A stretch of 64,000 nucleotides of DNA from an uncultured Phaeodactylibacter sp. (lineage in GTDB: Bacteria; Bacteroidota; Bacteroidia; Chitinophagales; Saprospiraceae): assembly GCA_913057245.1 (NCBI GenBank), contig CAJXNH010000015.1, positions 1-64,000 of the forward strand. The letters run 5' to 3'. A program made the translations under genes and the position numbers. Shown piece by piece: positions 1 to 64,000 of the stretch (position 1 is its first letter; each line of letters starts with the position of its first letter). Under the pieces are notes generated by a model that was given only the letters and a program-made list of their open reading frames with translations, was not told the origin of the DNA and did not search any database.

Positions 1-380
1 GCTGGCTGACTACCATGATCATCACCCTGCCGGTGGTCCTTTTTCCGCACGAATTGCTGTACCCGCTTCTGGGCGGGTCTGATATGTCGCTGATCACCGA
101 AGCGCAACCGGTTTTTTATGTATTAGTAGGCATTCTTACAGCCTTCAGCATCGGCAGTGTTTACTTCAACGGGCTGGCCGGTACGGGAGCGACTTTCTTC
201 GGGCTGATCATTCAAACCATCTGCGCCGTTGTCTACCTGGCATACATCTACATCGTTGTCAACCATACCAACCTGGGGCTGTCCTGGGCGTGGGCTTCTG
301 AAATCCTCTATTGGATTGTGATGATGGGCATTGTCCTTTGGTATATGCGCTCTCAGCGCTGGCACGGGCTGGAAGTGTAG
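1..380 (+). CDS. MATE family efflux transporter, C-terminal part
   Basis: The reading frame is open from the window edge (the codons before the first ATG at 15 are sense codons), so this is the 3' end of a longer gene. About 125 residues are visible, with three or four hydrophobic segments and a short loop holding NGLAGTGATFFG. This resembles the conserved NGxxxGxGxT region of the second half of MATE transporters, which export drugs and organic cations using a Na+ or H+ gradient. It ends in a short cytoplasmic tail (YMRSQRWHG). The substrate cannot be told from this fragment. The next gene starts 58 bp downstream on the same strand. Confidence 0.72.
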   Translation, partial: WLTTMIITLPVVLFPHELLYPLLGGSDMSLITEAQPVFYVLVGILTAFSIGSVYFNGLAGTGATFFGLIIQTICAVVYLAYIYIVVNHTNLGLSWAWASEILYWIVMMGIVLWYMRSQRWHGLEV

Positions 381-438
381 CCCAATGGTTTTTTATTGCC
401 GGAATTCCCCGTACTTTTACCTCAAAATAAAGCTTGCT

Positions 439-1512
439 ATGAAACGATCCTTACTGCTTTTTTGCCTTTTTGTTTTGACTCTGCCGCTGCTGGCACAGGA
501 GATTGAAGTCCCGCAGACCCATCACCCGTTGATCACCAAGCGTACGGCGACCTGGTGTCCCAAATGCGGTGGCTACGGTTGGGAACTATTCCGTGACCTG
601 CTGGCGGACAATCAATCAGAGGCGCTGGTGGTTGCCGCCCACTTTGGCAGCAGCAGCCTGACCAACAGTGTCTCCAATGAACTCACCACTGCACTCGGTG
701 GCTTCGGGCAGCCGGTTTTCTTCCTGAATACCGAAAACCTGGGCGTTACGAGTACCAATATTGCGACGGTTCGTCAGGACGCCGCCGCTGCAGTCGACGA
801 TTTCAATGAAATGCCGCCTGTAGCCCAAACCGGTTTGTTGGCGCAAGCCACGGAGGACAGCCTTATCGTACGGACCAAAACGCATTTCTTCGAAGGCATT
901 GACGGGGAGTCGGTTAACCTGGCTGTATATCTCATTGAGCCTACGGTCATCGCAATGCAATCCGGTCAGGGCGCTATGGCAGAGCACAAGAACATCCTAC
1001 GCCATTCCATGACTGGCACGGCCTTTGGGGAAACCATTGCTGATGGTGGCGCCAATGCCGGCGATGAGGTTGACAGGCGCTACAGCATAGCCATCTCTGA
1101 CCTGCAGGCACAGGAGATCAATACGGATAACCTGGGCAACAACAGCCTTATCGTGGCTGCGGTTTTATGGCGAGGCAATGCGGCAGGGTTTGAGGTACTC
1201 AATACCAATCAGGTGCGGGAGTCTATGCTGACAGCGGTCCCTGATTTGGAATACCGGGCCAGCCTTGAGGTATTCCCTACGCCGGCTGTATCGGATATGA
1301 CGGTATCCCTTGAGCTCCAACAGCCGCTCCCTGGTGCTCAGCTGGTGCTCATGAACAGCAATGGGCAGCGGGTGCGCAATATATTCAGCGGGGCACTGTC
1401 AGCTGGGGAACATACCTTTGCGCTGCCCCGTTTGCAGTTGGCTGCTGGTACTTACTGGCTTCAGCTAACCGATGGATTGGAAACCATAAGCCGTAAACTG
1501 ATCATCCACTAG
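439..1512 (+). CDS. Secreted Omp28-like/thioredoxin-fold protein with T9SS sorting domain
   Basis: The protein has 357 residues. The start at 439 is chosen because it opens directly on a signal peptide (MKRSLLLFCLFVLTLPLLAQ); the frame is open further upstream but codes no leader. After the signal comes a thioredoxin-like region with a CPKC redox motif in the context RTATWCPKCGGYGWE, as in Omp28-related outer-membrane or secreted proteins of Bacteroidetes. The last 75 or so residues form a type A T9SS C-terminal domain (VFPTPAVSDMTVSLE, then NSNGQRV, then AGTYWLQL and basic RKLIIH). Inferred role: an exported or surface-attached protein with a possible thiol-redox activity; the partner is unknown. 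It lies 1 bp before another T9SS cargo gene, so they are probably co-transcribed. Confidence 0.75.
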   Translation: MKRSLLLFCLFVLTLPLLAQEIEVPQTHHPLITKRTATWCPKCGGYGWELFRDLLADNQSEALVVAAHFGSSSLTNSVSNELTTALGGFGQPVFFLNTENLGVTSTNIATVRQDAAAAVDDFNEMPPVAQTGLLAQATEDSLIVRTKTHFFEGIDGESVNLAVYLIEPTVIAMQSGQGAMAEHKNILRHSMTGTAFGETIADGGANAGDEVDRRYSIAISDLQAQEINTDNLGNNSLIVAAVLWRGNAAGFEVLNTNQVRESMLTAVPDLEYRASLEVFPTPAVSDMTVSLELQQPLPGAQLVLMNSNGQRVRNIFSGALSAGEHTFALPRLQLAAGTYWLQLTDGLETISRKLIIH

Positions 1513-1513
1513 T

Positions 1514-2533
1514 ATGAAATCTATCATTTGGATAGGGCTGCTGTCCCTGTTGATTTTACAAAGCGCCTGGTCACAGGATACCTTCTCCATTGTGGCGGTT
1601 GATCCGGCTACGGGTGAGGTAGGCAGTGCCGGTGCCACTTGCGTGGAAGGCATTGGCAGCCTGGGCGGGGTGATTTTGCTGAGTGGAATTATTCCGGGCA
1701 GAGGCGGGGTGAATGCGCAGGCCTATATTTGCATCAACCCCCATATCAACCTGGATAACGGCGTTGCCCGTTTATCTGAAGGCAATACGCCGCAGGAAGT
1801 CATCGACTGGCTGGTGGCGAATGATGCCTGTTTTTCGCAAAATTTCAACCCGGAATACCGGCAATATGGTGTAGCGGCCCTGAATGCTGTGGGGGAACCG
1901 GAAGTAGCAGCTTTCACTGGTCAGAATGCAGACGATTGGAAGGGACATCTCCTCGGAGCCAACTATGCGATACAGGGAAATATCCTGCTAGGCCCGGAAG
2001 TACTGGAGGGTATGGAATCAGGTTTCCTAAATACACAAGGCACCCTTGCGGAACGCCTGATGGCCGCCATGCAGGGCGCCAATATCCCCGGAGCGGATGC
2101 CCGCTGCCTGGATGCCGGTACGTCTTCCACTTCTGCCTTTTTGCGGGTATTTAAGCCCGATGATGACCCGGATAATCCCTGGCTGGAGCTCAATGTAGCG
2201 GAAGCGCCCGCTGGCGTGGAGCCAATAGATTCCCTGCAGGCGTTGTTTGATGCCTGGCTGCTGACCTCTGATGAGGAGGTGACAGATTCCTACGACTTCA
2301 GTGTTTTTCCAAACCCTACTCAATCGGTAGTTGAGGTCATCATTAGCGGAGTTGGACGGCAAGAGGCCCTTTCAGTTGCCTGGTACAATGCCGCCGGGCA
2401 GCAGTTGGGGCAGCAACCGGTACGAGCCGGCCGCAGCACGGTAACCTTACCTAAGCAAGCCGGTATATACTGGATTTGTCTTCGGGGCCCACAGGGACAG
2501 GTGCTGCGACAGGAAAAAGTAATCGTACGATAA
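1514..2533 (+). CDS. DUF1028 family Ntn-hydrolase-like protein, T9SS cargo
   Basis: The protein has 339 residues. A signal peptide (about residues 1-20, ending SAWSQ) is followed by a DUF1028 domain, seen in DTFSIVAVDPATGEVGSAGA, the segment ATCVEGIGSLGGV and the later QNADDWKGHLLGANYAIQGN. DUF1028 proteins have an N-terminal-nucleophile hydrolase fold with no settled substrate. The C-terminus carries a T9SS sorting domain (VFPNPTQSVVEV, then AGIYWICLRG and EKVIVR). The gene begins one base after the upstream stop, so the two secreted proteins form a pair. Exact function is unknown. Confidence 0.8.
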   Translation: MKSIIWIGLLSLLILQSAWSQDTFSIVAVDPATGEVGSAGATCVEGIGSLGGVILLSGIIPGRGGVNAQAYICINPHINLDNGVARLSEGNTPQEVIDWLVANDACFSQNFNPEYRQYGVAALNAVGEPEVAAFTGQNADDWKGHLLGANYAIQGNILLGPEVLEGMESGFLNTQGTLAERLMAAMQGANIPGADARCLDAGTSSTSAFLRVFKPDDDPDNPWLELNVAEAPAGVEPIDSLQALFDAWLLTSDEEVTDSYDFSVFPNPTQSVVEVIISGVGRQEALSVAWYNAAGQQLGQQPVRAGRSTVTLPKQAGIYWICLRGPQGQVLRQEKVIVR

Positions 2534-2542
2534 CCGGGCTGT

Positions 2543-2995
2543 ATGGAGATAAATATTGACTTACTCCGTTACAAAGATCAGCTTCGGGTGAAGCGGCAGA
2601 CCGATAAACGGCTTATCTTTGACCGCATCCGCAAAAAGTGGCTGGTGTTGCAGCCCGAAGAGATGGTCCGCCAATTGGTGGTGGAGTACCTCTTGGAGGA
2701 ACGGGGATACAACAGCAACCGCATTTCTATGGAGCGGGGGCTGAAAGTCAATACCCTGGACCGTAGGTTCGACCTGCTGGTTTATGACAAAGACGTAAAG
2801 CCCTACCTGCTCATCGAGTGCAAGGCACCACAGGTAAAGATCAGTCAGGCCGTATTTGAGCAGGTCTCCTGGTACAATTCCAGCCTGCAGGTCCCCTACC
2901 TGATGGTGACCAACGGGCGGGAGAATTATTGCTGCTGGATGGATTATGAAGCAAAGCATTACCGGTTCCTGGATGCCGTTCCGGACCCGGAATAA
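2543..2995 (+). CDS. HsdR N-terminal-like (HSDR_N_2) nuclease-fold protein
   Basis: A 150-residue protein that matches the stand-alone HSDR_N_2 family, related to the N-terminal nuclease domain of type I restriction subunits. The PD-(D/E)XK signature is readable: RRFDLLVYDKD followed by YLLIECKAP around residues 75-95, which gives D, then E-x-K. It has no helicase domain, and no methylase or specificity subunit lies nearby, so it is not a restriction system. Such proteins are widespread single genes in Bacteroidetes with unknown DNA role. It starts 9 bp after the DUF1028 gene. A weak hairpin (CGCAGC/GCTGCG, 3009-3026) follows it without a T-run. Confidence 0.8.
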   Translation: MEINIDLLRYKDQLRVKRQTDKRLIFDRIRKKWLVLQPEEMVRQLVVEYLLEERGYNSNRISMERGLKVNTLDRRFDLLVYDKDVKPYLLIECKAPQVKISQAVFEQVSWYNSSLQVPYLMVTNGRENYCCWMDYEAKHYRFLDAVPDPE

Positions 2996-3095
2996 GATCA
3001 GTAAAAACCGCAGCTGTATTGCTGCGTTATTAAACTGTAGGCGATTCAATTAACCATGTATGAGCCACAGTATTTTATAGCACTGACCAAATTAT

Positions 3096-4046
3096 ATGAA
3101 AACCGAAACCATCCTCATTACGGGCGCAAACGGCCAGATCGGCACGGTGCTCGGACAAGCCCTTCGTGAACGGTTTGGCACTGCCAATGTCCTGTCTACA
3201 GACATCCGCGAGCCAGCTGCTTACGATTTTCCTTTCGAAACCCTTGATGTGCTCGACCGCAATGCGATGTTCGAGCTTGTCGGGAGCAGGGGCGTCACCC
3301 AGATTTATCACCTCGCTGCTATTCTATCGGCCAAAGGCGAGCTGAATCCACAGTGGGCCTGGGAGGTCAATATGTCGGGCCTGTTCAATGTCCTGGAAGC
3401 GGCTAAAAAATTTGGCTGTAAAGTTTTCAACCCCAGCTCTATTGCAGTGTACGGTGGGGAAACGCCCAAAATTGACACGCCTCAGCATGCAGTCCTGCAG
3501 CCGCAAACCGTTTATGGCATCAGTAAAGTCGCCGGCGAGCATTGGGGCAACTACTTCTACAAAAAATTCGGCGTGGATGTCCGCTCCGTCCGCTATCCGG
3601 GCATTGTGGGCTATCAGTCGATGCCAGGGGGCGGCACTACGGACTATGCAGTGGATATTTTCCACCATGCGGTACGCGGGGAGCGCTATACCTGTTTCCT
3701 GGCTGATCACGCCCGCCTGCCCATGATGTATATGGAAGATGCCGTTCGGGCGACCATTGAGATTATGGATGCGCCAGCAGAACAGCTCAAAATCCGGACC
3801 TCCTACAACATCTCTGGCATGAACTTCACACCCGCAGAGATTACTGCTGCCATACAGGCAGAAATGCCCGGTTTTGAAGTCGCCTACGAGCCCGATTTCC
3901 GGCAGCAGATTGCCGAAAGCTGGCCGGAAAATATTGATGACGCAGAGGCGCGGGCGGACTGGGGCTGGAAGCCTGCCTATGACCTTCCGGGCATGACCAG
4001 GGATATGCTTGCTAATTTGCGGGAAATGGCATCCGCAGCATTGTAA
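3096..4046 (+). CDS. tdh: L-threonine 3-dehydrogenase, SDR/epimerase type
   Basis: A 316-residue extended short-chain dehydrogenase. The N-terminus has the NAD-binding GANGQIG glycine motif (residues 9-15), and the catalytic site is readable as NPSSIAVYG followed by Y140-x-x-x-K144 (VYGISK). It oxidises L-threonine to 2-amino-3-ketobutyrate with NAD+. The family also contains NDP-sugar epimerases, but the closest readable features (RYPGIVGYQSMPGGGTTDYAV, split over 3597-3656) and the next gene, the CoA ligase that uses its product, point to threonine dehydrogenase rather than a sugar epimerase. Cytoplasmic. The gap to kbl is 31 bp, consistent with one operon. Confidence 0.88.
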   Translation: MKTETILITGANGQIGTVLGQALRERFGTANVLSTDIREPAAYDFPFETLDVLDRNAMFELVGSRGVTQIYHLAAILSAKGELNPQWAWEVNMSGLFNVLEAAKKFGCKVFNPSSIAVYGGETPKIDTPQHAVLQPQTVYGISKVAGEHWGNYFYKKFGVDVRSVRYPGIVGYQSMPGGGTTDYAVDIFHHAVRGERYTCFLADHARLPMMYMEDAVRATIEIMDAPAEQLKIRTSYNISGMNFTPAEITAAIQAEMPGFEVAYEPDFRQQIAESWPENIDDAEARADWGWKPAYDLPGMTRDMLANLREMASAAL

Positions 4047-4077
4047 TTTTAATTCTTAAAGCACTCAACTTCAACTT

Positions 4078-5265
4078 ATGTATAAAAATGTAGAGCCTGC
4101 CCTGGAGCAGGAACTGAGCGAAATCAAAGAAGCCGGCCTGTACAAGGAAGAGCGGATCATCACGACGCCGCAATCAGCGGCTATCAAGACACAGAGCACT
4201 GGGGAAGTCCTGAACTTTTGTGCCAATAATTACCTCGGGCTATCGTCCCATCCGGATATCCTCAAAGCCGCCAAGGATGCCATCGACACCCATGGGTTTG
4301 GAATGTCTAGCGTGCGGTTTATCTGCGGCACACAGGACATCCATAAGGAGCTGGAGCGTAAAATCGCCGATTTCCTTGGCATGGAGGACACCATCCTCTA
4401 CGCAGCGGCTTTTGATGCCAATGGCGGGTTATTTGAGCCCCTGCTCACTAAAGAGGACGCCATCATCTCGGACGAGCTCAACCATGCCTCCATTATTGAC
4501 GGCATCCGTCTGTGCAAAGCAGCCCGTTACCGCTACAAGCACAGCGACATGGCTGACCTGGAGGAAAAACTCAAGGAAGCGCAGTCTTCCCGCCGCCGCC
4601 TGATCGCTACGGATGGAGTGTTCTCTATGGACGGGGATATTGCCAAACTCAATGAGATTTGCGACCTCGCAGATAAGTATGACGCCATGGTAATGGTCGA
4701 TGACTGCCACGCCACCGGCTTTATCGGCAAGACCGGCCGGGGTACTCATGAATTCCATAATGTTATGGGCCGGGTGGACATCATCACCGGTACGCTTGGT
4801 AAGGCGCTGGGTGGTGCTTCCGGCGGCTTCACGGCAGCAAAGAAAGAAATTGTGGACATGCTGCGGCAGCGTTCCCGCCCGTACCTGTTTTCCAATACCC
4901 TGGCACCGGCCATTGTGGGGGCTTCCATTGAGGTATTTGACATCCTGAGCAAGTCTACGGAGCTGCGCGACAAGCTGGAGGACAATACCACCTACTTCCG
5001 CAAAGAAATGACTGCTGCTGGTTTCGATATTCTGCCCGGGGAGGCGCCCATCGTGCCCATTATGCTGTACGATGCCAAGCTGTCGCAAGACTTCGCCAAC
5101 CGCCTGCTCGATGAAGGTATCTACGTGATTGGTTTCTTCTATCCGGTAGTGCCTAAAGGCAAAGCCCGTATCCGGACGCAACTGTCGGCTGCTCATGACC
5201 GGGTGCACCTGGACAAGGCGATTGCTGCCTTCACGAAAGTAGGGAAGGAGCTGGGGGTGATTTAA
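4078..5265 (+). CDS. kbl: Glycine C-acetyltransferase (2-amino-3-ketobutyrate CoA ligase)
   Basis: A 395-residue alpha-oxoamine synthase, the usual length for the family. It cleaves 2-amino-3-ketobutyrate with CoA to glycine and acetyl-CoA, completing threonine breakdown started by the preceding tdh. Readable marks are the [13 protein letters not shown] entry segment, the [11 protein letters not shown] motif around residue 210 (Asp and His contact PLP) and the Schiff-base lysine in [12 protein letters not shown] near residue 242. All expected catalytic residues are present. It is followed at once by a strong hairpin terminator, so tdh-kbl looks like a complete two-gene operon. Confidence 0.93.
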
Positions 5266-5288
5266 CAGATTCCTTATTGTAGCGGGAT

Positions 5289-5330
5289 ACTGGCGGGCTG
5301 CTTTTAAAAGGGAGCCCGCCAGTTTTGTTT
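5289..5330 (+). terminator. Rho-independent terminator after kbl
   Basis: An 11-bp perfect stem (ACTGGCGGGCT, 5289-5299, with AGCCCGCCAGT, 5313-5323) with a 13-nt loop is followed by TTTGTTT. It separates the threonine operon from the glucan-use genes. Confidence 0.85.
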
Positions 5331-5355
5331 TCTAAGTGTAATTAAAACACTATCC

Positions 5356-5386
5356 TTTCCCGCCCTCAAAAAATCCCTTATCTTAG
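5356..5386 (+). promoter_or_regulatory. Candidate Bacteroidetes-type promoter for pgmB
   Basis: TTT (5356-5358), 20 nt, then TATCTTAG (5379-5386) approximates the Bacteroidetes -33/-7 pattern, with one mismatch in the -7 box. It sits 23 bp before the pgmB start and after the kbl terminator. Confidence 0.4.
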
Positions 5387-5409
5387 GGCGCAAATACTAA
5401 TCCATAAGT

Positions 5410-6072
5410 ATGATCAAAGCTTTTATTTTTGATTTGGACGGTGTGATTGTAGACACCGCCAAATACCATTTCATCGCCTGGAGGCGAATGGCGAACGCAG
5501 TAGGCTCGGATTTTACGGAAGAAGAAAACGAGAAGCTCAAAGGCGTCAGCCGTATGGACTCCCTGGACCTCATCCTGGAGTGGGGGGGCGTTGAAAAAAC
5601 AGCAGCCGAAAAGCAGGAGCTGGCCACCCAAAAGAACGAATGGTACCGGGAGTACATTCTGAAGATGGACGAATCTGAAATACTGGACGGCACATTGCCC
5701 TTCCTTGATGCAGCTGAGGCGCAGGGGCTAAAACTGGCGGTAGGCTCAAGCAGTAAGAACGCCACTACCATTCTGGAGCGGATCGGGTTGAAAGACCGCT
5801 TTGAAGTCATCATCGATGGCAACAAACTCACCCGCAGCAAGCCTGACCCGCAGGTTTTTCAAATGGGCGCGGATGCCATGGGGCTGAAACCCAGCGAATG
5901 CGTGGTCTTTGAAGATGCCGAAAAAGGCGTGGACGCTGCACTTTCCGGTGGTTTCTATGCCGTTGGCGTAGGTGGCGACAACCTGAAGCATGCTCACCAT
6001 GTGGTACCGGATTTTAAAACCCTCACCCCTAATGATATCCTGCAGGTGCTGCCCGCAGCAGCCATTCAATAA
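5410..6072 (+). CDS. pgmB: Beta-phosphoglucomutase
   Basis: A 220-residue HAD-superfamily enzyme. The nucleophile motif is FDLDGVIVD (residues 6-14), motif II is in VGSSSKN, and motif III/IV is in RSKPDPQVF with CVVFEDAEKGVDAA. Beta-phosphoglucomutases convert beta-glucose 1-phosphate to glucose 6-phosphate through a bisphosphate intermediate. The next gene, 20 bp away, is a GH65 inverting phosphorylase that releases beta-glucose 1-phosphate, so the pair links disaccharide phosphorolysis to glycolysis. The cap-domain residues (KLKGVSRMDSL) fit the family. Confidence 0.9.
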   Translation: MIKAFIFDLDGVIVDTAKYHFIAWRRMANAVGSDFTEEENEKLKGVSRMDSLDLILEWGGVEKTAAEKQELATQKNEWYREYILKMDESEILDGTLPFLDAAEAQGLKLAVGSSSKNATTILERIGLKDRFEVIIDGNKLTRSKPDPQVFQMGADAMGLKPSECVVFEDAEKGVDAALSGGFYAVGVGGDNLKHAHHVVPDFKTLTPNDILQVLPAAAIQ

Positions 6073-6092
6073 TACGAAAAGCCTAAACCAAC

Positions 6093-8417
6093 ATGAAGGA
6101 ATATTTGAAACACGACGAGTGGAGCATCATCGAAGAAGGCTTCATCCCGGAATACAACCGTATTTCCGAAAGTATTTTCAGCATCGGCAACGGCCGCTTC
6201 GGGCAACGCGCCAACTTCGAGGAGCAGTACTCCGGCGACACCCTGCCGGGCAACTACCTGGCGGGCATTTACTACCCCGACAAAACCAAGGTAGGCTGGT
6301 GGAAGATCGGCTATCCGGAATACTTTGCCAAAGTACTCAACGCTTCCAATTGGGCGGGCATTAACATCGACTTTGATGGGGAAGCCCTTGACCTGGCGGA
6401 ATGCAAAGTGGAAGACTTCCGCCGCGAACTGAACATGAAGGAGGGCTATTTGCTGCGTACCTTTACGGCAAAAATGAAGAGCGGGCGGCGGGTAAAAGTG
6501 GAAGCCAAACGCTTTTGCAGTATCGTCCGTGATGAGATCGCCGCTCTGGAGTATCGCATCACACCACTGGACTTTTCCAGCCCTATCAATATTACGCCTT
6601 ACGTGGATTTTGACGTAGAAAACGAAGATTCCAACTACGATGAGAAATTCTGGGTGGAGGTCGACAAAAAGGTAAAACGCCGGCAGGGCTATGTGACGGC
6701 TGAAACGAAGAAAACGGCTTTCCAGGCCTGTACGGGTATGAAGTTCAGCATCGAACAAGGCGGAAAGGAAGTGGACTTCGACGCCTACCGCATCGAAAAG
6801 GAGAAGTATGTGGCCTGCTCGGTAGACCTGGCCTGCAAAGAAGGGGAGACCACAGTGATCTACAAGTACGCTGCTAACGTCACTTCCCTAAATTACAAGA
6901 AAAAAGAACTGATGGACCGCTGCAAATCGGCGGTGAAAGAAGCTTACAAAGAAGGCTTTAAGTCCCTGCTTCATGAGCAGGCGATTGCCTGGGGCAACAA
7001 ATGGGAAGAAGCGGATATCCGCATCGAAGGCGATGTAGCGGCTCAGCAGGGCATCCGGTTCAATATTTTCCAGCTGTACCAAACTTATACCGGCGAGGAC
7101 GAGCGCCTGAATATCGGTCCGAAAGGCTTCACCGGTGAGAAGTACGGGGGCAGCACCTACTGGGATACCGAAGCCTACTGCTTCCCCTTCTACCTGGCTA
7201 CTGCGGATCAGTCCGTAGCCCGTAACCTGCTGGTCTACCGGTACAAGCACCTGCAGAAAGCAATCGAAAACGCCGAAAAACTTGGCTTCACCGATGGCGC
7301 TGCGCTCTACCCCATGGTGACGATGAACGGGGAGGAATCCCACAACGAATGGGAAATTACCTTTGAGGAAATCCATCGGAATGGTGCCATTGCCTATGCG
7401 ATTTACGATTACATCCGCTACACCGGCGAGCAGGAGTACCTCAGTGAGTACGGGCTGGAAGTCCTCATCGGCATCGCCCGCTTCTGGGCACAGCGGGTGC
7501 ACTTCTCCAAGCGCAACGGACAGTACATGATGCATGGTGTTACCGGGCCGAACGAGTACGAGAACAACGTCAACAACAACTGGTATACCAACTATATCGC
7601 CAAGTGGTGTTTGGAGTATGCCATGGAGGCGATTGAATACGTGGCGCAAAACCACCCGGAGCGCTATCAGGTGATTGAAGAAAAAATCAAGTTTTACCGG
7701 CACACCGAAACCAACAAATGGAAAGACATTGCCGGGAATATCTACCTGCCGAAGGACGATGAACTGGGCATTTTAGTGCAGCACGATGGCTTTCTCGACA
7801 AGGAACTGCTCACGGTGGATGACCTGAAGCCGGAAGACCGCCCCATTAACCAAAACTGGTCCTGGGACCGTATTCTGCGCTCGGTCTTTATCAAGCAGGC
7901 CGATGTGTTGCAGGGGCTTTATTTCTTCGAAGACCACTTCGATACGGATACCATCCGCCGCAATTTCGATTTCTACGAGCCACGCACGGTGCATGAGTCG
8001 TCACTGTCCCCCTGTGTGCATGTGATTCTGGGCGCACTGCTGGGCAGAGAGGAGAAAGCCTACGAGATGTATCTGCGCACCGCCCGTCTCGACCTTGATG
8101 ATTACAACAACGATACCGAAGACGGCTGCCACATTACGAGTATGGCGGGTACCTGGATGGCTTTCGTCAAAGGCTTCGGTGGCATGCGGGTCTTTAATGA
8201 TACGGTGCAGTTCAGCCCGTTCATTACCAAGAACTGGCAATCTTATGCCTTTAAGGTGCGCTTCCGTGGGTACTATCTGGAGGTAAAAGTAGCCGGTGAG
8301 CAGACGCAAATTATCAATCACACCCATAAGCCATTGGAAATCATGCTTTACGGCGAGCGCAGGGAGCTTCCTGCCAACGGTACGGTCGAAGCCGCAGTGG
8401 TACACCGGCAGGGGTAG
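6093..8417 (+). CDS. GH65 glycoside phosphorylase (maltose phosphorylase-like)
   Basis: A 774-residue protein, typical for GH65 phosphorylases. It has the N-terminal beta-sandwich (WSIIEEGF, then SIGNGRFGQRANFEE), an (alpha/alpha)6 barrel and a small C-terminal beta domain. The general-acid region is readable as NEWEITFEEIHRNG with the Glu pair at about 425-426; GPNEYENNVNNNWYTN is the other conserved core motif. Such enzymes phosphorolyse an alpha-glucosidic disaccharide to beta-glucose 1-phosphate and glucose. Maltose is the most likely substrate given the GH13 and GH31 enzymes nearby, though kojibiose, nigerose or trehalose cannot be excluded. No signal peptide, so cytoplasmic. It is probably co-transcribed with pgmB and ends at a terminator. 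Confidence 0.9.
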   Translation: MKEYLKHDEWSIIEEGFIPEYNRISESIFSIGNGRFGQRANFEEQYSGDTLPGNYLAGIYYPDKTKVGWWKIGYPEYFAKVLNASNWAGINIDFDGEALDLAECKVEDFRRELNMKEGYLLRTFTAKMKSGRRVKVEAKRFCSIVRDEIAALEYRITPLDFSSPINITPYVDFDVENEDSNYDEKFWVEVDKKVKRRQGYVTAETKKTAFQACTGMKFSIEQGGKEVDFDAYRIEKEKYVACSVDLACKEGETTVIYKYAANVTSLNYKKKELMDRCKSAVKEAYKEGFKSLLHEQAIAWGNKWEEADIRIEGDVAAQQGIRFNIFQLYQTYTGEDERLNIGPKGFTGEKYGGSTYWDTEAYCFPFYLATADQSVARNLLVYRYKHLQKAIENAEKLGFTDGAALYPMVTMNGEESHNEWEITFEEIHRNGAIAYAIYDYIRYTGEQEYLSEYGLEVLIGIARFWAQRVHFSKRNGQYMMHGVTGPNEYENNVNNNWYTNYIAKWCLEYAMEAIEYVAQNHPERYQVIEEKIKFYRHTETNKWKDIAGNIYLPKDDELGILVQHDGFLDKELLTVDDLKPEDRPINQNWSWDRILRSVFIKQADVLQGLYFFEDHFDTDTIRRNFDFYEPRTVHESSLSPCVHVILGALLGREEKAYEMYLRTARLDLDDYNNDTEDGCHITSMAGTWMAFVKGFGGMRVFNDTVQFSPFITKNWQSYAFKVRFRGYYLEVKVAGEQTQIINHTHKPLEIMLYGERRELPANGTVEAAVVHRQG

Positions 8418-8448
8418 TGTTAATTCACCTGTATTTGTAAAACAAACC

Positions 8449-8484
8449 TGAAGCCTCTGCTTTGTAAAGTGGGGGCTTCATTTT
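8449..8484 (+). terminator. Terminator after the GH65 gene
   Basis: A long hairpin with outer stem TGAAGCC (8449-8455) and GGCTTCA (8474-8480), extended inward by wobble pairs and CTTT/AAAG, is followed by TTTT. Confidence 0.7.
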
Positions 8485-8520
8485 ATCTTCCCGACTTAAA
8501 TTTAAAACCATCATCGCGAT

Positions 8521-9078
8521 ATGAAACGATTAAGCTGGTCCATGCTTTTGATTTTAGGGTTACTGACATCCTGCACGGATGATAAGCCCGCAGGTGAATC
8601 CGGTACGGAGGTGGCTACAGCGCCAGCAGCGGCTGAAACGAATACACCTGGCGAAAGCATAGCTATGAACGGTTCTTTCCAGCCTCCGGTAGCAGCAGAG
8701 CCCTCCGCATTGGTTAATACCCTGACTACAGATTTCTGGGTGTGGGAATACTATGTGGTAGACGACAAAGCCACCCGCCTGGCTAATAAAGGGCGATGGT
8801 TTAAGCTGTCTGCAGATGGCACCTATGAGAATGGACGCTGGCAGGACAAAACAGGCTATGGCTCCTGGCGCCTGCTGAATCAGGATGGCAAGCAGATCTT
8901 GCAATTCGATAATATTGATGACCGTCAGGATGAGCAGTGGGAGATTCAGGGCATCAACCAGGAAAACGATACTATGACCTGGGCTGGTGTGAAAGACACG
9001 AAGTCTGAAGGTGCGATCCTGAAAGCGATTTCCCTGCTGACCCGCCCCACCCGTCAGCAATTTGGCGTTGCAGAATAA
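8521..9078 (+). CDS. Lipoprotein of unknown function, lipocalin-like C-terminal region
   Basis: A 185-residue protein with a lipoprotein signal (MKRLSWSMLLILGLLTSC; Cys18 is the acylation site). A low-complexity Ala/Pro/Glu linker follows to about residue 65, then a compact domain rich in Trp and Gly (DFWVWEYYVVDD, GRWFKLSADGTYENGRW, TGYGSWRLL, WEIQGINQENDTMTW). The pattern of ageing beta-strands resembles the lipocalin-like proteins that Bacteroidetes use to measure or bind small ligands. This is a shape-based guess and no family is firmly recognised. It lies 21 bp before a GH13 amylase lipoprotein, suggesting a shared outer-membrane location. Confidence 0.6.
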   Translation: MKRLSWSMLLILGLLTSCTDDKPAGESGTEVATAPAAAETNTPGESIAMNGSFQPPVAAEPSALVNTLTTDFWVWEYYVVDDKATRLANKGRWFKLSADGTYENGRWQDKTGYGSWRLLNQDGKQILQFDNIDDRQDEQWEIQGINQENDTMTWAGVKDTKSEGAILKAISLLTRPTRQQFGVAE

Positions 9079-9099
9079 CAAGGTATAAATTCAATCGCT

Positions 9100-10512
9100 A
9101 TGAGAAGCCTGTTCTTTGTCCTGATGGTTTCGACCCTGGCTGCCTGCGGCGGTGAAACGGGGGCAGCCTCAGCTGAAAATGAATCCGAGCCTATGGAACA
9201 GCCGGACCTGTTGCCTTCTGCTGCCACGCCTGAGTGGGCGGCACAAGCCAATATCTACGAAGTCAATGTACGGCAGTACACGCCTTCAGGTACGCTGGAG
9301 GCTTTTGCCAAACACCTGCCCCGCCTGAAAGAAATGGGGGTGGATATCCTGTGGTTTATGCCGATTTATCCTATCTCTGAGGCGAAACGGAAGGGCAGTC
9401 TGGGTAGCTATTACGCTATAGCGGATTATACGGCAGTCAACCCGGCCTTCGGTACGATGGAGGAATTTAAGGCACTCGTCAATCAAATTCACGATATGGA
9501 CATGCGGGTGATATTGGATTGGGTCCCGAATCATACCGGCTGGGACCATCCCTGGATTACCGAGCACCCGGAGTACTACACACATGACAGCCTCGGCAAT
9601 GTGATTGACCCCATTGATCCGAAAACCGGAGAGTCCTGGGGCTGGACCGATGTAGCCGATTTGAACTATGATAATGCGGCGCTTCGCGAGGCTATGATCG
9701 GTGAGATGTTGTTTTGGCTGGAAGAGGTGGGGGTAGATGGATTTCGTTGTGATGTGGCAGGTGAAGTGCCAGATGATTTTTGGGCACAGGCCGTTCCACA
9801 GTTAAGAGCTGCAAACCCAGAGCTGTTTATGCTGGCGGAGTCTGACCACCCGCCTCACCGGAATGAGGAATGGTTTGCTATGAATTATGGCTGGGAATTT
9901 CACCATCTGATGAACGCCATTGCCCAGGGAGAGCAGTCGCCACTGGCGATTGATACGGTCCTGGCTAAAAAAGCAGCAGTTTATAACCGGGGCTACTTCA
10001 TGAACTTTCTGACGAACCACGATGAAAACTCCTGGCAGGGCACGATAGAGGAGCGCATGGGGCCCGCAGCAGATGCTATGGCTGTTCTGGCTTTCACCAT
10101 CGATGGAATGCCCTTGATGTACAGCGGGCAGGAAGCCGGGCTCAACCACCGCCTGAGGTTTTTTGAAAAAGATACTATACCCTGGGATGGGTTTAAAAAG
10201 ACCAGGTTTTATAAAACACTGCTCGATCTAAAGCATAGCAACCCAGCCTTAGGCAATGGGCTTGCGGGAGGTGTTCTGGAGCGCATTACCGTTGAAAATG
10301 CAACGGAAGAAGTCTACGCCTATCGGCGCGTAAAAGGGGCGCATCAGGTCGTGGTCTTGCTCAACCTGAGCGAGGAGCCTCAAACCTTCACCCTGAGCCA
10401 GGAAGACCTGGCCGGAGAATACACCAACGTCTTTGCAAACAGTACGGTTAAGCTTACTCCTGGGATGAGCATGAACCTCAATCCCTGGTCTTACTTGCTG
10501 CTGGAACAGTAA
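9100..10512 (+). CDS. GH13 alpha-amylase family lipoprotein
   Basis: A 470-residue protein with a lipoprotein signal (MRSLFFVLMVSTLAAC, Cys16) followed by a GH13 (beta/alpha)8 domain. Conserved regions are visible in order: DWVPNHTGWDHP (region I), DGFRCDVAGEVP with nucleophile D218, LAESDHPP with acid/base E247, and FLTNHDENS with D308. A short C-terminal beta domain (residues 400-470) follows. It hydrolyses alpha-1,4-glucans or maltooligosaccharides. As a lipoprotein it probably acts in the periplasm or at the outer membrane and could feed maltose to the cytoplasmic GH65 phosphorylase upstream. No SusC/SusD pair is present beside it. Confidence 0.88.
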   Translation: MRSLFFVLMVSTLAACGGETGAASAENESEPMEQPDLLPSAATPEWAAQANIYEVNVRQYTPSGTLEAFAKHLPRLKEMGVDILWFMPIYPISEAKRKGSLGSYYAIADYTAVNPAFGTMEEFKALVNQIHDMDMRVILDWVPNHTGWDHPWITEHPEYYTHDSLGNVIDPIDPKTGESWGWTDVADLNYDNAALREAMIGEMLFWLEEVGVDGFRCDVAGEVPDDFWAQAVPQLRAANPELFMLAESDHPPHRNEEWFAMNYGWEFHHLMNAIAQGEQSPLAIDTVLAKKAAVYNRGYFMNFLTNHDENSWQGTIEERMGPAADAMAVLAFTIDGMPLMYSGQEAGLNHRLRFFEKDTIPWDGFKKTRFYKTLLDLKHSNPALGNGLAGGVLERITVENATEEVYAYRRVKGAHQVVVLLNLSEEPQTFTLSQEDLAGEYTNVFANSTVKLTPGMSMNLNPWSYLLLEQ

Positions 10513-10518
10513 ATGAGC

Positions 10519-11382
10519 TTAAGGCGTTAGTTCATCTCTATGCTCCAGGAAAAAGGTGTTGAGTGATTTTGGGGGGCGATGGAGCAGGCGTTGCAAGGTG
10601 TGCCGGTACTGATCCGAGGCAGGGACACGGTTGAACCGGTAAAGCACTACCTGAATAAAAGCAAACATTAGCTTGCGCCCCTGCATCAGTTTCCGGATGA
10701 TGAACCACAACGGGTTGGGGTTGCTGTAGCGTATGGGACGCCCCAGTGACTCTGAAGCTATGGTCGCGACCCGGTAATAGTCCATAGGTGACGTGCCTGT
10801 AAGGGTAAACTTCTGAGGCTCTTCAGACCCTTCCAGCAAAAGTTTAGCGGCAACCTCCGCCAGTTCCTCCGTGTCAATAAAAGAAAAGCGGTTACTCCCC
10901 GCCGGCACGAATAGCTCATCGCGCTCCACTATGTCTTCTCTTATTTCCTGAAGAAAGTTTTGCATAAAAAAACCAGGGCGCAGAAAGATGTAATTCAGCC
11001 CGCTCTGCTCAATCGCCTGTTCAATTTTATAGTGAGGCGTCCACTTATTTTTATCCGCACTCTGAATGGATAGAAAAACGATCAGCTTGACCTCCGCTTT
11101 GCGGGCAGCTTTGAGCAGCGGCAAAATGTAGCCCTTGATATCCGTCAGATTCGGCGGGCGGAGCAAAAAAAGCCGGTCGATGTCCTTTAGCGCAGGTTGG
11201 TAACTGTAAATATCCTCAAAATCAAACTGCCTCAATTGCCAGGTTTTGGCGGCAATTTCATGGCGCGCAATCGCCGGGCGTCTCACTGCAAAGAACAAGC
11301 GATGCTCCGATGAAGCTTCCTGCAGGTATTGAACAATTGGCTTTCCTACGGTTCCTGTAGCGCCGGTTATGAGGATATTCAT
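10519..11382 (-). CDS. NmrA-like NAD(P)-binding SDR protein
   Basis: A 287-residue atypical SDR. The N-terminus MNILITGATGTVGKPIV carries the GxxGxxG dinucleotide motif, and the NmrA-like layout is seen in LFLLRPP and FLRPGFFMQNF. Members act as NAD(P)-sensing proteins or as quinone/flavonoid reductases. The substrate is unknown. It converges with the amylase gene, 6 bp apart. It lies downstream of a broken NAD(P)H-binding gene and a HxlR regulator, so it may belong to the same redox-responsive unit. Confidence 0.78.
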   Translation of the reverse strand: MNILITGATGTVGKPIVQYLQEASSEHRLFFAVRRPAIARHEIAAKTWQLRQFDFEDIYSYQPALKDIDRLFLLRPPNLTDIKGYILPLLKAARKAEVKLIVFLSIQSADKNKWTPHYKIEQAIEQSGLNYIFLRPGFFMQNFLQEIREDIVERDELFVPAGSNRFSFIDTEELAEVAAKLLLEGSEEPQKFTLTGTSPMDYYRVATIASESLGRPIRYSNPNPLWFIIRKLMQGRKLMFAFIQVVLYRFNRVPASDQYRHTLQRLLHRPPKSLNTFFLEHRDELTP

Positions 11383-11416
11383 GGTTAATCTTTTCGGTAA
11401 ATTAATATACCATTTT

Positions 11417-12046
11417 CTAGTAGCTTACAAAAGGCATTTGGTGAATGTACTTATCACTTTCGACTTGTGTAAGTATAAAATCTGCTAAATCAGCCCGCCC
11501 AATACTGGTACTGGCATTGACACCTACCCACCCTACGCGGTAGGTTCCCTTCTCGGGCTAGTCTGTCAGGCGCGGCCCACGCACAATCACCCATTCCAGG
11601 CCGCTTTCCTCTAAAACTTCAGCATGGCGCACGGCGTCGTTCAACACCTTGGGTACCGCTACTTTCATGATAAACCGGATGAGTTTGTCCGGAAACTTAG
11701 GCTGGTCTTGCTCAAAAGGCAGCCCACCTCCTGATAAACTTATGATTTTGTTGATATCCTGGTCTTTCATGGCACTGATGATGTTGTGTGTGCCGTCGCT
11801 CTGTAACCATTTCGGAGAACCCTTTACATGGCCAAAAAGGCTAACTACGATATCCGTGCCTTCAACCGTCCGGTGTACGTCTTCGGCATTGAGCACATCG
11901 CCCTCCACGATTTCCAGCTGTGGCGAAGTGGTCTCCACCTTTGAAGGGGTACGGGCCAGCATTTTCACCTGATAGCCTTCCTCTAAAGCCTTTTTCAGAA
12001 ATTCCTTCCCCGTACCTCCGGTTCCTCCGAATAATGCGATTTTCAT
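11417..12046 (-). pseudogene. NAD(P)H-binding oxidoreductase gene interrupted by an in-frame TAG
   Basis: The intact part codes 162 residues, starting MKIALFGGTGGTGKEFLKKA with a GGTGGTG dinucleotide motif and ending VIVRGPRLTD. A TAG at 11558-11560 stops it, but the same frame then continues for 46 sense codons to a TAG at 11417-11419. That extension (EKGTYRVGWVGVNAS, then RADLADFIL, then MPFVSY) reads exactly like the family C-terminus. It is therefore a roughly 209-residue NAD(P)H-binding protein with one nonsense change, or a sequencing error. A -7-like box TACTTTTG on this strand (complement of 12069-12076) precedes it. Divergent from hxlR, whose product probably regulates it. Confidence 0.8.
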
Positions 12047-12084
12047 AGTTCTTTTTTGTTGTTCGCTACAAAAGTAATAGCTTT

Positions 12085-12101
12085 ACTTACCTTTTGTAAG
12101 T
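12085..12101. promoter_or_regulatory. Palindromic operator candidate between hxlR and its divergent target
   Basis: ACTTAC (12085-12090), a 5-nt spacer and GTAAGT (12096-12101) form a perfect inverted repeat in the 82-bp divergent intergenic region. It lies just upstream of the -7-like box of the leftward gene, a position suited to control by the adjacent HxlR protein, which binds DNA as a dimer. Confidence 0.5.
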
Positions 12102-12109
12102 TTTGAGCT

Positions 12110-12127
12110 GCTAACAAATTTGTAAGC
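12110..12127. promoter_or_regulatory. Second palindrome next to the hxlR start codon
   Basis: The 18-bp site has a perfect ACAAATTTGT core (12114-12123) with GCT/AGC flanks; one symmetric pair mismatches. It ends two bases before the hxlR ATG, so binding there could give autoregulation. Confidence 0.4.
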
Positions 12128-12128
12128 A

Positions 12129-12479
12129 ATGGAAGAAAGAAAAGTAAACTCCACGAACTATGAGAACGAGCAGGAGCTACTACAGTGCCCGGTAACTTAT
12201 ACCTTATCCATGATAGGGGGGCGGTGGAAGGCAGCCATCATCTGGCAGCTATCGGAAGGTCCCGTACGGTTTGGCACCCTGCGCGACCGGGTGGGGAAGG
12301 TTTCCGACCGGATGCTGTCCAAGCAGCTTGGGGAGTTGCAGGAGGACGGACTGGTGTGCAGGGAAGCCTATCCGGAAGTACCGCCGCGCGTGGAATACCG
12401 GCTGACGGAGAAGGGACAGTCTTTGGAACCGGTTTTGGAAGAAATTCTAAAGTGGGGCCTGGCTAACCGTGGGGCATAA
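12129..12479 (+). CDS. HxlR family winged-helix transcriptional regulator
   Basis: A 116-residue protein covering the whole HxlR/MarR-like fold: CPVTYTLSMIGGRWKAAIIW (Cys near residue 20, then the GGRWK motif), a recognition helix region DRVGKVSDRMLSKQLGEL, and the wing in EVPPRVEYRLTEKGQSL. Many HxlR members sense electrophiles, quinones or oxidants through the N-terminal cysteine and control a divergent oxidoreductase. Here the divergent neighbour is the broken NAD(P)H-binding gene, with two palindromes between them. Start chosen at 12129, shortly after the second palindrome. Confidence 0.88.
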   Translation: MEERKVNSTNYENEQELLQCPVTYTLSMIGGRWKAAIIWQLSEGPVRFGTLRDRVGKVSDRMLSKQLGELQEDGLVCREAYPEVPPRVEYRLTEKGQSLEPVLEEILKWGLANRGA

Positions 12480-12502
12480 AAAAAACCGCCTCCGTGGGCG
12501 GT
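12478..12502 (-). terminator. Rho-independent terminator of rpsU
   Basis: Stem ACCGCC (12485-12490) with GGCGGT (12497-12502), followed on the minus strand by eight T (A-run 12478-12485 on plus). The A-run begins at the hxlR stop codon, and the hairpin may also end hxlR transcripts, though without a plus-strand T-run. Confidence 0.8.
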
Positions 12503-12515
12503 CTTCGCGAGAATT

Positions 12516-12707
12516 TTAATTTTCATCCTCTTGTTTCTTCAAAATGTAGGCGGCTTTAAGCACTTCTTTGCGGCGTTCTACAGAGGGTTTGGTAAAATGC
12601 TTGCGCCTGCGGACTTCCTGAAGGACGCCTACTTTACGGTGCTTCCGCTTATAGCGCTTCAGGGCGCGGTCAATATTTTCTCCGCTTTTTACATCAATAA
12701 TGAGCAT
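12516..12707 (-). CDS. rpsU: 30S ribosomal protein S21 (bS21)
   Basis: A 63-residue basic protein: MLIIDVKSGENIDRALKRYK and EVRRRKHFTKPSVERRKE match bS21, a small-subunit protein near the anti-Shine-Dalgarno region of 16S rRNA. The length fits the family in Bacteroidetes. It has its own terminator. Its upstream region contains a GCTGTCT/AGACAGC inverted repeat (12742-12748 and 12791-12797) that could fold in the leader. In Bacteroidetes bS21 helps occlude the anti-SD, which fits the weak SD sites seen throughout this window. Confidence 0.93.
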   Translation of the reverse strand: MLIIDVKSGENIDRALKRYKRKHRKVGVLQEVRRRKHFTKPSVERRKEVLKAAYILKKQEDEN

Positions 12708-12854
12708 AGATTCGATTTTCTATTCAAAAAAATTGGGCAACGCTGTCTTTTGGAGTAAAGCTCCATACACAAAAAAGCATACTTGTCAGGAGACAGCATT
12801 GACCCTTTGTATTATAACCAACAGAAAATCAAAGCGTAAAGTTCCATTGGTGAC

Positions 12855-13910
12855 TTATTCCGTTGATAAACCCTGGCTTTTGCCCATGAGGTTAGCGAGT
12901 TTATACAGCACACGAGCCCCGACATTGGCGTCCCATTCGTGGGGATGGCCGGCGGTTTCGCAAAGGTCGAAGCCAATGATGGTGCGGCCGCTTTCCACGA
13001 CCGCTTGCAGCAGGTAGATCGCCTGATCGAACGTAAGCCCGCCGGGTACCGGTGTGCCGGTATGCGGGCAGAGTTCCGGCAATAGCCCGTCGATATCGAA
13101 GCTGATGTACACTTTTTCGGGCAGGGTATCCACCATTTCCCGGCACAGGTCGGCCCAGGTGATACCTTCAAAGGCGCTTCTGTTCAGGTCGTGATTGAAA
13201 AATACCGTACAGCGGTTATCCTGATCTGCCAGTCGTGCCTCCGCCTCACAGTAGTCGCGTATGCCCACCTGTGTGAGTTGCGCCAGGCCTTCCAACCGAA
13301 GGGCATTGTAGAAAATAGACGCATGAGAGTAGGTGAAGCCTTCGTAGGCGGCCCTGAGGTCCATGTGCGCATCAATTTGCAGCACGCCAAAGCCCGGATG
13401 GCGCTCGGAAAGGGCTTCCAGAAAGCCAAGGGGCACGCTATGCTCTCCCCCCACGATGCCAACGGCTTTGCCCTGTTCGAGCAGGGCAGTTGTTTCTGCT
13501 TTCACCCAGGCTTTGAGTTCAGTGCAGGCTTGGTTGATGTGCGTGAGGGTAGCTTCATCCACAGGTAGCCCTTCTTCCAGTTGCTCGATGTAGCGGGCAG
13601 CCCCCGGGCGAAGTTCCTGAGAACGATGGAGCCAGGTTTCGTCCGGCAGCCGCATGAATAAACCCATCTTCCAGGCCTCCGGTACATCCGGATCGTAAAG
13701 ATCGAGCTGTGGGGAGGCCTCGAGAATATTACCTGGCCCGGTAGCTGTACCCGCCCCGTAGGAAACGGTCACATCCCAGGGCACCGGTAGCAGCACGATC
13801 TGCGCGTCCTGCTCCTCGAAGGGCAGCCCGATAAAATGGCCGTTTTTCAGCCCGACACCGTTGGGGTCGAAGTTTTTGATTTTTTCTGCTTTGGAGTTGC
13901 TATTTCCCAT
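12855..13910 (-). CDS. speB: Agmatinase/arginase family ureohydrolase
   Basis: A 351-residue ureohydrolase. All six usual Mn2+ ligands are readable: H157 in GGEHS, D180/H182/D184 in DAHMD, and D272/D274 in SFDID. The usual SFDIDxxDP reads SFDIDGLLP here, so the third Asp (not a metal ligand in arginase) is Leu277. CPHTGTPVPGG follows as expected. The family hydrolyses agmatine, arginine or formimidoylglutamate. The divergent neighbours make spermidine-type polyamines from putrescine, so agmatine to putrescine plus urea is the best guess. No arginine decarboxylase is in the window. Its 5' end overlaps the promoter of the divergent operon. Confidence 0.82.
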   Translation of the reverse strand: MGNSNSKAEKIKNFDPNGVGLKNGHFIGLPFEEQDAQIVLLPVPWDVTVSYGAGTATGPGNILEASPQLDLYDPDVPEAWKMGLFMRLPDETWLHRSQELRPGAARYIEQLEEGLPVDEATLTHINQACTELKAWVKAETTALLEQGKAVGIVGGEHSVPLGFLEALSERHPGFGVLQIDAHMDLRAAYEGFTYSHASIFYNALRLEGLAQLTQVGIRDYCEAEARLADQDNRCTVFFNHDLNRSAFEGITWADLCREMVDTLPEKVYISFDIDGLLPELCPHTGTPVPGGLTFDQAIYLLQAVVESGRTIIGFDLCETAGHPHEWDANVGARVLYKLANLMGKSQGLSTE

Positions 13911-13919
13911 TTATCTTTG
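13890..13919 (+). promoter_or_regulatory. Bacteroidetes-type promoter for DUF433-polyamine operon
   Basis: TTTG (13890-13893), 18 nt, then TATCTTTG (13912-13919) matches the Bacteroidetes consensus exactly. It overlaps the first codons of the divergent agmatinase-like gene and lies 55 bp before the DUF433 start, so the two directions are likely to interfere or be co-regulated. Confidence 0.7.
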
Positions 13920-13974
13920 TTAATAGTGTGACTGCTTCAGCAATGAAGGTGCAATATCTGTAAAATACCGGATT

Positions 13975-14205
13975 ATGGAAGAAGAGACTATTCTGGAGCG
14001 TATTGTAATTGATCCTAAGGTCTGTCATGGTAAGCCATGTATCCGCGGCATGAGGTATCCGGTTGGGGCCATTTTGGAATACCTGGCGGGTGGAGATCGT
14101 ATTGCTGATATCCTGGAAGCGTTTCCGGATTTAGAAGAGGCAGATATTCAAGCATGCCAGCTTTATGCAAATGGGAAATTAAGAAGCAATCCATACATTG
14201 GATAA
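13975..14205 (+). CDS. DUF433 domain protein (VapB-like antitoxin family)
   Basis: A 76-residue protein that is essentially one DUF433 domain: RIVIDPKVCHGKPCIRGMR, then YPVGAILEYLAGG and DILEAFPDLEEADIQACQLYA. The domain has a homeodomain-like helix-turn-helix and is usually the antitoxin partner of a PIN-like DUF5615 toxin. No such toxin is present; the next gene, 16 bp on, is a polyamine enzyme. It appears to be the first gene of that operon, behind a clear promoter. Inferred: an orphan antitoxin or a DNA-binding regulator of the operon. Confidence 0.85.
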   Translation: MEEETILERIVIDPKVCHGKPCIRGMRYPVGAILEYLAGGDRIADILEAFPDLEEADIQACQLYANGKLRSNPYIG

Positions 14206-14221
14206 AAACCAAAAATAGATA

Positions 14222-15427
14222 ATGTCAAAAGTACTCATCATCGGGGCCGGCGGAGTAGGCCGGGTCGTCACTTACAAATGTGCACAGCATCCGGAAGTGT
14301 TTTCCGAGATCATGCTCGCCAGCCGTACCAAATCCAAGTGTGATGCTATTGTAGCGGATGCACAGAAAGCCACCGGGCACACCAAAATGCAGACCGCACA
14401 GGTGGATGCAGATAATGTACCGGAACTGGTCGCGCTGATCAACTCCTTCCAACCGGCATTGGTGCTGCACGTTGCGCTGCCCTATCAGGACCTGACCATT
14501 ATGGAGGCCTGCCTGCAAACCGGGGTTCATTACCTCGATACCGCCAACTACGAGCCCAAAGATGAGGCGAAGTTTGAATACAGCTGGCAGTGGGCTTATC
14601 AGGACCGGTTTAAGGAAGCCGGCCTGACCGCGGTTTTGGGCTGTGGTTTTGACCCTGGCGTGACGAGCATCTTCACCGCCCGTGCCGCTAAGCACCACTT
14701 TGATGAGATGCACTACCTCGATATTGTGGACTGCAATGCGGGCGATCACGGCAAGGCTTTCGCCACCAACTTCAACCCCGAGATCAACATCCGGGAAGTC
14801 ACCCAAAAAGGCCGCTACTGGGAAAACGGGCAGTGGGTGGAAACCGAGCCTCATGAAATCATGAAGGTGCTCAACTACCCGGAGATCGGCCCCAAAGATT
14901 CCTACCTCATCTATCACGAGGAACTGGAGTCGCTGGTCAAGAACTTCCCAACCCTCAAGCGCGCCCGCTTCTGGATGACCTTTGGGCAGGAATACCTGAC
15001 CCACTTGCGCGTGATTCAGAATATCGGTATGGCGGGCATTGAGCCTGTGAAGTACAAAGGTATGGACGTGATCCCGCTCGAATTCCTCAAAGCCGTATTG
15101 CCTGACCCCGGTGGGCTGGGCGAGAACTATACGGGGCAGACCTCCATCGGCTGCCGCATTAAAGGCATCAAGGACGGCAAAGAGAAGACCTACTATATCT
15201 GGAACAACTGCAGCCATCAGGCCGCCTTCGACGAGACGGGCGCGCAGGGCGTTTCCTACACGACCGGTGTGCCCGCTGCACTTGGCGCTATGATGGTGCT
15301 GACCGGACAATGGGGCGGTGCCGGCGTTTTCAACGTAGAAGAATTCAACCCGGATCCGTTCCTGGACAAGCTGGGAGAGATGGGCCTGCCCTGGCAGGAG
15401 GAAGTTGGGATTGATTTGGAACTTTAA
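14222..15427 (+). CDS. Carboxynorspermidine/carboxyspermidine dehydrogenase (saccharopine dehydrogenase family)
   Basis: A 401-residue protein with an N-terminal Rossmann motif VLIIGAGGVGRVV and the family signature GCGFDPGVTSIF around residue 141. The family includes saccharopine dehydrogenase and the reductase that condenses a diamine with aspartate semialdehyde to give carboxynorspermidine or carboxyspermidine. The next gene, 8 bp on, is the matching decarboxylase, so the polyamine function is favoured over lysine metabolism. NADPH is the expected cofactor. Cytoplasmic. Confidence 0.88.
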   Translation: MSKVLIIGAGGVGRVVTYKCAQHPEVFSEIMLASRTKSKCDAIVADAQKATGHTKMQTAQVDADNVPELVALINSFQPALVLHVALPYQDLTIMEACLQTGVHYLDTANYEPKDEAKFEYSWQWAYQDRFKEAGLTAVLGCGFDPGVTSIFTARAAKHHFDEMHYLDIVDCNAGDHGKAFATNFNPEINIREVTQKGRYWENGQWVETEPHEIMKVLNYPEIGPKDSYLIYHEELESLVKNFPTLKRARFWMTFGQEYLTHLRVIQNIGMAGIEPVKYKGMDVIPLEFLKAVLPDPGGLGENYTGQTSIGCRIKGIKDGKEKTYYIWNNCSHQAAFDETGAQGVSYTTGVPAALGAMMVLTGQWGGAGVFNVEEFNPDPFLDKLGEMGLPWQEEVGIDLEL

Positions 15428-15435
15428 AAAATAAC

Positions 15436-16572
15436 ATGATCAACTACGCCCAAGCCCCCTCCCCGTCCTTTCTGCTCGACGAAAGCCGCCTGCGCCGCAA
15501 CCTTGAGCTCATTAGCAGCGTGCAGGAGCGCGCCGGTGTGTCGGTAATACTGGCCCTCAAAGGATTTTCCATGTGGCGGGTCTTCCCGCTGGTGAAGCAG
15601 TACCTGAAAGGTGCTACCGCCAGTTCCCTGCATGAAGCCCGGCTGATTTACGAAGAGATGGGCGTGCGGGCGCATACTTATTCCCCGGCGTACATCCCGG
15701 GCGAACTGGAAGAAATCCTGAAGTACAGCAGCCACCTTACCTTCAATTCGGTAGCGGAATACGAACGGCACGCCGGGCATTTGGCGAAAGCCGGTCATAA
15801 GGTATCCGCCGGCCTGCGTGTCAACCCGGAATATTCCGAGGTGGAAACGGACCTCTACAACCCGGCCGCACCCGGTTCCCGCTTAGGCATCGCGCCGGAC
15901 GGGTTGGGTGAGCGCCTGCCGGAAGGCGTGGAGGGGCTGCACTTCCATACGCTTTGTGAGTCAAGCTCCTTTGATTTGGAGAAAGTCCTGGCTGCTTTTG
16001 AACACCACTTTGGGCGCTTCTTCCCTCAGCTCAAATGGGTCAACTTTGGCGGTGGCCACCTGATGACGCGGCAGGGGTACGACATCCCCCATCTTATTCA
16101 GCTGTTGCAAAAATTCCGCGAGCGCACCGGTCTGGAAGTTATCATGGAGCCGGGCAGTGCCATCGCCTGGGAGACGGGCGAGCTGGTGACCACTGTGCTG
16201 GATGTGGTGGAAAACCGGGGCGTACGCACAGCCATCATTGACGCCTCCTTCACCGCGCACATGCCGGATACGCTGGAGATGCCCTACCTGCCGAAGATTA
16301 TCGGCAGTAAGCCGGAAGGGGAGGGGCTGTATACCTACCGCATCGGTGGGGTGAGCTGCCTGGCCGGCGATTATAAGCAGGCCTATCACTTCGACCGCCC
16401 CCTTGAGCCGGGCGACCGCCTGGTGTTCTGGGATATGATTCACTACACCATGGTGAAGACCACGACCTTCAATGGCGTTAAGCACCCTGATATCTGCATG
16501 TGGCGGGAAGATGGCGAGCTGGAGGTGGTCAAGCGCTTCGGGTATGAGGATTTTAAGGGACGGTTGTCTTAA
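15436..16572 (+). CDS. nspC: Carboxynorspermidine decarboxylase
   Basis: A 378-residue fold III PLP decarboxylase of the alanine racemase/DapDC type. The PLP lysine is K42 in VILALKGFSMW; the HFHTLCESS segment near 175, NFGGGHLMTRQGYD near 205 and EPGSAIAW near 240 bind PLP phosphate or substrate. It decarboxylates carboxynorspermidine or carboxyspermidine to norspermidine or spermidine. With the preceding dehydrogenase and the divergent agmatinase-like gene it completes an agmatine to spermidine route that does not need S-adenosylmethionine decarboxylase. Confidence 0.93.
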   Translation: MINYAQAPSPSFLLDESRLRRNLELISSVQERAGVSVILALKGFSMWRVFPLVKQYLKGATASSLHEARLIYEEMGVRAHTYSPAYIPGELEEILKYSSHLTFNSVAEYERHAGHLAKAGHKVSAGLRVNPEYSEVETDLYNPAAPGSRLGIAPDGLGERLPEGVEGLHFHTLCESSSFDLEKVLAAFEHHFGRFFPQLKWVNFGGGHLMTRQGYDIPHLIQLLQKFRERTGLEVIMEPGSAIAWETGELVTTVLDVVENRGVRTAIIDASFTAHMPDTLEMPYLPKIIGSKPEGEGLYTYRIGGVSCLAGDYKQAYHFDRPLEPGDRLVFWDMIHYTMVKTTTFNGVKHPDICMWREDGELEVVKRFGYEDFKGRLS

Positions 16573-16643
16573 TGGACAGAACTAACGCAGTGGATTGAGT
16601 GGGTTTCAAATACCGGAGTTATACTCTTGGTGGACAGATCCGT

Positions 16644-17528
16644 TCAATCCCCTGCTGGCCGAAGCACCTGCACCTTATCTTTCAAGACCTCAACCGAAAT
16701 CGAACGGGCTTCCCCCACCAATTCCCCGTCCACCTGTAATGGCATTGGGCGGTCTGCCTCAAGCTGCAGGGTGCGGCATGGGATAATCTTCACGTAGCGC
16801 GATTTATCGATTTGCCCAATAAAGAACAGTACGCTCATCCATACCAGATACCAACGTGGCCAGGGCAGGAAGAGGCATAGCTCGAACTGACCGTCGTCGG
16901 TCCGGCCATCCGGGTTGACGATAGCGCCGGTGCCATAGCGGCGGGCATTGGCAAAGGTAGCCATCACGCCCCGGCGGCTGAAAGTTTTCTGGTCGGTCTT
17001 AATTTTGAATTTGGCCAGGGGGCGGTTGCGGGCGACCCGGAGAAAGCTACGGGCATACCCCAGTTGACCGCGTTGATCGCCGGATTCGAACTCCTGGACC
17101 AGGCGGGCATTATACCCCACATCCGCGAGGTGGAACGCATGATGGTCTCCATTAATGAGCAGCCCGTCTAGCGGTAAAGGGCGACCGTGCAGTAGAACAT
17201 CGAGCGCCTCATCTACGTTTTCGGGAATACAGAGTTCTGTAGCAAGGCCGTTGGCAGAGCCCAGTGGCAGAATCCCCATATTGATGGGTGTCCCAAGCAG
17301 GGTACGGGCTACGAGATTGACGGTGCCATCCCCTCCGCAGGCGACTACTGCTTCAGGTTTTTCCTTCTGGATCAGGGTGTTGAGCTGTTCCAGGTCACCG
17401 GCTCCGGTGGTTTCCATCCACTGCCCGTTGAGTTGATGCTGTTGCCACCACTGTTCCACGGTTGCCTTACAGTCCTCTTTTTCATTGCCCCCGCTAATGG
17501 GGTTGATCACGAAAAGTATTTTTTCCAT
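16644..17528 (-). CDS. Diacylglycerol kinase family (YegS-like) lipid kinase
   Basis: A 294-residue protein with the DAGK catalytic fold: VINPISGG at the N-terminus, the nucleotide loop CGGDGTVN (residues 64-71) and PLGSANGLA, where most relatives have PxGTxND. NPDGRTDDGQFELC near residue 210 is the second domain. Such enzymes phosphorylate diacylglycerol, sphingoid bases or related lipids with ATP at the inner membrane face. The exact lipid is unknown; sphingolipid-making Bacteroidetes are plausible hosts for a sphingoid kinase. It is divergent from the App1-type phosphatase gene, 45 bp away. Confidence 0.85.
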   Translation of the reverse strand: MEKILFVINPISGGNEKEDCKATVEQWWQQHQLNGQWMETTGAGDLEQLNTLIQKEKPEAVVACGGDGTVNLVARTLLGTPINMGILPLGSANGLATELCIPENVDEALDVLLHGRPLPLDGLLINGDHHAFHLADVGYNARLVQEFESGDQRGQLGYARSFLRVARNRPLAKFKIKTDQKTFSRRGVMATFANARRYGTGAIVNPDGRTDDGQFELCLFLPWPRWYLVWMSVLFFIGQIDKSRYVKIIPCRTLQLEADRPMPLQVDGELVGEARSISVEVLKDKVQVLRPAGD

Positions 17529-17573
17529 AATTATAAAACCGGTATGGCCTGCACTTGTGCACAGGTCGCTGAT

Positions 17574-18662
17574 ATGAGTTTACTGAGCCGACATATAAGC
17601 CTGAATATCAAGAAATGGATAGGCATGGAAACCCCGCCGGTGGTGTTGGCCTATCGGGGGTATGGTACACCGGATCAAGTATTCGTGAGAGGGCATGTGC
17701 TCGATGACCGCCTGCTTTATGAGCCGGAGCCCGGCGACAGCCTTTGGCGCAATCTTCGCGCTATGTTGAGCCGCTACCTTAGTACAACCATACCCGACAC
17801 CCAAGTGGACATTGAGTTTAACGGGCAGAATTATCAGGTGAAGACTGATGAGCGGGGGCAGTTCGAACTGCTGGCAGAGGGGCCGCACAAGCTTGAGGAA
17901 GGCTGGCACCCGGTGGCGTTCCGGGTGCATAACCCATTAGACGAAGGTCCGCCCTTTCTGGAGCAGCAAGAGGAAGTGTACATCAGTCATAGCACCCACG
18001 AGTTTGGGGTGATCTCTGATGTGGACGATACGATTCTGGTTTCCCACGCTACGGAGACTTTCCGGAAACTGAGGCTGATTCTTACCAAAAATGCGGCTAC
18101 CCGTTTACCTTTTCCGGGCGTCCCTGCGTTTTATCAGGCGCTATGTGCGGGTAAGGAAGGTGGCTGCGACAACCCCATTTTCTTCATTAGCAGCAGCGAG
18201 TGGAATTTGTATGATTTTCTGGTCGACTTCTGCCAGGCCAGGAGCATCCCCAAAGGCGTCTTTCTGTTGCAGGCCCTCAAGTCGGGGTTAAAAGACTTTT
18301 TCAGGACAGGTGGCGGCACGCATTCGCATAAACTGGATAAAGCCCGCCACCTGATGGAAGTCTTTCCGGATCTGAAGTTCATTCTGATAGGGGATAGCGG
18401 GCAGCATGATGCACAACTGTATGCTCAGCTATCAGCGTCTCACCCCGACCGGGTACTGGCTGTCTACATCCGGGATGTAACCAACCGCAAAAATAGCGAG
18501 ACCATACATGCGCTCTATGCTGACCACCCTCATCTGAAGGGCAAGGTTTGTATATCAGATGATACCCTTAGGGTGGCCCGGCATGCCTTTGAACATGGTT
18601 GGATTTCGGAAGAGGGGCTGCAAGCTGTTGCGGAGCAAATTGAAGGCCATCAATCCAAATAG
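17574..18662 (+). CDS. App1 family phosphatidate phosphatase-like protein (DUF2183)
   Basis: The frame runs from 17433, but the start must follow the divergent lipid kinase start at 17528. ATG 17574 (MSLLSRHISLNIKKW) is preferred; ATG 17544 is possible. The 362-residue protein has an N-terminal beta domain and an App1 catalytic domain with the HAD-like motif SDVDDTIL near residue 150, SSSEWNLYDFL and LIGDSGQHD. App1 relatives dephosphorylate phosphatidate or diacylglycerol pyrophosphate. A lipid kinase and a lipid phosphatase back to back suggest opposing steps in one lipid turnover route. The 3' end overlaps the convergent CIA30 gene by 13 bp. Confidence 0.85.
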   Translation: MSLLSRHISLNIKKWIGMETPPVVLAYRGYGTPDQVFVRGHVLDDRLLYEPEPGDSLWRNLRAMLSRYLSTTIPDTQVDIEFNGQNYQVKTDERGQFELLAEGPHKLEEGWHPVAFRVHNPLDEGPPFLEQQEEVYISHSTHEFGVISDVDDTILVSHATETFRKLRLILTKNAATRLPFPGVPAFYQALCAGKEGGCDNPIFFISSSEWNLYDFLVDFCQARSIPKGVFLLQALKSGLKDFFRTGGGTHSHKLDKARHLMEVFPDLKFILIGDSGQHDAQLYAQLSASHPDRVLAVYIRDVTNRKNSETIHALYADHPHLKGKVCISDDTLRVARHAFEHGWISEEGLQAVAEQIEGHQSK

Positions 18663-19195
18663 GCAAAAATCTTGTTAATCTCTAACTGAAACGGCCCTGC
18701 TTGTTTATCAGCGATCAGGAAGCCCACTTCCCGGATATCATCAGGCGTGATCGGAGGCACATCGCTTAGTATTCGCCCCCTGAAGGTGGGTTGGAAGGTG
18801 CTCCACGGCAATTCTACCGTATGCCAGTCGCCATCATTTGCTGTAAAGCCCGCCCGGTAAGAGACCCGGCGGTAAGGACCACTCAGCCGCACCCTGAAAT
18901 CATAACGTTGCCCGTCACCCCGAACCCGGATGCGTACGCCTTTTGTCCCACTCAGATCAATCTTTTCAACACCTGCCCGGCAGGAAGCAAAGCCACCGTT
19001 GTTTTCCAGTGAAACAGTCCCGGAGAACTGCCCGTAACCCTCAGCATTTACAGTCATCTGGCTTTTGGAAATGCCTCCCATTACCCCATCGTTCACGATT
19101 TGCCAGTCGAGCTGGGTAGGATTAAAGGTTTCAATGGTGGTTTGTCCGGTCATCATAGTACTCATGATTAGAAAAAGCCAAAAAAGCGGTCTCAT
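18650..19195 (-). CDS. CIA30 family protein with signal peptide
   Basis: A 181-residue protein. A short signal sequence (to about residue 18) precedes a galactose-binding-like CIA30 domain: WQIVNDGVMGGISKSQM, FSGTVSLENNGGFAS and VELPWSTFQPTFRG. The name comes from the mitochondrial complex I assembly factor, but bacterial members of this size are exported and have no known link to complex I. Probably periplasmic or secreted, possibly carbohydrate-binding. It lies downstream of the GH31 gene in the same direction (21 bp gap), so the two may be co-transcribed. Confidence 0.8.
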   Translation of the reverse strand: MRPLFWLFLIMSTMMTGQTTIETFNPTQLDWQIVNDGVMGGISKSQMTVNAEGYGQFSGTVSLENNGGFASCRAGVEKIDLSGTKGVRIRVRGDGQRYDFRVRLSGPYRRVSYRAGFTANDGDWHTVELPWSTFQPTFRGRILSDVPPITPDDIREVGFLIADKQAGPFQLEINKIFAYLD

Positions 19196-19216
19196 CTTTT
19201 TTCTGGCTCCAACAGT

Positions 19217-21718
19217 CTATCGCACCACAAGTTCATGAAAGCCAGCGGGAAGGGTGCAGGCAAATCCGCCCTGCTCCAGCGCTTCCATCGTCAGTTCTTC
19301 TCCATCACAGGTTGCTTTTGCGGGCTTGCCTGACAGGCCAAAGAGTTCGACCCGGTAGGTGAGATAGCCGGGTTCGTAAGTCCCTGTCTGTACCTGCCTC
19401 AGGGTAAGTTGCCTCTTCTCCTGTTGCATATTGAAACTGCTAAGACGAAAAGCTTCTTCCTGATAGGCATAACCATCGCCTGCATCCTCATACAGCTCGC
19501 TTTGGCCGTTGCCGGCAAAAGCTTTGAGGGTGATTTGGTCAAAATTCTTCTCACCGGTATATTGCTGTACAGGATAGTGGGGGATGACTGCACCCGCCTT
19601 CACATATAGCGGGATGCGCTCCAACCCGCAGGCGTTCTTCACCAATTGCCGCCCCTGATAGCGCACACCGCTGTAGTAATCATACCACTCGCCGGCCGGG
19701 AGATAGCCCTCGGCCTGGGTAGCGCCTGCTTCCATTACCGGCACAACCAGCAGGTGTTCTCCAAATAGGAATTCTGCCTCCCGGTCTTTGACTTCCGGGT
19801 TGGACTGATCCGCAAAAGCCAGGCTGCGCAGCACCGGGCGGCCATCCTGTGTGTACTGCCGGAATGCTGTGTACAGATAGGGTAGCAGCTGGTACCTGAG
19901 CTCAATTGCAGCTTTAGATATACTCGTATAAGGCTCCCCAAAGGTCCAGGGCTCCTGGTCCATGCGGTTGTTGCGCTCTGCTTCGTGTATCGCATCCGCA
20001 TCGGCTTCGGCGGCTCCATCTACATTATTGCCCATGGAGTGTACGCGGTAGAGGGGGTGGAAAGCTGCCAGCTGCATCCAACGTGCGAAGAGTTCTCCGT
20101 CCGGTTGCTGACTGAAGCCTCCTACATCCGTGCCCACAAAGGAAAAACCGGAGATGCTCAGCCGCTGACATTGAATGTTGGCCAGGCGGAGGTGTTCCCA
20201 GCTGGCGATATTGTCACCTGTCCAGACACTGGCGTAGCGCTGCCCGCCGCTGTAGGTGGCCCGGGTGAGTACGAAAGGGCGTTTTTGCGGCTGCAGCGCT
20301 TTTAGCCCATTGAAGGTAGCGCGGGACATCTGCTGACCGTACACATTATGGGCTTTGCGGTGGTCGCAGGGGTGCCCGTCGTAATCGTGGCGCACATTAT
20401 CCGGGAAGGTGGCGATGTTGACCTTGAAAACAGCTGGCTCATTCATATCATTCCAAAAGCCGCTGATCCCCTGCTCGTTGTACAATTGCTCGTAGAGTGG
20501 TCCCCACCATTCGCGCACTTCCGGCCGGGTAAAGTCCGGGAAAACACAATCCTGCGGCCATACAGGGCCACGCATGATTTCACCGGAGGTGCGGTAACAG
20601 AACATATCCTTTTCCATACCGTCCTGGTACACATGGTAGTCCGGGTCCACCCGAATACCCGGGTCAATCATGACGATGGTGTGAAAACCCTGATCGCGCA
20701 GGTCTTTGATCATTTTTCCTGGTTTGGGGAAATGCTCCTCATCCCAGGTAAAGCAGCGGTAGCCATCCATATAGTCGATATCCAGATAGATGGCATCGCA
20801 GGGGATTTGCCGGTCGCGGAATTCCTTTGCGATTTCATAGACCCGTTCTTCCGGGTAGTAGCTCCAGCGGCATTGGTGAAAGCCCAGTGCCCACATCGGG
20901 GGCATCTCCGGGCGGCCGGTCAGCCAGGCATAACGCTGGGCGACCTCCGTGAGACCGGGGCCGGCGATAAAAAAGTAGTCCATCTCCCCGCCATCTGCCT
21001 GAAAGGTAACCTGGTCTTGGGTGGTCTTGGCGAAGTCAAAATGCGTGCGGTAAGAATTATGCAGGAAAATACCATAGCCTTTTCCTTGCTGAAGCCCAAA
21101 GAAAAATGGGATGGTCCGGTAAAGTGGGTCGGTGTCTTTTCCGTAACCAAAGGAGTCGGTGTTCCAATGCTGCAGCCGTTGCCCACGCAGATTTAGGGCG
21201 CCGCTCTTGTCGCCCAGCCCATAGTAGGCGGTTTCAGCGGGTGCTTTTTGGGTAATGCTCACCTGTTCTATGCCGTTAAGGATGCTTTTCCGGCAGGCAT
21301 AGGGGGCAGCGTCTTCGCAGAGCAGGGTGTTACCGGGATTATCATACATGGCGACCTTAAGCCCGTCCTTAGCAATCTGGCAAATCAGGCTGCTGGTCCG
21401 GAGTGTAAGATGCGCTTCGTCTTCACTTACTGTAAGTTCCGGAGACTCGTAAGCAGCATGAGGGTCAAGAGCGTAGGAAAAGTCTGCTTCAAATTGTCCT
21501 TCCGGGGCATAACGGAACCGCAGGATATCCTCTGACAGGGCCTGAACGCGCAGCGCCACCCCATTTTTTGCAGTAATGAGCAAGGTATTGCCCTTCTGAT
21601 GCATTTGGTCAAAAGTATCTGGTGACAGGATATCATAAACATCAGGGTATCGCTCTCCGGTGGTGGTTTTGGAAACGTGTACAGGGTATGTTGCCTTTGG
21701 AGGCTGCTGCTTGGCCAT
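19217..21718 (-). CDS. GH31 alpha-glucosidase
   Basis: An 833-residue GH31 enzyme with an N-terminal beta-sandwich, the catalytic barrel and C-terminal beta domains. The nucleophile is D424 in GFWNDMNEP and the acid/base is D502 in VWTGDNIASWEHL; LDIDYMDGYRCFTWD and DVGGFSQQPDGELFARW are further family blocks. It releases glucose from the non-reducing end of maltooligosaccharides or isomaltose-type sugars. No signal peptide is visible, so it is probably cytoplasmic. A -7-like TATATTTG (complement of 21775-21782) lies 57 bp upstream. It complements the GH13/GH65/pgmB set 9 kb away. Confidence 0.93.
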   Translation of the reverse strand: MAKQQPPKATYPVHVSKTTTGERYPDVYDILSPDTFDQMHQKGNTLLITAKNGVALRVQALSEDILRFRYAPEGQFEADFSYALDPHAAYESPELTVSEDEAHLTLRTSSLICQIAKDGLKVAMYDNPGNTLLCEDAAPYACRKSILNGIEQVSITQKAPAETAYYGLGDKSGALNLRGQRLQHWNTDSFGYGKDTDPLYRTIPFFFGLQQGKGYGIFLHNSYRTHFDFAKTTQDQVTFQADGGEMDYFFIAGPGLTEVAQRYAWLTGRPEMPPMWALGFHQCRWSYYPEERVYEIAKEFRDRQIPCDAIYLDIDYMDGYRCFTWDEEHFPKPGKMIKDLRDQGFHTIVMIDPGIRVDPDYHVYQDGMEKDMFCYRTSGEIMRGPVWPQDCVFPDFTRPEVREWWGPLYEQLYNEQGISGFWNDMNEPAVFKVNIATFPDNVRHDYDGHPCDHRKAHNVYGQQMSRATFNGLKALQPQKRPFVLTRATYSGGQRYASVWTGDNIASWEHLRLANIQCQRLSISGFSFVGTDVGGFSQQPDGELFARWMQLAAFHPLYRVHSMGNNVDGAAEADADAIHEAERNNRMDQEPWTFGEPYTSISKAAIELRYQLLPYLYTAFRQYTQDGRPVLRSLAFADQSNPEVKDREAEFLFGEHLLVVPVMEAGATQAEGYLPAGEWYDYYSGVRYQGRQLVKNACGLERIPLYVKAGAVIPHYPVQQYTGEKNFDQITLKAFAGNGQSELYEDAGDGYAYQEEAFRLSSFNMQQEKRQLTLRQVQTGTYEPGYLTYRVELFGLSGKPAKATCDGEELTMEALEQGGFACTLPAGFHELVVR

Positions 21719-21774
21719 TTTTTATTGGTTACCAGTTAAAAAAATCACAGTACCGTGGTAGCTGCTGTGGTTGG

Positions 21775-21782
21775 CAAATATA
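21775..21782 (-). promoter_or_regulatory. -7 box candidate upstream of the GH31 gene
   Basis: TATATTTG on the minus strand fits the Bacteroidetes TAnnTTTG box, but no TTG is found 18-21 nt upstream, so the promoter call is weak. Confidence 0.35.
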
Positions 21783-21821
21783 GGGTATGTTTTGTATTTG
21801 GGGCGGGTTCAGATTGCCAGT

Positions 21822-21857
21822 ATCAGTGTCATCAGTCAGATCAGAGTCATCAGTGTG
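21822..21857. repeat. Four-unit 9-bp tandem repeat, copy 1
   Basis: Four consecutive 9-mers of the form ATCAGNNNN. A second 36-bp copy lies 139 bp away; 32 or more of the 36 positions agree. The 427-bp stretch 21719-22145 has no convincing gene: it holds these two arrays, and between them an A/T-rich segment with the paired words GCGGATTTTCACGGATTG. Confidence 0.85.
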
Positions 21858-21960
21858 CCCTTGTCTTGCGTAGCGGGAAGGAACACAGATTAGACTGATT
21901 GCGCGGATTTTCACGGATTGCGAGCGGTGGCATGTAAGTATGGCGGCACCGGGTTGCAAG

Positions 21961-21996
21961 ATCAGTATCATCAGTCAGATCAGCGTCATCAGTATC
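21961..21996. repeat. Four-unit 9-bp tandem repeat, copy 2
   Basis: Second array of four ATCAGNNNN 9-mers, in the same orientation and the same unit order as copy 1. The second unit (ATCAGTCAG) is identical in both copies; the others differ by one or two bases. Confidence 0.85.
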
Positions 21997-22145
21997 CTAT
22001 TGTTGTATGTGGACATCGTCCTGTCCATAAATTCCGTTAAAAGCTGTCACTACCAGACCACTACCTACCCATAAAAAATTTCAGCCCATCCGGGATAAGA
22101 TTCCGCCTACAAGGCTCGTTATGAAGGAAATCAAAAAACGAGTAC

Positions 22146-22550
22146 ATGCGCTATCCCATCCTCTTACTTACCGTTTTCGCCTTTTTGCTGTCTATGCCAG
22201 CCGCTCATGCCCAGCTGTTTAAAGGTAAAAAGGACACCACGGAACAAGCACCGGAAGCTGAACCGGTAAGCCTGAAAGAGCGCCTCTTCGGCAATAAAGC
22301 CAGGCAACAGGACTTCAAAGCGGATCACCGGGAGGCCAAAGACGACCACCGCGCCGCCAGAAAAGACCGAAAAGCTGCTGAATCCAGAGAACGGGCCGCA
22401 AGATTGCGCAAGGAAGCCATTAAAGCTGAACGCCGTGCCACCCGTGCCGAAAAACGCGCCATGAAAAAGACCGATAAAGCGGAAAATGCGCAGCAACAGG
22501 CAGCCGGGGAGCACGAGTCCTTCTTTGAGCGGATATTCAAAAATGATTAA
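22146..22550 (+). CDS. Exported charged coiled-coil protein of unknown function
   Basis: A 134-residue protein with a clear signal peptide (MRYPILLLTVFAFLLSMPAA, cleavage after AHA). The mature part is strongly charged and helical, with an Ala/Arg/Lys/Glu-rich stretch from about residue 50 to 115 (HRAARKDRKAAESRERAARL, then KAERRATRAEKRAMKK) bounded by the similar short ends LKERLFGNK and FFERIFKND. No family is recognised. It may bind an anionic surface or polymer in the periplasm. Its last 4 bp overlap the end of the convergent peptidase gene. Confidence 0.65.
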   Translation: MRYPILLLTVFAFLLSMPAAHAQLFKGKKDTTEQAPEAEPVSLKERLFGNKARQQDFKADHREAKDDHRAARKDRKAAESRERAARLRKEAIKAERRATRAEKRAMKKTDKAENAQQQAAGEHESFFERIFKND

Positions 22551-23932
22551 CCCTTCCGCAGCGCCTCAATTTCCTCGATGGTCTTCGGAATGGGCGGGCC
22601 CAGCACCCGGTAGCCGTCTTCGGTAACGAGTACGTTGTCCTCAATCCGGATGCCGCCAAAGCCAAGGTAAGTTTCGACCTTTTCATAGTCGATAAATTCA
22701 GCGTGTTTGCCTTCTGCTTTCCATTGGGCGATAAGCTCCGGAATGAAGTAAATGCCGGGCTCTACGGTGAGGACAAAACCGGGTTGCAGTGCACGGCCCA
22801 GGCGCAGGGATTTTAGGCCGAACTGTGGGCTGCGCTTTAAGTCATCGGTGTATCCTACGTAATTTTCGCCCAAGTCTTCCATATCATGCACATCCAGCCC
22901 CATCATGTGGCCCAGGCCATGGGGGAAAAACAGGGCGTGCGCGCCGGCTTCCACGGCAGCATCGGTATCGCCTTTCATTAGCCCCAGCTGAGTCAGTCCG
23001 GTAGTGATGATCTTCGCCGCCAGCAAGTGGATGTCTTTATATGGAACGCCGGGTCGGATGGCCTGAATGGCTTGTTCCTCCGCATCCAAAACGATCTGGT
23101 AAATCGCTTTCTGCCGGTCCGTAAAGTTGGGGCTCACCGGGAAGGTCCGGGTGATATCACTGGCGTAGTCGGTCCTGGGAGCCGCTGCTCCAAAGTCGCA
23201 GAGGACGAGGTCGCCTTCTTTCATGATATTGCCGTGGTAGTGGTTGTGAAGGGTCTGGCCATTAACCGTAAGAATAGCGGGGTAGGCAAGGGCCCCTTCT
23301 GTGGCCAGCGCAATGCCTTCCACCATGCCCGCCAGTTGGGCTTCCTTCATACCAGGTTGGGCGGTTTTGGTCGCCTGAACGTGCATTTGGCGGGTAATTG
23401 CCAGTGCGGATTCGATTTCGGCAATTTCCTCTGCCGACTTGACAGACCGCTGGGCAACGATGGCTTGGATCAATGGTTCAGAGGGTTGTAGGTCCTCAAC
23501 GGGCGTGCTCAGCCACCGGCTCAACTGCAGGCTGCGGTCAGCCCGGTAGGGGGGGAGGAAGTGAATACTACGCCCGTCTGCCTTGGCTTTTTTCAGCAAT
23601 TCCTCCAATTGCTCAGCGGGCAGTGCCTGATCAGTACCCGAAAGCGTTTTGAGATCACTCAGCCCGGGCTGCGGGCCCATCCATACCACGTGCTCCACGG
23701 TCATTTCAGGAGCGAACAAAAGGGCTTCTCCGGAATCGGCATCCAATACACCGGCTACCCCGGGCTGATTGATCCCAAAGTAGTACAAAAAACTGCTGTC
23801 CTGCCGGAAACGGTAGACGTTGTCGGCGCAATTCATCGGGCTCTCGTTGTTGCCTGGGAGTAAAATAAGGCCACAGGGAACGGAGGCTTGCAATTGCTTT
23901 CGGCGTTCCTGATAAATGCTGGCTTTGAACAT
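22547..23932 (-). CDS. Xaa-Pro aminopeptidase (peptidase M24B)
   Basis: Start set at MFKASIYQERRKQL; an upstream in-frame ATG at 23965 would add 11 residues unlike the family. The 461-residue protein has the AMP_N domain (YRFRQDSSFLYYFGI) and the pita-bread M24 domain. The five metal ligands are readable: Asp in LCDFGAA, Asp in ASDITRTF, His in FFPHGLGHMMGLD, Glu in VEPGIYF and Glu in GGIRIEDN. It removes an N-terminal residue preceding proline. No signal peptide, so cytoplasmic. Confidence 0.9.
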   Translation of the reverse strand: MFKASIYQERRKQLQASVPCGLILLPGNNESPMNCADNVYRFRQDSSFLYYFGINQPGVAGVLDADSGEALLFAPEMTVEHVVWMGPQPGLSDLKTLSGTDQALPAEQLEELLKKAKADGRSIHFLPPYRADRSLQLSRWLSTPVEDLQPSEPLIQAIVAQRSVKSAEEIAEIESALAITRQMHVQATKTAQPGMKEAQLAGMVEGIALATEGALAYPAILTVNGQTLHNHYHGNIMKEGDLVLCDFGAAAPRTDYASDITRTFPVSPNFTDRQKAIYQIVLDAEEQAIQAIRPGVPYKDIHLLAAKIITTGLTQLGLMKGDTDAAVEAGAHALFFPHGLGHMMGLDVHDMEDLGENYVGYTDDLKRSPQFGLKSLRLGRALQPGFVLTVEPGIYFIPELIAQWKAEGKHAEFIDYEKVETYLGFGGIRIEDNVLVTEDGYRVLGPPIPKTIEEIEALRKG

Positions 23933-24049
23933 ATTGACTGTATTTTTGAAGCAGGATATAACCATAGGCCTGCTTTGATGACAAATTTCCGTGGATGGGA
24001 ATATATTGAATCCTCCTCATTTATTCGCCAAGTTCTTACCCTATTCCTT

Positions 24050-24057
24050 TACCTTTG
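24050..24057 (+). promoter_or_regulatory. -7 box candidate for the kdsC-like/ubiA-like/maf operon
   Basis: TACCTTTG, 23 bp before the start at 24081, fits TAnnTTTG. No good -33 TTG is visible at the expected distance. Confidence 0.4.
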
Positions 24058-24080
24058 TTGAAGCAAATCGAAAAGCCACA

Positions 24081-24584
24081 ATGAATCAACTGGAACAATT
24101 CAAGGACATTGAGACCTTTATTTTCGATGTCGATGGGGTACTCACCAATAGTCAGGTCCTGGTCACAGAGGATGGGCAGCTCCTCCGCAGCATGAGCATC
24201 CGTGACGGGTATGCGCTCAAAACTGCCGTACGGCAGGGCTTTAACGTGGCGGTGATTACCGGAGGACGGTCAGAAGGCGTCCGCTTGCGGCTGGAAGGCC
24301 TGGGGATCAAGGATATTTATACCGGGATAAGCGACAAATTGTCGGCCTACGAGGCCTACATCGATAAATACGGGCTGGATGAGCGAAAAATCCTGTATAT
24401 GGGAGACGACCTGCCTGATTTGCCGGTGATGCGCCGGGTGTGGGTGCCTACCTGCCCAACCGATGCTCAGCCGGAGCTTTTTGAAGTGGCGACCTACATT
24501 TCTCCGCTGAAAGGGGGAGCCGGTTGCGCCCGCGATGTGATTGAGAAAGTCCTTCGCCTCAATCAGGAATGGCCAGAAGCGTAG
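24081..24584 (+). CDS. kdsC: KdsC-like HAD phosphatase
   Basis: Start taken at 24081 (MNQLEQFKDIETF) because it gives the family's usual length, 167 residues. It is a capless HAD enzyme like 3-deoxy-D-manno-octulosonate 8-phosphate phosphatase: nucleophile pair in FIFDVDGVLT (D16, D18), RDGYALKTAVRQGF, the Thr motif VITGGRS and MGDDLPDLPVM. KdsC removes phosphate from KDO-8-P for lipopolysaccharide core synthesis. Bacteroidetes also use close relatives for other nonulosonates, so the exact substrate is not certain. It abuts the next gene. Confidence 0.8.
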   Translation: MNQLEQFKDIETFIFDVDGVLTNSQVLVTEDGQLLRSMSIRDGYALKTAVRQGFNVAVITGGRSEGVRLRLEGLGIKDIYTGISDKLSAYEAYIDKYGLDERKILYMGDDLPDLPVMRRVWVPTCPTDAQPELFEVATYISPLKGGAGCARDVIEKVLRLNQEWPEA

Positions 24585-25526
24585 ATGATGAATGTATTTT
24601 ATGCCTTTCTGCGCCTGATCCGCCTGCCTAATCTTGTTATCGTGGGGGTGACTCAGTACCTGGTTTACGGAGCACTGTTACAACCTGCATTTGAGCAATA
24701 CGGCATCGGATTAACCCTGCCACCGAGGACTTTCTGGTTATTTGTGCTCGATACGATCATGATCACCGCAGCGGGCTACATCATTAACGACGTTATCGAT
24801 TTCCGCATTGACCTGCAAAACCGTCCCGAAAAAGTAGTGCTTGGGCGGTACATCCGGAAGCAAACGGCCTATTGGCTTTATTTTTCCACTATTCTGCTGG
24901 GGTTCTTTCTGGCGTTTTACCTGGCGCTGAGTGTACAAAATATGCCGCTGGTAGCGATTTATCCGGCAGGGGCAGGGCTGTTGTTTTGGTATTCCTACCA
25001 GCTTAAGAAATCACCATTGTGGGGGAACCTGCTGGTTTCGCTGTTTTGTGCGGGGGTGCCCGGTGTAGTCTGGTTTGCCGAGCGTGAGGGGTTTGCCGAG
25101 CTGGCTGCCGTTGATCCGAAGCTGGCCGCTCAGCTGGCCGTGATCATGGTGTGGTACCTGATTTTTGCGTTCGGGTCCAATCTTTACCGGGAGCTGATCA
25201 AGGATATGGAAGACGTGGAAGGAGACCGGAGTGCACAATGCCGCACTGTACCGGTGCTCTGGGGTATGAATACCGCAAAAGGACTGGCGGCAGCCATTGG
25301 CGTGGGGTTGCTGATCTTGATTGTGGCGATGGTGGTGCATCAGGGCGAACTTTTCACGCTCTTAAGCCATCTATACGTGACCGTAGCGTTGATCGCCCCG
25401 CTTGGGCTGAGTTTGTTTTGGTTGTTCCGGGCAAAGGTGCCTTCCGATTACCACCGGGTGAGCACAATGGCCAAACTGATCATGCTCAGTGGGCTGGTTT
25501 TATTATTGTTTTTTGCTGTAACTTAA
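24585..25526 (+). CDS. UbiA-type prenyltransferase (geranylgeranylglycerol-phosphate geranylgeranyltransferase-like)
   Basis: A 313-residue multi-spanning protein with about eight hydrophobic segments. The two Asp-rich Mg/prenyl-diphosphate motifs are present: N68-D69-x-x-D72 in IINDVIDFRID and the second in IKDMEDVEGD. This subgroup in Bacteroidetes is annotated by similarity as the archaeal-lipid enzyme that adds a second geranylgeranyl chain; a role in quinone or other prenyl-lipid synthesis is equally possible. It begins directly after the kdsC-like stop, with ATG ATG. Confidence 0.8.
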   Translation: MMNVFYAFLRLIRLPNLVIVGVTQYLVYGALLQPAFEQYGIGLTLPPRTFWLFVLDTIMITAAGYIINDVIDFRIDLQNRPEKVVLGRYIRKQTAYWLYFSTILLGFFLAFYLALSVQNMPLVAIYPAGAGLLFWYSYQLKKSPLWGNLLVSLFCAGVPGVVWFAEREGFAELAAVDPKLAAQLAVIMVWYLIFAFGSNLYRELIKDMEDVEGDRSAQCRTVPVLWGMNTAKGLAAAIGVGLLILIVAMVVHQGELFTLLSHLYVTVALIAPLGLSLFWLFRAKVPSDYHRVSTMAKLIMLSGLVLLLFFAVT

Positions 25527-25541
25527 ATGATTAACTGACCT

Positions 25542-26117
25542 ATGCAAACATTGGAACTCCCGATCATTCTGGTGTCCAAGTCTCCCCGCCGCCGCCAACT
25601 TTTGGAGCAGGCGGGCTTTCAATTTACCATCAAGCCACAGGATGTGCCCGAAGATTATCCGGATGATATGCTGGTAGAGGAAGTCGCCCCCTTTCTGGCT
25701 CAGAAAAAGGTCCGGGCCTCCATGCATGCGCTGGAAGGCAATGGGGTGCTGTTGGGTGCCGATTCCGTAGTGATTCTTGATGGCGTGATCTACGAAAAGC
25801 CTAAAGACCGGGCTGATGCGCAGCGGATACTCAGGGAGTTGTCAGGCCGCGAGCATACCGTCATTACCGGGGTATGCCTGGCAAATGGGCAACAGGAGCG
25901 GGTCTTTTCCGGTGTTTCCCGCGTCCATTTCGATAAGCTTTCGGATGAGGAGATCGACTTTTACATCGACAAGTATCAACCTTACGATAAGGCAGGGGCT
26001 TACGCCATTCAGGAATGGATCGGACTTTGCAAGATCAACAAAATTGAAGGCACTTACGCCAATATTATGGGGCTGCCGGTAGACCTGGTGTACCAGGAGC
26101 TACAGCATTTCCTGTAA
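25542..26117 (+). CDS. maf: Maf family nucleotide pyrophosphatase
   Basis: A 191-residue Maf/Ham1-fold protein: the phosphate-binding entry VSKSPRRRQLLEQAGF, ADSVVILDGVIYEKP (Asp/Lys site) and YDKAGAYAIQEW. Maf proteins hydrolyse dTTP, UTP and modified nucleotides to the monophosphate. It begins 15 bp after the prenyltransferase, as the last gene of this three-gene run, and converges on the dynamin gene with a 4-bp gap. Confidence 0.92.
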   Translation: MQTLELPIILVSKSPRRRQLLEQAGFQFTIKPQDVPEDYPDDMLVEEVAPFLAQKKVRASMHALEGNGVLLGADSVVILDGVIYEKPKDRADAQRILRELSGREHTVITGVCLANGQQERVFSGVSRVHFDKLSDEEIDFYIDKYQPYDKAGAYAIQEWIGLCKINKIEGTYANIMGLPVDLVYQELQHFL

Positions 26118-26121
26118 GGCT

Positions 26122-27876
26122 TTATTCCTCTTCTGCTTCAGGAGGTGCCGAATCGCTCGCAACAGAGGCCTGAAGGGCTTCCAGCCTGGCCGTAATATCT
26201 GCACTGCGGGCGGTGAGTTTCTCAATCTGCTCGCCTTCCTTTTCCAGCAGCAGGTCGAATTTGACGAAGTTCTCATCAATGCGGCTGCGCAGGTTGGTAA
26301 TGTAGGTTTTGAGGTTGGTACTGACTTCCTCCTCCAGCCGGGTGCCGCCTTTTTCAATTTCCTTGCGGAACTCCCGCAGCACCTGCTTGCGCTTGGAGGA
26401 GGTGGTGATGCCTGCGAAAATCAGCCCCACTGTGGTGAGAATGCCGCCGGTGATGTCAAAAACCGCCCCCTGCGTTACCGCCGCCAGGACAATCCCAATC
26501 ACCGCCAGGCCACTGCTTGCCGCCAGGCTTGGTGAAACGGAGCTTTTGTCCGGGAAGAGGCTTTCGTCCGTGAAGTTCTCGGTGCGGCTTACGAAGCGGG
26601 CAAATTGTTCCTGTAGCTCGCGGAGCACATTATTACGCTTCTCGGCGATGTCGCTAAATAGCTCATGGTCATCCCGAAGGATGGTCTCGCTGCTTCTGAT
26701 TTTCAGGTCGATCATCTTAGCCATTTGCTGAATGCTGTCGGCCAGATCCACCACGCCGTCATTGAGTTTCGCTTTGAGCTCTTTATTCAGGTCGGTTTCG
26801 AGCTCCCTGGCCAGGTCTTCCAGCCATTCCTTCAGGGATGCTTTTTTGCTGAAAATGGAAGCGATGGAGCGGCGGAGTAGCGGGAAGAAAGATAGCCCGT
26901 CACTCAGTTCCTGCTCTTTGCTGCGGGTAATGCGTTCGTACCCGGCGATCATGTTTTCCACGAGCACGTCCACCTGTTTCAGGCTTTTGGCTTCCTGCTT
27001 CACCAAGGTCTCCCGGATGTCGCTGCGGAATTCAGTGTCGGCCTCGTACTGTTTCTGACGAAGGGCCACCCCGGCGGCAATCCGGTCGTTGATATTCTCA
27101 GCCGTATCGATGTTGTTGTTGAGCTTTAGGATGGGCGCTCTGCCTCCGGTGATGTGCTGATTGATGTAAGAACGGACTGGCGCGAAGCCACTCTCTTCCT
27201 TTTGTCCTTCCTGCTCCTGCTTGGCGGAAACGGTGAATACGACCGGGTCTTTAATACCCTGCTTTTCCGCATATTCCGTCACCCCTTTGCGGTTGACTTC
27301 GAGGTCTTCGGCGGGCATGAGGTCTTTCTGCTGCAGCACAAAAATGATTTTCTTGCGCCAGTCGCTGTGGATGTAGTCAAAAAACTGCCATGCGGATTGC
27401 CGGTAGGGGTTCTTGGCTTCAAATACAAAGACGATCAGGTCGGAAGCCGGGATGAAACTCTCGGTGATCTCCTGATGGTGCTCCACGATGGTGTTGGTGC
27501 CCGGAGTGTCTACGATGGCAATTTCCTTTAAAATCTCAACGGGCAACAGGATTTTCTTTAGGTAAGGGTTGATCTGCACCTGTTCGGCTTCCTCCCCGTA
27601 GAGAATCTGCTGTATGGTGTCAGTCATCGGCTGAGGGGCGACTTTGGTTACCTCCTTGCCGGTATCGAGCAGGGCGTTGATGAAACTGCTTTTTCCTGCC
27701 TTTACCTCACCGACGATCACAAACATGAAGGGTTCGTGAATGCGGCTTCGGAGGTCGCTAACGGTCTGCGTCAACTCCTCGCTGTCTATTCGGATGGCCA
27801 GTTCGTGCAGGTCTTTGACGATTTCATCAACCTGTGCCCGGTAGGCCTGTAAATGTTTATTGATCAGTGGTGTCAC
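26122..27876 (-). CDS. Dynamin-like GTPase
   Basis: A 584-residue protein with the Walker A/G1 loop GEVKAGKSSF (residues 56-65), G3 DTPGTNT and a G4-like LQQKD (residues 196-200). The middle is helical, and a hydrophobic hairpin (GLAVIGIVLAAVTQGAVF and a second segment to GLIFAGI, near residues 460-500) probably inserts in the membrane. This is the bacterial dynamin-like arrangement of GTPase, helical stalk and lipid paddle. Likely role: membrane remodelling or repair. It overlaps the upstream WbqC gene by 4 bp (ATGA), implying translational coupling. Confidence 0.85.
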   Translation of the reverse strand: MTPLINKHLQAYRAQVDEIVKDLHELAIRIDSEELTQTVSDLRSRIHEPFMFVIVGEVKAGKSSFINALLDTGKEVTKVAPQPMTDTIQQILYGEEAEQVQINPYLKKILLPVEILKEIAIVDTPGTNTIVEHHQEITESFIPASDLIVFVFEAKNPYRQSAWQFFDYIHSDWRKKIIFVLQQKDLMPAEDLEVNRKGVTEYAEKQGIKDPVVFTVSAKQEQEGQKEESGFAPVRSYINQHITGGRAPILKLNNNIDTAENINDRIAAGVALRQKQYEADTEFRSDIRETLVKQEAKSLKQVDVLVENMIAGYERITRSKEQELSDGLSFFPLLRRSIASIFSKKASLKEWLEDLARELETDLNKELKAKLNDGVVDLADSIQQMAKMIDLKIRSSETILRDDHELFSDIAEKRNNVLRELQEQFARFVSRTENFTDESLFPDKSSVSPSLAASSGLAVIGIVLAAVTQGAVFDITGGILTTVGLIFAGITTSSKRKQVLREFRKEIEKGGTRLEEEVSTNLKTYITNLRSRIDENFVKFDLLLEKEGEQIEKLTARSADITARLEALQASVASDSAPPEAEEE

Positions 27877-28514
27877 ACGATGGGGTTTTGATCAGCAAAT
27901 TGCTTTAACAACAGCGGCGCCTGAGGGCCGGTGCAAAAAAGCAGGTCTAAAATACTCAAATTCGGGATAAACCCATGCCGTTCCTGAAATACCTGTGGGT
28001 AGGGCAGGGGGGCGAAATCCAGCTTTGGGTGTTTGGGGTGAATGGCTTGGCGCAAGTCGAGGGTGCCTTCCGGTACGGCTCCGTAATCGGCCGTCTCCCG
28101 GATGTCCACCTCCAACTGCAACGTCCGGAGTAGCTGCAGAAGCAACGCCCGGTTGAGGTCAAAGAGCTTATCTGGTTTACTGCGCAGGATGGCCTCTATG
28201 GGCTCGGCGTAAAATTCGAAGAACGGGGATTTCCCGTAAGCAGATTTGATACTGTGCCAGTGTTCGCCAAACCAGGGCTTTTTGTAGTCCACGCTTACCT
28301 GATGAATCGGCATCTGCTGGTGCTTGCCTTTTTTGAGCGGCACAGAAAGCAGCATCGGCCCGTTGGCGCCAACCAAATGTGCCCGGTTTCGGTAGCTGCG
28401 TTTTTGATAGTGCTCCTGCGCTTCGAGATAAACCGTTTTCACTTGTGCCAGTACCGAAAAGTACTGTACAGGCGGCAGGTATTGCGCTTCGATAAGTATG
28501 GATAAGTCGGCCAT
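27873..28514 (-). CDS. WbqC family protein
   Basis: A 213-residue protein of the WbqC family, with conserved blocks AQYLPPVQYFSVL, YQKRSYRNRAHL, LLSVPLKKGKHQ and HWHSIKSAYGKSPFFEFY. The family is common in polysaccharide and capsule loci and has been proposed to act as a transferase, but its reaction is unsettled. Here it sits immediately before a dynamin-like gene and overlaps it. No glycosyltransferase cluster is nearby. Confidence 0.85.
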   Translation of the reverse strand: MADLSILIEAQYLPPVQYFSVLAQVKTVYLEAQEHYQKRSYRNRAHLVGANGPMLLSVPLKKGKHQQMPIHQVSVDYKKPWFGEHWHSIKSAYGKSPFFEFYAEPIEAILRSKPDKLFDLNRALLLQLLRTLQLEVDIRETADYGAVPEGTLDLRQAIHPKHPKLDFAPLPYPQVFQERHGFIPNLSILDLLFCTGPQAPLLLKQFADQNPIV

Positions 28515-28634
28515 CGTTCACTATTTAGACGCTGGTTGCAGCTGGCGGTCACAAAGTATGGAATTTTAAACCAGTTATCCATTCCCGCGTTTGGCAAATG
28601 ATGGTTTTCTTTGCACCGTCAAATCCAAATCCAC

Positions 28635-30128
28635 ATGACAGCCAAGACATCATCTTATTTATACGCTATCGCACTGCTTTTGCTGGTCGTCAACCTGCTG
28701 GTTGGCAATGGCATGACGACCATCTGGGATGGGGTGGAAGCTATGCTTGCCTGGCAAATTCAGCATGATGCAGCAGGCTTCACCTTTCACGAGCAGCTGG
28801 CTGCCTTGCTGATGGGCGATACACTTGACCCTTTCTTTCTCAGGTTTTCCGGAGCTCTAGCGGTGATTCTTGGATTGACCGCTTACTATATTTTTGCCCG
28901 CCGTCTGGTGGGTACAGAAATTGTACTGAATACGCTGGCGCTGGTTGCCTCTTCCCTGCTGATGGCAAACCTGGCGAAAGTCGCTTCCGGTGATGTTTGG
29001 GCGATGATGTTGCAGTGGCTGGCGTATGCGGCTATGATCCGTTACCTGAAGCAGCCGCAGCTGAGCTGGCAGTTGAGTTTCTATGCCCTTGCTGCACTGG
29101 CCATATGGGTGCAGCCTTTGCAGTCGCTGATTTTTCTGTTGGGTACAGCCGCCTTTCTCTACTTTATGCACGCAGATGGGCGGCGGCTCCTGCGCCTTAA
29201 TCCCTGGGTAATGGGCTTGCTGACGGCGGGCGGGCTTTATGCCTTGCAATGGCTGGATACTGGTGGAGACACCTTTTATATTGGTTTCCGCACAGGAAGA
29301 TTCCTTTGGGTGAATGCTGTGGGGATATTGCCCTTTCTCGGGCTTGTGCTGGGTGGCATAGCAGAGCATAGCCAACGGCTGGGCAAGCGGGACGAGCAGG
29401 CGGTGCTTTACATGGGGGCATTGATTTTCGCCTTGCTGGGTCATAGTCTGGCGCTGCAGCCGCTGCTGGCCATGGTTGCCGCCCGGCAGATGCGCAACTA
29501 TTTCCACAAAGGCTATCCGCACCGGGGGCTGGTCAAAGCGGGGGCCGTGCTGCACCTTGTTGCTGCAGCTTGTTTCCTGATCCTGTTTATGATTGGTAGC
29601 TTTGTACAGTTTCGCGGGCTGGGCTTTCAGGCCGGGCTGGCTACGGGTGGACTGTATTGGGTATGGAGTTTTGTCGCGGTGGTGGGTTTTGTGGGCGCAC
29701 GTGCTTCTTATGCCCGCCTTGGAACCATAATGAGCGGCGTACTGCTGACCACCTTCTTCTGGATTCAATTTAGCCCCTTGCTGGAAGTGCAGCGGAACTG
29801 GGCGCAGGAAATCACAGAGCCGGAAGGGCCTTTCCCCAAGCCGGCAGATCAGTTTGTCGTTGGCAGGGGAGAAGGGGCTTTCCCGGGAGTAGCGGCTTAC
29901 GCCTATGCGGAAAATGCCAATACGGCAGTTTTGAGCAATGCCACTTCCCTGCAGCAGGCAGTCAGCGAGCAGCAGGCCGGAACGGTGATCCTGGCGCCTC
30001 AGAGCTGGCTCCCGCCGCAACTGGATACCATGCAGACCGATACCACAGTCTACAAAGGCTGGAATGCGCCCCTGCAACCTGCAGTATGGGTCCGCTGTGA
30101 AGTAAAACCTAAGCTGTCTGGAAAATAA
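28635..30128 (+). CDS. Multi-spanning membrane protein, glycosyltransferase-39-like topology
   Basis: Start at ATG 28635 (MTAKTSSYLYAIALL); the frame extends to 28611 with only a TTG. The 497-residue protein has about 11 hydrophobic segments and a C-terminal soluble domain from residue 385. The first loop after TM1 (NGMTTIWDGVEAMLAWQIQHD) lies where GT-C enzymes carry their catalytic acidic residue. The length and layout suggest a distant PMT/ArnT relative, but no family motif is firm. The C-terminal region (VILAPQSWLP, WVRCEVKPK) is soluble. Its 3' end overlaps a small minus-strand gene by 20 bp. Confidence 0.6.
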   Translation: MTAKTSSYLYAIALLLLVVNLLVGNGMTTIWDGVEAMLAWQIQHDAAGFTFHEQLAALLMGDTLDPFFLRFSGALAVILGLTAYYIFARRLVGTEIVLNTLALVASSLLMANLAKVASGDVWAMMLQWLAYAAMIRYLKQPQLSWQLSFYALAALAIWVQPLQSLIFLLGTAAFLYFMHADGRRLLRLNPWVMGLLTAGGLYALQWLDTGGDTFYIGFRTGRFLWVNAVGILPFLGLVLGGIAEHSQRLGKRDEQAVLYMGALIFALLGHSLALQPLLAMVAARQMRNYFHKGYPHRGLVKAGAVLHLVAAACFLILFMIGSFVQFRGLGFQAGLATGGLYWVWSFVAVVGFVGARASYARLGTIMSGVLLTTFFWIQFSPLLEVQRNWAQEITEPEGPFPKPADQFVVGRGEGAFPGVAAYAYAENANTAVLSNATSLQQAVSEQQAGTVILAPQSWLPPQLDTMQTDTTVYKGWNAPLQPAVWVRCEVKPKLSGK

Positions 30129-30240
30129 TGTACATCAGCGCCAGCAAAGCCAGCGTGGAAATCAGGAAAATGTTCAGAATACGCTTCCCTTCCCGTTTGT
30201 CTTTAGCTGCAATCTTTTGTTGTCTTCTCGAACGTGCCAT
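30109..30240 (-). CDS. Small single-span membrane protein (43 residues)
   Basis: A short reading frame with ATG at 30240 and TAG at 30109. The 18-residue N-terminus is strongly basic (MARSRRQQKIAAKDKREGKR), followed by one hydrophobic helix (ILNIFLISTLALLALMYIIF) and a short tail. This composition is typical of real small membrane proteins, with an N-in topology from the positive-inside rule. It overlaps the end of the plus-strand membrane gene by 20 bp in antisense. No family is recognised. Confidence 0.6.
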   Translation of the reverse strand: MARSRRQQKIAAKDKREGKRILNIFLISTLALLALMYIIFQTA

Positions 30241-30399
30241 AGTATCTTGGTTTTGGTTGGTGTGATAAAGAATTAGGTTTGGTAAAATAAGGTTTATACC
30301 GAAACTTCACAAGTTTTGCTGGCAGAGGCTGATTGCAGGCGCTGCGATTTGCACGCTAATTTTTCTATTTTTACCCGCAAATCAAATCACACCTATCTC

Positions 30400-31779
30400 T
30401 TGGCACTTATCAAATCAATCTCAGGCATACGGGGTACAATTGGCGGCAAAGCCGGCGACAACCTAACCCCTCAGGATATCGTAGAATCCACAGCGGCCTT
30501 TGGTCACTGGCTGCTCAGCAAAGGAGCAACACCTAAAGTGGTTATTGGCCGGGATGGCCGGATTTCAGGCTCTATCGTTACCGAACTTGCCAGCGCCACC
30601 CTGCGCGCTATGGGCATCGATGTAGTCGACCTGGGCCTTTCCACCACCCCAACGGTGGAAATGGCAGTGACTATGGAAGAAGCTGGCGCTGGTATCGTCA
30701 TTACAGCCAGCCACAACCCGCGGGAGTGGAATGCCCTGAAGTTCCTCAACGATAAAGGCGAGTTTATCTCCAAAGCAGACGGGGAAGCCTTGCTGAAAAT
30801 CATCGAAAGTGGTGATATTGAATATGCTCAAGTAGACGAATTGGGTAAAGTCATGCAGGATGACCGCTACATCAAGCGGCATGTACAGGCGATCCTGGAT
30901 TTACCTTATGTGGACGCGGCGCTGGTCAAAAGCAAAAAGTACCGCGTGGTGGTCGACTGCATCAACAGTTCCGGATCGGTAGCAATGCCGCCACTGCTCA
31001 AAGCCCTGGGCTGCGAAGTGGAACTGCTCAACAAAAAGCCCAACGGCCGTTTCGCGCACAACCCGGAGCCCCTCCCCAAACACCTTAAAGACCTGAGCCG
31101 GGAGGTGGTTGAGGTCAAAGCGGACCTTGGGGTTGCCGTAGATCCGGATGTGGACCGATTAGCTTTTGTGTGCGAAGATGGCAGCATGTTTGGCGAAGAA
31201 TATACCCTGGTGGCCGTAGCGGATTACATCCTGCAGCAGCAACCGGGGAATACCGTTTCCAACCTGTCTTCCACCCGTGCCCTTCGTGACATCACGGAGC
31301 GCCACGGCGGGCAATACTTTGCCAGTGCAGTGGGCGAAGTGAATGTGGTCACGGAAATGAAAAACCGCAATGCCGTTATCGGTGGGGAAGGCAACGGCGG
31401 GGTCATTGTGCCGGGCCTGCACTACGGCCGGGATGCGATGGCCGGCGTGGCGATCTTCCTGACCCTCCTGGCAAAGTCTGGCCAAACGGCAAGCGCCCTA
31501 AAAGCCAGCTACCCGGAATACCACATGGTCAAAGACCGCATTGAGCTAACGCCACAGATTGACGTGGATGGCCTGCTGAAAGACCTGGAAAATAAGTTTA
31601 AGTCGGAAGATTACAATACCATCGATGGCCTGAAGATCGATTTTAATGACGGATGGGTACATTTACGGAAGTCGAACACCGAGCCTATCATCCGGGTGTA
31701 TGCCGAAGGGCAAAGCCCGGAAGCTGCCCAGGCTTTTGCGGACCGGATGAAAACAGCCGCTCTTGAATTGATCAGCTAA
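30400..31779 (+). CDS. glmM: Phosphoglucosamine mutase / phosphomannomutase family protein
   Basis: A TTG at 30400 (reading ALIKSISGIRGTIGG after the start) is chosen because it matches the family N-terminus; the frame is open upstream but codes nothing alike. The 459-residue alpha-D-phosphohexomutase has the phosphoserine loop TASHNPREWNALKF near residue 103, the metal loop DPDVDRLAF near 250 and the sugar loop GGEGNGGVI near 330. GlmM converts glucosamine 6-phosphate to glucosamine 1-phosphate for UDP-GlcNAc. A phosphomannomutase/phosphoglucomutase role cannot be excluded by motif alone. Confidence 0.85.
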   Translation: MALIKSISGIRGTIGGKAGDNLTPQDIVESTAAFGHWLLSKGATPKVVIGRDGRISGSIVTELASATLRAMGIDVVDLGLSTTPTVEMAVTMEEAGAGIVITASHNPREWNALKFLNDKGEFISKADGEALLKIIESGDIEYAQVDELGKVMQDDRYIKRHVQAILDLPYVDAALVKSKKYRVVVDCINSSGSVAMPPLLKALGCEVELLNKKPNGRFAHNPEPLPKHLKDLSREVVEVKADLGVAVDPDVDRLAFVCEDGSMFGEEYTLVAVADYILQQQPGNTVSNLSSTRALRDITERHGGQYFASAVGEVNVVTEMKNRNAVIGGEGNGGVIVPGLHYGRDAMAGVAIFLTLLAKSGQTASALKASYPEYHMVKDRIELTPQIDVDGLLKDLENKFKSEDYNTIDGLKIDFNDGWVHLRKSNTEPIIRVYAEGQSPEAAQAFADRMKTAALELIS

Positions 31780-31790
31780 AACCTTTAGTT

Positions 31791-33284
31791 ATGGAAGCCC
31801 TAACCACTACTTCTTTAGAAACGTATTTCGCTCCGTACCGGAAAAATGTCATCGGGCAGGACTTTGTCTTTGATACCCCCGATGGCCCCAGGCGGATCCT
31901 CTATGCTGACTGGACAGCAAGCGGCCGCCTCTACAGGCCTATCGAAGAACGGCTGATGCAGGAAATTGGCCCTTTTGTTGCCAATACGCATACCGAAACC
32001 TCTGTGACAGGGACTTCCATGACGATGGCTTACCACAAAGCCAAGGAGATCATCAAGGCGCACGTGGGCGCCCGGCCAAAGGACGTGCTGATCTCCTCTA
32101 ATTCCGGTATGACCGGAGTGGTCAATAAATTTCAGCGTATCCTCGGGCTGAAGGTGCATGAGAAGTTCCGTGACCGGGTAGAGGTACCAGAAGAAGAACG
32201 GCCCATTATTTTCTGCACCCACATGGAGCACCATTCCAATCAAACCTCCTGGCTGGAAACGCTGGCGGACGTAGAGGTCATCAGGCCTACGGCGGAGGGT
32301 TTGGTGGACCTGGAGCACCTGAAGACACTGCTGCAGCAGTACCAAAACCGGAAGACTAAGATTGCTGCCATTACGTCCTGTTCCAATGTGACCGGGCTGA
32401 AAACCCCTTACCACGAGATTGCCGGTCTGATGCACGAACAGGGTGGGCTTTGTTTTGTGGATTTTGCCTGTTCCGCACCCTACATCGACATCAATATGCG
32501 CCCGGAGGAGCCGCTGCAGCACCTCGATGCCATCTACTTCTCGCCCCACAAATTCCTGGGCGGGCCCGGCTCTACTGGCATCCTGGTGTTTGACCCAAAA
32601 CTATACACCAACCGGGTGCCCGATAACCCAGGCGGAGGCACCGTAGACTGGACCAACCCCTGGGGCGGCCATAAGTACATCGACGAAATTGAAGCGCGGG
32701 AGGATGGGGGTACACCAGCTTTCCTACAGACCATTAAAGTGGCTTATTGTATCCGGCTTAAGGAGGAAATGGGTGTAGATAAAATCCTGGCCCGGGAGCA
32801 TGAACTGCTGAACCGGGTTTGGAAGCGCCTGGATCAACTGCCCAAGCTGCATATCCTTGCGCCTCACCTGCGAGACCGCCTTGGCGTGGTCTCCTTTTAT
32901 ATAGACGGGCTGCACTATAACCTGGGCGTCAAGCTGCTCAATGATAAATTTGGGGTTCAGACCCGCGGGGGCTGCTCCTGTGCCGGCACCTACGGGCATT
33001 ACCTGCTCAATGTGGATCAGCAATATTCCAAGTCCATCACCGATGAAATCAGTCAGGGCGTGCTTACCCACAAGCCCGGCTGGATACGGATGTCCATACA
33101 CCCGGTCATGACCGATGCGGAGATGGATGCTATTCTTGATGCCATTGAGGCGGTGCACAATCATCATGAGGAATGGGCGCAGGACTACGAATATAATTCT
33201 CAGACAAACGAATTTCAGCATAAAGACTTTGCAGGCGATGAAACCGAACGGGTCGCTCGCTGGTTTAGTGCAAAAATGGCATAA
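31791..33284 (+). CDS. Class V aminotransferase-fold PLP enzyme
   Basis: A 497-residue fold type I PLP enzyme of the aminotransferase class V/SufS-like family. The Schiff-base lysine is in YFSPHKFLGGPGSTG near residue 260, with MEHHSNQTSW and TSCSNVTGLKTPYHE as further site residues. It is longer than a cysteine desulfurase; a RGGCSCAGTYGHYLL loop near residue 395 carries cysteines in the position of the desulfurase active-site Cys. Substrate unknown. It lies 11 bp after glmM and 1 bp before a canonical cysteine desulfurase, so the three genes are probably one operon. Confidence 0.85.
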   Translation: MEALTTTSLETYFAPYRKNVIGQDFVFDTPDGPRRILYADWTASGRLYRPIEERLMQEIGPFVANTHTETSVTGTSMTMAYHKAKEIIKAHVGARPKDVLISSNSGMTGVVNKFQRILGLKVHEKFRDRVEVPEEERPIIFCTHMEHHSNQTSWLETLADVEVIRPTAEGLVDLEHLKTLLQQYQNRKTKIAAITSCSNVTGLKTPYHEIAGLMHEQGGLCFVDFACSAPYIDINMRPEEPLQHLDAIYFSPHKFLGGPGSTGILVFDPKLYTNRVPDNPGGGTVDWTNPWGGHKYIDEIEAREDGGTPAFLQTIKVAYCIRLKEEMGVDKILAREHELLNRVWKRLDQLPKLHILAPHLRDRLGVVSFYIDGLHYNLGVKLLNDKFGVQTRGGCSCAGTYGHYLLNVDQQYSKSITDEISQGVLTHKPGWIRMSIHPVMTDAEMDAILDAIEAVHNHHEEWAQDYEYNSQTNEFQHKDFAGDETERVARWFSAKMA

Positions 33285-33285
33285 T

Positions 33286-34428
33286 ATGGACCGCATTTAT
33301 TTTGACAACGCTGCGACCACCCCCTTACTTCCGGAAGTCATACAGGCGATGACCGAAGCGATGGGCACTTACTACGGTAACCCTTCCTCCATCCATAACG
33401 AGGGGCGTACGGCCCGGTCGGTGATTGAACAGGCCCGGCGGACGATTGCGGAGCAGATGGGCGCTTCGATTGGTGAAATTTTCTTCACTTCCGGCGGCTC
33501 AGAGTCGAATAATATGGCACTGAAATGCGCGGTTAGAGACCTTGGCGTCACCCGTATCATCAGCAGCCCGTTGGAGCACCACTGCGTGCTGCACTCCATT
33601 GATGCGCTGCAGCGGGAGCATAAAATCGAGCGCGTTGACGTAAATACCGATCAGGCGGGCCGGGTAGATATGGCACACCTCCGGGAACTCTTGTCGGGCA
33701 GTGATCAGAAAACCCTCGTCTCCCTCATGTACGCCAATAACGAAATTGGTACCCTGATTGACCTGGAAGGCATAGCTGACTTATGCCAGGAGCATGGTGC
33801 GCTCTTTCATTCCGATACCGTACAGGCGATCGGCTACTACCCGATCAATGTATCTAAAACCCCCATGGCTTTTTTGACTGGGGCGGCGCACAAATTCCAT
33901 GGGCCTAAAGGTGTGGGCTTCGTGTACATCAATGGCGACAACGCCGTGAAGCCTTTTATCGACGGGGGGGCACAGGAACGCAATATGCGGGGCGGTACCG
34001 AAAACATCTACGGCATTCTTGGGATGGCAAAAGCCCTGGAGCTGGCCTACGCGGCATTGCCGGAGCGCCGGGCCAAAATAACCGAACTGCGCGATTACCT
34101 GCGCGAACAGCTGGAGGCCCACTTCGATGACCTTGAGTTTAACGGAGATCCTCAAAACGGGCATTATAAGCTTTTGAGCGTTAGTTTTCCACCCTCGCCC
34201 AAAGCGGAGCTGTTATTGCTGAACCTGGATATTGCGGGTATCAGCGTTTCCGGGGGCAGTGCGTGCAGCTCAGGGGCCGATGCTGGCTCTCATGTGGTTA
34301 ACGCCCTTCATGGGGATTCACCCCGGAAGACCATGCGGTTCAGCTTTTCTCACCTGAATACCAAGGCTGAAGTGGATCAGGTTGTGGCCAAGCTCAGGGA
34401 AATTCTTCCGGTTGGAGTAGCTGGCTGA
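33286..34428 (+). CDS. Cysteine desulfurase (NifS/IscS-like)
   Basis: The start ATG at 33286, one base after the previous stop, gives 380 residues beginning MDRIYFDNAATTPLLPEV, the family's normal opening. The PLP lysine is in TGAAHKFHGPKGVGF, and the active-site cysteine is in SGGSACSSGADAGSHV near residue 325. It removes sulfur from cysteine as a persulfide for Fe-S clusters, tRNA thiolation or other uses. No IscU, SufB or thiouridylase lies beside it. A bidirectional terminator follows. Confidence 0.92.
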   Translation: MDRIYFDNAATTPLLPEVIQAMTEAMGTYYGNPSSIHNEGRTARSVIEQARRTIAEQMGASIGEIFFTSGGSESNNMALKCAVRDLGVTRIISSPLEHHCVLHSIDALQREHKIERVDVNTDQAGRVDMAHLRELLSGSDQKTLVSLMYANNEIGTLIDLEGIADLCQEHGALFHSDTVQAIGYYPINVSKTPMAFLTGAAHKFHGPKGVGFVYINGDNAVKPFIDGGAQERNMRGGTENIYGILGMAKALELAYAALPERRAKITELRDYLREQLEAHFDDLEFNGDPQNGHYKLLSVSFPPSPKAELLLLNLDIAGISVSGGSACSSGADAGSHVVNALHGDSPRKTMRFSFSHLNTKAEVDQVVAKLREILPVGVAG

Positions 34429-34435
34429 AAAATGC

Positions 34436-34469
34436 AACAGGCCATCCGGAAGGATCCGGACAGCCTGTT
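34436..34469. terminator. Bidirectional terminator between cysteine desulfurase and SPOR lipoprotein genes
   Basis: Outer stem AACAGGC (34436-34442) with GCCTGTT (34463-34469) and inner stem TCCGG/CCGGA around an AAGGAT loop. A-rich sequence precedes it and T-rich follows, so it can serve both convergent genes. Confidence 0.75.
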
Positions 34470-34492
34470 TAAGTGTGTTGTGTCTGTTGGCT

Positions 34493-35041
34493 TTAGTTGC
34501 CGATAACCTGCTCGATAGGTACCCGTACGCCATTTTCATAAGAAGCGATCCAGGCATCTTTAATGCCCAGGTTTTGGATTTGGGTTTGCAGTTGCTTGGC
34601 TTTCTGGTAATCCCGGAAACGGCCCAGGACGATTTTCTGGAGGCCGTCCATGGTTTTGACGCCCAAGCCGTCCTCGTTGGTCTGTAAATCAGAGTCGATC
34701 TTTGGATCCTGGTAGGCACCAATCTGTACACGGAACCATGTACCATAGTCATCAGAAGTCGCCTGTAGTTCGCGGGTTACGGATTCGAGTGCTGCCTGCG
34801 CCTCAGCGAGTTCATTGCGCATATTTCCATACTCCCGCTGCATTTCGGTCATCTTTACCTGATAGCTGTTGGCCTCCCGGGTCATGTCTTCGGCCTTGGT
34901 CGCATAGTGGTCTGCTTTTTCGCGGCAGTTGTCCAGTTCCTGCTGTGCGGTTTCGTACTTCTGCGCCAGCTCGGCTGATGATTTGCAGGAGAAAGTGAAA
35001 AAGCCAAGGCTAAGAGCGAAAAGGGTCAGTTTAATCTTCAT
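34493..35041 (-). CDS. SPOR-domain lipoprotein with coiled coil
   Basis: The 182-residue protein starts MKIKLTLFALSLGFF; an ATG 12 bp upstream (35053) is possible. The lipobox FTFSC gives Cys19. A coiled coil (about residues 22-95, ELAQKYETAQQELDNC through REYGNMRNELAEAQAAL) is followed by a C-terminal SPOR-like domain (WFRVQIGAYQDPKID, IVLGRFRDYQKAKQL, GIKDAWIASYENG). SPOR domains bind denuded peptidoglycan at septa. Likely an outer-membrane lipoprotein acting in envelope or division. Confidence 0.8.
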   Translation of the reverse strand: MKIKLTLFALSLGFFTFSCKSSAELAQKYETAQQELDNCREKADHYATKAEDMTREANSYQVKMTEMQREYGNMRNELAEAQAALESVTRELQATSDDYGTWFRVQIGAYQDPKIDSDLQTNEDGLGVKTMDGLQKIVLGRFRDYQKAKQLQTQIQNLGIKDAWIASYENGVRVPIEQVIGN

Positions 35042-35121
35042 ATTAATTTTCATTGATGTTTGGCCCACTAAACTAGGCAAGATTTTTCGATTTTCCCATC
35101 AGTAAATTTTCAGGGTAAATC

Positions 35122-35153
35122 TTGGATATTAGCGGGGAGGTTATTTATCTTTG
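35122..35153 (+). promoter_or_regulatory. Promoter of tRNA-Val
   Basis: TTG (35122-35124), 21 nt, TATCTTTG (35146-35153), ending 18 bp before the tRNA 5' end, fits the Bacteroidetes consensus. Confidence 0.6.
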
Positions 35154-35171
35154 CCAACCAATTCAAAATGG

Positions 35172-35246
35172 GGGCATTTAGCTCAGTTGGTTTAGAGCGC
35201 TGCCTTGACAGGGCAGAGGTCACTGGTTCGAATCCAGTAATGCCCA
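35172..35246 (+). tRNA. tRNA-Val (anticodon GAC)
   Basis: All four stems pair: acceptor GGGCATT (35172-35178) with AATGCCC (35239-35245), D arm GCTC/GAGC, anticodon stem CTGCC/GGCAG around TTGACAG (anticodon GAC at 35207-35209), and T arm ACTGG/CCAGT with TTCGAAT. The discriminator is A. CCA is not encoded. Confidence 0.95.
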
Positions 35247-35251
35247 CTACC

Positions 35252-35278
35252 ACAGGGCCCGGCAAAACCGGGCCCTGT
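35252..35278 (+). terminator. Strong hairpin after tRNA-Val
   Basis: A perfect 11-bp stem (ACAGGGCCCGG, 35252-35262, with CCGGGCCCTGT, 35268-35278) around a CAAAA loop, 5 bp after the tRNA. The downstream sequence is only modestly T-rich. Confidence 0.75.
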
Positions 35279-35304
35279 TCATTTGGTCTTGTTTATCCGT
35301 TCCT

Positions 35305-35526
35305 ATGCCTTCAACCGGGAAATTAATTATCTACTTTGGTCTTTTTATCGTTTTGGTAGGCGTGATTGTTTACTTCTTCGGTGACAAACTGTCGTGGTTA
35401 GGCCGGTTGCCAGGTGACATTCGGGTGGAGGGGGAAAACGGGCGGTTCTATTTTCCCATTACAACGATGATCCTGATCAGCGTCTTGCTTTCTCTGCTCA
35501 TCCGTTTGATACAGCGCACCTTGTAG
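35305..35526 (+). CDS. DUF2905 family small membrane protein
   Basis: A 73-residue protein with two hydrophobic helices (residues 6-25 and 51-70) separated by the family core LSWLGRLPGDIRVEGENGRFYFPI. DUF2905 proteins are tiny inner-membrane proteins of unknown role, found across many phyla. The length matches the family. Confidence 0.87.
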   Translation: MPSTGKLIIYFGLFIVLVGVIVYFFGDKLSWLGRLPGDIRVEGENGRFYFPITTMILISVLLSLLIRLIQRTL

Positions 35527-35666
35527 CGGCAGGCGATGAAGTTATCAACATTTTGTGGAAAACTACTACCACTCCTTGCACGCATTTTTGAAATAAGGCC
35601 CTTACATTTATCGTAGATAAAGAGTTCCCCAACTTCAAGCAAGAACAACCACCCTAAGCGAGAGAA

Positions 35667-35731
35667 GACCTGAGCCCTTTGATTAGCCTAACTTCAGGCT
35701 TGCTCATGGACTGAGGTCCGGGCTTCCGCCC
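35667..35731 (+). promoter_or_regulatory. Possible structured leader upstream of nrdJ
   Basis: The 321-bp non-coding stretch 35527-35847 has no gene. It contains nested pairings: GACCT (35667-35671) with AGGTC (35714-35718), AGCCT (35685-35689) with AGGCT (35696-35700), and GGGC-TTCC-GCCC (35720-35731). These could form a multi-branch leader RNA. No B12 box (GCCACTG) is visible, so it is not an evident cobalamin riboswitch. Transcription of this stretch is assumed, not shown. Confidence 0.35.
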
Positions 35732-35847
35732 TTGAACGGCCAAAAACGGTCACCAATTTAAATAACCATTGCTTATTCAATTCCAGGCGAATCGGGCCTG
35801 AGGATTGCTGATATAGTATTACCAAAACCAGCCAAACAGATATCAAA

Positions 35848-38415
35848 ATGGAGACGCCAGCAGTTTCGACCCCAAAAGTTAAATCTTACACTAAGAAGTA
35901 CACCTTCGAAGAAGCCCTGAAAGCTTCGGTAGTGTACTTTAATGGCGATGACCTCGCCGCTAACGTATGGGTAAATAAATACGCCCTCAAAGACTCCTAC
36001 GGTAATATTTACGAGCGTACACCGGATGATATGCATCGCCGTATCGCTGCTGAAATTGCCCGTATTGAGACCCGCTACCCCGAGCCATTAAGTGAGGAAG
36101 AAGTGTATGCGGTACTAAAAGATTTTAAATATATCGTTCCGCAGGGCAGCCCAATGGCTGGCATTGGCAACCCTTTCCAGATTTCTTCCCTCTCCAATTG
36201 CTTCGTCATTGGTAGTGGTGCGGATTCCTACGGCGGTATTGCCAAAGCGGACGAAGAGCAGGTACAGCTGATGAAGCGCCGGGGCGGTGTGGGGCAGGAT
36301 CTTTCCCACCTGCGGCCCAAAGGCTCGCCGGTTATGAACAGCGCCCTTTCTTCCACTGGTATTGTGCCTTTTATGGAGCGCTACTCGAACTCCACCCGTG
36401 AGGTGGCACAGGACGGTCGCCGGGGAGCGTTGATGCTGACGGTTTCCAGCCGCCACCCGGATGCAGAAGGCTTTATTGATGCCAAACTGGAGCAGGGCAA
36501 AGTGACCGGTGCTAACGTTTCAGTCCGTATCGATGATGCCTTTATGGAAGCGGCTATTGAAGGTAAGCCCTATCAGCAGCAGTACCCCGTAGACGCTCAG
36601 AATCCGGATTTCAAGAAGGATGTTGATGCTCAGAAGCTTTGGAAGAAAATTATTCAGAACGCCTGGAAGTCGGCTGAGCCCGGGGTGCTGTTCTGGGATA
36701 CGATTATCCGGGAGTCGGTGCCGGACTGCTATTCCGACCTGGGCTACCGTACCATTTCTACGAACCCGTGCGGGGAAATTCCGCTTTGCCCGTACGATAG
36801 TTGCCGCCTGTTGGCCATCAACCTGTACAGTTACGTGGAAAACCCGTTCACGCCTGAAGCCAAATTCAACTTTGAAAAGTTCGGGCAGCACGTGCAGATG
36901 GCTCAGCGGATCATGGATGATATTATTGATCTGGAAATTGAGAAGATCGACCGGATTCTGGAGAAAATCGAGAAGGACCCGGAAGCTGAAGATATCAAAG
37001 CGACCGAATACGAGCTTTGGAAAAAGATCCGTAAAACCTGTGTGCAGGGGCGCCGGACCGGTGTGGGGATTACTGCTGAAGGCGATATGCTGGCGTCGCT
37101 GGGGCTGCGTTATGGCAGCGATGAGGCGATTAGCTTCTCCGTTGATGTCCACCGTACGTTGGCGGTCAACGCCTACCGCTCCTCTGCAATCATGGCAAAA
37201 GAGCGGGGTGCCTTCCCCATTTTCGATGCCGAACGGGAAGCAGAGAATCCTTTTATCAACCGCCTGCGCGAAGCAGATCCGGCACTATATGAAGAAATGC
37301 TGGCTCACGGCCGCCGCAATATAGCTTTGCTGACCATCGCACCAACGGGTACGACCAGCCTGATGACGCAAACGGCCAGCGGTATCGAACCCGCCTTCCT
37401 GATCACGTACAAGCGTCGCCGCAAGGTTAATCCCAATGATAAGGAAGCCAACGTAACCTTTATCGATGAAGTTGGCGACCACTGGGAAGAATACAATGTC
37501 TTCCACCATAAGTTCCTGGTTTGGCTGGAAGCCAATGGTTACGATGTGGACAAGGTCCGCCGGATGCCCACTGACGAACTGACCCCCATTATCGAGCAGT
37601 CGCCCTACCATTTAGCCACCGCCAACGATGTGGACTGGGTGCAAAAGGTGAAAATGCAGGGGGCGATTCAGAAATGGGTGGACCATTCGATTAGCGTAAC
37701 GGTCAATATCCCGGAAGAAACTTCTGTGGAAATGGTACAGAAGATTTACGAAACGGCCTGGAAAGAAGGCTGCAAAGGCTGTACGATCTACCGCGATGGC
37801 TCCCGTTCGGGCGTGTTGGTATCCGATAAGGAAAAGAAAACCGGTGCCGCCAATGAGTTTCAGGAAACTATGCCGCCTAAGCGCCCTGAGGTCCTTGAAG
37901 CAGCTGTGGTCCGGTTCAAGAACAACGCAGAGGATTGGATAGCAGTAATTGGTTTGTATGCCAACCGGCCCTACGAGATCTTTACCGGTAAGTCGGAGGA
38001 TATTTTCATCATCCCAGGCTATGTGACAAAAGGCTGGGTGATGAAGAATACAGATGATGAGGGCCACAATCGTTATGACCTGCAGTTTGAAGACAAGCAG
38101 GGCTACCGGGTGACCATCGAGGGCCTGTCCCGCTCTTTCGATAAGGAATACTGGAACTATGCCAAGCTGATTTCCGGCGTGCTTCGCCATGGCATGCCGA
38201 TCCCGTATGTGGTGGATTTGGTAGAGGGGCTCAATGTTGAGGAAGACTACATCAATACCTGGAAAAATGGCGTGGTGCGTGCACTCAAGCAATTCGTACC
38301 TGATGGTACCAAAGCCGCTGAAAGCGCCTGCCCCAGCTGTAACGATGACGATGGGCTGATCTACAAGGAAGGCTGCCTCATCTGCAAGAGCTGCGGGTAC
38401 TCTGAGTGTGGCTAA
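35848..38415 (+). CDS. nrdJ: Adenosylcobalamin-dependent (class II) ribonucleotide reductase
   Basis: An 855-residue class II enzyme. It reduces ribonucleotides using adenosylcobalamin to make the thiyl radical and needs no oxygen. Readable are SNCFVIGSG near residue 117 (redox Cys), the radical-site motif NPCGEIPL from residue 306 (Cys and Glu) and TIAPTGTTSLM near 500. The C-terminus has a Cys-rich zinc ribbon (ACPSCNDDDG to CLICKSCGYSECG, residues 830-855) that regenerates the active site. It is followed by its own terminator and preceded by an unusual leader. Confidence 0.93.
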   Translation: METPAVSTPKVKSYTKKYTFEEALKASVVYFNGDDLAANVWVNKYALKDSYGNIYERTPDDMHRRIAAEIARIETRYPEPLSEEEVYAVLKDFKYIVPQGSPMAGIGNPFQISSLSNCFVIGSGADSYGGIAKADEEQVQLMKRRGGVGQDLSHLRPKGSPVMNSALSSTGIVPFMERYSNSTREVAQDGRRGALMLTVSSRHPDAEGFIDAKLEQGKVTGANVSVRIDDAFMEAAIEGKPYQQQYPVDAQNPDFKKDVDAQKLWKKIIQNAWKSAEPGVLFWDTIIRESVPDCYSDLGYRTISTNPCGEIPLCPYDSCRLLAINLYSYVENPFTPEAKFNFEKFGQHVQMAQRIMDDIIDLEIEKIDRILEKIEKDPEAEDIKATEYELWKKIRKTCVQGRRTGVGITAEGDMLASLGLRYGSDEAISFSVDVHRTLAVNAYRSSAIMAKERGAFPIFDAEREAENPFINRLREADPALYEEMLAHGRRNIALLTIAPTGTTSLMTQTASGIEPAFLITYKRRRKVNPNDKEANVTFIDEVGDHWEEYNVFHHKFLVWLEANGYDVDKVRRMPTDELTPIIEQSPYHLATANDVDWVQKVKMQGAIQKWVDHSISVTVNIPEETSVEMVQKIYETAWKEGCKGCTIYRDGSRSGVLVSDKEKKTGAANEFQETMPPKRPEVLEAAVVRFKNNAEDWIAVIGLYANRPYEIFTGKSEDIFIIPGYVTKGWVMKNTDDEGHNRYDLQFEDKQGYRVTIEGLSRSFDKEYWNYAKLISGVLRHGMPIPYVVDLVEGLNVEEDYINTWKNGVVRALKQFVPDGTKAAESACPSCNDDDGLIYKEGCLICKSCGYSECG

Positions 38416-38493
38416 TCAAGCGTTAAGCTTATGGCCTGCAGTACCTCATGCTGGCTTTGGGTATATCCTTTCTGATTAACGAAATAAATCTAC

Positions 38494-38531
38494 AGGCACT
38501 ATCTGATAAACTCGGGTAGTGCCTCTCTTTT
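38494..38531 (+). terminator. Rho-independent terminator of nrdJ
   Basis: AGGCACTA (38494-38501) pairs with TAGTGCCT (38517-38524) around a 15-nt loop and is followed by CTCTTTTT. Confidence 0.8.
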
Positions 38532-38537
38532 TCAACT

Positions 38538-38684
38538 GCCGGAAAGTACGTTTATCAGTCGGATAGCGGATGGACTCTAAAGGGGAAGCAGGGAGGATTT
38601 GCCGATCAGCATGAGCACACGCTCATGGTTGCCAAAGATAAGCCTTTCGTGCTCATTTCCGCCAACGGCAGAGCTTGGTTTTAA
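38538..38684 (+). pseudogene. Methionine aminopeptidase C-terminal fragment
   Basis: The frame from 38538 to TAA at 38682 codes a 48-residue piece with no start: GKYVYQSDSGWTLKGKQGG, then DQHEHTLMVAKDKP. It resembles the end of type I methionine aminopeptidase, where a DGWT segment precedes the QYEHT motif carrying a metal-binding Glu. The rest of the enzyme is absent: nrdJ and its terminator lie immediately upstream. It is therefore a remnant, not an active gene. The family call rests on this short stretch only. Confidence 0.5.
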
Positions 38685-40144
38685 GCCGGCTTGCTGGCTA
38701 TTTCCTCAAGGACTTGCACTTCCTTTTTGATGTGCTCGGAAAGCACCTCTGCCGCCTCTGCATCTTAGGGAGAAAGCTTTTCCAGTTCAATAGCGTACTT
38801 AGCCAACCGGTCAAAGGAAGCATTCAGTCCAGTGCCTTTTATTTTATGTGCGTGCGCTTTGATCTCCTGCTCCGGGGCACCGTTTTCAAAGGCCAACTGA
38901 AGTGCTTCCGCATCTTTCCGGAGCTCGCCAGACCGTATTATGCTCCATATCTCCTCGATGACTTCCTGCACTATCGCTTCGTTCCCGCCAAAACGCTCCA
39001 GGAGGGTGCTTCGGTTAAAAACAGCTGTTGAAGCTTTCGGAGCTATGATCGAAGATGCTTCGCCAGGTTCCTCAGTATCTTGTTCCTGTCGCAGCTTGAG
39101 CCATTTTTCCAGCATCTCCTTTAGCTGATTAGCGGTAATGGGTTTGCTCAGGTAGTCATCCATGCCCGCCTCCAGGTACCGTTCCCGCTCTCCTTTGATG
39201 GTGCCGGCAGTCAGTGCAATGATTGGGGTACGACCGTTACGCTCAGACTCCCGGATCGCCTGCGTTGCCTGATACCCGTTGAGAATCGGCATTTGGATAT
39301 CCATAAGCACCAGGTCAGGTTGAACCTCCTGGAATTGATCCACCGCAGATTTACCGTTGGCTGCGGTATGGATTTCTACCTGATCCAGTATATTGTTGAC
39401 GAGTTCACGAGCCAGGATGACGTTGACGTGGTTGTCATCAACAATCAGTATGCTAAGCGATTGGCCTTTTGCCGTAGCGGAGGGAGCGGGGGCGCTTGCA
39501 ACTACTGTTGGTATGTCCTCCTGTTGCTGGTTGACTTGCGATAAGGCATCGAAGAGGCGTTGAATGGTAATCGGCTTATTGATTTGCTGGAAAACTTTAT
39601 ATTTTTTGCAAGCTCTGTTGATCAGCCGGTCATTCTGAGCGCTGCTGTTGTATTCGTATCTGTTTACAACTTCATCCATGCCTGATAGGAAGAGGCGTTG
39701 GTCCTTGAATAGCATTGCTAAACGGGAGGGTTCTTTTTCTCCATCAAAACCAATCGAATAAGCGTTAGTAATGAGTCTTTGGCGGGCATCTTCAATGGAA
39801 GCAAAATAGGCCAGCGTAAGAGAATCATTCAAAGTGTTATCCACCCCTACGTCTTTAGCAGGGTCCAATAAAGTATAGTGCGCATTAGTAAATCTGGCAA
39901 GTGTAGCAGACAGGTCTTTTTGGACAGTGTGGGTGCTTTTTTCTGAGGTGTCATAAAACAGCCTCAGTGTCAGTTGGGTGATTTTTTGTGAAAACATGCG
40001 TTGCCGGCCAGCAACATTAATAATAGCGGCATTGTCCTTGTTTTGATTTAGCGCATTCTGGAGGGATAGAAAATAGAAAATAAACATGGCCCCAATAAAG
40101 GAGACAGAGACAAAGAAGGTTAATCGATACTTCCTGGAATTCAT
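38681..40144 (-). pseudogene. Hybrid histidine kinase remnant: PilJ-like sensor, REC and HPt, kinase core missing
   Basis: From ATG 40144 the frame has a TM helix (residues 10-28), a PilJ/NarX-type sensor (NVAGRQRMFSQKITQL, residues 43-58), then abruptly the tail of a first receiver (ACKKYKVFQQINKPITIQRL, residues 178-197). A full receiver (DDN near 236, phospho-site D282 in LMDIQMPILNGYQA, K334) and an HPt domain (H433 in HAHKIKGTG) follow. The HisKA and HATPase domains are gone. A TAA at 38765-38767 ends it after residue 459, but the frame continues 27 codons (DAEAAEVLSEHIKK...) to TAA 38681-38683, completing the HPt helix. Read as an in-frame deletion plus a nonsense change. Confidence 0.75.
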
Positions 40145-40330
40145 CGTGCATATTCGTTTGGGGGAGTAGGGGAACTCCATTATCGCTATAAAATAGGCTT
40201 TTTTTGCAGAAGTGTAAAGCCCTGCAAGGAAAAGAAGGCCTGAGTTTTTCCAGAAATTTGACAAAAAATCAGGGTTTAATGTTGCAACTTTAGGTTGTCT
40301 TTAAATCATTTTGCGAATGTAAACTATAGT

Positions 40331-43300
40331 ATGAAAAAGCAACTATTCTTCCTGTTGAGTATAGCCATGGTTCTGGGGTTTGGGTTCCGGCAGCTGCCTT
40401 CCGGTCCGGCTTTGGCAGATAACCCGTTTGTCCCGGTTGAAGGCCACCCAAACTGGCTGCGGGTCAGGCCTGGTTTTTCACTTGGAGCAGAAGAAGCCCT
40501 GCGCCATTTTCAAAACATGCAAAACTGGCCACAGGGTGCAGTGTGGCAACGGGTGAAAACCCGGGAAGAAGGAGAGAGAAGCCACCATCTCTATCAGCTG
40601 TTTTACCAGGAACGACCAGTTCAAAGCAGTCAGTTGCAGGTACACGCTAATGGCGGGCAAGCCACGCTGATCAATGGTCAATGGCCCACGGATTTGCATT
40701 CCGTGCAGGGTGTGCCGGTCTTGTCCCCGGAGGAAGCACTGGAAAAGGCGCTGTCGGTCGTCCCGGCTGAAGTGTACGCCTGGGAAAACCAAGGGCTGGA
40801 GCGAATGCTGAGAAAGGTGCGCCGCGACTCCAACGCTACCTACCTGCCAAAGCCTGAACTGGTCTGGGCGGGTGCCCGCGCGAGTGCCCGCAGCGGATTG
40901 ACATTGGCTTACCGAATGACCATAAACGCTCAGCGACCGCTGCAACGGGAGCTGGTTTTTATCAATGCAACGGACGGTACGGTACTCAACCGCATCAACC
41001 TATTGCATACCCATAATACACCGGGCACCGCCGAAACCAAATACAGCGGGCAGCGCACCATTATGACCGACTCTATGGACAATGGGCAGTTCCGGTTGGT
41101 GGAAACCACCCGCGGGCACGGTATTGAAACCTACAACATGCTGCGCGGTGATGATGCCGAACAAGCCGAAGATTTTCTGGACGACGATAACTTCTGGGAT
41201 AATTTTAATGCCAATCAGGATGAAGTAGCAACCGATGCGCACTGGGCTGCCGCCGCTACCTTTGACTACTTCGCAGAGCACTTCGATTACATCGGGGTGG
41301 ATGGTGACAGCATGGCGCTGATCAGCTACGTGCATTACGAGCGGGATGTGATCAATGCCTTTTGGAATGGCGACTGGGCACTCTTTGGCGATGGCAATGG
41401 CACAAGCTTTACCTCACTGGCCACGACCGATGTGGTTGCCCACGAATTTATGCACGGCATTACCCAAAGCAACGCCAACCTGATTTATCAGGACGAAAGC
41501 GGCGCACTGAACGAGTCCTACAGCGATATTTTTGGCACCGTCATCGAATTCTACGCCTCCCCGGAGCTGGCAGACTGGACCATTGCGGAGGATGCGGATC
41601 AGGAAGGCAACGGCTTCCGGAATATGCGGGACACCAAGGAAGACGGCCATCCCGATACCTACCTGGGGCAGCATTGGTTTACCAGCTCGGGCGATAACGG
41701 CGGGGTGCATACCAACAGCGGCGTGCAAAACCACTGGTTTTACCTCCTGACTGAAGGGGGGAGTGGAGTCAATGACTGTTTAGACTCTTTCAATGTGGCT
41801 GGTCTGGGCATGGATACGGCTGCTTTGATCGCTTTTCATAACCTTCAGTACTACCTCACAGAGTCTTCCAATCATAACGATGCCCGCCTTGGGGCTATTC
41901 AGTCGGCGGAGGACCTGTTTGAGCCTTGCTCGGCCCCGGTGGTTCAGGTCACCAATGCCTGGTACGCAGTAGGAGTAGGTTCGCCTTTTGCCGATTCAGA
42001 CCTGCAGCCGCTGTCTATATCTAATTTGGACTCCCTTTCCTGTGGCTTACCGGAAGAAACCTTCTTAACCGTCGAACTGGCCTACACCAGCTGCTTCACG
42101 GATGCGGATGCAGGAACGGCAATCCCACTAGCCTTTCAGGTAAATAATGGCGCTGTTTTGGAGGATACTTTGGTCCTGGAAGAAGCTTTGGTGCATCAGG
42201 ACATCCTGAATTTTACGTTCAGTGTGCCGGCTACCGCACTTGCCGAGCCGGCAACGCATGAAATTAAGGTGTGGGCCGCCTATGAGCCAGACAATATTGC
42301 CGCGAATGATACGCTCACTGTTGTGATCGAGAATATCCTGGCTCAAAACTCCGACCTCAGTGTGGAATCAGTCCGCCAGCCGGTTTCCGCCTGCTTCATG
42401 GGGGCAGAGCCTGTCGAAGTGGAGGTGCGGTTTAATGGCTGCGATTCTATAGCGGCTGGTACGCCCATCACCTTGCATTACCAGCTGAATGATGGGGCCA
42501 TCGTTGCTGAAGAAGGCACGGTACCGGTGACGACTTATCGGGGAGAAAGCTTTTTCTACACCTTCCAGACTCCGGTTGATATTCCCATTCAGAATGCTAA
42601 TGCGATTGATGCCTGGGTGGCTTACCCTTCTGACTTTCTCAATCAGAATGATACGCTTGCATTAGCGCCGGCCTCCAATCCGGTCCCGGTGGTCGACTAC
42701 GGCGTACTCACCTTTGAAGCAGGAGCAGCATCACAGGATTCTTTCTTTGTTGATGCGGGCCCTTATGTTCAGGTCAGCTTCTCAGAAAGTGCCGCCTTCA
42801 CAGGTGGGTTCGGGCTGCTGATAACCGGTACAAACAGCTTTGAAGCCTATCAGCAGGGGGCGTACACCTTACCAATAGGCAGTAATGTTTGGCAAGTGAA
42901 TCCTGATTATGGGGCGCGGGTATGTTTCTGTGCGGACCTGAATAATGTGGAGGACCCGCTGCTGCAATTCGACTTGCAGCAAAGCTGGTCGCCGGTATTC
43001 CTGGCCAATGGGGTGCAGGGCAGTACCCCTTTTGCTTCCGCGCTCCGGGTGTTGGTGAATGGCGACTCGGCTTCTCTTACGCTCAAGCCGGAAACCATAG
43101 TGCCTGGCCCCTTCGAGCCCCGGCAGGTAAGCCTTTCGCCCTACGCTGGTCAGCAGGTAGAGGTTTGTTTTGAGACCCGCACCGGGATGAGTCAGGAAGC
43201 CGACCCTTTTAACCGGGGCGATAAAATCCATCTGGACAACATCGTGATTGGGGAGGCGCTGGTTAATACATCAGCTCCTGCTGGCCTGGGGAATCAACTC

Positions 43301-43540
43301 AAGGTTTATCCCAATCCCGGAGGCGAGGCGGTCACGGTAGAAGTAGCCGTAGCGAAGGCCGGGCTGGCAGCCATTAGCGTAACGGCTCTTACCGGACAAG
43401 AGGTGCTGCGGCAGGAACTGACATTAAGCCCCGGCACACAACTACTGGACCTAAATACGGAAAGCTGGCCCGCTGGTGTATATCAGGTGGTGCTGAATGG
43501 ACAAAGCTACCGTATCGTCCAAAAGTGGGTGAAGCTCTGA
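40331..43540 (+). CDS. Secreted M4 (thermolysin-like) metallopeptidase with T9SS domain
   Basis: Start at ATG 40331 opens on a signal peptide (MKKQLFFLLSIAMVLGFGF); the frame is open further upstream. The 1069-residue protein has an FTP/PepSY-type propeptide (to about residue 210), an M4 catalytic domain with zinc site VVAHEFMHG (H371, E372, H375) and ALNESYSDIFG (E395), the HTNSGVQNHWFYLL segment, then beta-sandwich domains (residues 560-1000) and a C-terminal T9SS domain (VYPNPGGEAVTVEVAV, AGVYQVVLNG). It is an extracellular protease made as a zymogen. Confidence 0.93.
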   Translation: MKKQLFFLLSIAMVLGFGFRQLPSGPALADNPFVPVEGHPNWLRVRPGFSLGAEEALRHFQNMQNWPQGAVWQRVKTREEGERSHHLYQLFYQERPVQSSQLQVHANGGQATLINGQWPTDLHSVQGVPVLSPEEALEKALSVVPAEVYAWENQGLERMLRKVRRDSNATYLPKPELVWAGARASARSGLTLAYRMTINAQRPLQRELVFINATDGTVLNRINLLHTHNTPGTAETKYSGQRTIMTDSMDNGQFRLVETTRGHGIETYNMLRGDDAEQAEDFLDDDNFWDNFNANQDEVATDAHWAAAATFDYFAEHFDYIGVDGDSMALISYVHYERDVINAFWNGDWALFGDGNGTSFTSLATTDVVAHEFMHGITQSNANLIYQDESGALNESYSDIFGTVIEFYASPELADWTIAEDADQEGNGFRNMRDTKEDGHPDTYLGQHWFTSSGDNGGVHTNSGVQNHWFYLLTEGGSGVNDCLDSFNVAGLGMDTAALIAFHNLQYYLTESSNHNDARLGAIQSAEDLFEPCSAPVVQVTNAWYAVGVGSPFADSDLQPLSISNLDSLSCGLPEETFLTVELAYTSCFTDADAGTAIPLAFQVNNGAVLEDTLVLEEALVHQDILNFTFSVPATALAEPATHEIKVWAAYEPDNIAANDTLTVVIENILAQNSDLSVESVRQPVSACFMGAEPVEVEVRFNGCDSIAAGTPITLHYQLNDGAIVAEEGTVPVTTYRGESFFYTFQTPVDIPIQNANAIDAWVAYPSDFLNQNDTLALAPASNPVPVVDYGVLTFEAGAASQDSFFVDAGPYVQVSFSESAAFTGGFGLLITGTNSFEAYQQGAYTLPIGSNVWQVNPDYGARVCFCADLNNVEDPLLQFDLQQSWSPVFLANGVQGSTPFASALRVLVNGDSASLTLKPETIVPGPFEPRQVSLSPYAGQQVEVCFETRTGMSQEADPFNRGDKIHLDNIVIGEALVNTSAPAGLGNQLKVYPNPGGEAVTVEVAVAKAGLAAISVTALTGQEVLRQELTLSPGTQLLDLNTESWPAGVYQVVLNGQSYRIVQKWVKL

Positions 43541-43567
43541 TCCCTTTGGTGAAGGATCAAAATAACG

Positions 43568-43604
43568 AAACCGCCTGGTGCATTGCGCGCCAGGCGGTTT
43601 TGTT
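43568..43604. terminator. Bidirectional terminator between the M4 peptidase and lysyl oxidase genes
   Basis: A perfect 11-bp stem, AAACCGCCTGG (43568-43578) with CCAGGCGGTTT (43590-43600), with T-rich sequence on the plus side and A-rich on the other. It serves both convergent genes. Confidence 0.85.
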
Positions 43605-43628
43605 AGTCAAATAGAGCTATGTCAGGCT

Positions 43629-46013
43629 TTACTGAATGCTAAACCGGCCACTGCCTTGCCGCTGATGGCTGCTCAGGCGGTAAAAGTACAAGCCGGCGGG
43701 CCATTGCGCAGTAGGCAACTCAACAGAGTTGCCCGCGATGGACTGAGCATAGAGCAACTGCCCGTTGGCGTTCCGCACCTCCAGTTGGTAAACATCTCCG
43801 GCAGGGTTCTTAAACTGAAGCGTAGCCGGTCCGGAAGTGGGGTTGGGAACGACCTTTGCCTCCAGCTGTTGGATCAGGTTGCGGGTGCCGGTAGGGGCCT
43901 CGTATTCTACGCAAGGGTCCAGCAGGTACGTGACGGTCTGCTCCTGATCGAGGTTGATGATCTCATCAATAGCAGAGATGCAAATGAAATCCTCCGTGAC
44001 TTCACTGAAGTGCACCCGGCAGAGTGGCTGGAAAGCATTGCTTTTATTAATAGTGGAGTCCTGGTAGGAAATACCGATGACGGTTTGCCCGGCACCATAG
44101 GGTGAGATCGGATAAATAGTATCATCCACCAGGTTTTCGACCTGCTGTACGACCACGCCCTCCATCGTAAATTGGTAAGCATTGATCCGGGCAGAGGAAT
44201 TGTGAAGCCCGATATCTACGTAGCCTTCCTCGAAATTGGTATCCATGATGGTGAGCAGGGTAGTGTCTGTGGTGTTGAGCACGCCCGCCGGGAAGTTGCA
44301 GTGGTCATGCGCGCCTCCTCCGGTATGCGGGTGCAGCGTACCGTACAGGTAGCAGTTGGACAACAGGCTGGCATCGTAAACGGTGATACGGCCATCTTCG
44401 TTGAGGTCATTACATGGTGTAGGCGTCAGGTCGCCATCCAGTGCATGCCCAACGTAGGCGTAAGCATCGGCCGTTTCCTGATTGCCGTTTTGATCGAGGT
44501 CGCCGCGCAGGGCCGTGCCGCCACAGTTGCCTTCACAGTCAATTACAGCATTACCATAGGGGGTGCCTTCGCAGTCGATGTACGGATCGCATTCCTCATC
44601 GAGGCTCATTTCAAGGCTGCCCGAAGAGCGGTCGAGGAGTATGCAGACCTGTGCCCAGTTATTGAGGGTGTCTTTTTCAATGCGGCCTAGCTTGTCAGGG
44701 GCATTATCCCAGTTGACACGGGTGACGAAAGTGTAGCGCCCGTCCGGCACATCGGTCACGTCTATCCATTGGCACTCCAGAGCGGAACTGTATATATCAT
44801 GACAACCAGCTGTGATACCCATGTTGTTGCAGCCATACTGCGGGGAGCCGGTGGTGCAGCCAAGGTCAATGACGCAGAATCCGTTTTTGAAGCCAATTGG
44901 GATTTCTGTGCCATCTTCCTGGTAGAGTACGTATTCGGCATAGCCATCGTAGTGGAAGTGTTCATGGCAGTTGTCGTAAGTGAACTGTGTATTGTCTGTA
45001 CTGGGTTGCCCAATAAAGTAGTCGAGCTCCCCTTCATTGGCAATCCAGGTGGTAAAGCGGACAATATCGCGCTGCCCATAGCCATGCAGGCAGCCCTCTT
45101 CGATCAGGCAGGGGTCGGTGGAGTTGATGGTGGACAGATAAATACTGGAAGCCAGTATGCCCTGATCGACAACGAGGTCAGGCGCAGCCGGGCAATTGGG
45201 GTCCCCCTGTGGCAGGCAGGAGCCATCGTCAACGGTGGCCAGTGGGTTGAAGTTACAGGAGTTAGGATCCGTACAGCCTACCACCGGGCCAAGGTAGGTC
45301 AATTCCCAGTTGATGCTGTCTGCACAGGCGTTTTCGTGGTCTCCGATCCGGATGTAATAGGTGAATGCCGGGTCAAAAAAAGCTTCCACCGTAGCTGTGG
45401 GCGCACAATCTCCCTCATCGTTGTTATAAAATATGGTGCCTTGGTTATCCTCGGCTATCTCCCCCCCACAGCCATCATAAATCCAAATCTTGGTATCACA
45501 GTCATTCAGGCCACAGGTGGAAATGAGGTACGTACCCACCGAATCCGGGGTGAAGGTATACCAGCTGTCGTCATAATGAGCGGTATAAAACCCTTCCGAG
45601 ACCGGCACGGCAGAATCACATTCTTCGCCGGGCGCGCAGTTGAAACTGTGGGCGGCTTCCTCTGTAAAGTTCTGTCCACCCTCGGCAATCGTATCCTGCC
45701 CAACGATCAGCCGGTAGAAGCCAGGGGCAAAAATGCCGTCTCCAAAGCTGTCCTGAATCCGAAACCGAAGGCAGGTGGAATCAGGCACACAAAAAGTAGA
45801 CTGATAAAAACTGTGGTTGTCGTAATCAAAAAAGCTGGCCGATCCGTACACTGTGCCGGCCTGATCGGATACGGTCCATGCCGTTTCGTAGCCATAGCTG
45901 TCGGTTTGCACTTCAACCGTGACTGAAATTTGCCCATCGGCACAAGGGTCTTGCCCAAAGGCAATAGTTTGTAAGAGTAGCAGTAGCAGGGGGTAGAGTA
46001 TTTGTCGCTTCAT
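43629..46013 (-). CDS. Secreted lysyl oxidase-domain protein with dockerin-like repeats and T9SS domain
   Basis: Start at ATG 46013 (MKRQILYPLLLLLLQTIAFG, a signal peptide); 794 residues. Two N-terminal beta domains are followed by a VGCTDPNSCNFNPLA repeat and then a lysyl oxidase domain (about 270-470). Copper ligands are H350, H352, H354 in DNCHEHFHYDG. The quinone-cofactor pair is present: K376 in GFKNGFC and Y408 in CHDIYSSALECQWID. Then come dockerin-like Ca-binding loops (DLDQNGNQETADAYAYVGHA and DLNEDGRITVYDAS), a beta domain and a T9SS tail (VVPNPTSGPATLQFK, AGLYFYRL). Likely secreted amine oxidase that oxidises lysine side chains of proteins. A -7 box (complement of 46032-46039) lies upstream. 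Confidence 0.85.
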   Translation of the reverse strand: MKRQILYPLLLLLLQTIAFGQDPCADGQISVTVEVQTDSYGYETAWTVSDQAGTVYGSASFFDYDNHSFYQSTFCVPDSTCLRFRIQDSFGDGIFAPGFYRLIVGQDTIAEGGQNFTEEAAHSFNCAPGEECDSAVPVSEGFYTAHYDDSWYTFTPDSVGTYLISTCGLNDCDTKIWIYDGCGGEIAEDNQGTIFYNNDEGDCAPTATVEAFFDPAFTYYIRIGDHENACADSINWELTYLGPVVGCTDPNSCNFNPLATVDDGSCLPQGDPNCPAAPDLVVDQGILASSIYLSTINSTDPCLIEEGCLHGYGQRDIVRFTTWIANEGELDYFIGQPSTDNTQFTYDNCHEHFHYDGYAEYVLYQEDGTEIPIGFKNGFCVIDLGCTTGSPQYGCNNMGITAGCHDIYSSALECQWIDVTDVPDGRYTFVTRVNWDNAPDKLGRIEKDTLNNWAQVCILLDRSSGSLEMSLDEECDPYIDCEGTPYGNAVIDCEGNCGGTALRGDLDQNGNQETADAYAYVGHALDGDLTPTPCNDLNEDGRITVYDASLLSNCYLYGTLHPHTGGGAHDHCNFPAGVLNTTDTTLLTIMDTNFEEGYVDIGLHNSSARINAYQFTMEGVVVQQVENLVDDTIYPISPYGAGQTVIGISYQDSTINKSNAFQPLCRVHFSEVTEDFICISAIDEIINLDQEQTVTYLLDPCVEYEAPTGTRNLIQQLEAKVVPNPTSGPATLQFKNPAGDVYQLEVRNANGQLLYAQSIAGNSVELPTAQWPAGLYFYRLSSHQRQGSGRFSIQ

Positions 46014-46162
46014 ATTTTGTGGGTATTTTGACAAAAGTAAGGTTTCATACCGGTTTAGGAAGACATATATAAATGTATGTCTGGCTAAAGTCTTTTTTTC
46101 AGGCGCTCTGTCTTGATTATCAGGTGTCTAACAAAAAGCGCACGATTTTTTCATCTGCAAGC

Positions 46163-46193
46163 TTGCATAGGAAAAATATCCCTCTTATATTTG
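46163..46193 (+). promoter_or_regulatory. Promoter of tRNA-fMet
   Basis: TTG (46163-46165), 20 nt, TATATTTG (46186-46193), 39 bp before the tRNA, fits the Bacteroidetes consensus. Confidence 0.7.
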
Positions 46194-46232
46194 CAGTCCG
46201 CTACGAAAGATGTGGCGCGCATAAATCAAAAT

Positions 46233-46305
<73 letters not shown>

Positions 46306-46312
46306 CTAAGTA

Positions 46313-46349
46313 AAAGCGTAACAGTCTCACTGATTGTTGCGCTTTTTTT
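46313..46349 (+). terminator. Terminator after tRNA-fMet
   Basis: AAAGCGTAACA (46313-46323) pairs with TGTTGCGCTTT (46335-46345), one G-T pair, followed by a run of T. From 46350 to 46696 I see no convincing gene. Confidence 0.8.
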
Positions 46350-46696
46350 GTGCCCCTTACCTTCCTTACGGGTTTCCAAGCCTGCTATTACCTGCCAACG
46401 TTTGCATAACAAATTGCACTTTTTTGAATAGCCTTGCAGCATTTGCTGTTTGCCTCTCTTGGATAAGCTGGAGCAAAGCGGGAAGCTCTACCCCAGCAGC
46501 CATGGCGCTCCAATACAGAGGGTTGCCGGCCCCGGTATTGATGGCTAGTGGTCACTTGGTATGGCGTTTATAATCTGCGGTATCACTTTCTGTTTTGTGG
46601 GACTTGTTATGCAAATCCTGCCCACCTCAAAATTGGAAAATCCAATTTTTCTTCTAAATTGCTGGCAGTCAATGATTCTTAACCAAATCCAACCTT

Positions 46697-48139
46697 TTGG
46701 ACCAGTGGAAACGGTGCCTGTACTGTGGGGCAGAAAACAAGACCGCCAACTACACCTGCTCCTGTATTGCAGAGGAGCCGGCGCATGCCTACCGCGCCCT
46801 TGGGCTGCGCTTTCAGCTCAACCGGCAAGAGATAGCGGAAGTGAAAGCAGCTTTTCAGAATTATTGCTTCGACGATGAGCGGGGGATGTTGCAGTATCCA
46901 TTATTGCCCAACCGGGAATACGCTGGTGGCATCAACCTGAAAGTCGGGCTAACGCCCCTTCATCTCCTAAAATCCTTTAGTAAAAAGTCTGGCGTACAGG
47001 TATTTATCAAGGATGAGGGGCAAAACCCAAGTGGCTGCTTTAAGGACCGGGAGACCTTATCCTGCCTGCTCAATACCCGGCGGCGCAAGCGAAGAAAGGC
47101 GGTAATTTACTCTTCGGGAAACGCGGCAGCTAGTGCGGCATTGTTTGCCCGGCAGCAAGGTTTGCAGCTCATCACCTTCGTGCCCGGAGACACCTACGCG
47201 GAAAAGATCATTTACATTCAGAAATGCGGCTCAGACGTGGTGGTGTTGGGCAAAGCAAGCACGTCTTTTGAGGAGGGCTTCCGGCTGTTTGTAGGCCTGA
47301 ACGAAGCCAATGTTTTCGAAGAAGCCGGCTTCGACAACTGGGCCGTCCGCAATCCTTACCGGATACAGGGTGATAAAACCACGGCCGTGGAAATAGCCAG
47401 GCAATTGGAAGAGCAGGTGCATGACCCGATCCCTGATGTCGTCATTGTACCCTCCGCCAATGGCAGCAATCTGGCGGGCATATGGGAAGGCTTCAAAGAG
47501 CTTAAGCACCTCGGGATAACAGATAAACTGCCCCGAATGGTGGTAGCAGGCATCGCTAATGCCAATCCCATTTGCAAAGCGGTCCGGATGCAGGAACAGA
47601 AAGCTCCGGTTGCGTGCGATCTTTCAGACTTGCAGGAACAGGATGCAAAAATTGGCAGCATTATCGTGGCCGAAGAAGGGTACGACTCGGTGGAAGCCGC
47701 CAAAGCTGTCCTTGAATCCGGGGGCAATGCGGTGGAAGTAGGGACGCACAGTATCCGCAAGGTGATGGTCCGCTTCTTGCACCGGGAGCGCAGACTGGCG
47801 CTAAAGCATGGGGTATTACCGGAGCCGGCCTCCTATATCGCCATGGCCGCGGTGGAACAGTTGAGGAGCCACCGGAAATTATGCTTTGGGGAATCCGCCG
47901 TAGCTATTGTGACCGGGCACGGCATTAAGGCGCAGGGCACTACCCGAAGACTGCTAAAAGGATACCCGGGGCTGCTCCGTACCACACAGCAAATCATTGG
48001 GCGGAAACGCCACGAAAGCCCGGTGCTCGGCGGGAAAGCTCGGGCCGGGCAGCGTCGTGTGGTTGCCGCTAATTTATCCGCCGTACAGCAGGCATTCTAT
48101 GATCTGGCAGAGGCCGCCCCTGCTTTGGCGCCTTATTAA
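46697..48139 (+). CDS. Threonine synthase-like PLP enzyme with N-terminal zinc ribbon
   Basis: TTG at 46697 is chosen because the zinc ribbon (C7, C10, C21, C23 in CLYCGAENKTANYTCSC) would be lost from the next ATG, and an in-frame TGA lies 24 bp upstream. The 480-residue protein is fold type II: K116 in NPSGCFKDR, SSGNAAASAALFARQ, and a GSNLAGIWEGF phosphate loop. The layout resembles threonine synthase, but no thrA/thrB is nearby and the next gene is an amidinohydrolase, so a specialised beta- or gamma-replacement is likely. The two genes are 20 bp apart. Confidence 0.8.
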   Translation: MDQWKRCLYCGAENKTANYTCSCIAEEPAHAYRALGLRFQLNRQEIAEVKAAFQNYCFDDERGMLQYPLLPNREYAGGINLKVGLTPLHLLKSFSKKSGVQVFIKDEGQNPSGCFKDRETLSCLLNTRRRKRRKAVIYSSGNAAASAALFARQQGLQLITFVPGDTYAEKIIYIQKCGSDVVVLGKASTSFEEGFRLFVGLNEANVFEEAGFDNWAVRNPYRIQGDKTTAVEIARQLEEQVHDPIPDVVIVPSANGSNLAGIWEGFKELKHLGITDKLPRMVVAGIANANPICKAVRMQEQKAPVACDLSDLQEQDAKIGSIIVAEEGYDSVEAAKAVLESGGNAVEVGTHSIRKVMVRFLHRERRLALKHGVLPEPASYIAMAAVEQLRSHRKLCFGESAVAIVTGHGIKAQGTTRRLLKGYPGLLRTTQQIIGRKRHESPVLGGKARAGQRRVVAANLSAVQQAFYDLAEAAPALAPY

Positions 48140-48159
48140 ATGAATAGCTTTTTTACCAC

Positions 48160-49047
48160 ATGACACAGAACGCTTTCCAGCAATACGCAGAGACCGCACC
48201 ATTAAGAGAAGTGCTTATTGGCCGTTACGAAGGCTACCGGGCGCATTCCGCCTATGAGGAAATTGTGAATGAAGACCAGAAAAAAGGGCTGCCCGATGAA
48301 GCCGCCCTTCGGTCTGAATTCCAGGCTTTCCGCTCGGCCCTTGAGGCAGAAGGGGTTACGGTTTACGAACCGGCTTACGTAGGCAAAATGGTGTACGATC
48401 AGCTGACACCCCGCGATATTGGTGTGACGATAGGGCAGCGTTTTTTGATGTGCAATATGGCGCGCCGCAGCCGGCGGTACGAAATTACCGGCGTATTCCC
48501 ATTCATTCTCAGTCGGGGAGGGGAGGAGCCTAATCTGATCATTCCCGACGACCCTGTTGCCCTGATGGAAGGCGGAGACCTCATGGTAGACAAAGGCCGC
48601 TTGCTGGTGGGCATTTCCCAGCGTACAAATGAGGCCGGCCTGGCTTTCCTGCAGGCCACCTTCGGGCAGGAATTTGAAGTCGTTCCGGTGCATTGCAAGC
48701 CTCTTTCTGAAGGCGAAAACGTGTTGCATCTCGATTGCACCTTCAACCCGGTAGGCCAAAACCACTGCCTGATCTACCCGGATGGGTTCCGCGAAGTGCC
48801 TGAGGTGATACGAAAAGATTACCAATGGATTGAGGTCCGAAAAGAAGAGCAGGCGGCCCTGGCGACTAACGTCCTCAGCATCAGCCCGGAGGTGGTCATC
48901 AGCCGCGACCACCCGGCCTGCGAGCGGGTCAATCAGGAAATGGAGCGTATCGGGCTGCGGGTTATCCGCATTCCTTTTGACGGAGCGCCGGCTACGGGCG
49001 GTTCCTTTCGGTGTTGCTCTTTACCGTTAGTGCGTGGAGAGCGCTAG
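48160..49047 (+). CDS. Arginine deiminase/amidinotransferase family protein
   Basis: A 295-residue pentein-fold protein. The catalytic set is visible: E137-x-x-D140 in LMEGGDLMV, H190 and D192 in VLHLDCTFNP, and the nucleophile Cys285 or Cys286 in GGSFRCCSLPLVR. DDPVALMEGGD and LLVGISQRTNEAG are close to arginine deiminase motifs. It probably hydrolyses or transfers the guanidino group of arginine or a derivative. Paired with the PLP enzyme it may make a modified amino acid. Its 3' end overlaps the convergent gene by 4 bp. Confidence 0.85.
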   Translation: MTQNAFQQYAETAPLREVLIGRYEGYRAHSAYEEIVNEDQKKGLPDEAALRSEFQAFRSALEAEGVTVYEPAYVGKMVYDQLTPRDIGVTIGQRFLMCNMARRSRRYEITGVFPFILSRGGEEPNLIIPDDPVALMEGGDLMVDKGRLLVGISQRTNEAGLAFLQATFGQEFEVVPVHCKPLSEGENVLHLDCTFNPVGQNHCLIYPDGFREVPEVIRKDYQWIEVRKEEQAALATNVLSISPEVVISRDHPACERVNQEMERIGLRVIRIPFDGAPATGGSFRCCSLPLVRGER

Positions 49048-50474
49048 TCTTCCAGCTCGGCAAGCTTTTCTTTGAGCCAGTTGAGGCTGGCGACATTTTT
49101 CGTCTCTTTCAGTTCCTTCTTGAATTTGTCGACAGCAGACTGATCGCCAGGCATAATCCGGGTAAGTTTCCGGGTGAAGCGGATGAGGTTGCCATAGTTT
49201 TTTCGGCGGTTGACCGGTATGTCTTTATGCCGGTTGAGGTAGGCGCGGAAACTTTCGAAAAGGCTGTACAGCGGTTCCATTTCATCTGTTTCGTAGTAGG
49301 TGGCCAGGAGCATGGCTTTGGAGCCGAGGTTGTAGGCAACGTCTTCGTATTCTAGCTCCCTCAGGAGCTCGATCACCTTCTCATGCTTTTTTTGATAGAA
49401 ATAGACCTGAGCCAGGTTGTAAGAGATGGCGTTTTGGCGGAAGGCAAGAGGAAGTTTTTCTGAGTACTTGTTAATAAAGTGCTCTGCCCATGAGTAATTA
49501 CCTAGCCTGAGGGCCAGAACAACGATATTTTTAAAGTCCCAGGCCCTGAGCCGGTCCTCCCGGAAAAGAATTTTTGTATCAATGAGTTCCTTGAATATTT
49601 TAAAACATTCCTCGACATATTTGGATTGGCCCTGATTGATCCGGCCAATACAAAAGTTGATAGCATAACTGTACATATTGTAAGCCTCCTCACGGGAGAA
49701 CTCCATGTTGTTTTCCTTCAGGATTTTGATAAGCCCGTAAAAATAATCCTCGTTTTCTTTGTCGTTTAACAGGAGGAAAATCTGGAAATAAACAGCTATA
49801 GCAGGAGACCTTGATAGATTGTATTTGGTTACGCTAGAAGTGATCTCATCAATCATTTTGATATCATAGTCCTCCTCAACAATAGACTTTTGCATGAGTA
49901 CCAAGCAGTAGTATTTGAGCTTTTCTGCAACGTAGAAATAGTCTAAGTTGATCGAAATTTTCTCAACATTGTTCCGTTCAGTACGTTTAATATCAGAGTC
50001 TTTAAGCTCATAAAGGGCTTTTTCAACCAGATAATTGTTGAGGTAGAATTGAGCAGATTTATTGGGGTAATTTTTTAAGTGCCGCCCGGCTTCTCTTATG
50101 ACAGTTGGAGTCAGGACTTTTGCTCGTCTTTTTTCAATGGCTTCCATCCTGTTTACTGTCTTTTGGAGGTCGCGTTTTTCGTAAATTTCCTGCCCAAGGT
50201 ATCCTTCCACTAATTTTAGCAAGTCTGAGCAGTACTTCCGAAACCGCACATCATCGTAGGGCTTATCCGGCTGGAGCAATGACCACAAATAGGTTTTATC
50301 CAGCCCGCCGTTCTTTTTACTGCTGTTGATGGTCTTGAGAAAGGCCTCGTACAGGGTAAGTAGTTCCTCGCTTCTGTTGAAATAGGGCGACTGAATGTAC
50401 TTCCGGCACCGGTTCTGTTCGTACTTATCGAAGTGCTGTAAAATTGCAAACAGCTTACTATTGTACATGTCCAT
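49044..50474 (-). CDS. Helical repeat (TPR-like) protein of unknown function
   Basis: Start at ATG 50474 (MDMYNSKLFAILQHF) is preferred; ATGs at 50468 and 50537 also fit the frame. The roughly 476-residue protein is almost all alpha-helical, with aromatic and Leu-rich helices such as CRKYIQSPYFNRSEELL and QNAISYNLAQVYFYQKKHEK. No signal peptide, TM or catalytic motif. I recognise only a Bacteroidetes-type TPR-like scaffold. A -7 box TACTTTTG lies upstream on this strand (complement of 50558-50565), with a TTG 15 nt before it. Confidence 0.65.
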   Translation of the reverse strand: MDMYNSKLFAILQHFDKYEQNRCRKYIQSPYFNRSEELLTLYEAFLKTINSSKKNGGLDKTYLWSLLQPDKPYDDVRFRKYCSDLLKLVEGYLGQEIYEKRDLQKTVNRMEAIEKRRAKVLTPTVIREAGRHLKNYPNKSAQFYLNNYLVEKALYELKDSDIKRTERNNVEKISINLDYFYVAEKLKYYCLVLMQKSIVEEDYDIKMIDEITSSVTKYNLSRSPAIAVYFQIFLLLNDKENEDYFYGLIKILKENNMEFSREEAYNMYSYAINFCIGRINQGQSKYVEECFKIFKELIDTKILFREDRLRAWDFKNIVVLALRLGNYSWAEHFINKYSEKLPLAFRQNAISYNLAQVYFYQKKHEKVIELLRELEYEDVAYNLGSKAMLLATYYETDEMEPLYSLFESFRAYLNRHKDIPVNRRKNYGNLIRFTRKLTRIMPGDQSAVDKFKKELKETKNVASLNWLKEKLAELED

Positions 50475-50774
50475 CAGATTGTATATATTTGTCGGTAGCA
50501 ACGAATAGGAAACTACATCAAATCTACTCAGGCGCACCCTCTAAAGTCTGAGCATTACAAAAGTAACGATATTTTTTTCACAACTGATACCTTTTTTGGC
50601 ATCAAATGCCATTTAGGAGGTTTGATTTTAGGGCCAGGGGAGAAAAAATTCAGGTCCTATTTCGAAACAGAGCCTCTTAAATAGCGTAGAATTAACAGAA
50701 TTGTTGTATTTTAGTCATACAATAGCAATGCACGTCTCTTTGAGTCCACGGCAAAGAGAACAAATTCACAATCC

Positions 50775-53288
50775 ATGAATGTATTTTTACGAAAGCAAAA
50801 TCTAATCCTGCTCCTCGTTCTGCTGGGGCTCCCTGCGTTGGGGCTTAGTCAGACTACGGTGAGGGACACGATTTACGAGTCCCAGGGGTACCATCAGATC
50901 AGCACCACACTTTCCTTTACCTCTGAGCCAAACGACCCGGCATTGGTTTCTGCACCTGAGTATGGCTCTGTAAGCTGGACGGAAGTTTCTCCTTTCAACT
51001 ACGAGTTGACCTACACGCGTACGGATGGGCAGATGGGGTCAGATAATTTCACGATGCTGGTCTGGACCAATGTCTTTTCTTACGAGCAAGTTAATTTTCA
51101 CATTGTCGTTAAGGCTTCAGCGGTGGAGTGCCTTCACGATCACGCGACCACCAACGTCAACACACCGGTTAGTATCGATGTGCTGCAGAATGATCTGACG
51201 ACCACCGGAATCATTTACATCAAGAATATTCCGCTGGCCAACAACGGCTTCGCCACTTATTCAGCAACGGATGGTACAATTACCTTTACCCCGAGTACAG
51301 ATTTTGAAGGTACAGCCTACCTTAACTATGTCGCCTGCGACAGTACAGGGACCTGTGATAATGGCACCGTAAGCATTAGCGTATTGGGCCAGAATGCAGG
51401 GCAATCAGACACAACAAGACTTTTTACGAAAAAGAATACCACGCTCCCGGTTTTTATTCCTCAGGAGTATACACTGACTCAGTCACCTGCTGAAGGTACT
51501 TTTACGAATGATGGGTTTATCCCATATTATGAGCCAAACACCGACTTTGTCGGTACTGATTACCTCGCCTTTGATTATCAGGGCGCCGATAAGGTTATTG
51601 AAATTGACGTGATGGACCTGGAGGACAATTCCTTCGCGGTTGATGACGAGTTCCACATGACGCCTTTTGAAGGGCAGGTGGAAATTGATGCTTTGGAGAA
51701 TGACTTCTTTGGTTCAGATGCCAGCTGTGTGCAGTTGCAGGCTCAGCCAGAGTATGGGACCGCGTCTTACAATCCCCAGGCTGACGGGCGGGGCGTATTC
51801 CGCTACACACCGCCAGCAGGCTTTACCGGCGTAGATTGGTTTACTTACACTTCCTGTCCTCCGGGCGGTACCGGCAGTCAATCCGAAACAGCAACAGTTT
51901 ACGTCTTTGTAAGCAAATACGAGCCTTCTGCTACCAACTTCCGGATGAGTACGCCCAAGCTGACCCCGCTTGTGGTGGGCTACAGCGTGCCTATTCAGTC
52001 CTATTCCTTTGATATTATTGAGAGCGGTAACCTGGGATCTACTATTTTCCTTGAGGGTGACGTGGATACGACCATATTGGGTCAACCAATTACCGGTCAT
52101 AACCTCATCATCTATACCCCTAATGATGGCATAGACAGCGGACTGGATGAAATTGAACTGGAATACTGCGTTAAGATTAATGGCAGCTGCGCTTACCTAA
52201 AGACAGTAAAAATTGATATCGATATCCTGGATATAGGAGGCGGCTCCGAACCCATGTGCTTTGATGATTGTATCTGGTCTGGTGATGCCAACTTTGATGG
52301 CATTGTAGATATGGAGGACCTGCTGACAATTGGCTGGGCGATCGGTGAGGTAGGTGTCCCACGTGCAGATGCTAACCCCGATCTTTGGTATGGCAAATAT
52401 GGTGATGACTGGAATGATCCATTCCAAAGCCTGCCTATTGACCTGAAACACCTCGATACAGATGGGGATAGCCTGATCACTGCTGCGGATACGACGGCCA
52501 TTAGCAACTTCTATGGTAATGCCCACTCTATGACGGCTTCCGTTATCCCGTTTTATGAAGATGAGATCGTGCTGGAGGGTGACCTTTATGTCAGCCCTGG
52601 CGACCTCGTAGAACTGAAAATGAAAATGGGAACGCCCGATAATCCGGCAGAGAATGTTTATGGGTTCACTTTCCCATTCTCTTATAACCCAGACTTGGTC
52701 GTACCAGGCTCTGTATTTGTTGATTTTGAATCCAATAGCTGGCTGACTTACAACTCGCCCATTTTGTATATGCAGCGGGATGATCAGGAGGGAACGCTTA
52801 ATGCTGGCTTTACACGCACGAATGCCATTGCTGCAAATGGTTATGGGGTGGTAGGATCAGTTAGCTTCGTTATTAATGATGATATAGACGGTTTCCGCGA
52901 CGACGATGGCGCACTAGCCCTGCAGGTTGGCGGCGGGTCCTCTACCGTGATGAATGGCGGTGGCAGTTCTTACGGCATTAATATTGGTGGAGCAACGATC
53001 CACATCCGCTTGGACGAGGAAGCGAAAGACGAGCCGCTTGATGCCAATCAGCTGAAGCTTTATCCTAACCCCACCAACCGGGACTTCATCAATGTCCACC
53101 TGAACGGACAGCAGGACTTCGAACGCATCGTGGTGCATGACCTGACCGGTCGCCCAATGTTCGACTCCGATAATGTGCTGACGAACCGCATGCAGATATC
53201 CGTAGGGGACTTTGCCAATGGTATCTACGTTTTATCTGCCTACACCGAGCGTGGCGTGGTCAACAAGAAATTCCAGGTGATCCGGTAA
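50775..53288 (+). CDS. Large T9SS adhesin-like protein with dockerin-like and cohesin-like domains
   Basis: An 837-residue protein with an N-terminal signal (LLLVLLGLPALGLSQ) and tandem Ig/cadherin-type domains (TNVNTPVSIDVLQND, then FEGQVEIDALENDFFG, VDWFTYTSCPPG). A dockerin-like EF pair follows (DANFDGIVDMEDLLTIGWAI near 502, DTDGDSLITAADT near 561), then a cohesin-like beta domain (residues 597-740, VSPGDLVELKMKMG, VYGFTFPFSYNPDLV). It ends in a T9SS domain (LYPNPTNRDFINVHL, NGIYVLSAY). Secreted and probably calcium-dependent. Having both modules in one chain would allow self-assembly. Confidence 0.8.
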   Translation: MNVFLRKQNLILLLVLLGLPALGLSQTTVRDTIYESQGYHQISTTLSFTSEPNDPALVSAPEYGSVSWTEVSPFNYELTYTRTDGQMGSDNFTMLVWTNVFSYEQVNFHIVVKASAVECLHDHATTNVNTPVSIDVLQNDLTTTGIIYIKNIPLANNGFATYSATDGTITFTPSTDFEGTAYLNYVACDSTGTCDNGTVSISVLGQNAGQSDTTRLFTKKNTTLPVFIPQEYTLTQSPAEGTFTNDGFIPYYEPNTDFVGTDYLAFDYQGADKVIEIDVMDLEDNSFAVDDEFHMTPFEGQVEIDALENDFFGSDASCVQLQAQPEYGTASYNPQADGRGVFRYTPPAGFTGVDWFTYTSCPPGGTGSQSETATVYVFVSKYEPSATNFRMSTPKLTPLVVGYSVPIQSYSFDIIESGNLGSTIFLEGDVDTTILGQPITGHNLIIYTPNDGIDSGLDEIELEYCVKINGSCAYLKTVKIDIDILDIGGGSEPMCFDDCIWSGDANFDGIVDMEDLLTIGWAIGEVGVPRADANPDLWYGKYGDDWNDPFQSLPIDLKHLDTDGDSLITAADTTAISNFYGNAHSMTASVIPFYEDEIVLEGDLYVSPGDLVELKMKMGTPDNPAENVYGFTFPFSYNPDLVVPGSVFVDFESNSWLTYNSPILYMQRDDQEGTLNAGFTRTNAIAANGYGVVGSVSFVINDDIDGFRDDDGALALQVGGGSSTVMNGGGSSYGINIGGATIHIRLDEEAKDEPLDANQLKLYPNPTNRDFINVHLNGQQDFERIVVHDLTGRPMFDSDNVLTNRMQISVGDFANGIYVLSAYTERGVVNKKFQVIR

Positions 53289-53440
53289 AGCATGCTGGGT
53301 TATCTTTTCCCGTTAAGCCTTTCATTTCGTAAATCATCGAAAAAAGAGGGTATATCGGGAAGTATGCAGGAAAAATATATACTATTTTGTACCTGTAAAG
53401 CGTTAATAACGTATCAAACTTGGTAATACATTCATTGTAT

Positions 53441-53501
53441 ATACATTCGTGGAATTATAATCATTGCTATTGAGTCGCACAGAAGTGTGCGACTTTTTTT
53501 T
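53441..53501 (+). ncRNA. Hairpin unit 1 (putative small RNA with terminator)
   Basis: A 20-nt motif (53441-53460, ATACATTCGTGGAATTATAA) is followed after 12 nt by a stem AGTCGCACA/TGTGCGACT (53473-53494) and eight T. A TTG at 53420-53422, 19 nt before TACATTCG, gives a promoter-like pattern. This is one of three similar units in the gene-free stretch 53289-53919, all oriented plus. Confidence 0.5.
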
Positions 53502-53703
53502 GCGCGATCTCAAGTTTTTTTCACAAATACGCTTCTTGTTTCCTGTTTTTTACTGGATTTCTGCTACAGGTGTGTCGTTTTTGTTTTTCACAAACCCTTG
53601 TTTTTGTCTTTGTTCTTCCTTGGATAATGTTGAATATTTGTAGAGTGAGAGGGTAGAAATGTTGTCAACGGGCTGCAAAACACCTTTCACCATTAAGAAT
53701 TGA

Positions 53704-53775
53704 ATATGTTCATGGGATTATAATTTGTTAGTAGTGAGCCGTTCGCTACGACAGCTGAACGGCTTACTATTTTTT
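53704..53775 (+). ncRNA. Hairpin unit 2 (putative small RNA with terminator)
   Basis: The motif ATATGTTCATGGGATTATAA (53704-53723) is followed after 8 nt by a 13-bp stem TAGTGAGCCGTTC/GAACGGCTTACTA (53732-53769, one G-T pair) and T6. Stem sequence differs from units 1 and 3. Confidence 0.55.
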
Positions 53776-53869
53776 ATAATCTCCGATTAAAATACAAGAG
53801 TACGATTCCAACTAGGTTAAACAAAGGTCGTTTACGTTTGGATACGTACTATTCGTGAGATTTTTTTAG

Positions 53870-53921
53870 ATATGTTCATGGGATTATAAGCTAAGGCTGT
53901 GCTTTTCGCACAGCCTTTTTT
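53870..53921 (+). ncRNA. Hairpin unit 3 (putative small RNA with terminator)
   Basis: The identical 20-nt motif (53870-53889) is followed after 3 nt by a perfect 10-bp stem AAGGCTGTGC/GCACAGCCTT (53893-53917) and a T-run. It ends at the stop of the convergent rarA gene, whose stop codon it reaches. On the minus strand no T-run follows, so the terminator is oriented plus. Confidence 0.55.
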
Positions 53922-55194
53922 AATACCCGTACCAGTCGTCCCACCATTCTTTCAGCTGCCGCTTCAACTTCTGCTCTGCGGCATTATCCTGTGGCTCGAA
54001 AAGCTTTTGCCCCTTTAGCTGATCCGGGAGGAAATCCTGCTGCACAAAGTTGCCCGGGAAGTCGTGGCTGTACTTATAGTCTTTGCCATAGTCCAGGTCT
54101 TTCATCAGTTTAGTGGGGGCATTGCGCAGGTGCAGGGGCACTGGTAGACTGCCGGTCTGCCGGACGAGCTGCTGGGCCTGATTGATAGCCATATAGGCCG
54201 AGTTGCTTTTTGGGGAACTGGCCAGGTAGATGGCCGCCTGAGATAAAATAATCCGGCCTTCGGGCAGTCCGACCGCCTGCACCGCCTGGAAAGTGGTGGT
54301 CGCCATCAGTAAGGCATTGGGGTTGGCCAGACCAATATCTTCTGCCGCTGAAATCAGCAGCCGGCGGGCAATAAACTTCACATCTTCCCCTCCTTCGATC
54401 ATGCGGGCAAGCCAATAGACGGCCCCATTCGGATCGCTGCCCCGGATGGATTTGATAAAGGCCGATATGATATCGTAGTGCTGCTCTCCGCCTTTATCGT
54501 ACCGGCTGATATTCTGCTGCAGCTTTTGGGTCACCATTTCGTTGGTCACGGTGATGGGCTCGGACGCCTTGCCGTAATTCGTCACCAATTCCAGGATGTT
54601 GTAAAGCTTCCTGGCATCTCCACCGGAGTGGAGGAGTATGGCATCGTAATCTTTGATGGTTATTTTCTGCCCTTTCAGAAACTCATCTTCTTTGAGGGCC
54701 CGCTCAATAAGCCCGATCAGTTCATCCTTGCTAAGCGATTCCAGCACATACACCTGGCAGCGGGAGAGGAGGGCCGGGATGACCTCAAAGGAAGGGTTTT
54801 CCGTAGTGGCTCCAATAAGCGTGATAACACCTTCCTCCACTGCCCCGAGCAGGGAATCCTGCTGGGATTTGCTAAAGCGGTGGATCTCATCGATGAACAG
54901 GATGGGGTTGGGGCTATCGAAAAAGCGCTGGCTTTTGGCCCGCTGAATGGTTTCCCGCACATCCTTCACGCCGGAGTTGATAGCCGATAAGGTGTGAAAG
55001 GGCCGGTCAAGCTCATTGGCGATGATTTTCGCCAGGGTGGTCTTACCGATGCCCGGCTGCCCCCAAAGAATAAAGGAGGGGATTTGGCCAGACTCAATAG
55101 CCTGCCGCAATACCGCACCCGGTCCTACTAAATGTTGCTGCCCTACGTAATCTGCCAATTGGCGGGGGCGCATCCGTTCTGCCAGTGGTCTCAT
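53920..55194 (-). CDS. rarA: Replication-associated recombination protein A (RarA/MgsA)
   Basis: A 424-residue AAA+ ATPase with Walker [10 protein letters not shown] (residues 45-53), Walker [17 protein letters not shown] near 98, sensor 1 [11 protein letters not shown] and the C-terminal MgsA tetramerisation region ([19 protein letters not shown] near residue 250, [11 protein letters not shown]). It acts at stalled replication forks and interacts with SSB and clamp-related proteins. The length fits the family. It begins 118 bp before the start of the divergent SprB-repeat gene at 55312. Confidence 0.95.
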
Positions 55195-55311
55195 AAAAAA
55201 ATAACTTTTTTTCTTTTCTCACCCAACGCTTCACCCAAATTGTCCGTGAAGGTAACTGAAAGCTTTGCAAAGCTGAATGAATTATCAACAACTGTAGTAC
55301 AAAAAACGAAC

Positions 55312-57435
55312 ATGAAGAAGATTATTACAATGACAACCGCGCTTTTCCTAAGCGTTTTTGTTTTTGCTCAGAATCAGGTGATCGTCAGTGGAACGGTTGC
55401 CAATACAGATGGCACGCCGGTTGAAGCACTGGTCGTTGAAGTCTTTACCGACTCTCTGATAAGCGGCGGCTTTTTATCTGCTGTTGCCCTTACCGATGAA
55501 AACGGCGCCTACTCGGTTGAGTTCACCCTCGATGATGCGGATACGCAGGGATGGGCATACGCCAGGATAACCAATTGTGATCAAAACTTCCTCTTTGGTG
55601 ACGGGACTTGGTTCCCGGGAAATAGTGAGGTGGTTATTGACTTCACTTACTGTGATGTTGAGATTACCTGTCAGGCTTTTGTTTATCCGGACTGGCAGGA
55701 TAATACAGTGGCGGCCACAATGATTGGAGTAGCGCCGTTTAGCTACGAATGGAGTACGGGAGCAACCACTCAGAGTATTGTGCCAGATGGCAGTGGGCTA
55801 TACTGCGCTACAGTAACCGATGCCGTAGGGTGTACGTCCACTGCATGTTATGATGCAACCGGAGGCAACGGTTCAGACTCTACCTGCGTAGTAAATCTGG
55901 TTTCTACCTCAACCGCTGCCGGGTTGGAAATCGAAGCCTTTGCTTACGGGTTGGGCGCGATTGATTTCTCCTGGAGTACAGGTGAGGCGACTTCCTCTAT
56001 CGAAGTAACAGAAGCAGGGACCTACTGTGTGACCACTACGGATGCAGAAGGCTGCGAAGCTACAGCCTGCGCAGATTACTTCCCGACTCCATGTGGCGTT
56101 AGTATCGAGATAGGTGCATGGGGCATGGAACTACAGGCATTTCCGGAAGGTGTAGCGCCCTTTGCGTATAGCTGGAATACGGGATCCACCTTTTCTTCAA
56201 CAGATATTGACCCGAATGTAAATTTCTATTCTGTCACTGTTACTGACGCTGCAGGTTGCACCGCTACGGCCACCTACTGGTATCAGGGTGGGGTAGACTC
56301 CTGTTCTGTTGAGATTGTCACTGTTCAGGATGGGACTATGCTGCAAGCCGTTGTTTCCGGGGCTACCGGGGCGGTTACCTATAACTGGAGTACCGGAGCG
56401 ACTACAGCAACCATTCAGGACGTAGAGCCTGGTAACTACTGTGTGACCATAACAACTGACGATGGTTGTACTTCCACGGATTGTATTTTTATCATTAACC
56501 CCTCAGCACCCTTCATCATTGACGGGTATGTTTACCTGCCCGACAGTATTAACGGTGGTGAGATGGAAGGTTGGGTTTATCTGATCGTGTACGACGAGGA
56601 AGAAGGCACCCTTACGGCCGTAGACACTACGGAAATGGAGAGCCTGGGCTTTGACGGCGCAGCGTACTATAAGTTTGATGAGCAGCCTGCCGGTGAGTAC
56701 CTGATCAAGGCTGCGCTGGCACCCGGTACGAATGGGTATGAAAACCATCTGCCAACTTACTACAGCCATGTCCTTTGGTGGGACGAAGCCAATACGGTCA
56801 CCCTGCCCTTCAACGGTTGGGGTTCTTTCAACTTCACCCTGATACCTGGCACCAATCCCGGAGGTCCCGGATTTATCGGTGGCTACGTTGCAGATGGCGC
56901 CAATTTACAGTCCGGCGAGATCGAAGTCCGCGGAAGTGGGCCAATGGAAGGTGTTTCTATTATTCTGCTGGACGAAGAAGAAAATCCGGTAAGCTCTACC
57001 TATACGGATGCCAATGGCGAATTTATGTTCCCAAGCCTGGCATACGGCACCTACAAAGTGGTCATTGAGCACATCGGATACGAGCAGCAGTACTATTGGG
57101 TCACCCTGAGCGAGGATAACCCAGGTGCAGAAGGTCTTTATTTTGAAATCGGAGAAGAAAGCATCACCGATACGGACGAGCTGGTTGCGGAAGCTGTACT
57201 GTCTGTTTTCCCTAGCCCGGCAACCTCCACGCTACAGGTAGTTGCTTCTGAAATGCAGGGGCAGGGCGCTATACAAGTGTGGAATGCGCAAGGGCAAATG
57301 GTCCTCAGCCGCACGAATGTAGACATGAGCGGCACCACTACAACGCTTGACGTGAGCACACTGCCTGCTGGGATGTACTACCTGCAAGTCACCGCAGAAG
57401 GCCAGCTGCTGACTCAAAAGTGGATGAAACAATAA
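55312..57435 (+). CDS. SprB-repeat T9SS surface protein
   Basis: Start at ATG 55312 (MKKIITMTTALFLSVFVFAQ, signal peptide); the frame is open further up. The 707-residue protein has a first beta domain, then four or five SprB-like repeats (residues 120-400), each with a YxWSTGxxT-type core such as YEWSTGATTQS and YNWSTGATTAT plus conserved cysteines (CVTITTDDGC). It ends with carboxypeptidase-regulatory-like folds and a T9SS domain (VFPSPATSTLQVVAS, AGMYYLQV). SprB repeats occur in gliding adhesins, so a surface or adhesion role is likely. Confidence 0.85.
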   Translation: MKKIITMTTALFLSVFVFAQNQVIVSGTVANTDGTPVEALVVEVFTDSLISGGFLSAVALTDENGAYSVEFTLDDADTQGWAYARITNCDQNFLFGDGTWFPGNSEVVIDFTYCDVEITCQAFVYPDWQDNTVAATMIGVAPFSYEWSTGATTQSIVPDGSGLYCATVTDAVGCTSTACYDATGGNGSDSTCVVNLVSTSTAAGLEIEAFAYGLGAIDFSWSTGEATSSIEVTEAGTYCVTTTDAEGCEATACADYFPTPCGVSIEIGAWGMELQAFPEGVAPFAYSWNTGSTFSSTDIDPNVNFYSVTVTDAAGCTATATYWYQGGVDSCSVEIVTVQDGTMLQAVVSGATGAVTYNWSTGATTATIQDVEPGNYCVTITTDDGCTSTDCIFIINPSAPFIIDGYVYLPDSINGGEMEGWVYLIVYDEEEGTLTAVDTTEMESLGFDGAAYYKFDEQPAGEYLIKAALAPGTNGYENHLPTYYSHVLWWDEANTVTLPFNGWGSFNFTLIPGTNPGGPGFIGGYVADGANLQSGEIEVRGSGPMEGVSIILLDEEENPVSSTYTDANGEFMFPSLAYGTYKVVIEHIGYEQQYYWVTLSEDNPGAEGLYFEIGEESITDTDELVAEAVLSVFPSPATSTLQVVASEMQGQGAIQVWNAQGQMVLSRTNVDMSGTTTTLDVSTLPAGMYYLQVTAEGQLLTQKWMKQ

Positions 57436-57449
57436 CACCCTTTACGATA

Positions 57450-57488
57450 CGGGCTCAATCAGGGAATACCCGGTTGAGCCCGGTTTTT
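57450..57488 (+). terminator. Terminator after the SprB-repeat gene
   Basis: CGGGCTCAA (57450-57458) pairs with TTGAGCCCG (57474-57482) and is followed by GTTTTT. Its T-run lies 35 bp before the sigma factor start. Confidence 0.8.
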
Positions 57489-57522
57489 GCTATTTTACAC
57501 CAGAACAACCCACTATTATAGC

Positions 57523-58086
57523 TTGGAAATAGACCCGAAGCTGATCAAGGATTGCCAGAATGGAAACCGGAAGGCACAGTTTACCCTTTACCGGCTCTGC
57601 TATCCCTTGCTTATGGGCGTTTGTCTTCGCTACCGAAAAAACGAGCCGGATGCGGCAGCCATGCTCAATCAGGCTTTCCTGAAAATCCTGGACAACCTGG
57701 ACCGGCTACCCGGGCATGTGCCCTTTGCGGCATGGGCTAAGCGGATCACCATCAATACCCTGATTGACGACTTCCGCAAGAACCGGAAGGTCAAAGAGCT
57801 TATTGCTTCCACTTCTATCCAAGACCTGCCGGAAGCGCAGGGCGGGGTGGATTACAACGAAGCAGACAAACAGTTTGACGCGGAGCAACTGGAAGGCTTT
57901 ATCCGCCAATTGCCCCCTATGAGTTCCAAGGTGTTCAACTTATTTGCAATAGATGGTTATCCGCATACGGAAATTAGTAAGATGCTGGACATTAGCGAGG
58001 GGACTTCCCGCTGGCATTTGGCTTCAGCCCGTAAAAAACTACAGGAAATGATACGCAATGCTATGAATGCTTCAAAGATCGTGTGA
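57523..58086 (+). CDS. ECF-type RNA polymerase sigma factor
   Basis: TTG at 57523 is taken as the start; the frame opens at 57487, but that would overlap the preceding terminator, and no ATG occurs early. The 187-residue protein has region 2 (KAQFTLYRLCYPLLMGVCLRY, INTLIDDFRKNRK), a linker, and region 4 helix-turn-helix (PPMSSKVFNLFAIDGY, HTEISKMLDISEGTSRWH). It would direct RNA polymerase to a specific promoter set. The next gene overlaps its stop codon by one base (TGATG), implying coupled expression of sigma factor and the membrane protein. Confidence 0.87.
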   Translation: MEIDPKLIKDCQNGNRKAQFTLYRLCYPLLMGVCLRYRKNEPDAAAMLNQAFLKILDNLDRLPGHVPFAAWAKRITINTLIDDFRKNRKVKELIASTSIQDLPEAQGGVDYNEADKQFDAEQLEGFIRQLPPMSSKVFNLFAIDGYPHTEISKMLDISEGTSRWHLASARKKLQEMIRNAMNASKIV

Positions 58087-59372
58087 TGATGGAACCAATG
58101 GACGAATTTTTCAAGAAGAAAATGGAAGAGCGGGACTTGCCCTTCAATGAAGCGCACTGGGCCGATGCTCAGCAACTACTGGATGACCGCGATGCCCGGC
58201 GCGGGGCGATCTGGTGGTGGCGGTCCGGGTTATTGGCCATTGCACTAGCGGTAGTGGTCGTTGCCCTATGGCCTTCTACATCGAAGCCGGGTGCCACTGC
58301 TTCTGCGCCATTATCAGAAAAGCCAGTCGCTAAAAAGAGGGCGGTGGAGCGCTCGCAATCAACTGATGTCCCTGCAGAGTCTGATCAGGCTGCCAGTCTT
58401 GAAAAGCTTGCTGATTCAGTAGAGGCCGCTGGCGCTGGCGATGAAAAAGCGTCTGTCTTATCAGCTGCATCTACTGGCAGCGTGAAACCGCCGGAGATAG
58501 TAAAACCCGTAAATGGTGCTCCAAAGCCGGTCGAACGCGGTGTTCAGGCTGAAGCTTCCAAAATTGAAAAAGATAGCTCTGAAGCGCCGGCCTTACCGGA
58601 AAAAGCGCCTGCCGCTGAATCAATATCCCCGCCCATAGCGAGGGAAGATCAGGAGGAGCAACAGGAGGGAAGGCAAACGGTCGCTGCTTTTGATCTAATT
58701 CCTGTGCTTTCGTTTTTGGTGGAAGAAAGTGATCGCGAAGAGGGGAGCGATCTGCCTGACCCTTGCTGGCCGGTCCGGAAGCGCTGGTCTGTACAAACCA
58801 TACTGGGAGGCAGCCTGCCTGCTCAGGGCAATCAGGCTGGGGCGCTGTTAGGATTGGGCGTGAGCTGGCCGGGGCGTGATGGTTTCGGGCTTTACGCCGA
58901 GGGTTTATACAGGATCAGGCCATTGTCTGGCCTGCCAACGCAAGCCTCCCTGCAGCGTACCTACGGATTTGGCGTTACAGAAAATGCGTTTGAACTGAGG
59001 GCCAACAGCCTGAACTACGTTGATGTCAATTTTGGGGCAACCTATACGCTTGCCCGTCATCAGTTGCACGCTGGTGCTGGTGCTACGTATCTGGTTGGTG
59101 CAAGGGGGCAGCTGGAGCAGGCGCAAAAGGCCGAAGCAGAGGTGGATTACGGGCCGGTTTCTGCTATTTCAGAAGGGTGGATAGCAACAGAGGGGCTTTC
59201 CCAATGGCTGTTCCGGGCACAGGCAGGGTATGCATTTGAAATCTTTCCCAATCTGCAACTGGGAGGGCGTGTGCAGTACAGCTTTACCCCCATCCTTGCA
59301 GAAATGGCGCCTGAACAGCCCCGGTTATCCCCGGTTTCATTTGATCTGATGCTTAAATATAAACTATGGTAA
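58086..59372 (+). CDS. Predicted trans-envelope protein: cytoplasmic tail, TM helix, linker, beta-barrel-like domain
   Basis: The 428-residue protein has a short cytoplasmic N-terminus (residues 1-40, acidic and Lys-rich), one TM helix (RSGLLAIALAVVVVALWPS, residues 43-62), a long Ala/Pro/Lys/Glu linker to about 220, and a C-terminal domain of alternating strands ending KYKLW (VQTILGGSLPAQGNQ, FGATYTLARHQLHAGAG, RAQAGYAFEIFPNLQLGGR). That end resembles an outer-membrane barrel. It overlaps the sigma gene and is followed by a lipoprotein gene with a 7-bp overlap. Inferred: an anti-sigma-like or signal-relay partner crossing the envelope; no anti-sigma motif is proven. Confidence 0.65.
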   Translation: MMEPMDEFFKKKMEERDLPFNEAHWADAQQLLDDRDARRGAIWWWRSGLLAIALAVVVVALWPSTSKPGATASAPLSEKPVAKKRAVERSQSTDVPAESDQAASLEKLADSVEAAGAGDEKASVLSAASTGSVKPPEIVKPVNGAPKPVERGVQAEASKIEKDSSEAPALPEKAPAAESISPPIAREDQEEQQEGRQTVAAFDLIPVLSFLVEESDREEGSDLPDPCWPVRKRWSVQTILGGSLPAQGNQAGALLGLGVSWPGRDGFGLYAEGLYRIRPLSGLPTQASLQRTYGFGVTENAFELRANSLNYVDVNFGATYTLARHQLHAGAGATYLVGARGQLEQAQKAEAEVDYGPVSAISEGWIATEGLSQWLFRAQAGYAFEIFPNLQLGGRVQYSFTPILAEMAPEQPRLSPVSFDLMLKYKLW

Positions 59373-60502
59373 ATTACAGATGGGCAGTGGTGCTTTTGGG
59401 AAGTATGGTGCTTGCCTTTATGGCGTGTGATCCGACGGAGCTGCCGGAGCCCACCGATGGCGATCCTGTATTTCGGTTGGAGGGCAATCTCGACAATGCG
59501 GCGTTTGAGCTGGCTGCCGGAGTAGATGATTATTTCATGTTCACGGAATTGTCATTGACCAACGATGGAAACCTACAGTCGTTAAGCCGTTTGGAAGAAT
59601 TAGATTGTTCCACAGACTGTGCGCCCGGCTGGCAGTTCGAATTCAGTGGCAGTATGGCTGCCCTGGATAGTTTGCTGGGCGTAGGGCAAGTCCCATTCAT
59701 ACAGCCCGGAACTATTATTACCGATACGACCTACACGCTTAATCTCACTGCTAATTCCAGCCACTCTGCCGGCGCACCGGTCCTCAGCCATGAATGGGCT
59801 TTTTATGATGGTTCCACAGCTGGTACCTCTACCGTGGAAAAAGAGATTCCGGGGCCCGGAACCTATGAAGTGGAGCTAACCACCATTACAGAAGGGGACT
59901 GCCAGAGCTATACCAGAAAAAGTTTCTCTTTTAACACCGTTCAGCAGGAGTGTGAGGTGGGCTTTACGATAGATACGACGATTCTTTTCGATTCGCTTAT
60001 CGTGGCGACTTATGATCAGTTAGGGAACCCTGATCAACTTATTTGGCAAGACTCAATTATTAGTCAACCCGGCGCCATTTTTAGCTTTTTCCCCCCGCAG
60101 GGTACCGGTCCGTTTACACTTTGTTTAGAGGGGCTGTTTCCGGATGGCTGCATCGCCGCCTCCTGCCAGACCATCCTTTTACAGCAAGCTTCAGTTTGCC
60201 GCAACCGCATAGAAGGGGGCATAGAAACACAAATCAATACAGTGGTGGACCCGGGGCCCTCCAGTGGGGTTGTTATCCGGTATCAGGATGAGCAGGGCAA
60301 CCTCTATTCCACCGCAGCAGGTAGCCAGGCGCCGTCGTTCAGTTTCAGTATTGAAAGTGCCGGGCCTTACGAAAACAACAACCTCGGACAGCCAACCCTG
60401 CAGTTGGGCATTCGTTTTCAGTGCCAGCTATTTGATGAGGCCGGAGCGCCCTGGAAAACAGCCGAGGGAACGGGCACCATCGCCGTTGCCATACCCGACT
60501 AA
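59366..60502 (+). CDS. PKD-like lipoprotein of the ECF-linked cassette
   Basis: A 378-residue protein with a lipoprotein signal ending AFMAC (Cys21). It overlaps the upstream gene by 7 bp. The middle has a PKD/Ig-like fold (APVLSHEWAFYDGSTAGTS and the GPGTYEVELTT strand motif), then a further beta-rich region with conserved Cys. Likely outer-membrane, facing either side. It could be the receptor or ligand-binding part of the sigma-factor unit. No closer family is recognised. Confidence 0.65.
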   Translation: MVNYRWAVVLLGSMVLAFMACDPTELPEPTDGDPVFRLEGNLDNAAFELAAGVDDYFMFTELSLTNDGNLQSLSRLEELDCSTDCAPGWQFEFSGSMAALDSLLGVGQVPFIQPGTIITDTTYTLNLTANSSHSAGAPVLSHEWAFYDGSTAGTSTVEKEIPGPGTYEVELTTITEGDCQSYTRKSFSFNTVQQECEVGFTIDTTILFDSLIVATYDQLGNPDQLIWQDSIISQPGAIFSFFPPQGTGPFTLCLEGLFPDGCIAASCQTILLQQASVCRNRIEGGIETQINTVVDPGPSSGVVIRYQDEQGNLYSTAAGSQAPSFSFSIESAGPYENNNLGQPTLQLGIRFQCQLFDEAGAPWKTAEGTGTIAVAIPD

Positions 60503-60577
60503 GTGCGGTACTTCAACTGTTCCGGGATATGCGATGCCATCCACTACAACTTACCTGAACAAGGAGAAAATTATTCC

Positions 60578-60608
60578 TTGAATAACTTTTTTAATCTTAG
60601 TATCTTTG
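60578..60608 (+). promoter_or_regulatory. Bacteroidetes-type promoter in the 60503-60918 gap
   Basis: TTG (60578-60580), 20 nt, TATCTTTG (60601-60608) is an exact match to the consensus. It lies 310 bp before the next gene. The first ATG after it (60618) opens only a 9-codon frame (MNQTLFALA). The rest of the 416-bp gap holds no gene I can see, so the transcript would have a long leader. Confidence 0.6.
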
Positions 60609-60918
60609 AAAGGTACTATGAATCAAACCCTATTTGCTTTAGCGTAGGGAGAAAATGGTGATTTTTTGCAACCTTTGTTATTGCAGCGTCGTAAAAGCTG
60701 CTATACCCTCCATATACTCCCCGTTTAAGCATACATTCCTATTCCAGATTTGAAAAAGCAGTAAGCTACGGTTGCACCTTGTGTGCCGATTGTGCATCAA
60801 TAGCTGCTTAGACATTTACCTCCCTGAATGTGTCCCTGCGCACGCCACAGGCAGCGCATTAGTAATTGTATTGGTCTAATTACCGGACGTATATGGTCTA
60901 TGCCATGTAGGTTCAACT

Positions 60919-61824
60919 ATGAGAAAACAAAAAAGTATGATACCTGGCCACGTACCCAGGGTGCTGACCTATTCGGGCAGCCCCTATCGGATATTGGAGG
61001 AGTTTTTCTTAAAACACCGCCCGCCCGAGCAGGTCTTTTTGATTAATGCCGCCCGAAACAGCACGATTGTGGGGGAGAAAGGGACCCGGCTTACTTTTCC
61101 CGCGCACTCGCTATCCACGACCACCGGTCAACGGATTGATGGTCAGATTCAGGTTAGGCTTACGGAAATCAGTAATCCGATTGACCATCTGCTTGCTGCC
61201 CGGCCCACGGCCTCGGAAGACCGGGTAGTGGATGCGGTCAGGCAGGTACAGTTTAAAATATTTAAGGACGGAGCACCTCTTCAACTCAGCGAGCCAGTAA
61301 TGATGGAAATTCCGGTAAGCTCCCAAAGCCCCCACCCACCGGGCAGCGCGAAGCTCTTTGCCCCCAGTCTTGCCACCGTACGTTCTGTAAAGAGTCGCAC
61401 TTTTCTCGACTGGCGCCCGCTAAAAATTCCGGTGGACGTACGAAAGGTGGGAGACCAGCGCTATTTTGGATTTCCGGTGCAGCGCTGTTCCTGGTATCAA
61501 TGCGGCCATTTTTTTGCCCGAAGAGATGCCAGGGTAATGGTGACTGCAAAAATTATTGCCAATACCGATAGTTTTGAAAGCCAGGAAGCCTTCCTTTGGC
61601 TCGACGATTCCAGTGTCATCACCAAATTGTATTCCAGCGGCCGCCACTTCAGCGGGTTGAATATCCCCAAACGGGCATCAGGGCATGTTATCGCCTATGG
61701 GATGTCGAAGGGACAACTGTATTTTGGCGCCGCCCGACTGAAAAAAGCTGCAGACAAATTGCTGAATGTTTATATGCGACCCATGGCGGAAGCCGAAATT
61801 ATCGAAGCGATATACCATTTATGA
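60919..61824 (+). CDS. Protein of unknown function with ZU5-like beta region
   Basis: A 301-residue protein without signal peptide or TM. An N-terminal region reads INAARNSTIVGEKGTRLTFP, similar to ZU5-type beta domains that open many Bacteroidetes surface proteins (STTxTGKxGTxLxxP), followed by beta-strands to about residue 250. The C-terminus is short and helical (AEAEIIEAIYHL). The absence of an export signal is odd for this fold. Its last 4 bases overlap the next gene (ATGA). Confidence 0.55.
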   Translation: MRKQKSMIPGHVPRVLTYSGSPYRILEEFFLKHRPPEQVFLINAARNSTIVGEKGTRLTFPAHSLSTTTGQRIDGQIQVRLTEISNPIDHLLAARPTASEDRVVDAVRQVQFKIFKDGAPLQLSEPVMMEIPVSSQSPHPPGSAKLFAPSLATVRSVKSRTFLDWRPLKIPVDVRKVGDQRYFGFPVQRCSWYQCGHFFARRDARVMVTAKIIANTDSFESQEAFLWLDDSSVITKLYSSGRHFSGLNIPKRASGHVIAYGMSKGQLYFGAARLKKAADKLLNVYMRPMAEAEIIEAIYHL

Positions 61825-62498
61825 CTCCTGAATCCTATGTGCGCCTGCTACAGGAAGCCTTTCAGGCTAATGCTAACCCCGGGCAAGCCGCCCAAATGGA
61901 GGCGTATATGAAACACAACGCCCGGTTTTATGGGATCAAAACACCGGAGCGCAAAGTCATTGTCAAAGGGCACATCGCATCATGTGGCGTGCCGGAAGGA
62001 AAGGAGCTGAAAGCCGTATGCCGGTTGTGTTTCAAGCCTGATGCCCACCGGGAGCTGCAATATGCTGTCAACGATTTGCTGCAAAAGTCACTCCGAAGGC
62101 TCACCCCTGATTTTTTGGATCTCGTGGAAGAATTAATTCCCCGGAACTGTTGGTGGGATACCGTCGATTTCCTCTCGCCGAAAATCGCCGGTGGGCTCTT
62201 GCTGCGCTTCCCGGATTGCAAAAAAGATTACCCTGACCGGTGGATAGAATCCGAAGACCTTTGGTTTCAACGCGCCGCTATCATTTTCCAGTTAGGTTAT
62301 AAGGAAAAGACAGACACCGACCGCCTTTTCCGCTACATCCTGCGCAGGGCGGACAGCACGGAGTTTTTCGTGCAAAAGGCCGCTGGCTGGGCGCTCCGGC
62401 AGTATGCCCGGACGGCCCCCAGCCTGGTCCGTGATTTTATCCACCAAAGCCCTCACCTGCCCAAACTTACCGTACGCGAAGCTATCAAGCACCTTTAA
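61821..62498 (+). CDS. AlkD-like DNA alkylation repair protein
   Basis: Start at ATG 61821, overlapping the upstream stop by 4 bp, gives 225 residues beginning MTPESYVRLLQEAFQ; the open frame further upstream is not used. It is a HEAT-repeat protein: AQMEAYMKHNARFYGIKTP (AlkD start), ELIPRNCWWDTVDFL (the Trp and Asp of the active face) and FFVQKAAGWALRQYARTAP. AlkD-type glycosylases remove bulky or charged N3/N7-alkylated purines without base flipping. Coupled to an unknown protein. Confidence 0.85.
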   Translation: MTPESYVRLLQEAFQANANPGQAAQMEAYMKHNARFYGIKTPERKVIVKGHIASCGVPEGKELKAVCRLCFKPDAHRELQYAVNDLLQKSLRRLTPDFLDLVEELIPRNCWWDTVDFLSPKIAGGLLLRFPDCKKDYPDRWIESEDLWFQRAAIIFQLGYKEKTDTDRLFRYILRRADSTEFFVQKAAGWALRQYARTAPSLVRDFIHQSPHLPKLTVREAIKHL

Positions 62499-62509
62499 CC
62501 CGCCCACTC

Positions 62510-63265
62510 CTACCGCAAATAAGACCCCCCATTAGCATCCAGCACACATCCCGTCGTATACGCAGCCTGCTCTGATGCCAGAAAAAGGATACAATGCGCC
62601 ATTTCCTCAGGTTGGGCGACTCTGCCATTTGGGATTTGACTGCGGATGGCAGCCCCGCTTTCGCCCTGTAGGTGCTCCGTTGTCATGTCCGTTTCCACAA
62701 AACCGGGTGCCAGTGTGCCGATGAAGATGTTGTGAGGTGCCAGGGCTTGCGCCAGGGACTGTGCCAAAGCATTCATGCCGGCCTTTGAGGCGCCATAGGC
62801 AGGATGTGTAGGCTCTCCGCGGAATGCGCCACGGGAGGATACGAAAACAATACGCCCGCCTCCCTGCTCAATCATCTGCTGCGCGACGCAGTAGGTGACA
62901 TTCGCTGCCCCCGTCAGATTGGTGTCCAGGGTCTGTTGCCAGGCTTCCTGCCATGCCTGATAACTCACTTCGGCAATCGGGTGAGGTATGAAAACACCCG
63001 CGTTATTGACCAGGATATCGATACCGCCCATTTCTGCAGCAACTGCTTCTACCATGCGTTCCACGGCTTCCGGATGGCTGATATTAGCCCGGACTGCAAA
63101 GTGGCCTTCGCCGTTCAGGCTGTTGACGGCATCGGTCGCAGCAGCTTTGTTGCTGTTGAAATTGATGGCCACGCGTGCACCAGCTTCCGCAAAAGCCTGT
63201 GCCGTAGCTTTGCCGATACCACGGGAGCCGCCCGTAATCAGAACTCGTTTGCCTGTAAAATTCAT
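62510..63265 (-). CDS. SDR family oxidoreductase (3-oxoacyl-ACP reductase-like)
   Basis: A 251-residue classical SDR with the NAD(P) motif TGGSRGIGKAT, NNAG in ILVNNAGVFIPHP, the catalytic Ser in VSSRGAFRG, and Tyr-x-x-x-Lys in AYGASKAGM. It is close to FabG but belongs to a broad family; no fatty-acid genes are nearby, so the substrate is unknown. It converges with the AlkD-like gene, 11 bp apart. Downstream of the transporter in the same direction (13 bp gap). Confidence 0.85.
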   Translation of the reverse strand: MNFTGKRVLITGGSRGIGKATAQAFAEAGARVAINFNSNKAAATDAVNSLNGEGHFAVRANISHPEAVERMVEAVAAEMGGIDILVNNAGVFIPHPIAEVSYQAWQEAWQQTLDTNLTGAANVTYCVAQQMIEQGGGRIVFVSSRGAFRGEPTHPAYGASKAGMNALAQSLAQALAPHNIFIGTLAPGFVETDMTTEHLQGESGAAIRSQIPNGRVAQPEEMAHCILFLASEQAAYTTGCVLDANGGSYLR

Positions 63266-63278
63266 AGACTTGCAGGGT

Positions 63279-64000
63279 TTATCGCAATAAAGCGAATAGG
63301 AATTGAACGTAGACGATTTTGGTGATCAAAGATACGGGCAACATCAACGTGAAGCCAATATTGGGAAGCTTGTTGCCTGCTTTCTCCAGGGCAAAATCGA
63401 GTACCGCTGGCTGACTGGCCACCATGCCCGTCAGGAAGCTAAAGGGTATCTTCAGTAGTTTGTAACCAATGAACAGGGTCGCAATAGCCGTAATAAAACT
63501 AATGATCGTACCAGCCAGGAAAATAATACCGCCGCCGCCCTGCGCAACGGTATCCACGAAGGTGTGCCCGGAATTCACGCCCACACCCGCCAGGAGCAGG
63601 ATCAGGCCAATCTGCCGGAGCGTCAGGTTAGCGCTGTAGGGCAATGTCCAGACAATGGGGCCGGTACGCCGCAGCGCCCCAAGGATGAGCGCCACGATGA
63701 TAGGCCCCCCGGCAAACCCCAGCTTAAACGAAGCATCGCCGGGTAATTGGAAGGTAATCATACCCAACAGCAGCCCCAGGGCCATACCCAGCCCAAAACT
63801 TAGCAGGTTGATGCGGCTGAGGGCATCGTAGGAGTCCCCGAAGAGCTTGGAAATCTTTGGGATATCCTGCCTGCGGGCCACAAAGCGGACCCGGTCGCCT
63901 AATTCTAATACGAGCCTGGAGTTGGCCAGCAGGTCAATATCGCCTCTTCTTACGCGGGTGATAATGGCTGCAAAACGCTCGTTAAGGTTGAGCGTAGACA
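63279..64000 (-). CDS. AspT/YidE/YbjL-type transporter, C-terminal part
   Basis: The gene runs off the right edge. The visible 240 residues include the end of an RCK_C/TrkA-C domain (NERFAAIITRVRRGD, then LELGDRVRFVAR), then five or six TM segments (LLSFGLGMALGLLLGMITFQ, GGPIIVALILGALRRTGPI, GVGVNSGHTFVDTV). The layout matches the AspT/YidE/YbjL duplication family, exchangers of amino acids or organic anions. A GTG at 63881 is only an internal codon, not the start. The first half lies outside the window. Confidence 0.82.
   Translation of the reverse strand, partial: STLNLNERFAAIITRVRRGDIDLLANSRLVLELGDRVRFVARRQDIPKISKLFGDSYDALSRINLLSFGLGMALGLLLGMITFQLPGDASFKLGFAGGPIIVALILGALRRTGPIVWTLPYSANLTLRQIGLILLLAGVGVNSGHTFVDTVAQGGGGIIFLAGTIISFITAIATLFIGYKLLKIPFSFLTGMVASQPAVLDFALEKAGNKLPNIGFTLMLPVSLITKIVYVQFLFALLR

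Follow-up and report, generated by a model that had tools for sequence, protein, structure and literature searches.

A conserved core motif beside hairpins in Saprospiraceae: candidate families of small RNAs and of RNAs complementary to them

Among described systems the FopS/GibS RNAs of Bacteroides thetaiotaomicron, multicopy small RNAs described together with RbpB, are among the closest to the RNAs we discuss here (PMC11697453). In the part of that paper available to us, FopS is ~65-70 nt long, represses susC-type mRNAs through a 5' seed and has canonical sigma-ABfr promoters, and we count these promoters as a likeness to our RNAs. Ours carry a short conserved motif, the core, and we call them core RNAs. 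As far as that account describes FopS/GibS (PMC11697453), both groups come from the same phylum, both join a shared element to a diverse 3' part, and the FopS/GibS trait of being multicopy paralogous RNAs with a shared conserved element is also found in the core RNAs. The core RNAs are unlike FopS, so far as it is described there, in forming tandem arrays, in having dedicated anti-core RNAs and in having a core that hardly occurs outside a different bacterial family.

Bacterial sponge RNAs are also close. The named cases in the available part of a review, chb/ChiX, SroC/GcvB, AgvB and 3'ETS-leuZ, are parts of mRNAs, of a tRNA precursor or of phage RNA (PMC8383071). They have in common with the network we propose that one RNA base-pairs with and titrates another (PMC8383071, same part), and the anti-core RNAs are predicted to be complementary to the conserved element of another RNA, as sponges are. 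The network would be unlike these named sponges in consisting of two chromosomal multicopy families, with anti-core RNAs that fit two core classes by means of two seeds. CsrB and RsmZ are protein sponges in which a short element is repeated between hairpins. The core arrays also repeat a short element between hairpins, but no CsrA (PF02599) was found in the 35 genomes searched. Compared by description, and as far as the accounts at hand go, the core and anti-core RNAs are a variant of sRNA and sponge regulation and a member of neither FopS/GibS nor the named sponges.

To our knowledge the Bacteroidota are without the classical sRNA chaperones best known elsewhere, and little is known about their RNA regulation. 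A limited literature search found nothing relevant on the core letters or on small or structured RNAs of Saprospira, and found no reciprocal multicopy RNA arrangement. We believe the case is of interest because structured RNA families with no Rfam match, conserved in one bacterial family, look as if evolution had fitted them to one another for pairing. If this is true, titration by RNA alone, with many sites and many gene copies, can be put to the test here.

The core cluster in the window

The window is the whole stretch of DNA that was analysed, 64,000 nucleotides of a contig from an uncultured Phaeodactylibacter sp. (CAJXNH010000015.1). The cluster in it (Table 1) lies between a long plus-strand ORF with a secretion-type C-terminus, which ends at 53288, and a minus-strand rarA-like ORF, which ends at 53920; both were typed or named from the sequence, not by a family search. 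The sole ORF of at least 50 aa in the ORF list between these two points is a 59-aa TTG ORF. A preliminary description had reported three plus-strand units here, each a motif followed by a hairpin and a T-run, and all three are present, with the motif exact in units 2 and 3 and diverged in unit 1. It had also described the motif as conserved and the hairpins as variable, which is borne out both in the window and in its relatives. The three hairpins differ in sequence and are followed by T8, T6 and T6, the T-run 3' of hairpin 2 having six T and then an interruption (TTTTTTATAA). Judged from sequence, the appearance of the stretch fits the suggested family of short non-coding transcripts.

Table 1. 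Positions of the core units, the promoter-like stretch and the inferred RNA in the window
Feature	Position	Strand	Basis or remark
Unit 1 diverged core ATACATTCGTGGAATTATAA	53441..53460	+	4/20 mismatches, 80% identical to core
Unit 1 hairpin (53474-53493) and T8, terminator-like, GTCGCACAGAAGTGTGCGACTTTTTTTT	53474..53501	+	
Upstream element TTTTTCACAA of conserved promoter-like stretch	53584..53593	+	alignment
-33-like box GTCTTTGTT	53606..53614	+	conserved across loci, by eye
-7-like box GAATATTTGTA	53632..53642	+	alignment; predicted start ~53645 (inferred)
Inferred non-coding RNA, two core modules	53645..53921	+	promoter-like stretch, terminator, fold
Unit 2 core ATATGTTCATGGGATTATAA, exact	53704..53723	+	
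Unit 2 hairpin AGTAGTGAGCCGTTC / GAACGGCTTACTATT (~53730-53771) and interrupted T-run	53730..53775	+	fold
Cis anti-core TTATAATCTC, pairs with GGGATTATAA (53714-53723)	53774..53783	+	MFE fold
Unit 3 core ATATGTTCATGGGATTATAA, exact	53870..53889	+	
Unit 3 hairpin (53893-53917) and T6, terminator of inferred RNA	53893..53921	+	

With up to 3 mismatches the core has 2 matches in the window and none in 100 dinucleotide shuffles, so two exact 20-nt copies are far beyond chance. The subtype of unit 1 (TTCGTGGAATTATAATCATTGCTA) recurs at the rarA-linked loci L065/L181 and L070/L186, and also at L056, where no rarA was found in the sequence examined. The cultured relative Phaeodactylibacter luteus KCTC 42180 has the rarA-linked cluster as well (locus L109). 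Rfam release 15 gives no match at gathering in the window besides two tRNAs; its five matches in the cluster itself have E-values of 0.21 to 1.6 or above, each below gathering.

We believe the units do not all stand on the same footing. In an alignment of rarA-linked clusters (four distinct loci, since L181 repeats L065 and L186 repeats L070) a conserved stretch with -33-like and -7-like boxes lies ~60 nt upstream of unit 2, and similar promoter-like stretches lie upstream of many other clusters. The -7-like box resembles the TAnnTTTG -7 box of flavobacteria, as given in the part of the source at hand (PMC9723704). A strict promoter pattern is found upstream in 29 of 113 clusters, against control values of 1 (downstream), 0 (opposite strand) and 0.3 (shuffles); the box of the window (AATATTTG) is one letter short of this pattern and rests on the alignment. 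A second pattern (P2) gave nothing above background in the clusters. A looser one, present in 82 of 141 clusters, was run without a control and is left out of the evidence. Because the promoter-like stretch lies upstream of unit 2, units 2 and 3 are probably parts of a single ~275-nt RNA, from ~53645 to 53921, and unit 1, which lies upstream of that stretch, is probably separate. The picture of three like units is therefore better redrawn as two modules of one RNA plus a unit apart. The fold of 53645-53920 has an MFE of -85.8 and a z of -6.25. A second TTTTTCACAA occurs at 53517-53526, directly 3' of unit 1, and resembles the upstream element of the promoter-like stretch. Several array RNAs elsewhere (L061, L071 and L078 among them) have GGAGG-like purine stretches near their 5' end, which could pair with the 16S anti-Shine-Dalgarno.

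The motif had earlier been suggested to be a shared promoter or 5' end. In this explanation the core would act in the DNA, as a promoter or as the site of a regulator, and would drive tiny RNAs starting at each hairpin. The core does contain a -10-box-like TTATAAT, the majority letters at -10 to -6 relative to the 15-nt core are TTTGG, and the hairpin begins, by eye, ~3-14 nt 3' of the core. However, the spacing from core to hairpin is variable, and many clusters have a separate conserved promoter-like stretch upstream of their first full unit. Complementary RNAs with G.U-biased changes in their seeds, presented below, also suggest that the motif acts at the RNA level. We consider it quite unlikely that the core works as such a DNA site, and it is probably not the promoter. 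Attenuators, the other suggestion, are unlikely in the window cluster, since the gene that follows it is convergent.

Recurrence and architecture of core clusters

Recurrence of the motif beside hairpins in related genomes had been proposed as the test of these ideas, and it was found. Of 60 genera in the window's family, each represented by one genome, 48 have the 20-mer at up to 1 mismatch, and none has the reversed-pattern control. In a search of 59 relatives that allowed up to 1 mismatch, 42 have a match: 34 of the 36 family members and 8 of the 23 genomes from other families of the order. In these other families the reversed control matches now and then too. The exact 18-mer occurs in 6 of 296 genomes of a phylum sample, five of them among the six family genomes sampled and one among the 290 outside. 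Eighty records among the at least 117 stretches listed are mostly named Saprospiraceae or Saprospirales, while some of the records listed are named only Chitinophagales, Bacteroidetes, Bacteroidia or bacterium. The window stretch has no match in plasmids. The 18-nt core is found in 7 viral contigs, four of which have a fold of -18.9 to -21.2 kcal/mol after it. At L314, L315, L316 and L320, in contigs filed as viral, the exact 18-nt core is followed by a hairpin-like fold, and phages may carry core RNAs.

The window's own genome has 15 matches to the 15-nt core at up to 2 mismatches. Besides the window trio there is a second trio on contig C5, with a single match on C3, a pair on C4 and six that are chance-like. 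By eye a hairpin lies 3' of all nine plausible copies except the middle C5 copy, and the first C5 copy has no T-run. Two forms of the core can be told apart, a GGG core in tandem arrays and a GAG core in short single-module RNAs. The GAG core (exact, with A or G at the variable letter) occurs in 14 of the 59 relatives, each of them a family member. Eighteen GAG-core copies were read, and 8 of these begin 87-137 nt 3' of an ORF whose end resembles a secreted protein tail. The C4 RNAs, which are short, have the core CATGAGATTATGATTTGTT.

We drew 141 clusters from loci that were fetched for carrying the core; 100 have at least two copies and 41 have one. Conserved positions inside the search pattern are biased by this choice, and counts overstate events because related loci are not independent. 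Copies within a cluster lie on the same strand 92-453 nt apart, with an irregular spacing that may be compared with the regular repeats and spacers of a CRISPR array. None of the 141 clusters has an exact copy on the opposite strand within 1 kb. Folding of the 70 nt 3' of the motif gives a mean of -22.1 kcal/mol (249 units, fetched loci), against -12.5 for the 70 nt upstream and -10.6 for mononucleotide shuffles, which here, as for the cis stem and both family-2 duplex tests, keep single-base composition only. T-runs of 3-6 follow in 104 of 120 non-last units and T-runs of 6-9 in 107 of 129 last units. On the core strand the stems of 101 non-last units hold 129 G.U against 26 A.C, and those of 119 last units 108 against 9, in a count from which four loci, repeats and one L111 row were omitted, as were stems under a score cut-off. 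Since G.U exceeds A.C on this strand, the RNA is probably read from it.

Internal cores can also pair with an AATCCC-like tail 3' of their own hairpin. Across loci the support for this cis anti-core stem is mixed, at 39% vs 15% by duplex energy but 52% vs 47% by fold, and an earlier duplex test gave no difference, 17% vs 17.5% in last units.

The neighbours of the clusters recur as well, with names read from the sequence and not from a family search. Core clusters are found by the same kinds of gene: 18 loci follow a cytochrome-peroxidase-like ORF and 13, partly the same, an MbnP-like ORF. Twelve follow an S8-protease-like ORF, 15 are near an ORF like the one preceding the window cluster, and 8 follow a coiled-coil repeat ORF, 7 of these with an antisense RNA.

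A skeptic could argue that the units are terminators or a mobile repeat of the REP or MITE kind with no regulatory role, being multicopy, intergenic, hairpin-bearing and often 3' of secreted-protein-like ORFs. But a strand bias, a promoter-like stretch, recurring neighbours such as rarA, the G.U asymmetry between strands and complementary partner RNAs all speak against this, and we regard it as very improbable. We give even less credence, close to none, to the idea that the core is a mini-ORF leader, although it reads ATG TTC ATG GGA TTA TAA and all 255 units with up to 1 mismatch to the 15-nt core keep the second ATG. We reject it because the stop is not kept: among 24 stop variants 18 are TAC, TAT, TTA or AAA and only 6 are TGA or TAG. 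Unit 1, too, is without either ATG.

Candidate RNAs complementary to the core

In some clusters a degenerate middle copy is best read as a gene on the opposite strand, in which the core complement comes first and a hairpin with its T-run comes after it. The clusters hold 53 minus-strand terminators, and 35 of these have an anti-core within 70 nt, one being listed twice and about five looking spurious. The strand asymmetry is turned around here, since the antisense hairpins have G.U 17 vs A.C 1 on the other strand (n=29). Twelve antisense RNAs were aligned (A1) and have two seeds, seed A TAACAAATTGTAATCTC and seed B TAATCCCATGAACAT. A model built for the antisense RNA (R1) matches 17 of 60 genera, 14 at E below 1e-5 and 3 weakly (E 0.002 to 0.009), and places one in the window's own genome at C5:67742-67873. 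The window cluster itself has no antisense RNA, and the scan of clusters listed no minus-strand terminator with an anti-core there. Read-through of the rarA-like mRNA beyond its stop would carry a perfect complement of the unit 3 core in its 3' end (53870-53923, minus strand). Between the first unit and the antisense RNA on C5 lies a long hairpin (L016 5621-5679, C5:67620-67678); it is a match to Rfam MIR7696 below gathering, probably by chance through an inverted repeat. At E up to 0.5 Rfam gives one match below gathering for L016 and none for L286.

The changes in the seeds have a direction. Compared with the core complement, seed B has 25 G.U-compatible transitions and 4 incompatible ones in all 35 rows, spurious ones included (15 vs 4 in unique sequences), and also 18 transversions that would break pairs. 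Seed A has 31 against 5 in the 12 rows within 4 mismatches (21 vs 3 in unique sequences), an excess that comes mostly from two columns differing in 11 of the 12 rows. The non-seed columns of the antisense alignment have 74 G.U-compatible against 65 incompatible transitions, and this lack of direction argues against a plain mutation bias of the strand. Within the window's own genome, seed B is predicted to pair with window units 2 and 3 at -26.2 and -26.3 kcal/mol (18 contiguous bp, at least 22 in all) and seed A with the two C4 RNAs at -23.1 and -22.1 kcal/mol (17 contiguous bp), against a predicted -9.4 to -16.6 kcal/mol for the crossed pairs of seed and core. The complement of seed A matches 22 places in 15 of 35 genomes; some are antisense RNAs, some are other short core RNAs, and the rest lie in coding or unexplained DNA. 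We considered whether seed A and the C4 RNAs show a clean compensatory change and reject this, because the C4-type G also occurs in genomes with T in seed A, where the pair would be G.U.

A second kind of putative anti-core RNA is encoded in trans. Searched with the anti-core letters, 59 genomes give 9 matches (reversed pattern: 3), of which 3 are RNAs of what we call family 2; three copies of it were found by such a search in genome G025. By eye a member carries a promoter-like box of its own together with two anti-core sites, a hairpin, a domain and a strong terminator. The 28-nt domain GGTATGTAGATAGCCTCTCAAAGCTCTT is identical in the 21 members aligned (A2), though members were picked out for resembling one copy and were positioned on the domain, which favours its identity. 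These are 21 of the 24 members listed; L298, L301 and L308 were left out, and L297 (truncated), L306 and L310 (both repeats) had been dropped from the list earlier. Among 25 predicted pairs, 15 are maintained through changes on both sides.

Family 2 is found by blastn in 14 of 60 genera. A model of it (R2) gives 2-3 matches at E up to 0.01 in each of five genomes of the window's genus, 11 of the 12 at E below 1e-24. The window's own assembly, which is 62% complete, has no clear member and one model R2 match at E 0.0077. Weak matches (E 8e-4 to 0.01) also occur in other families, and both these and the one in the own genome are probably due to chance. No copy of the domain was found in the 296 phylum genomes, six of which belong to the family, or in viral contigs or plasmids.

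The 5' part of family 2 is predicted to pair with the core at a mean of -28.2, vs -17.3 for shuffled regions, and 17 of 24 members beat all 50 shuffles while seven did not. Their sites have 46 vs 15 transitions relative to the core complement, and also 40 transversions, in windows that overlap; measured against the sites' own consensus the transitions are only 45 vs 32. Among six same-genus copies, 4 beat all 40 shuffles with window unit 2 and 4 with unit 3. Five of the six have one CCC site and one CTC site, the same dual fit as in the antisense RNA, and the sixth (L327) has TTC and CTC.

Across the 60 genera the core is present in 17 of 17 with the antisense RNA and in 14 of 14 with family 2, and both partners occur together in 12 (counts uncorrected for relatedness). 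Model R1 finds no antisense RNA in 31 of the 48 core-bearing genera, and blastn no family 2 in 34. With partners missing in so many core-bearing genera, either something besides them keeps the core conserved or the searches missed diverged ones.

How the core and anti-core RNAs may act

On balance we favour the view that the window RNA is a member of the core family, and that core and anti-core RNAs form a titration network of sRNAs and anti-sRNAs that works by base pairing, and we hold this with moderate confidence. Comparison supports its conservation, strand, stems and complementary seeds, and we infer transcription, the direction of control and mRNA targets. The window would encode, at 53645-53921 on the plus strand, an RNA of two modules, each the core AUAUGUUCAUGGGAUUAUAA and then a hairpin, the second hairpin acting as terminator. 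This RNA would belong to a multicopy family that includes both the GGG-core tandem arrays and the short single-module RNAs with a GAG core. Many of the same genomes would also make anti-core RNAs, namely the array-encoded antisense RNA and the trans-encoded multicopy family 2, and the better preserved of these would have two seeds, one for each core class. The core RNAs may be small regulatory RNAs or decoys, and the anti-core RNAs may bind the cores and so remove them from use, or the reverse may be true.

Genera that gave no partner keep the core too, so it may have other partners, mRNA or protein. Anti-core stretches of at least 9 nt at 657 ORF starts, searched for as mRNA targets, number 12, no clear excess over shuffles (mean 8.05, maximum 24), in a test biased by some loci having been fetched for matching the motif. 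Another explanation is that the core is a site for an RNA-binding protein, as in CsrB, with the anti-core RNAs merely tuning such a protein sponge. GGGA-bearing elements repeated between hairpins in a multicopy RNA are what one would look for, and the core is also conserved in genera where no anti-core RNA was found. But the matching of seeds to two classes is not predicted by a protein site. A sponge for CsrA in particular is rejected on the search mentioned at the outset, 0 of 35 genomes having PF02599 and 3 of 14 control genomes being positive. We think a protein site is unlikely, although it seems to us the least unlikely of the alternatives discussed here.

The titration network can be taken one step further, and here we are only tentative. 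It is possible, but short of probable, that two unrelated structured multicopy families with mutually complementary cores, together with an antisense RNA of dual specificity, make up a multivalent switch of RNA-RNA titration whose output runs through the 28-nt domain of family 2 (GGUAUGUAGAUAGCCUCUCAAAGCUCUU). If this is true, it also offers an invariant domain. The domain, in the members L287-L313, contains AUG UAG, a start codon adjoining a stop codon.
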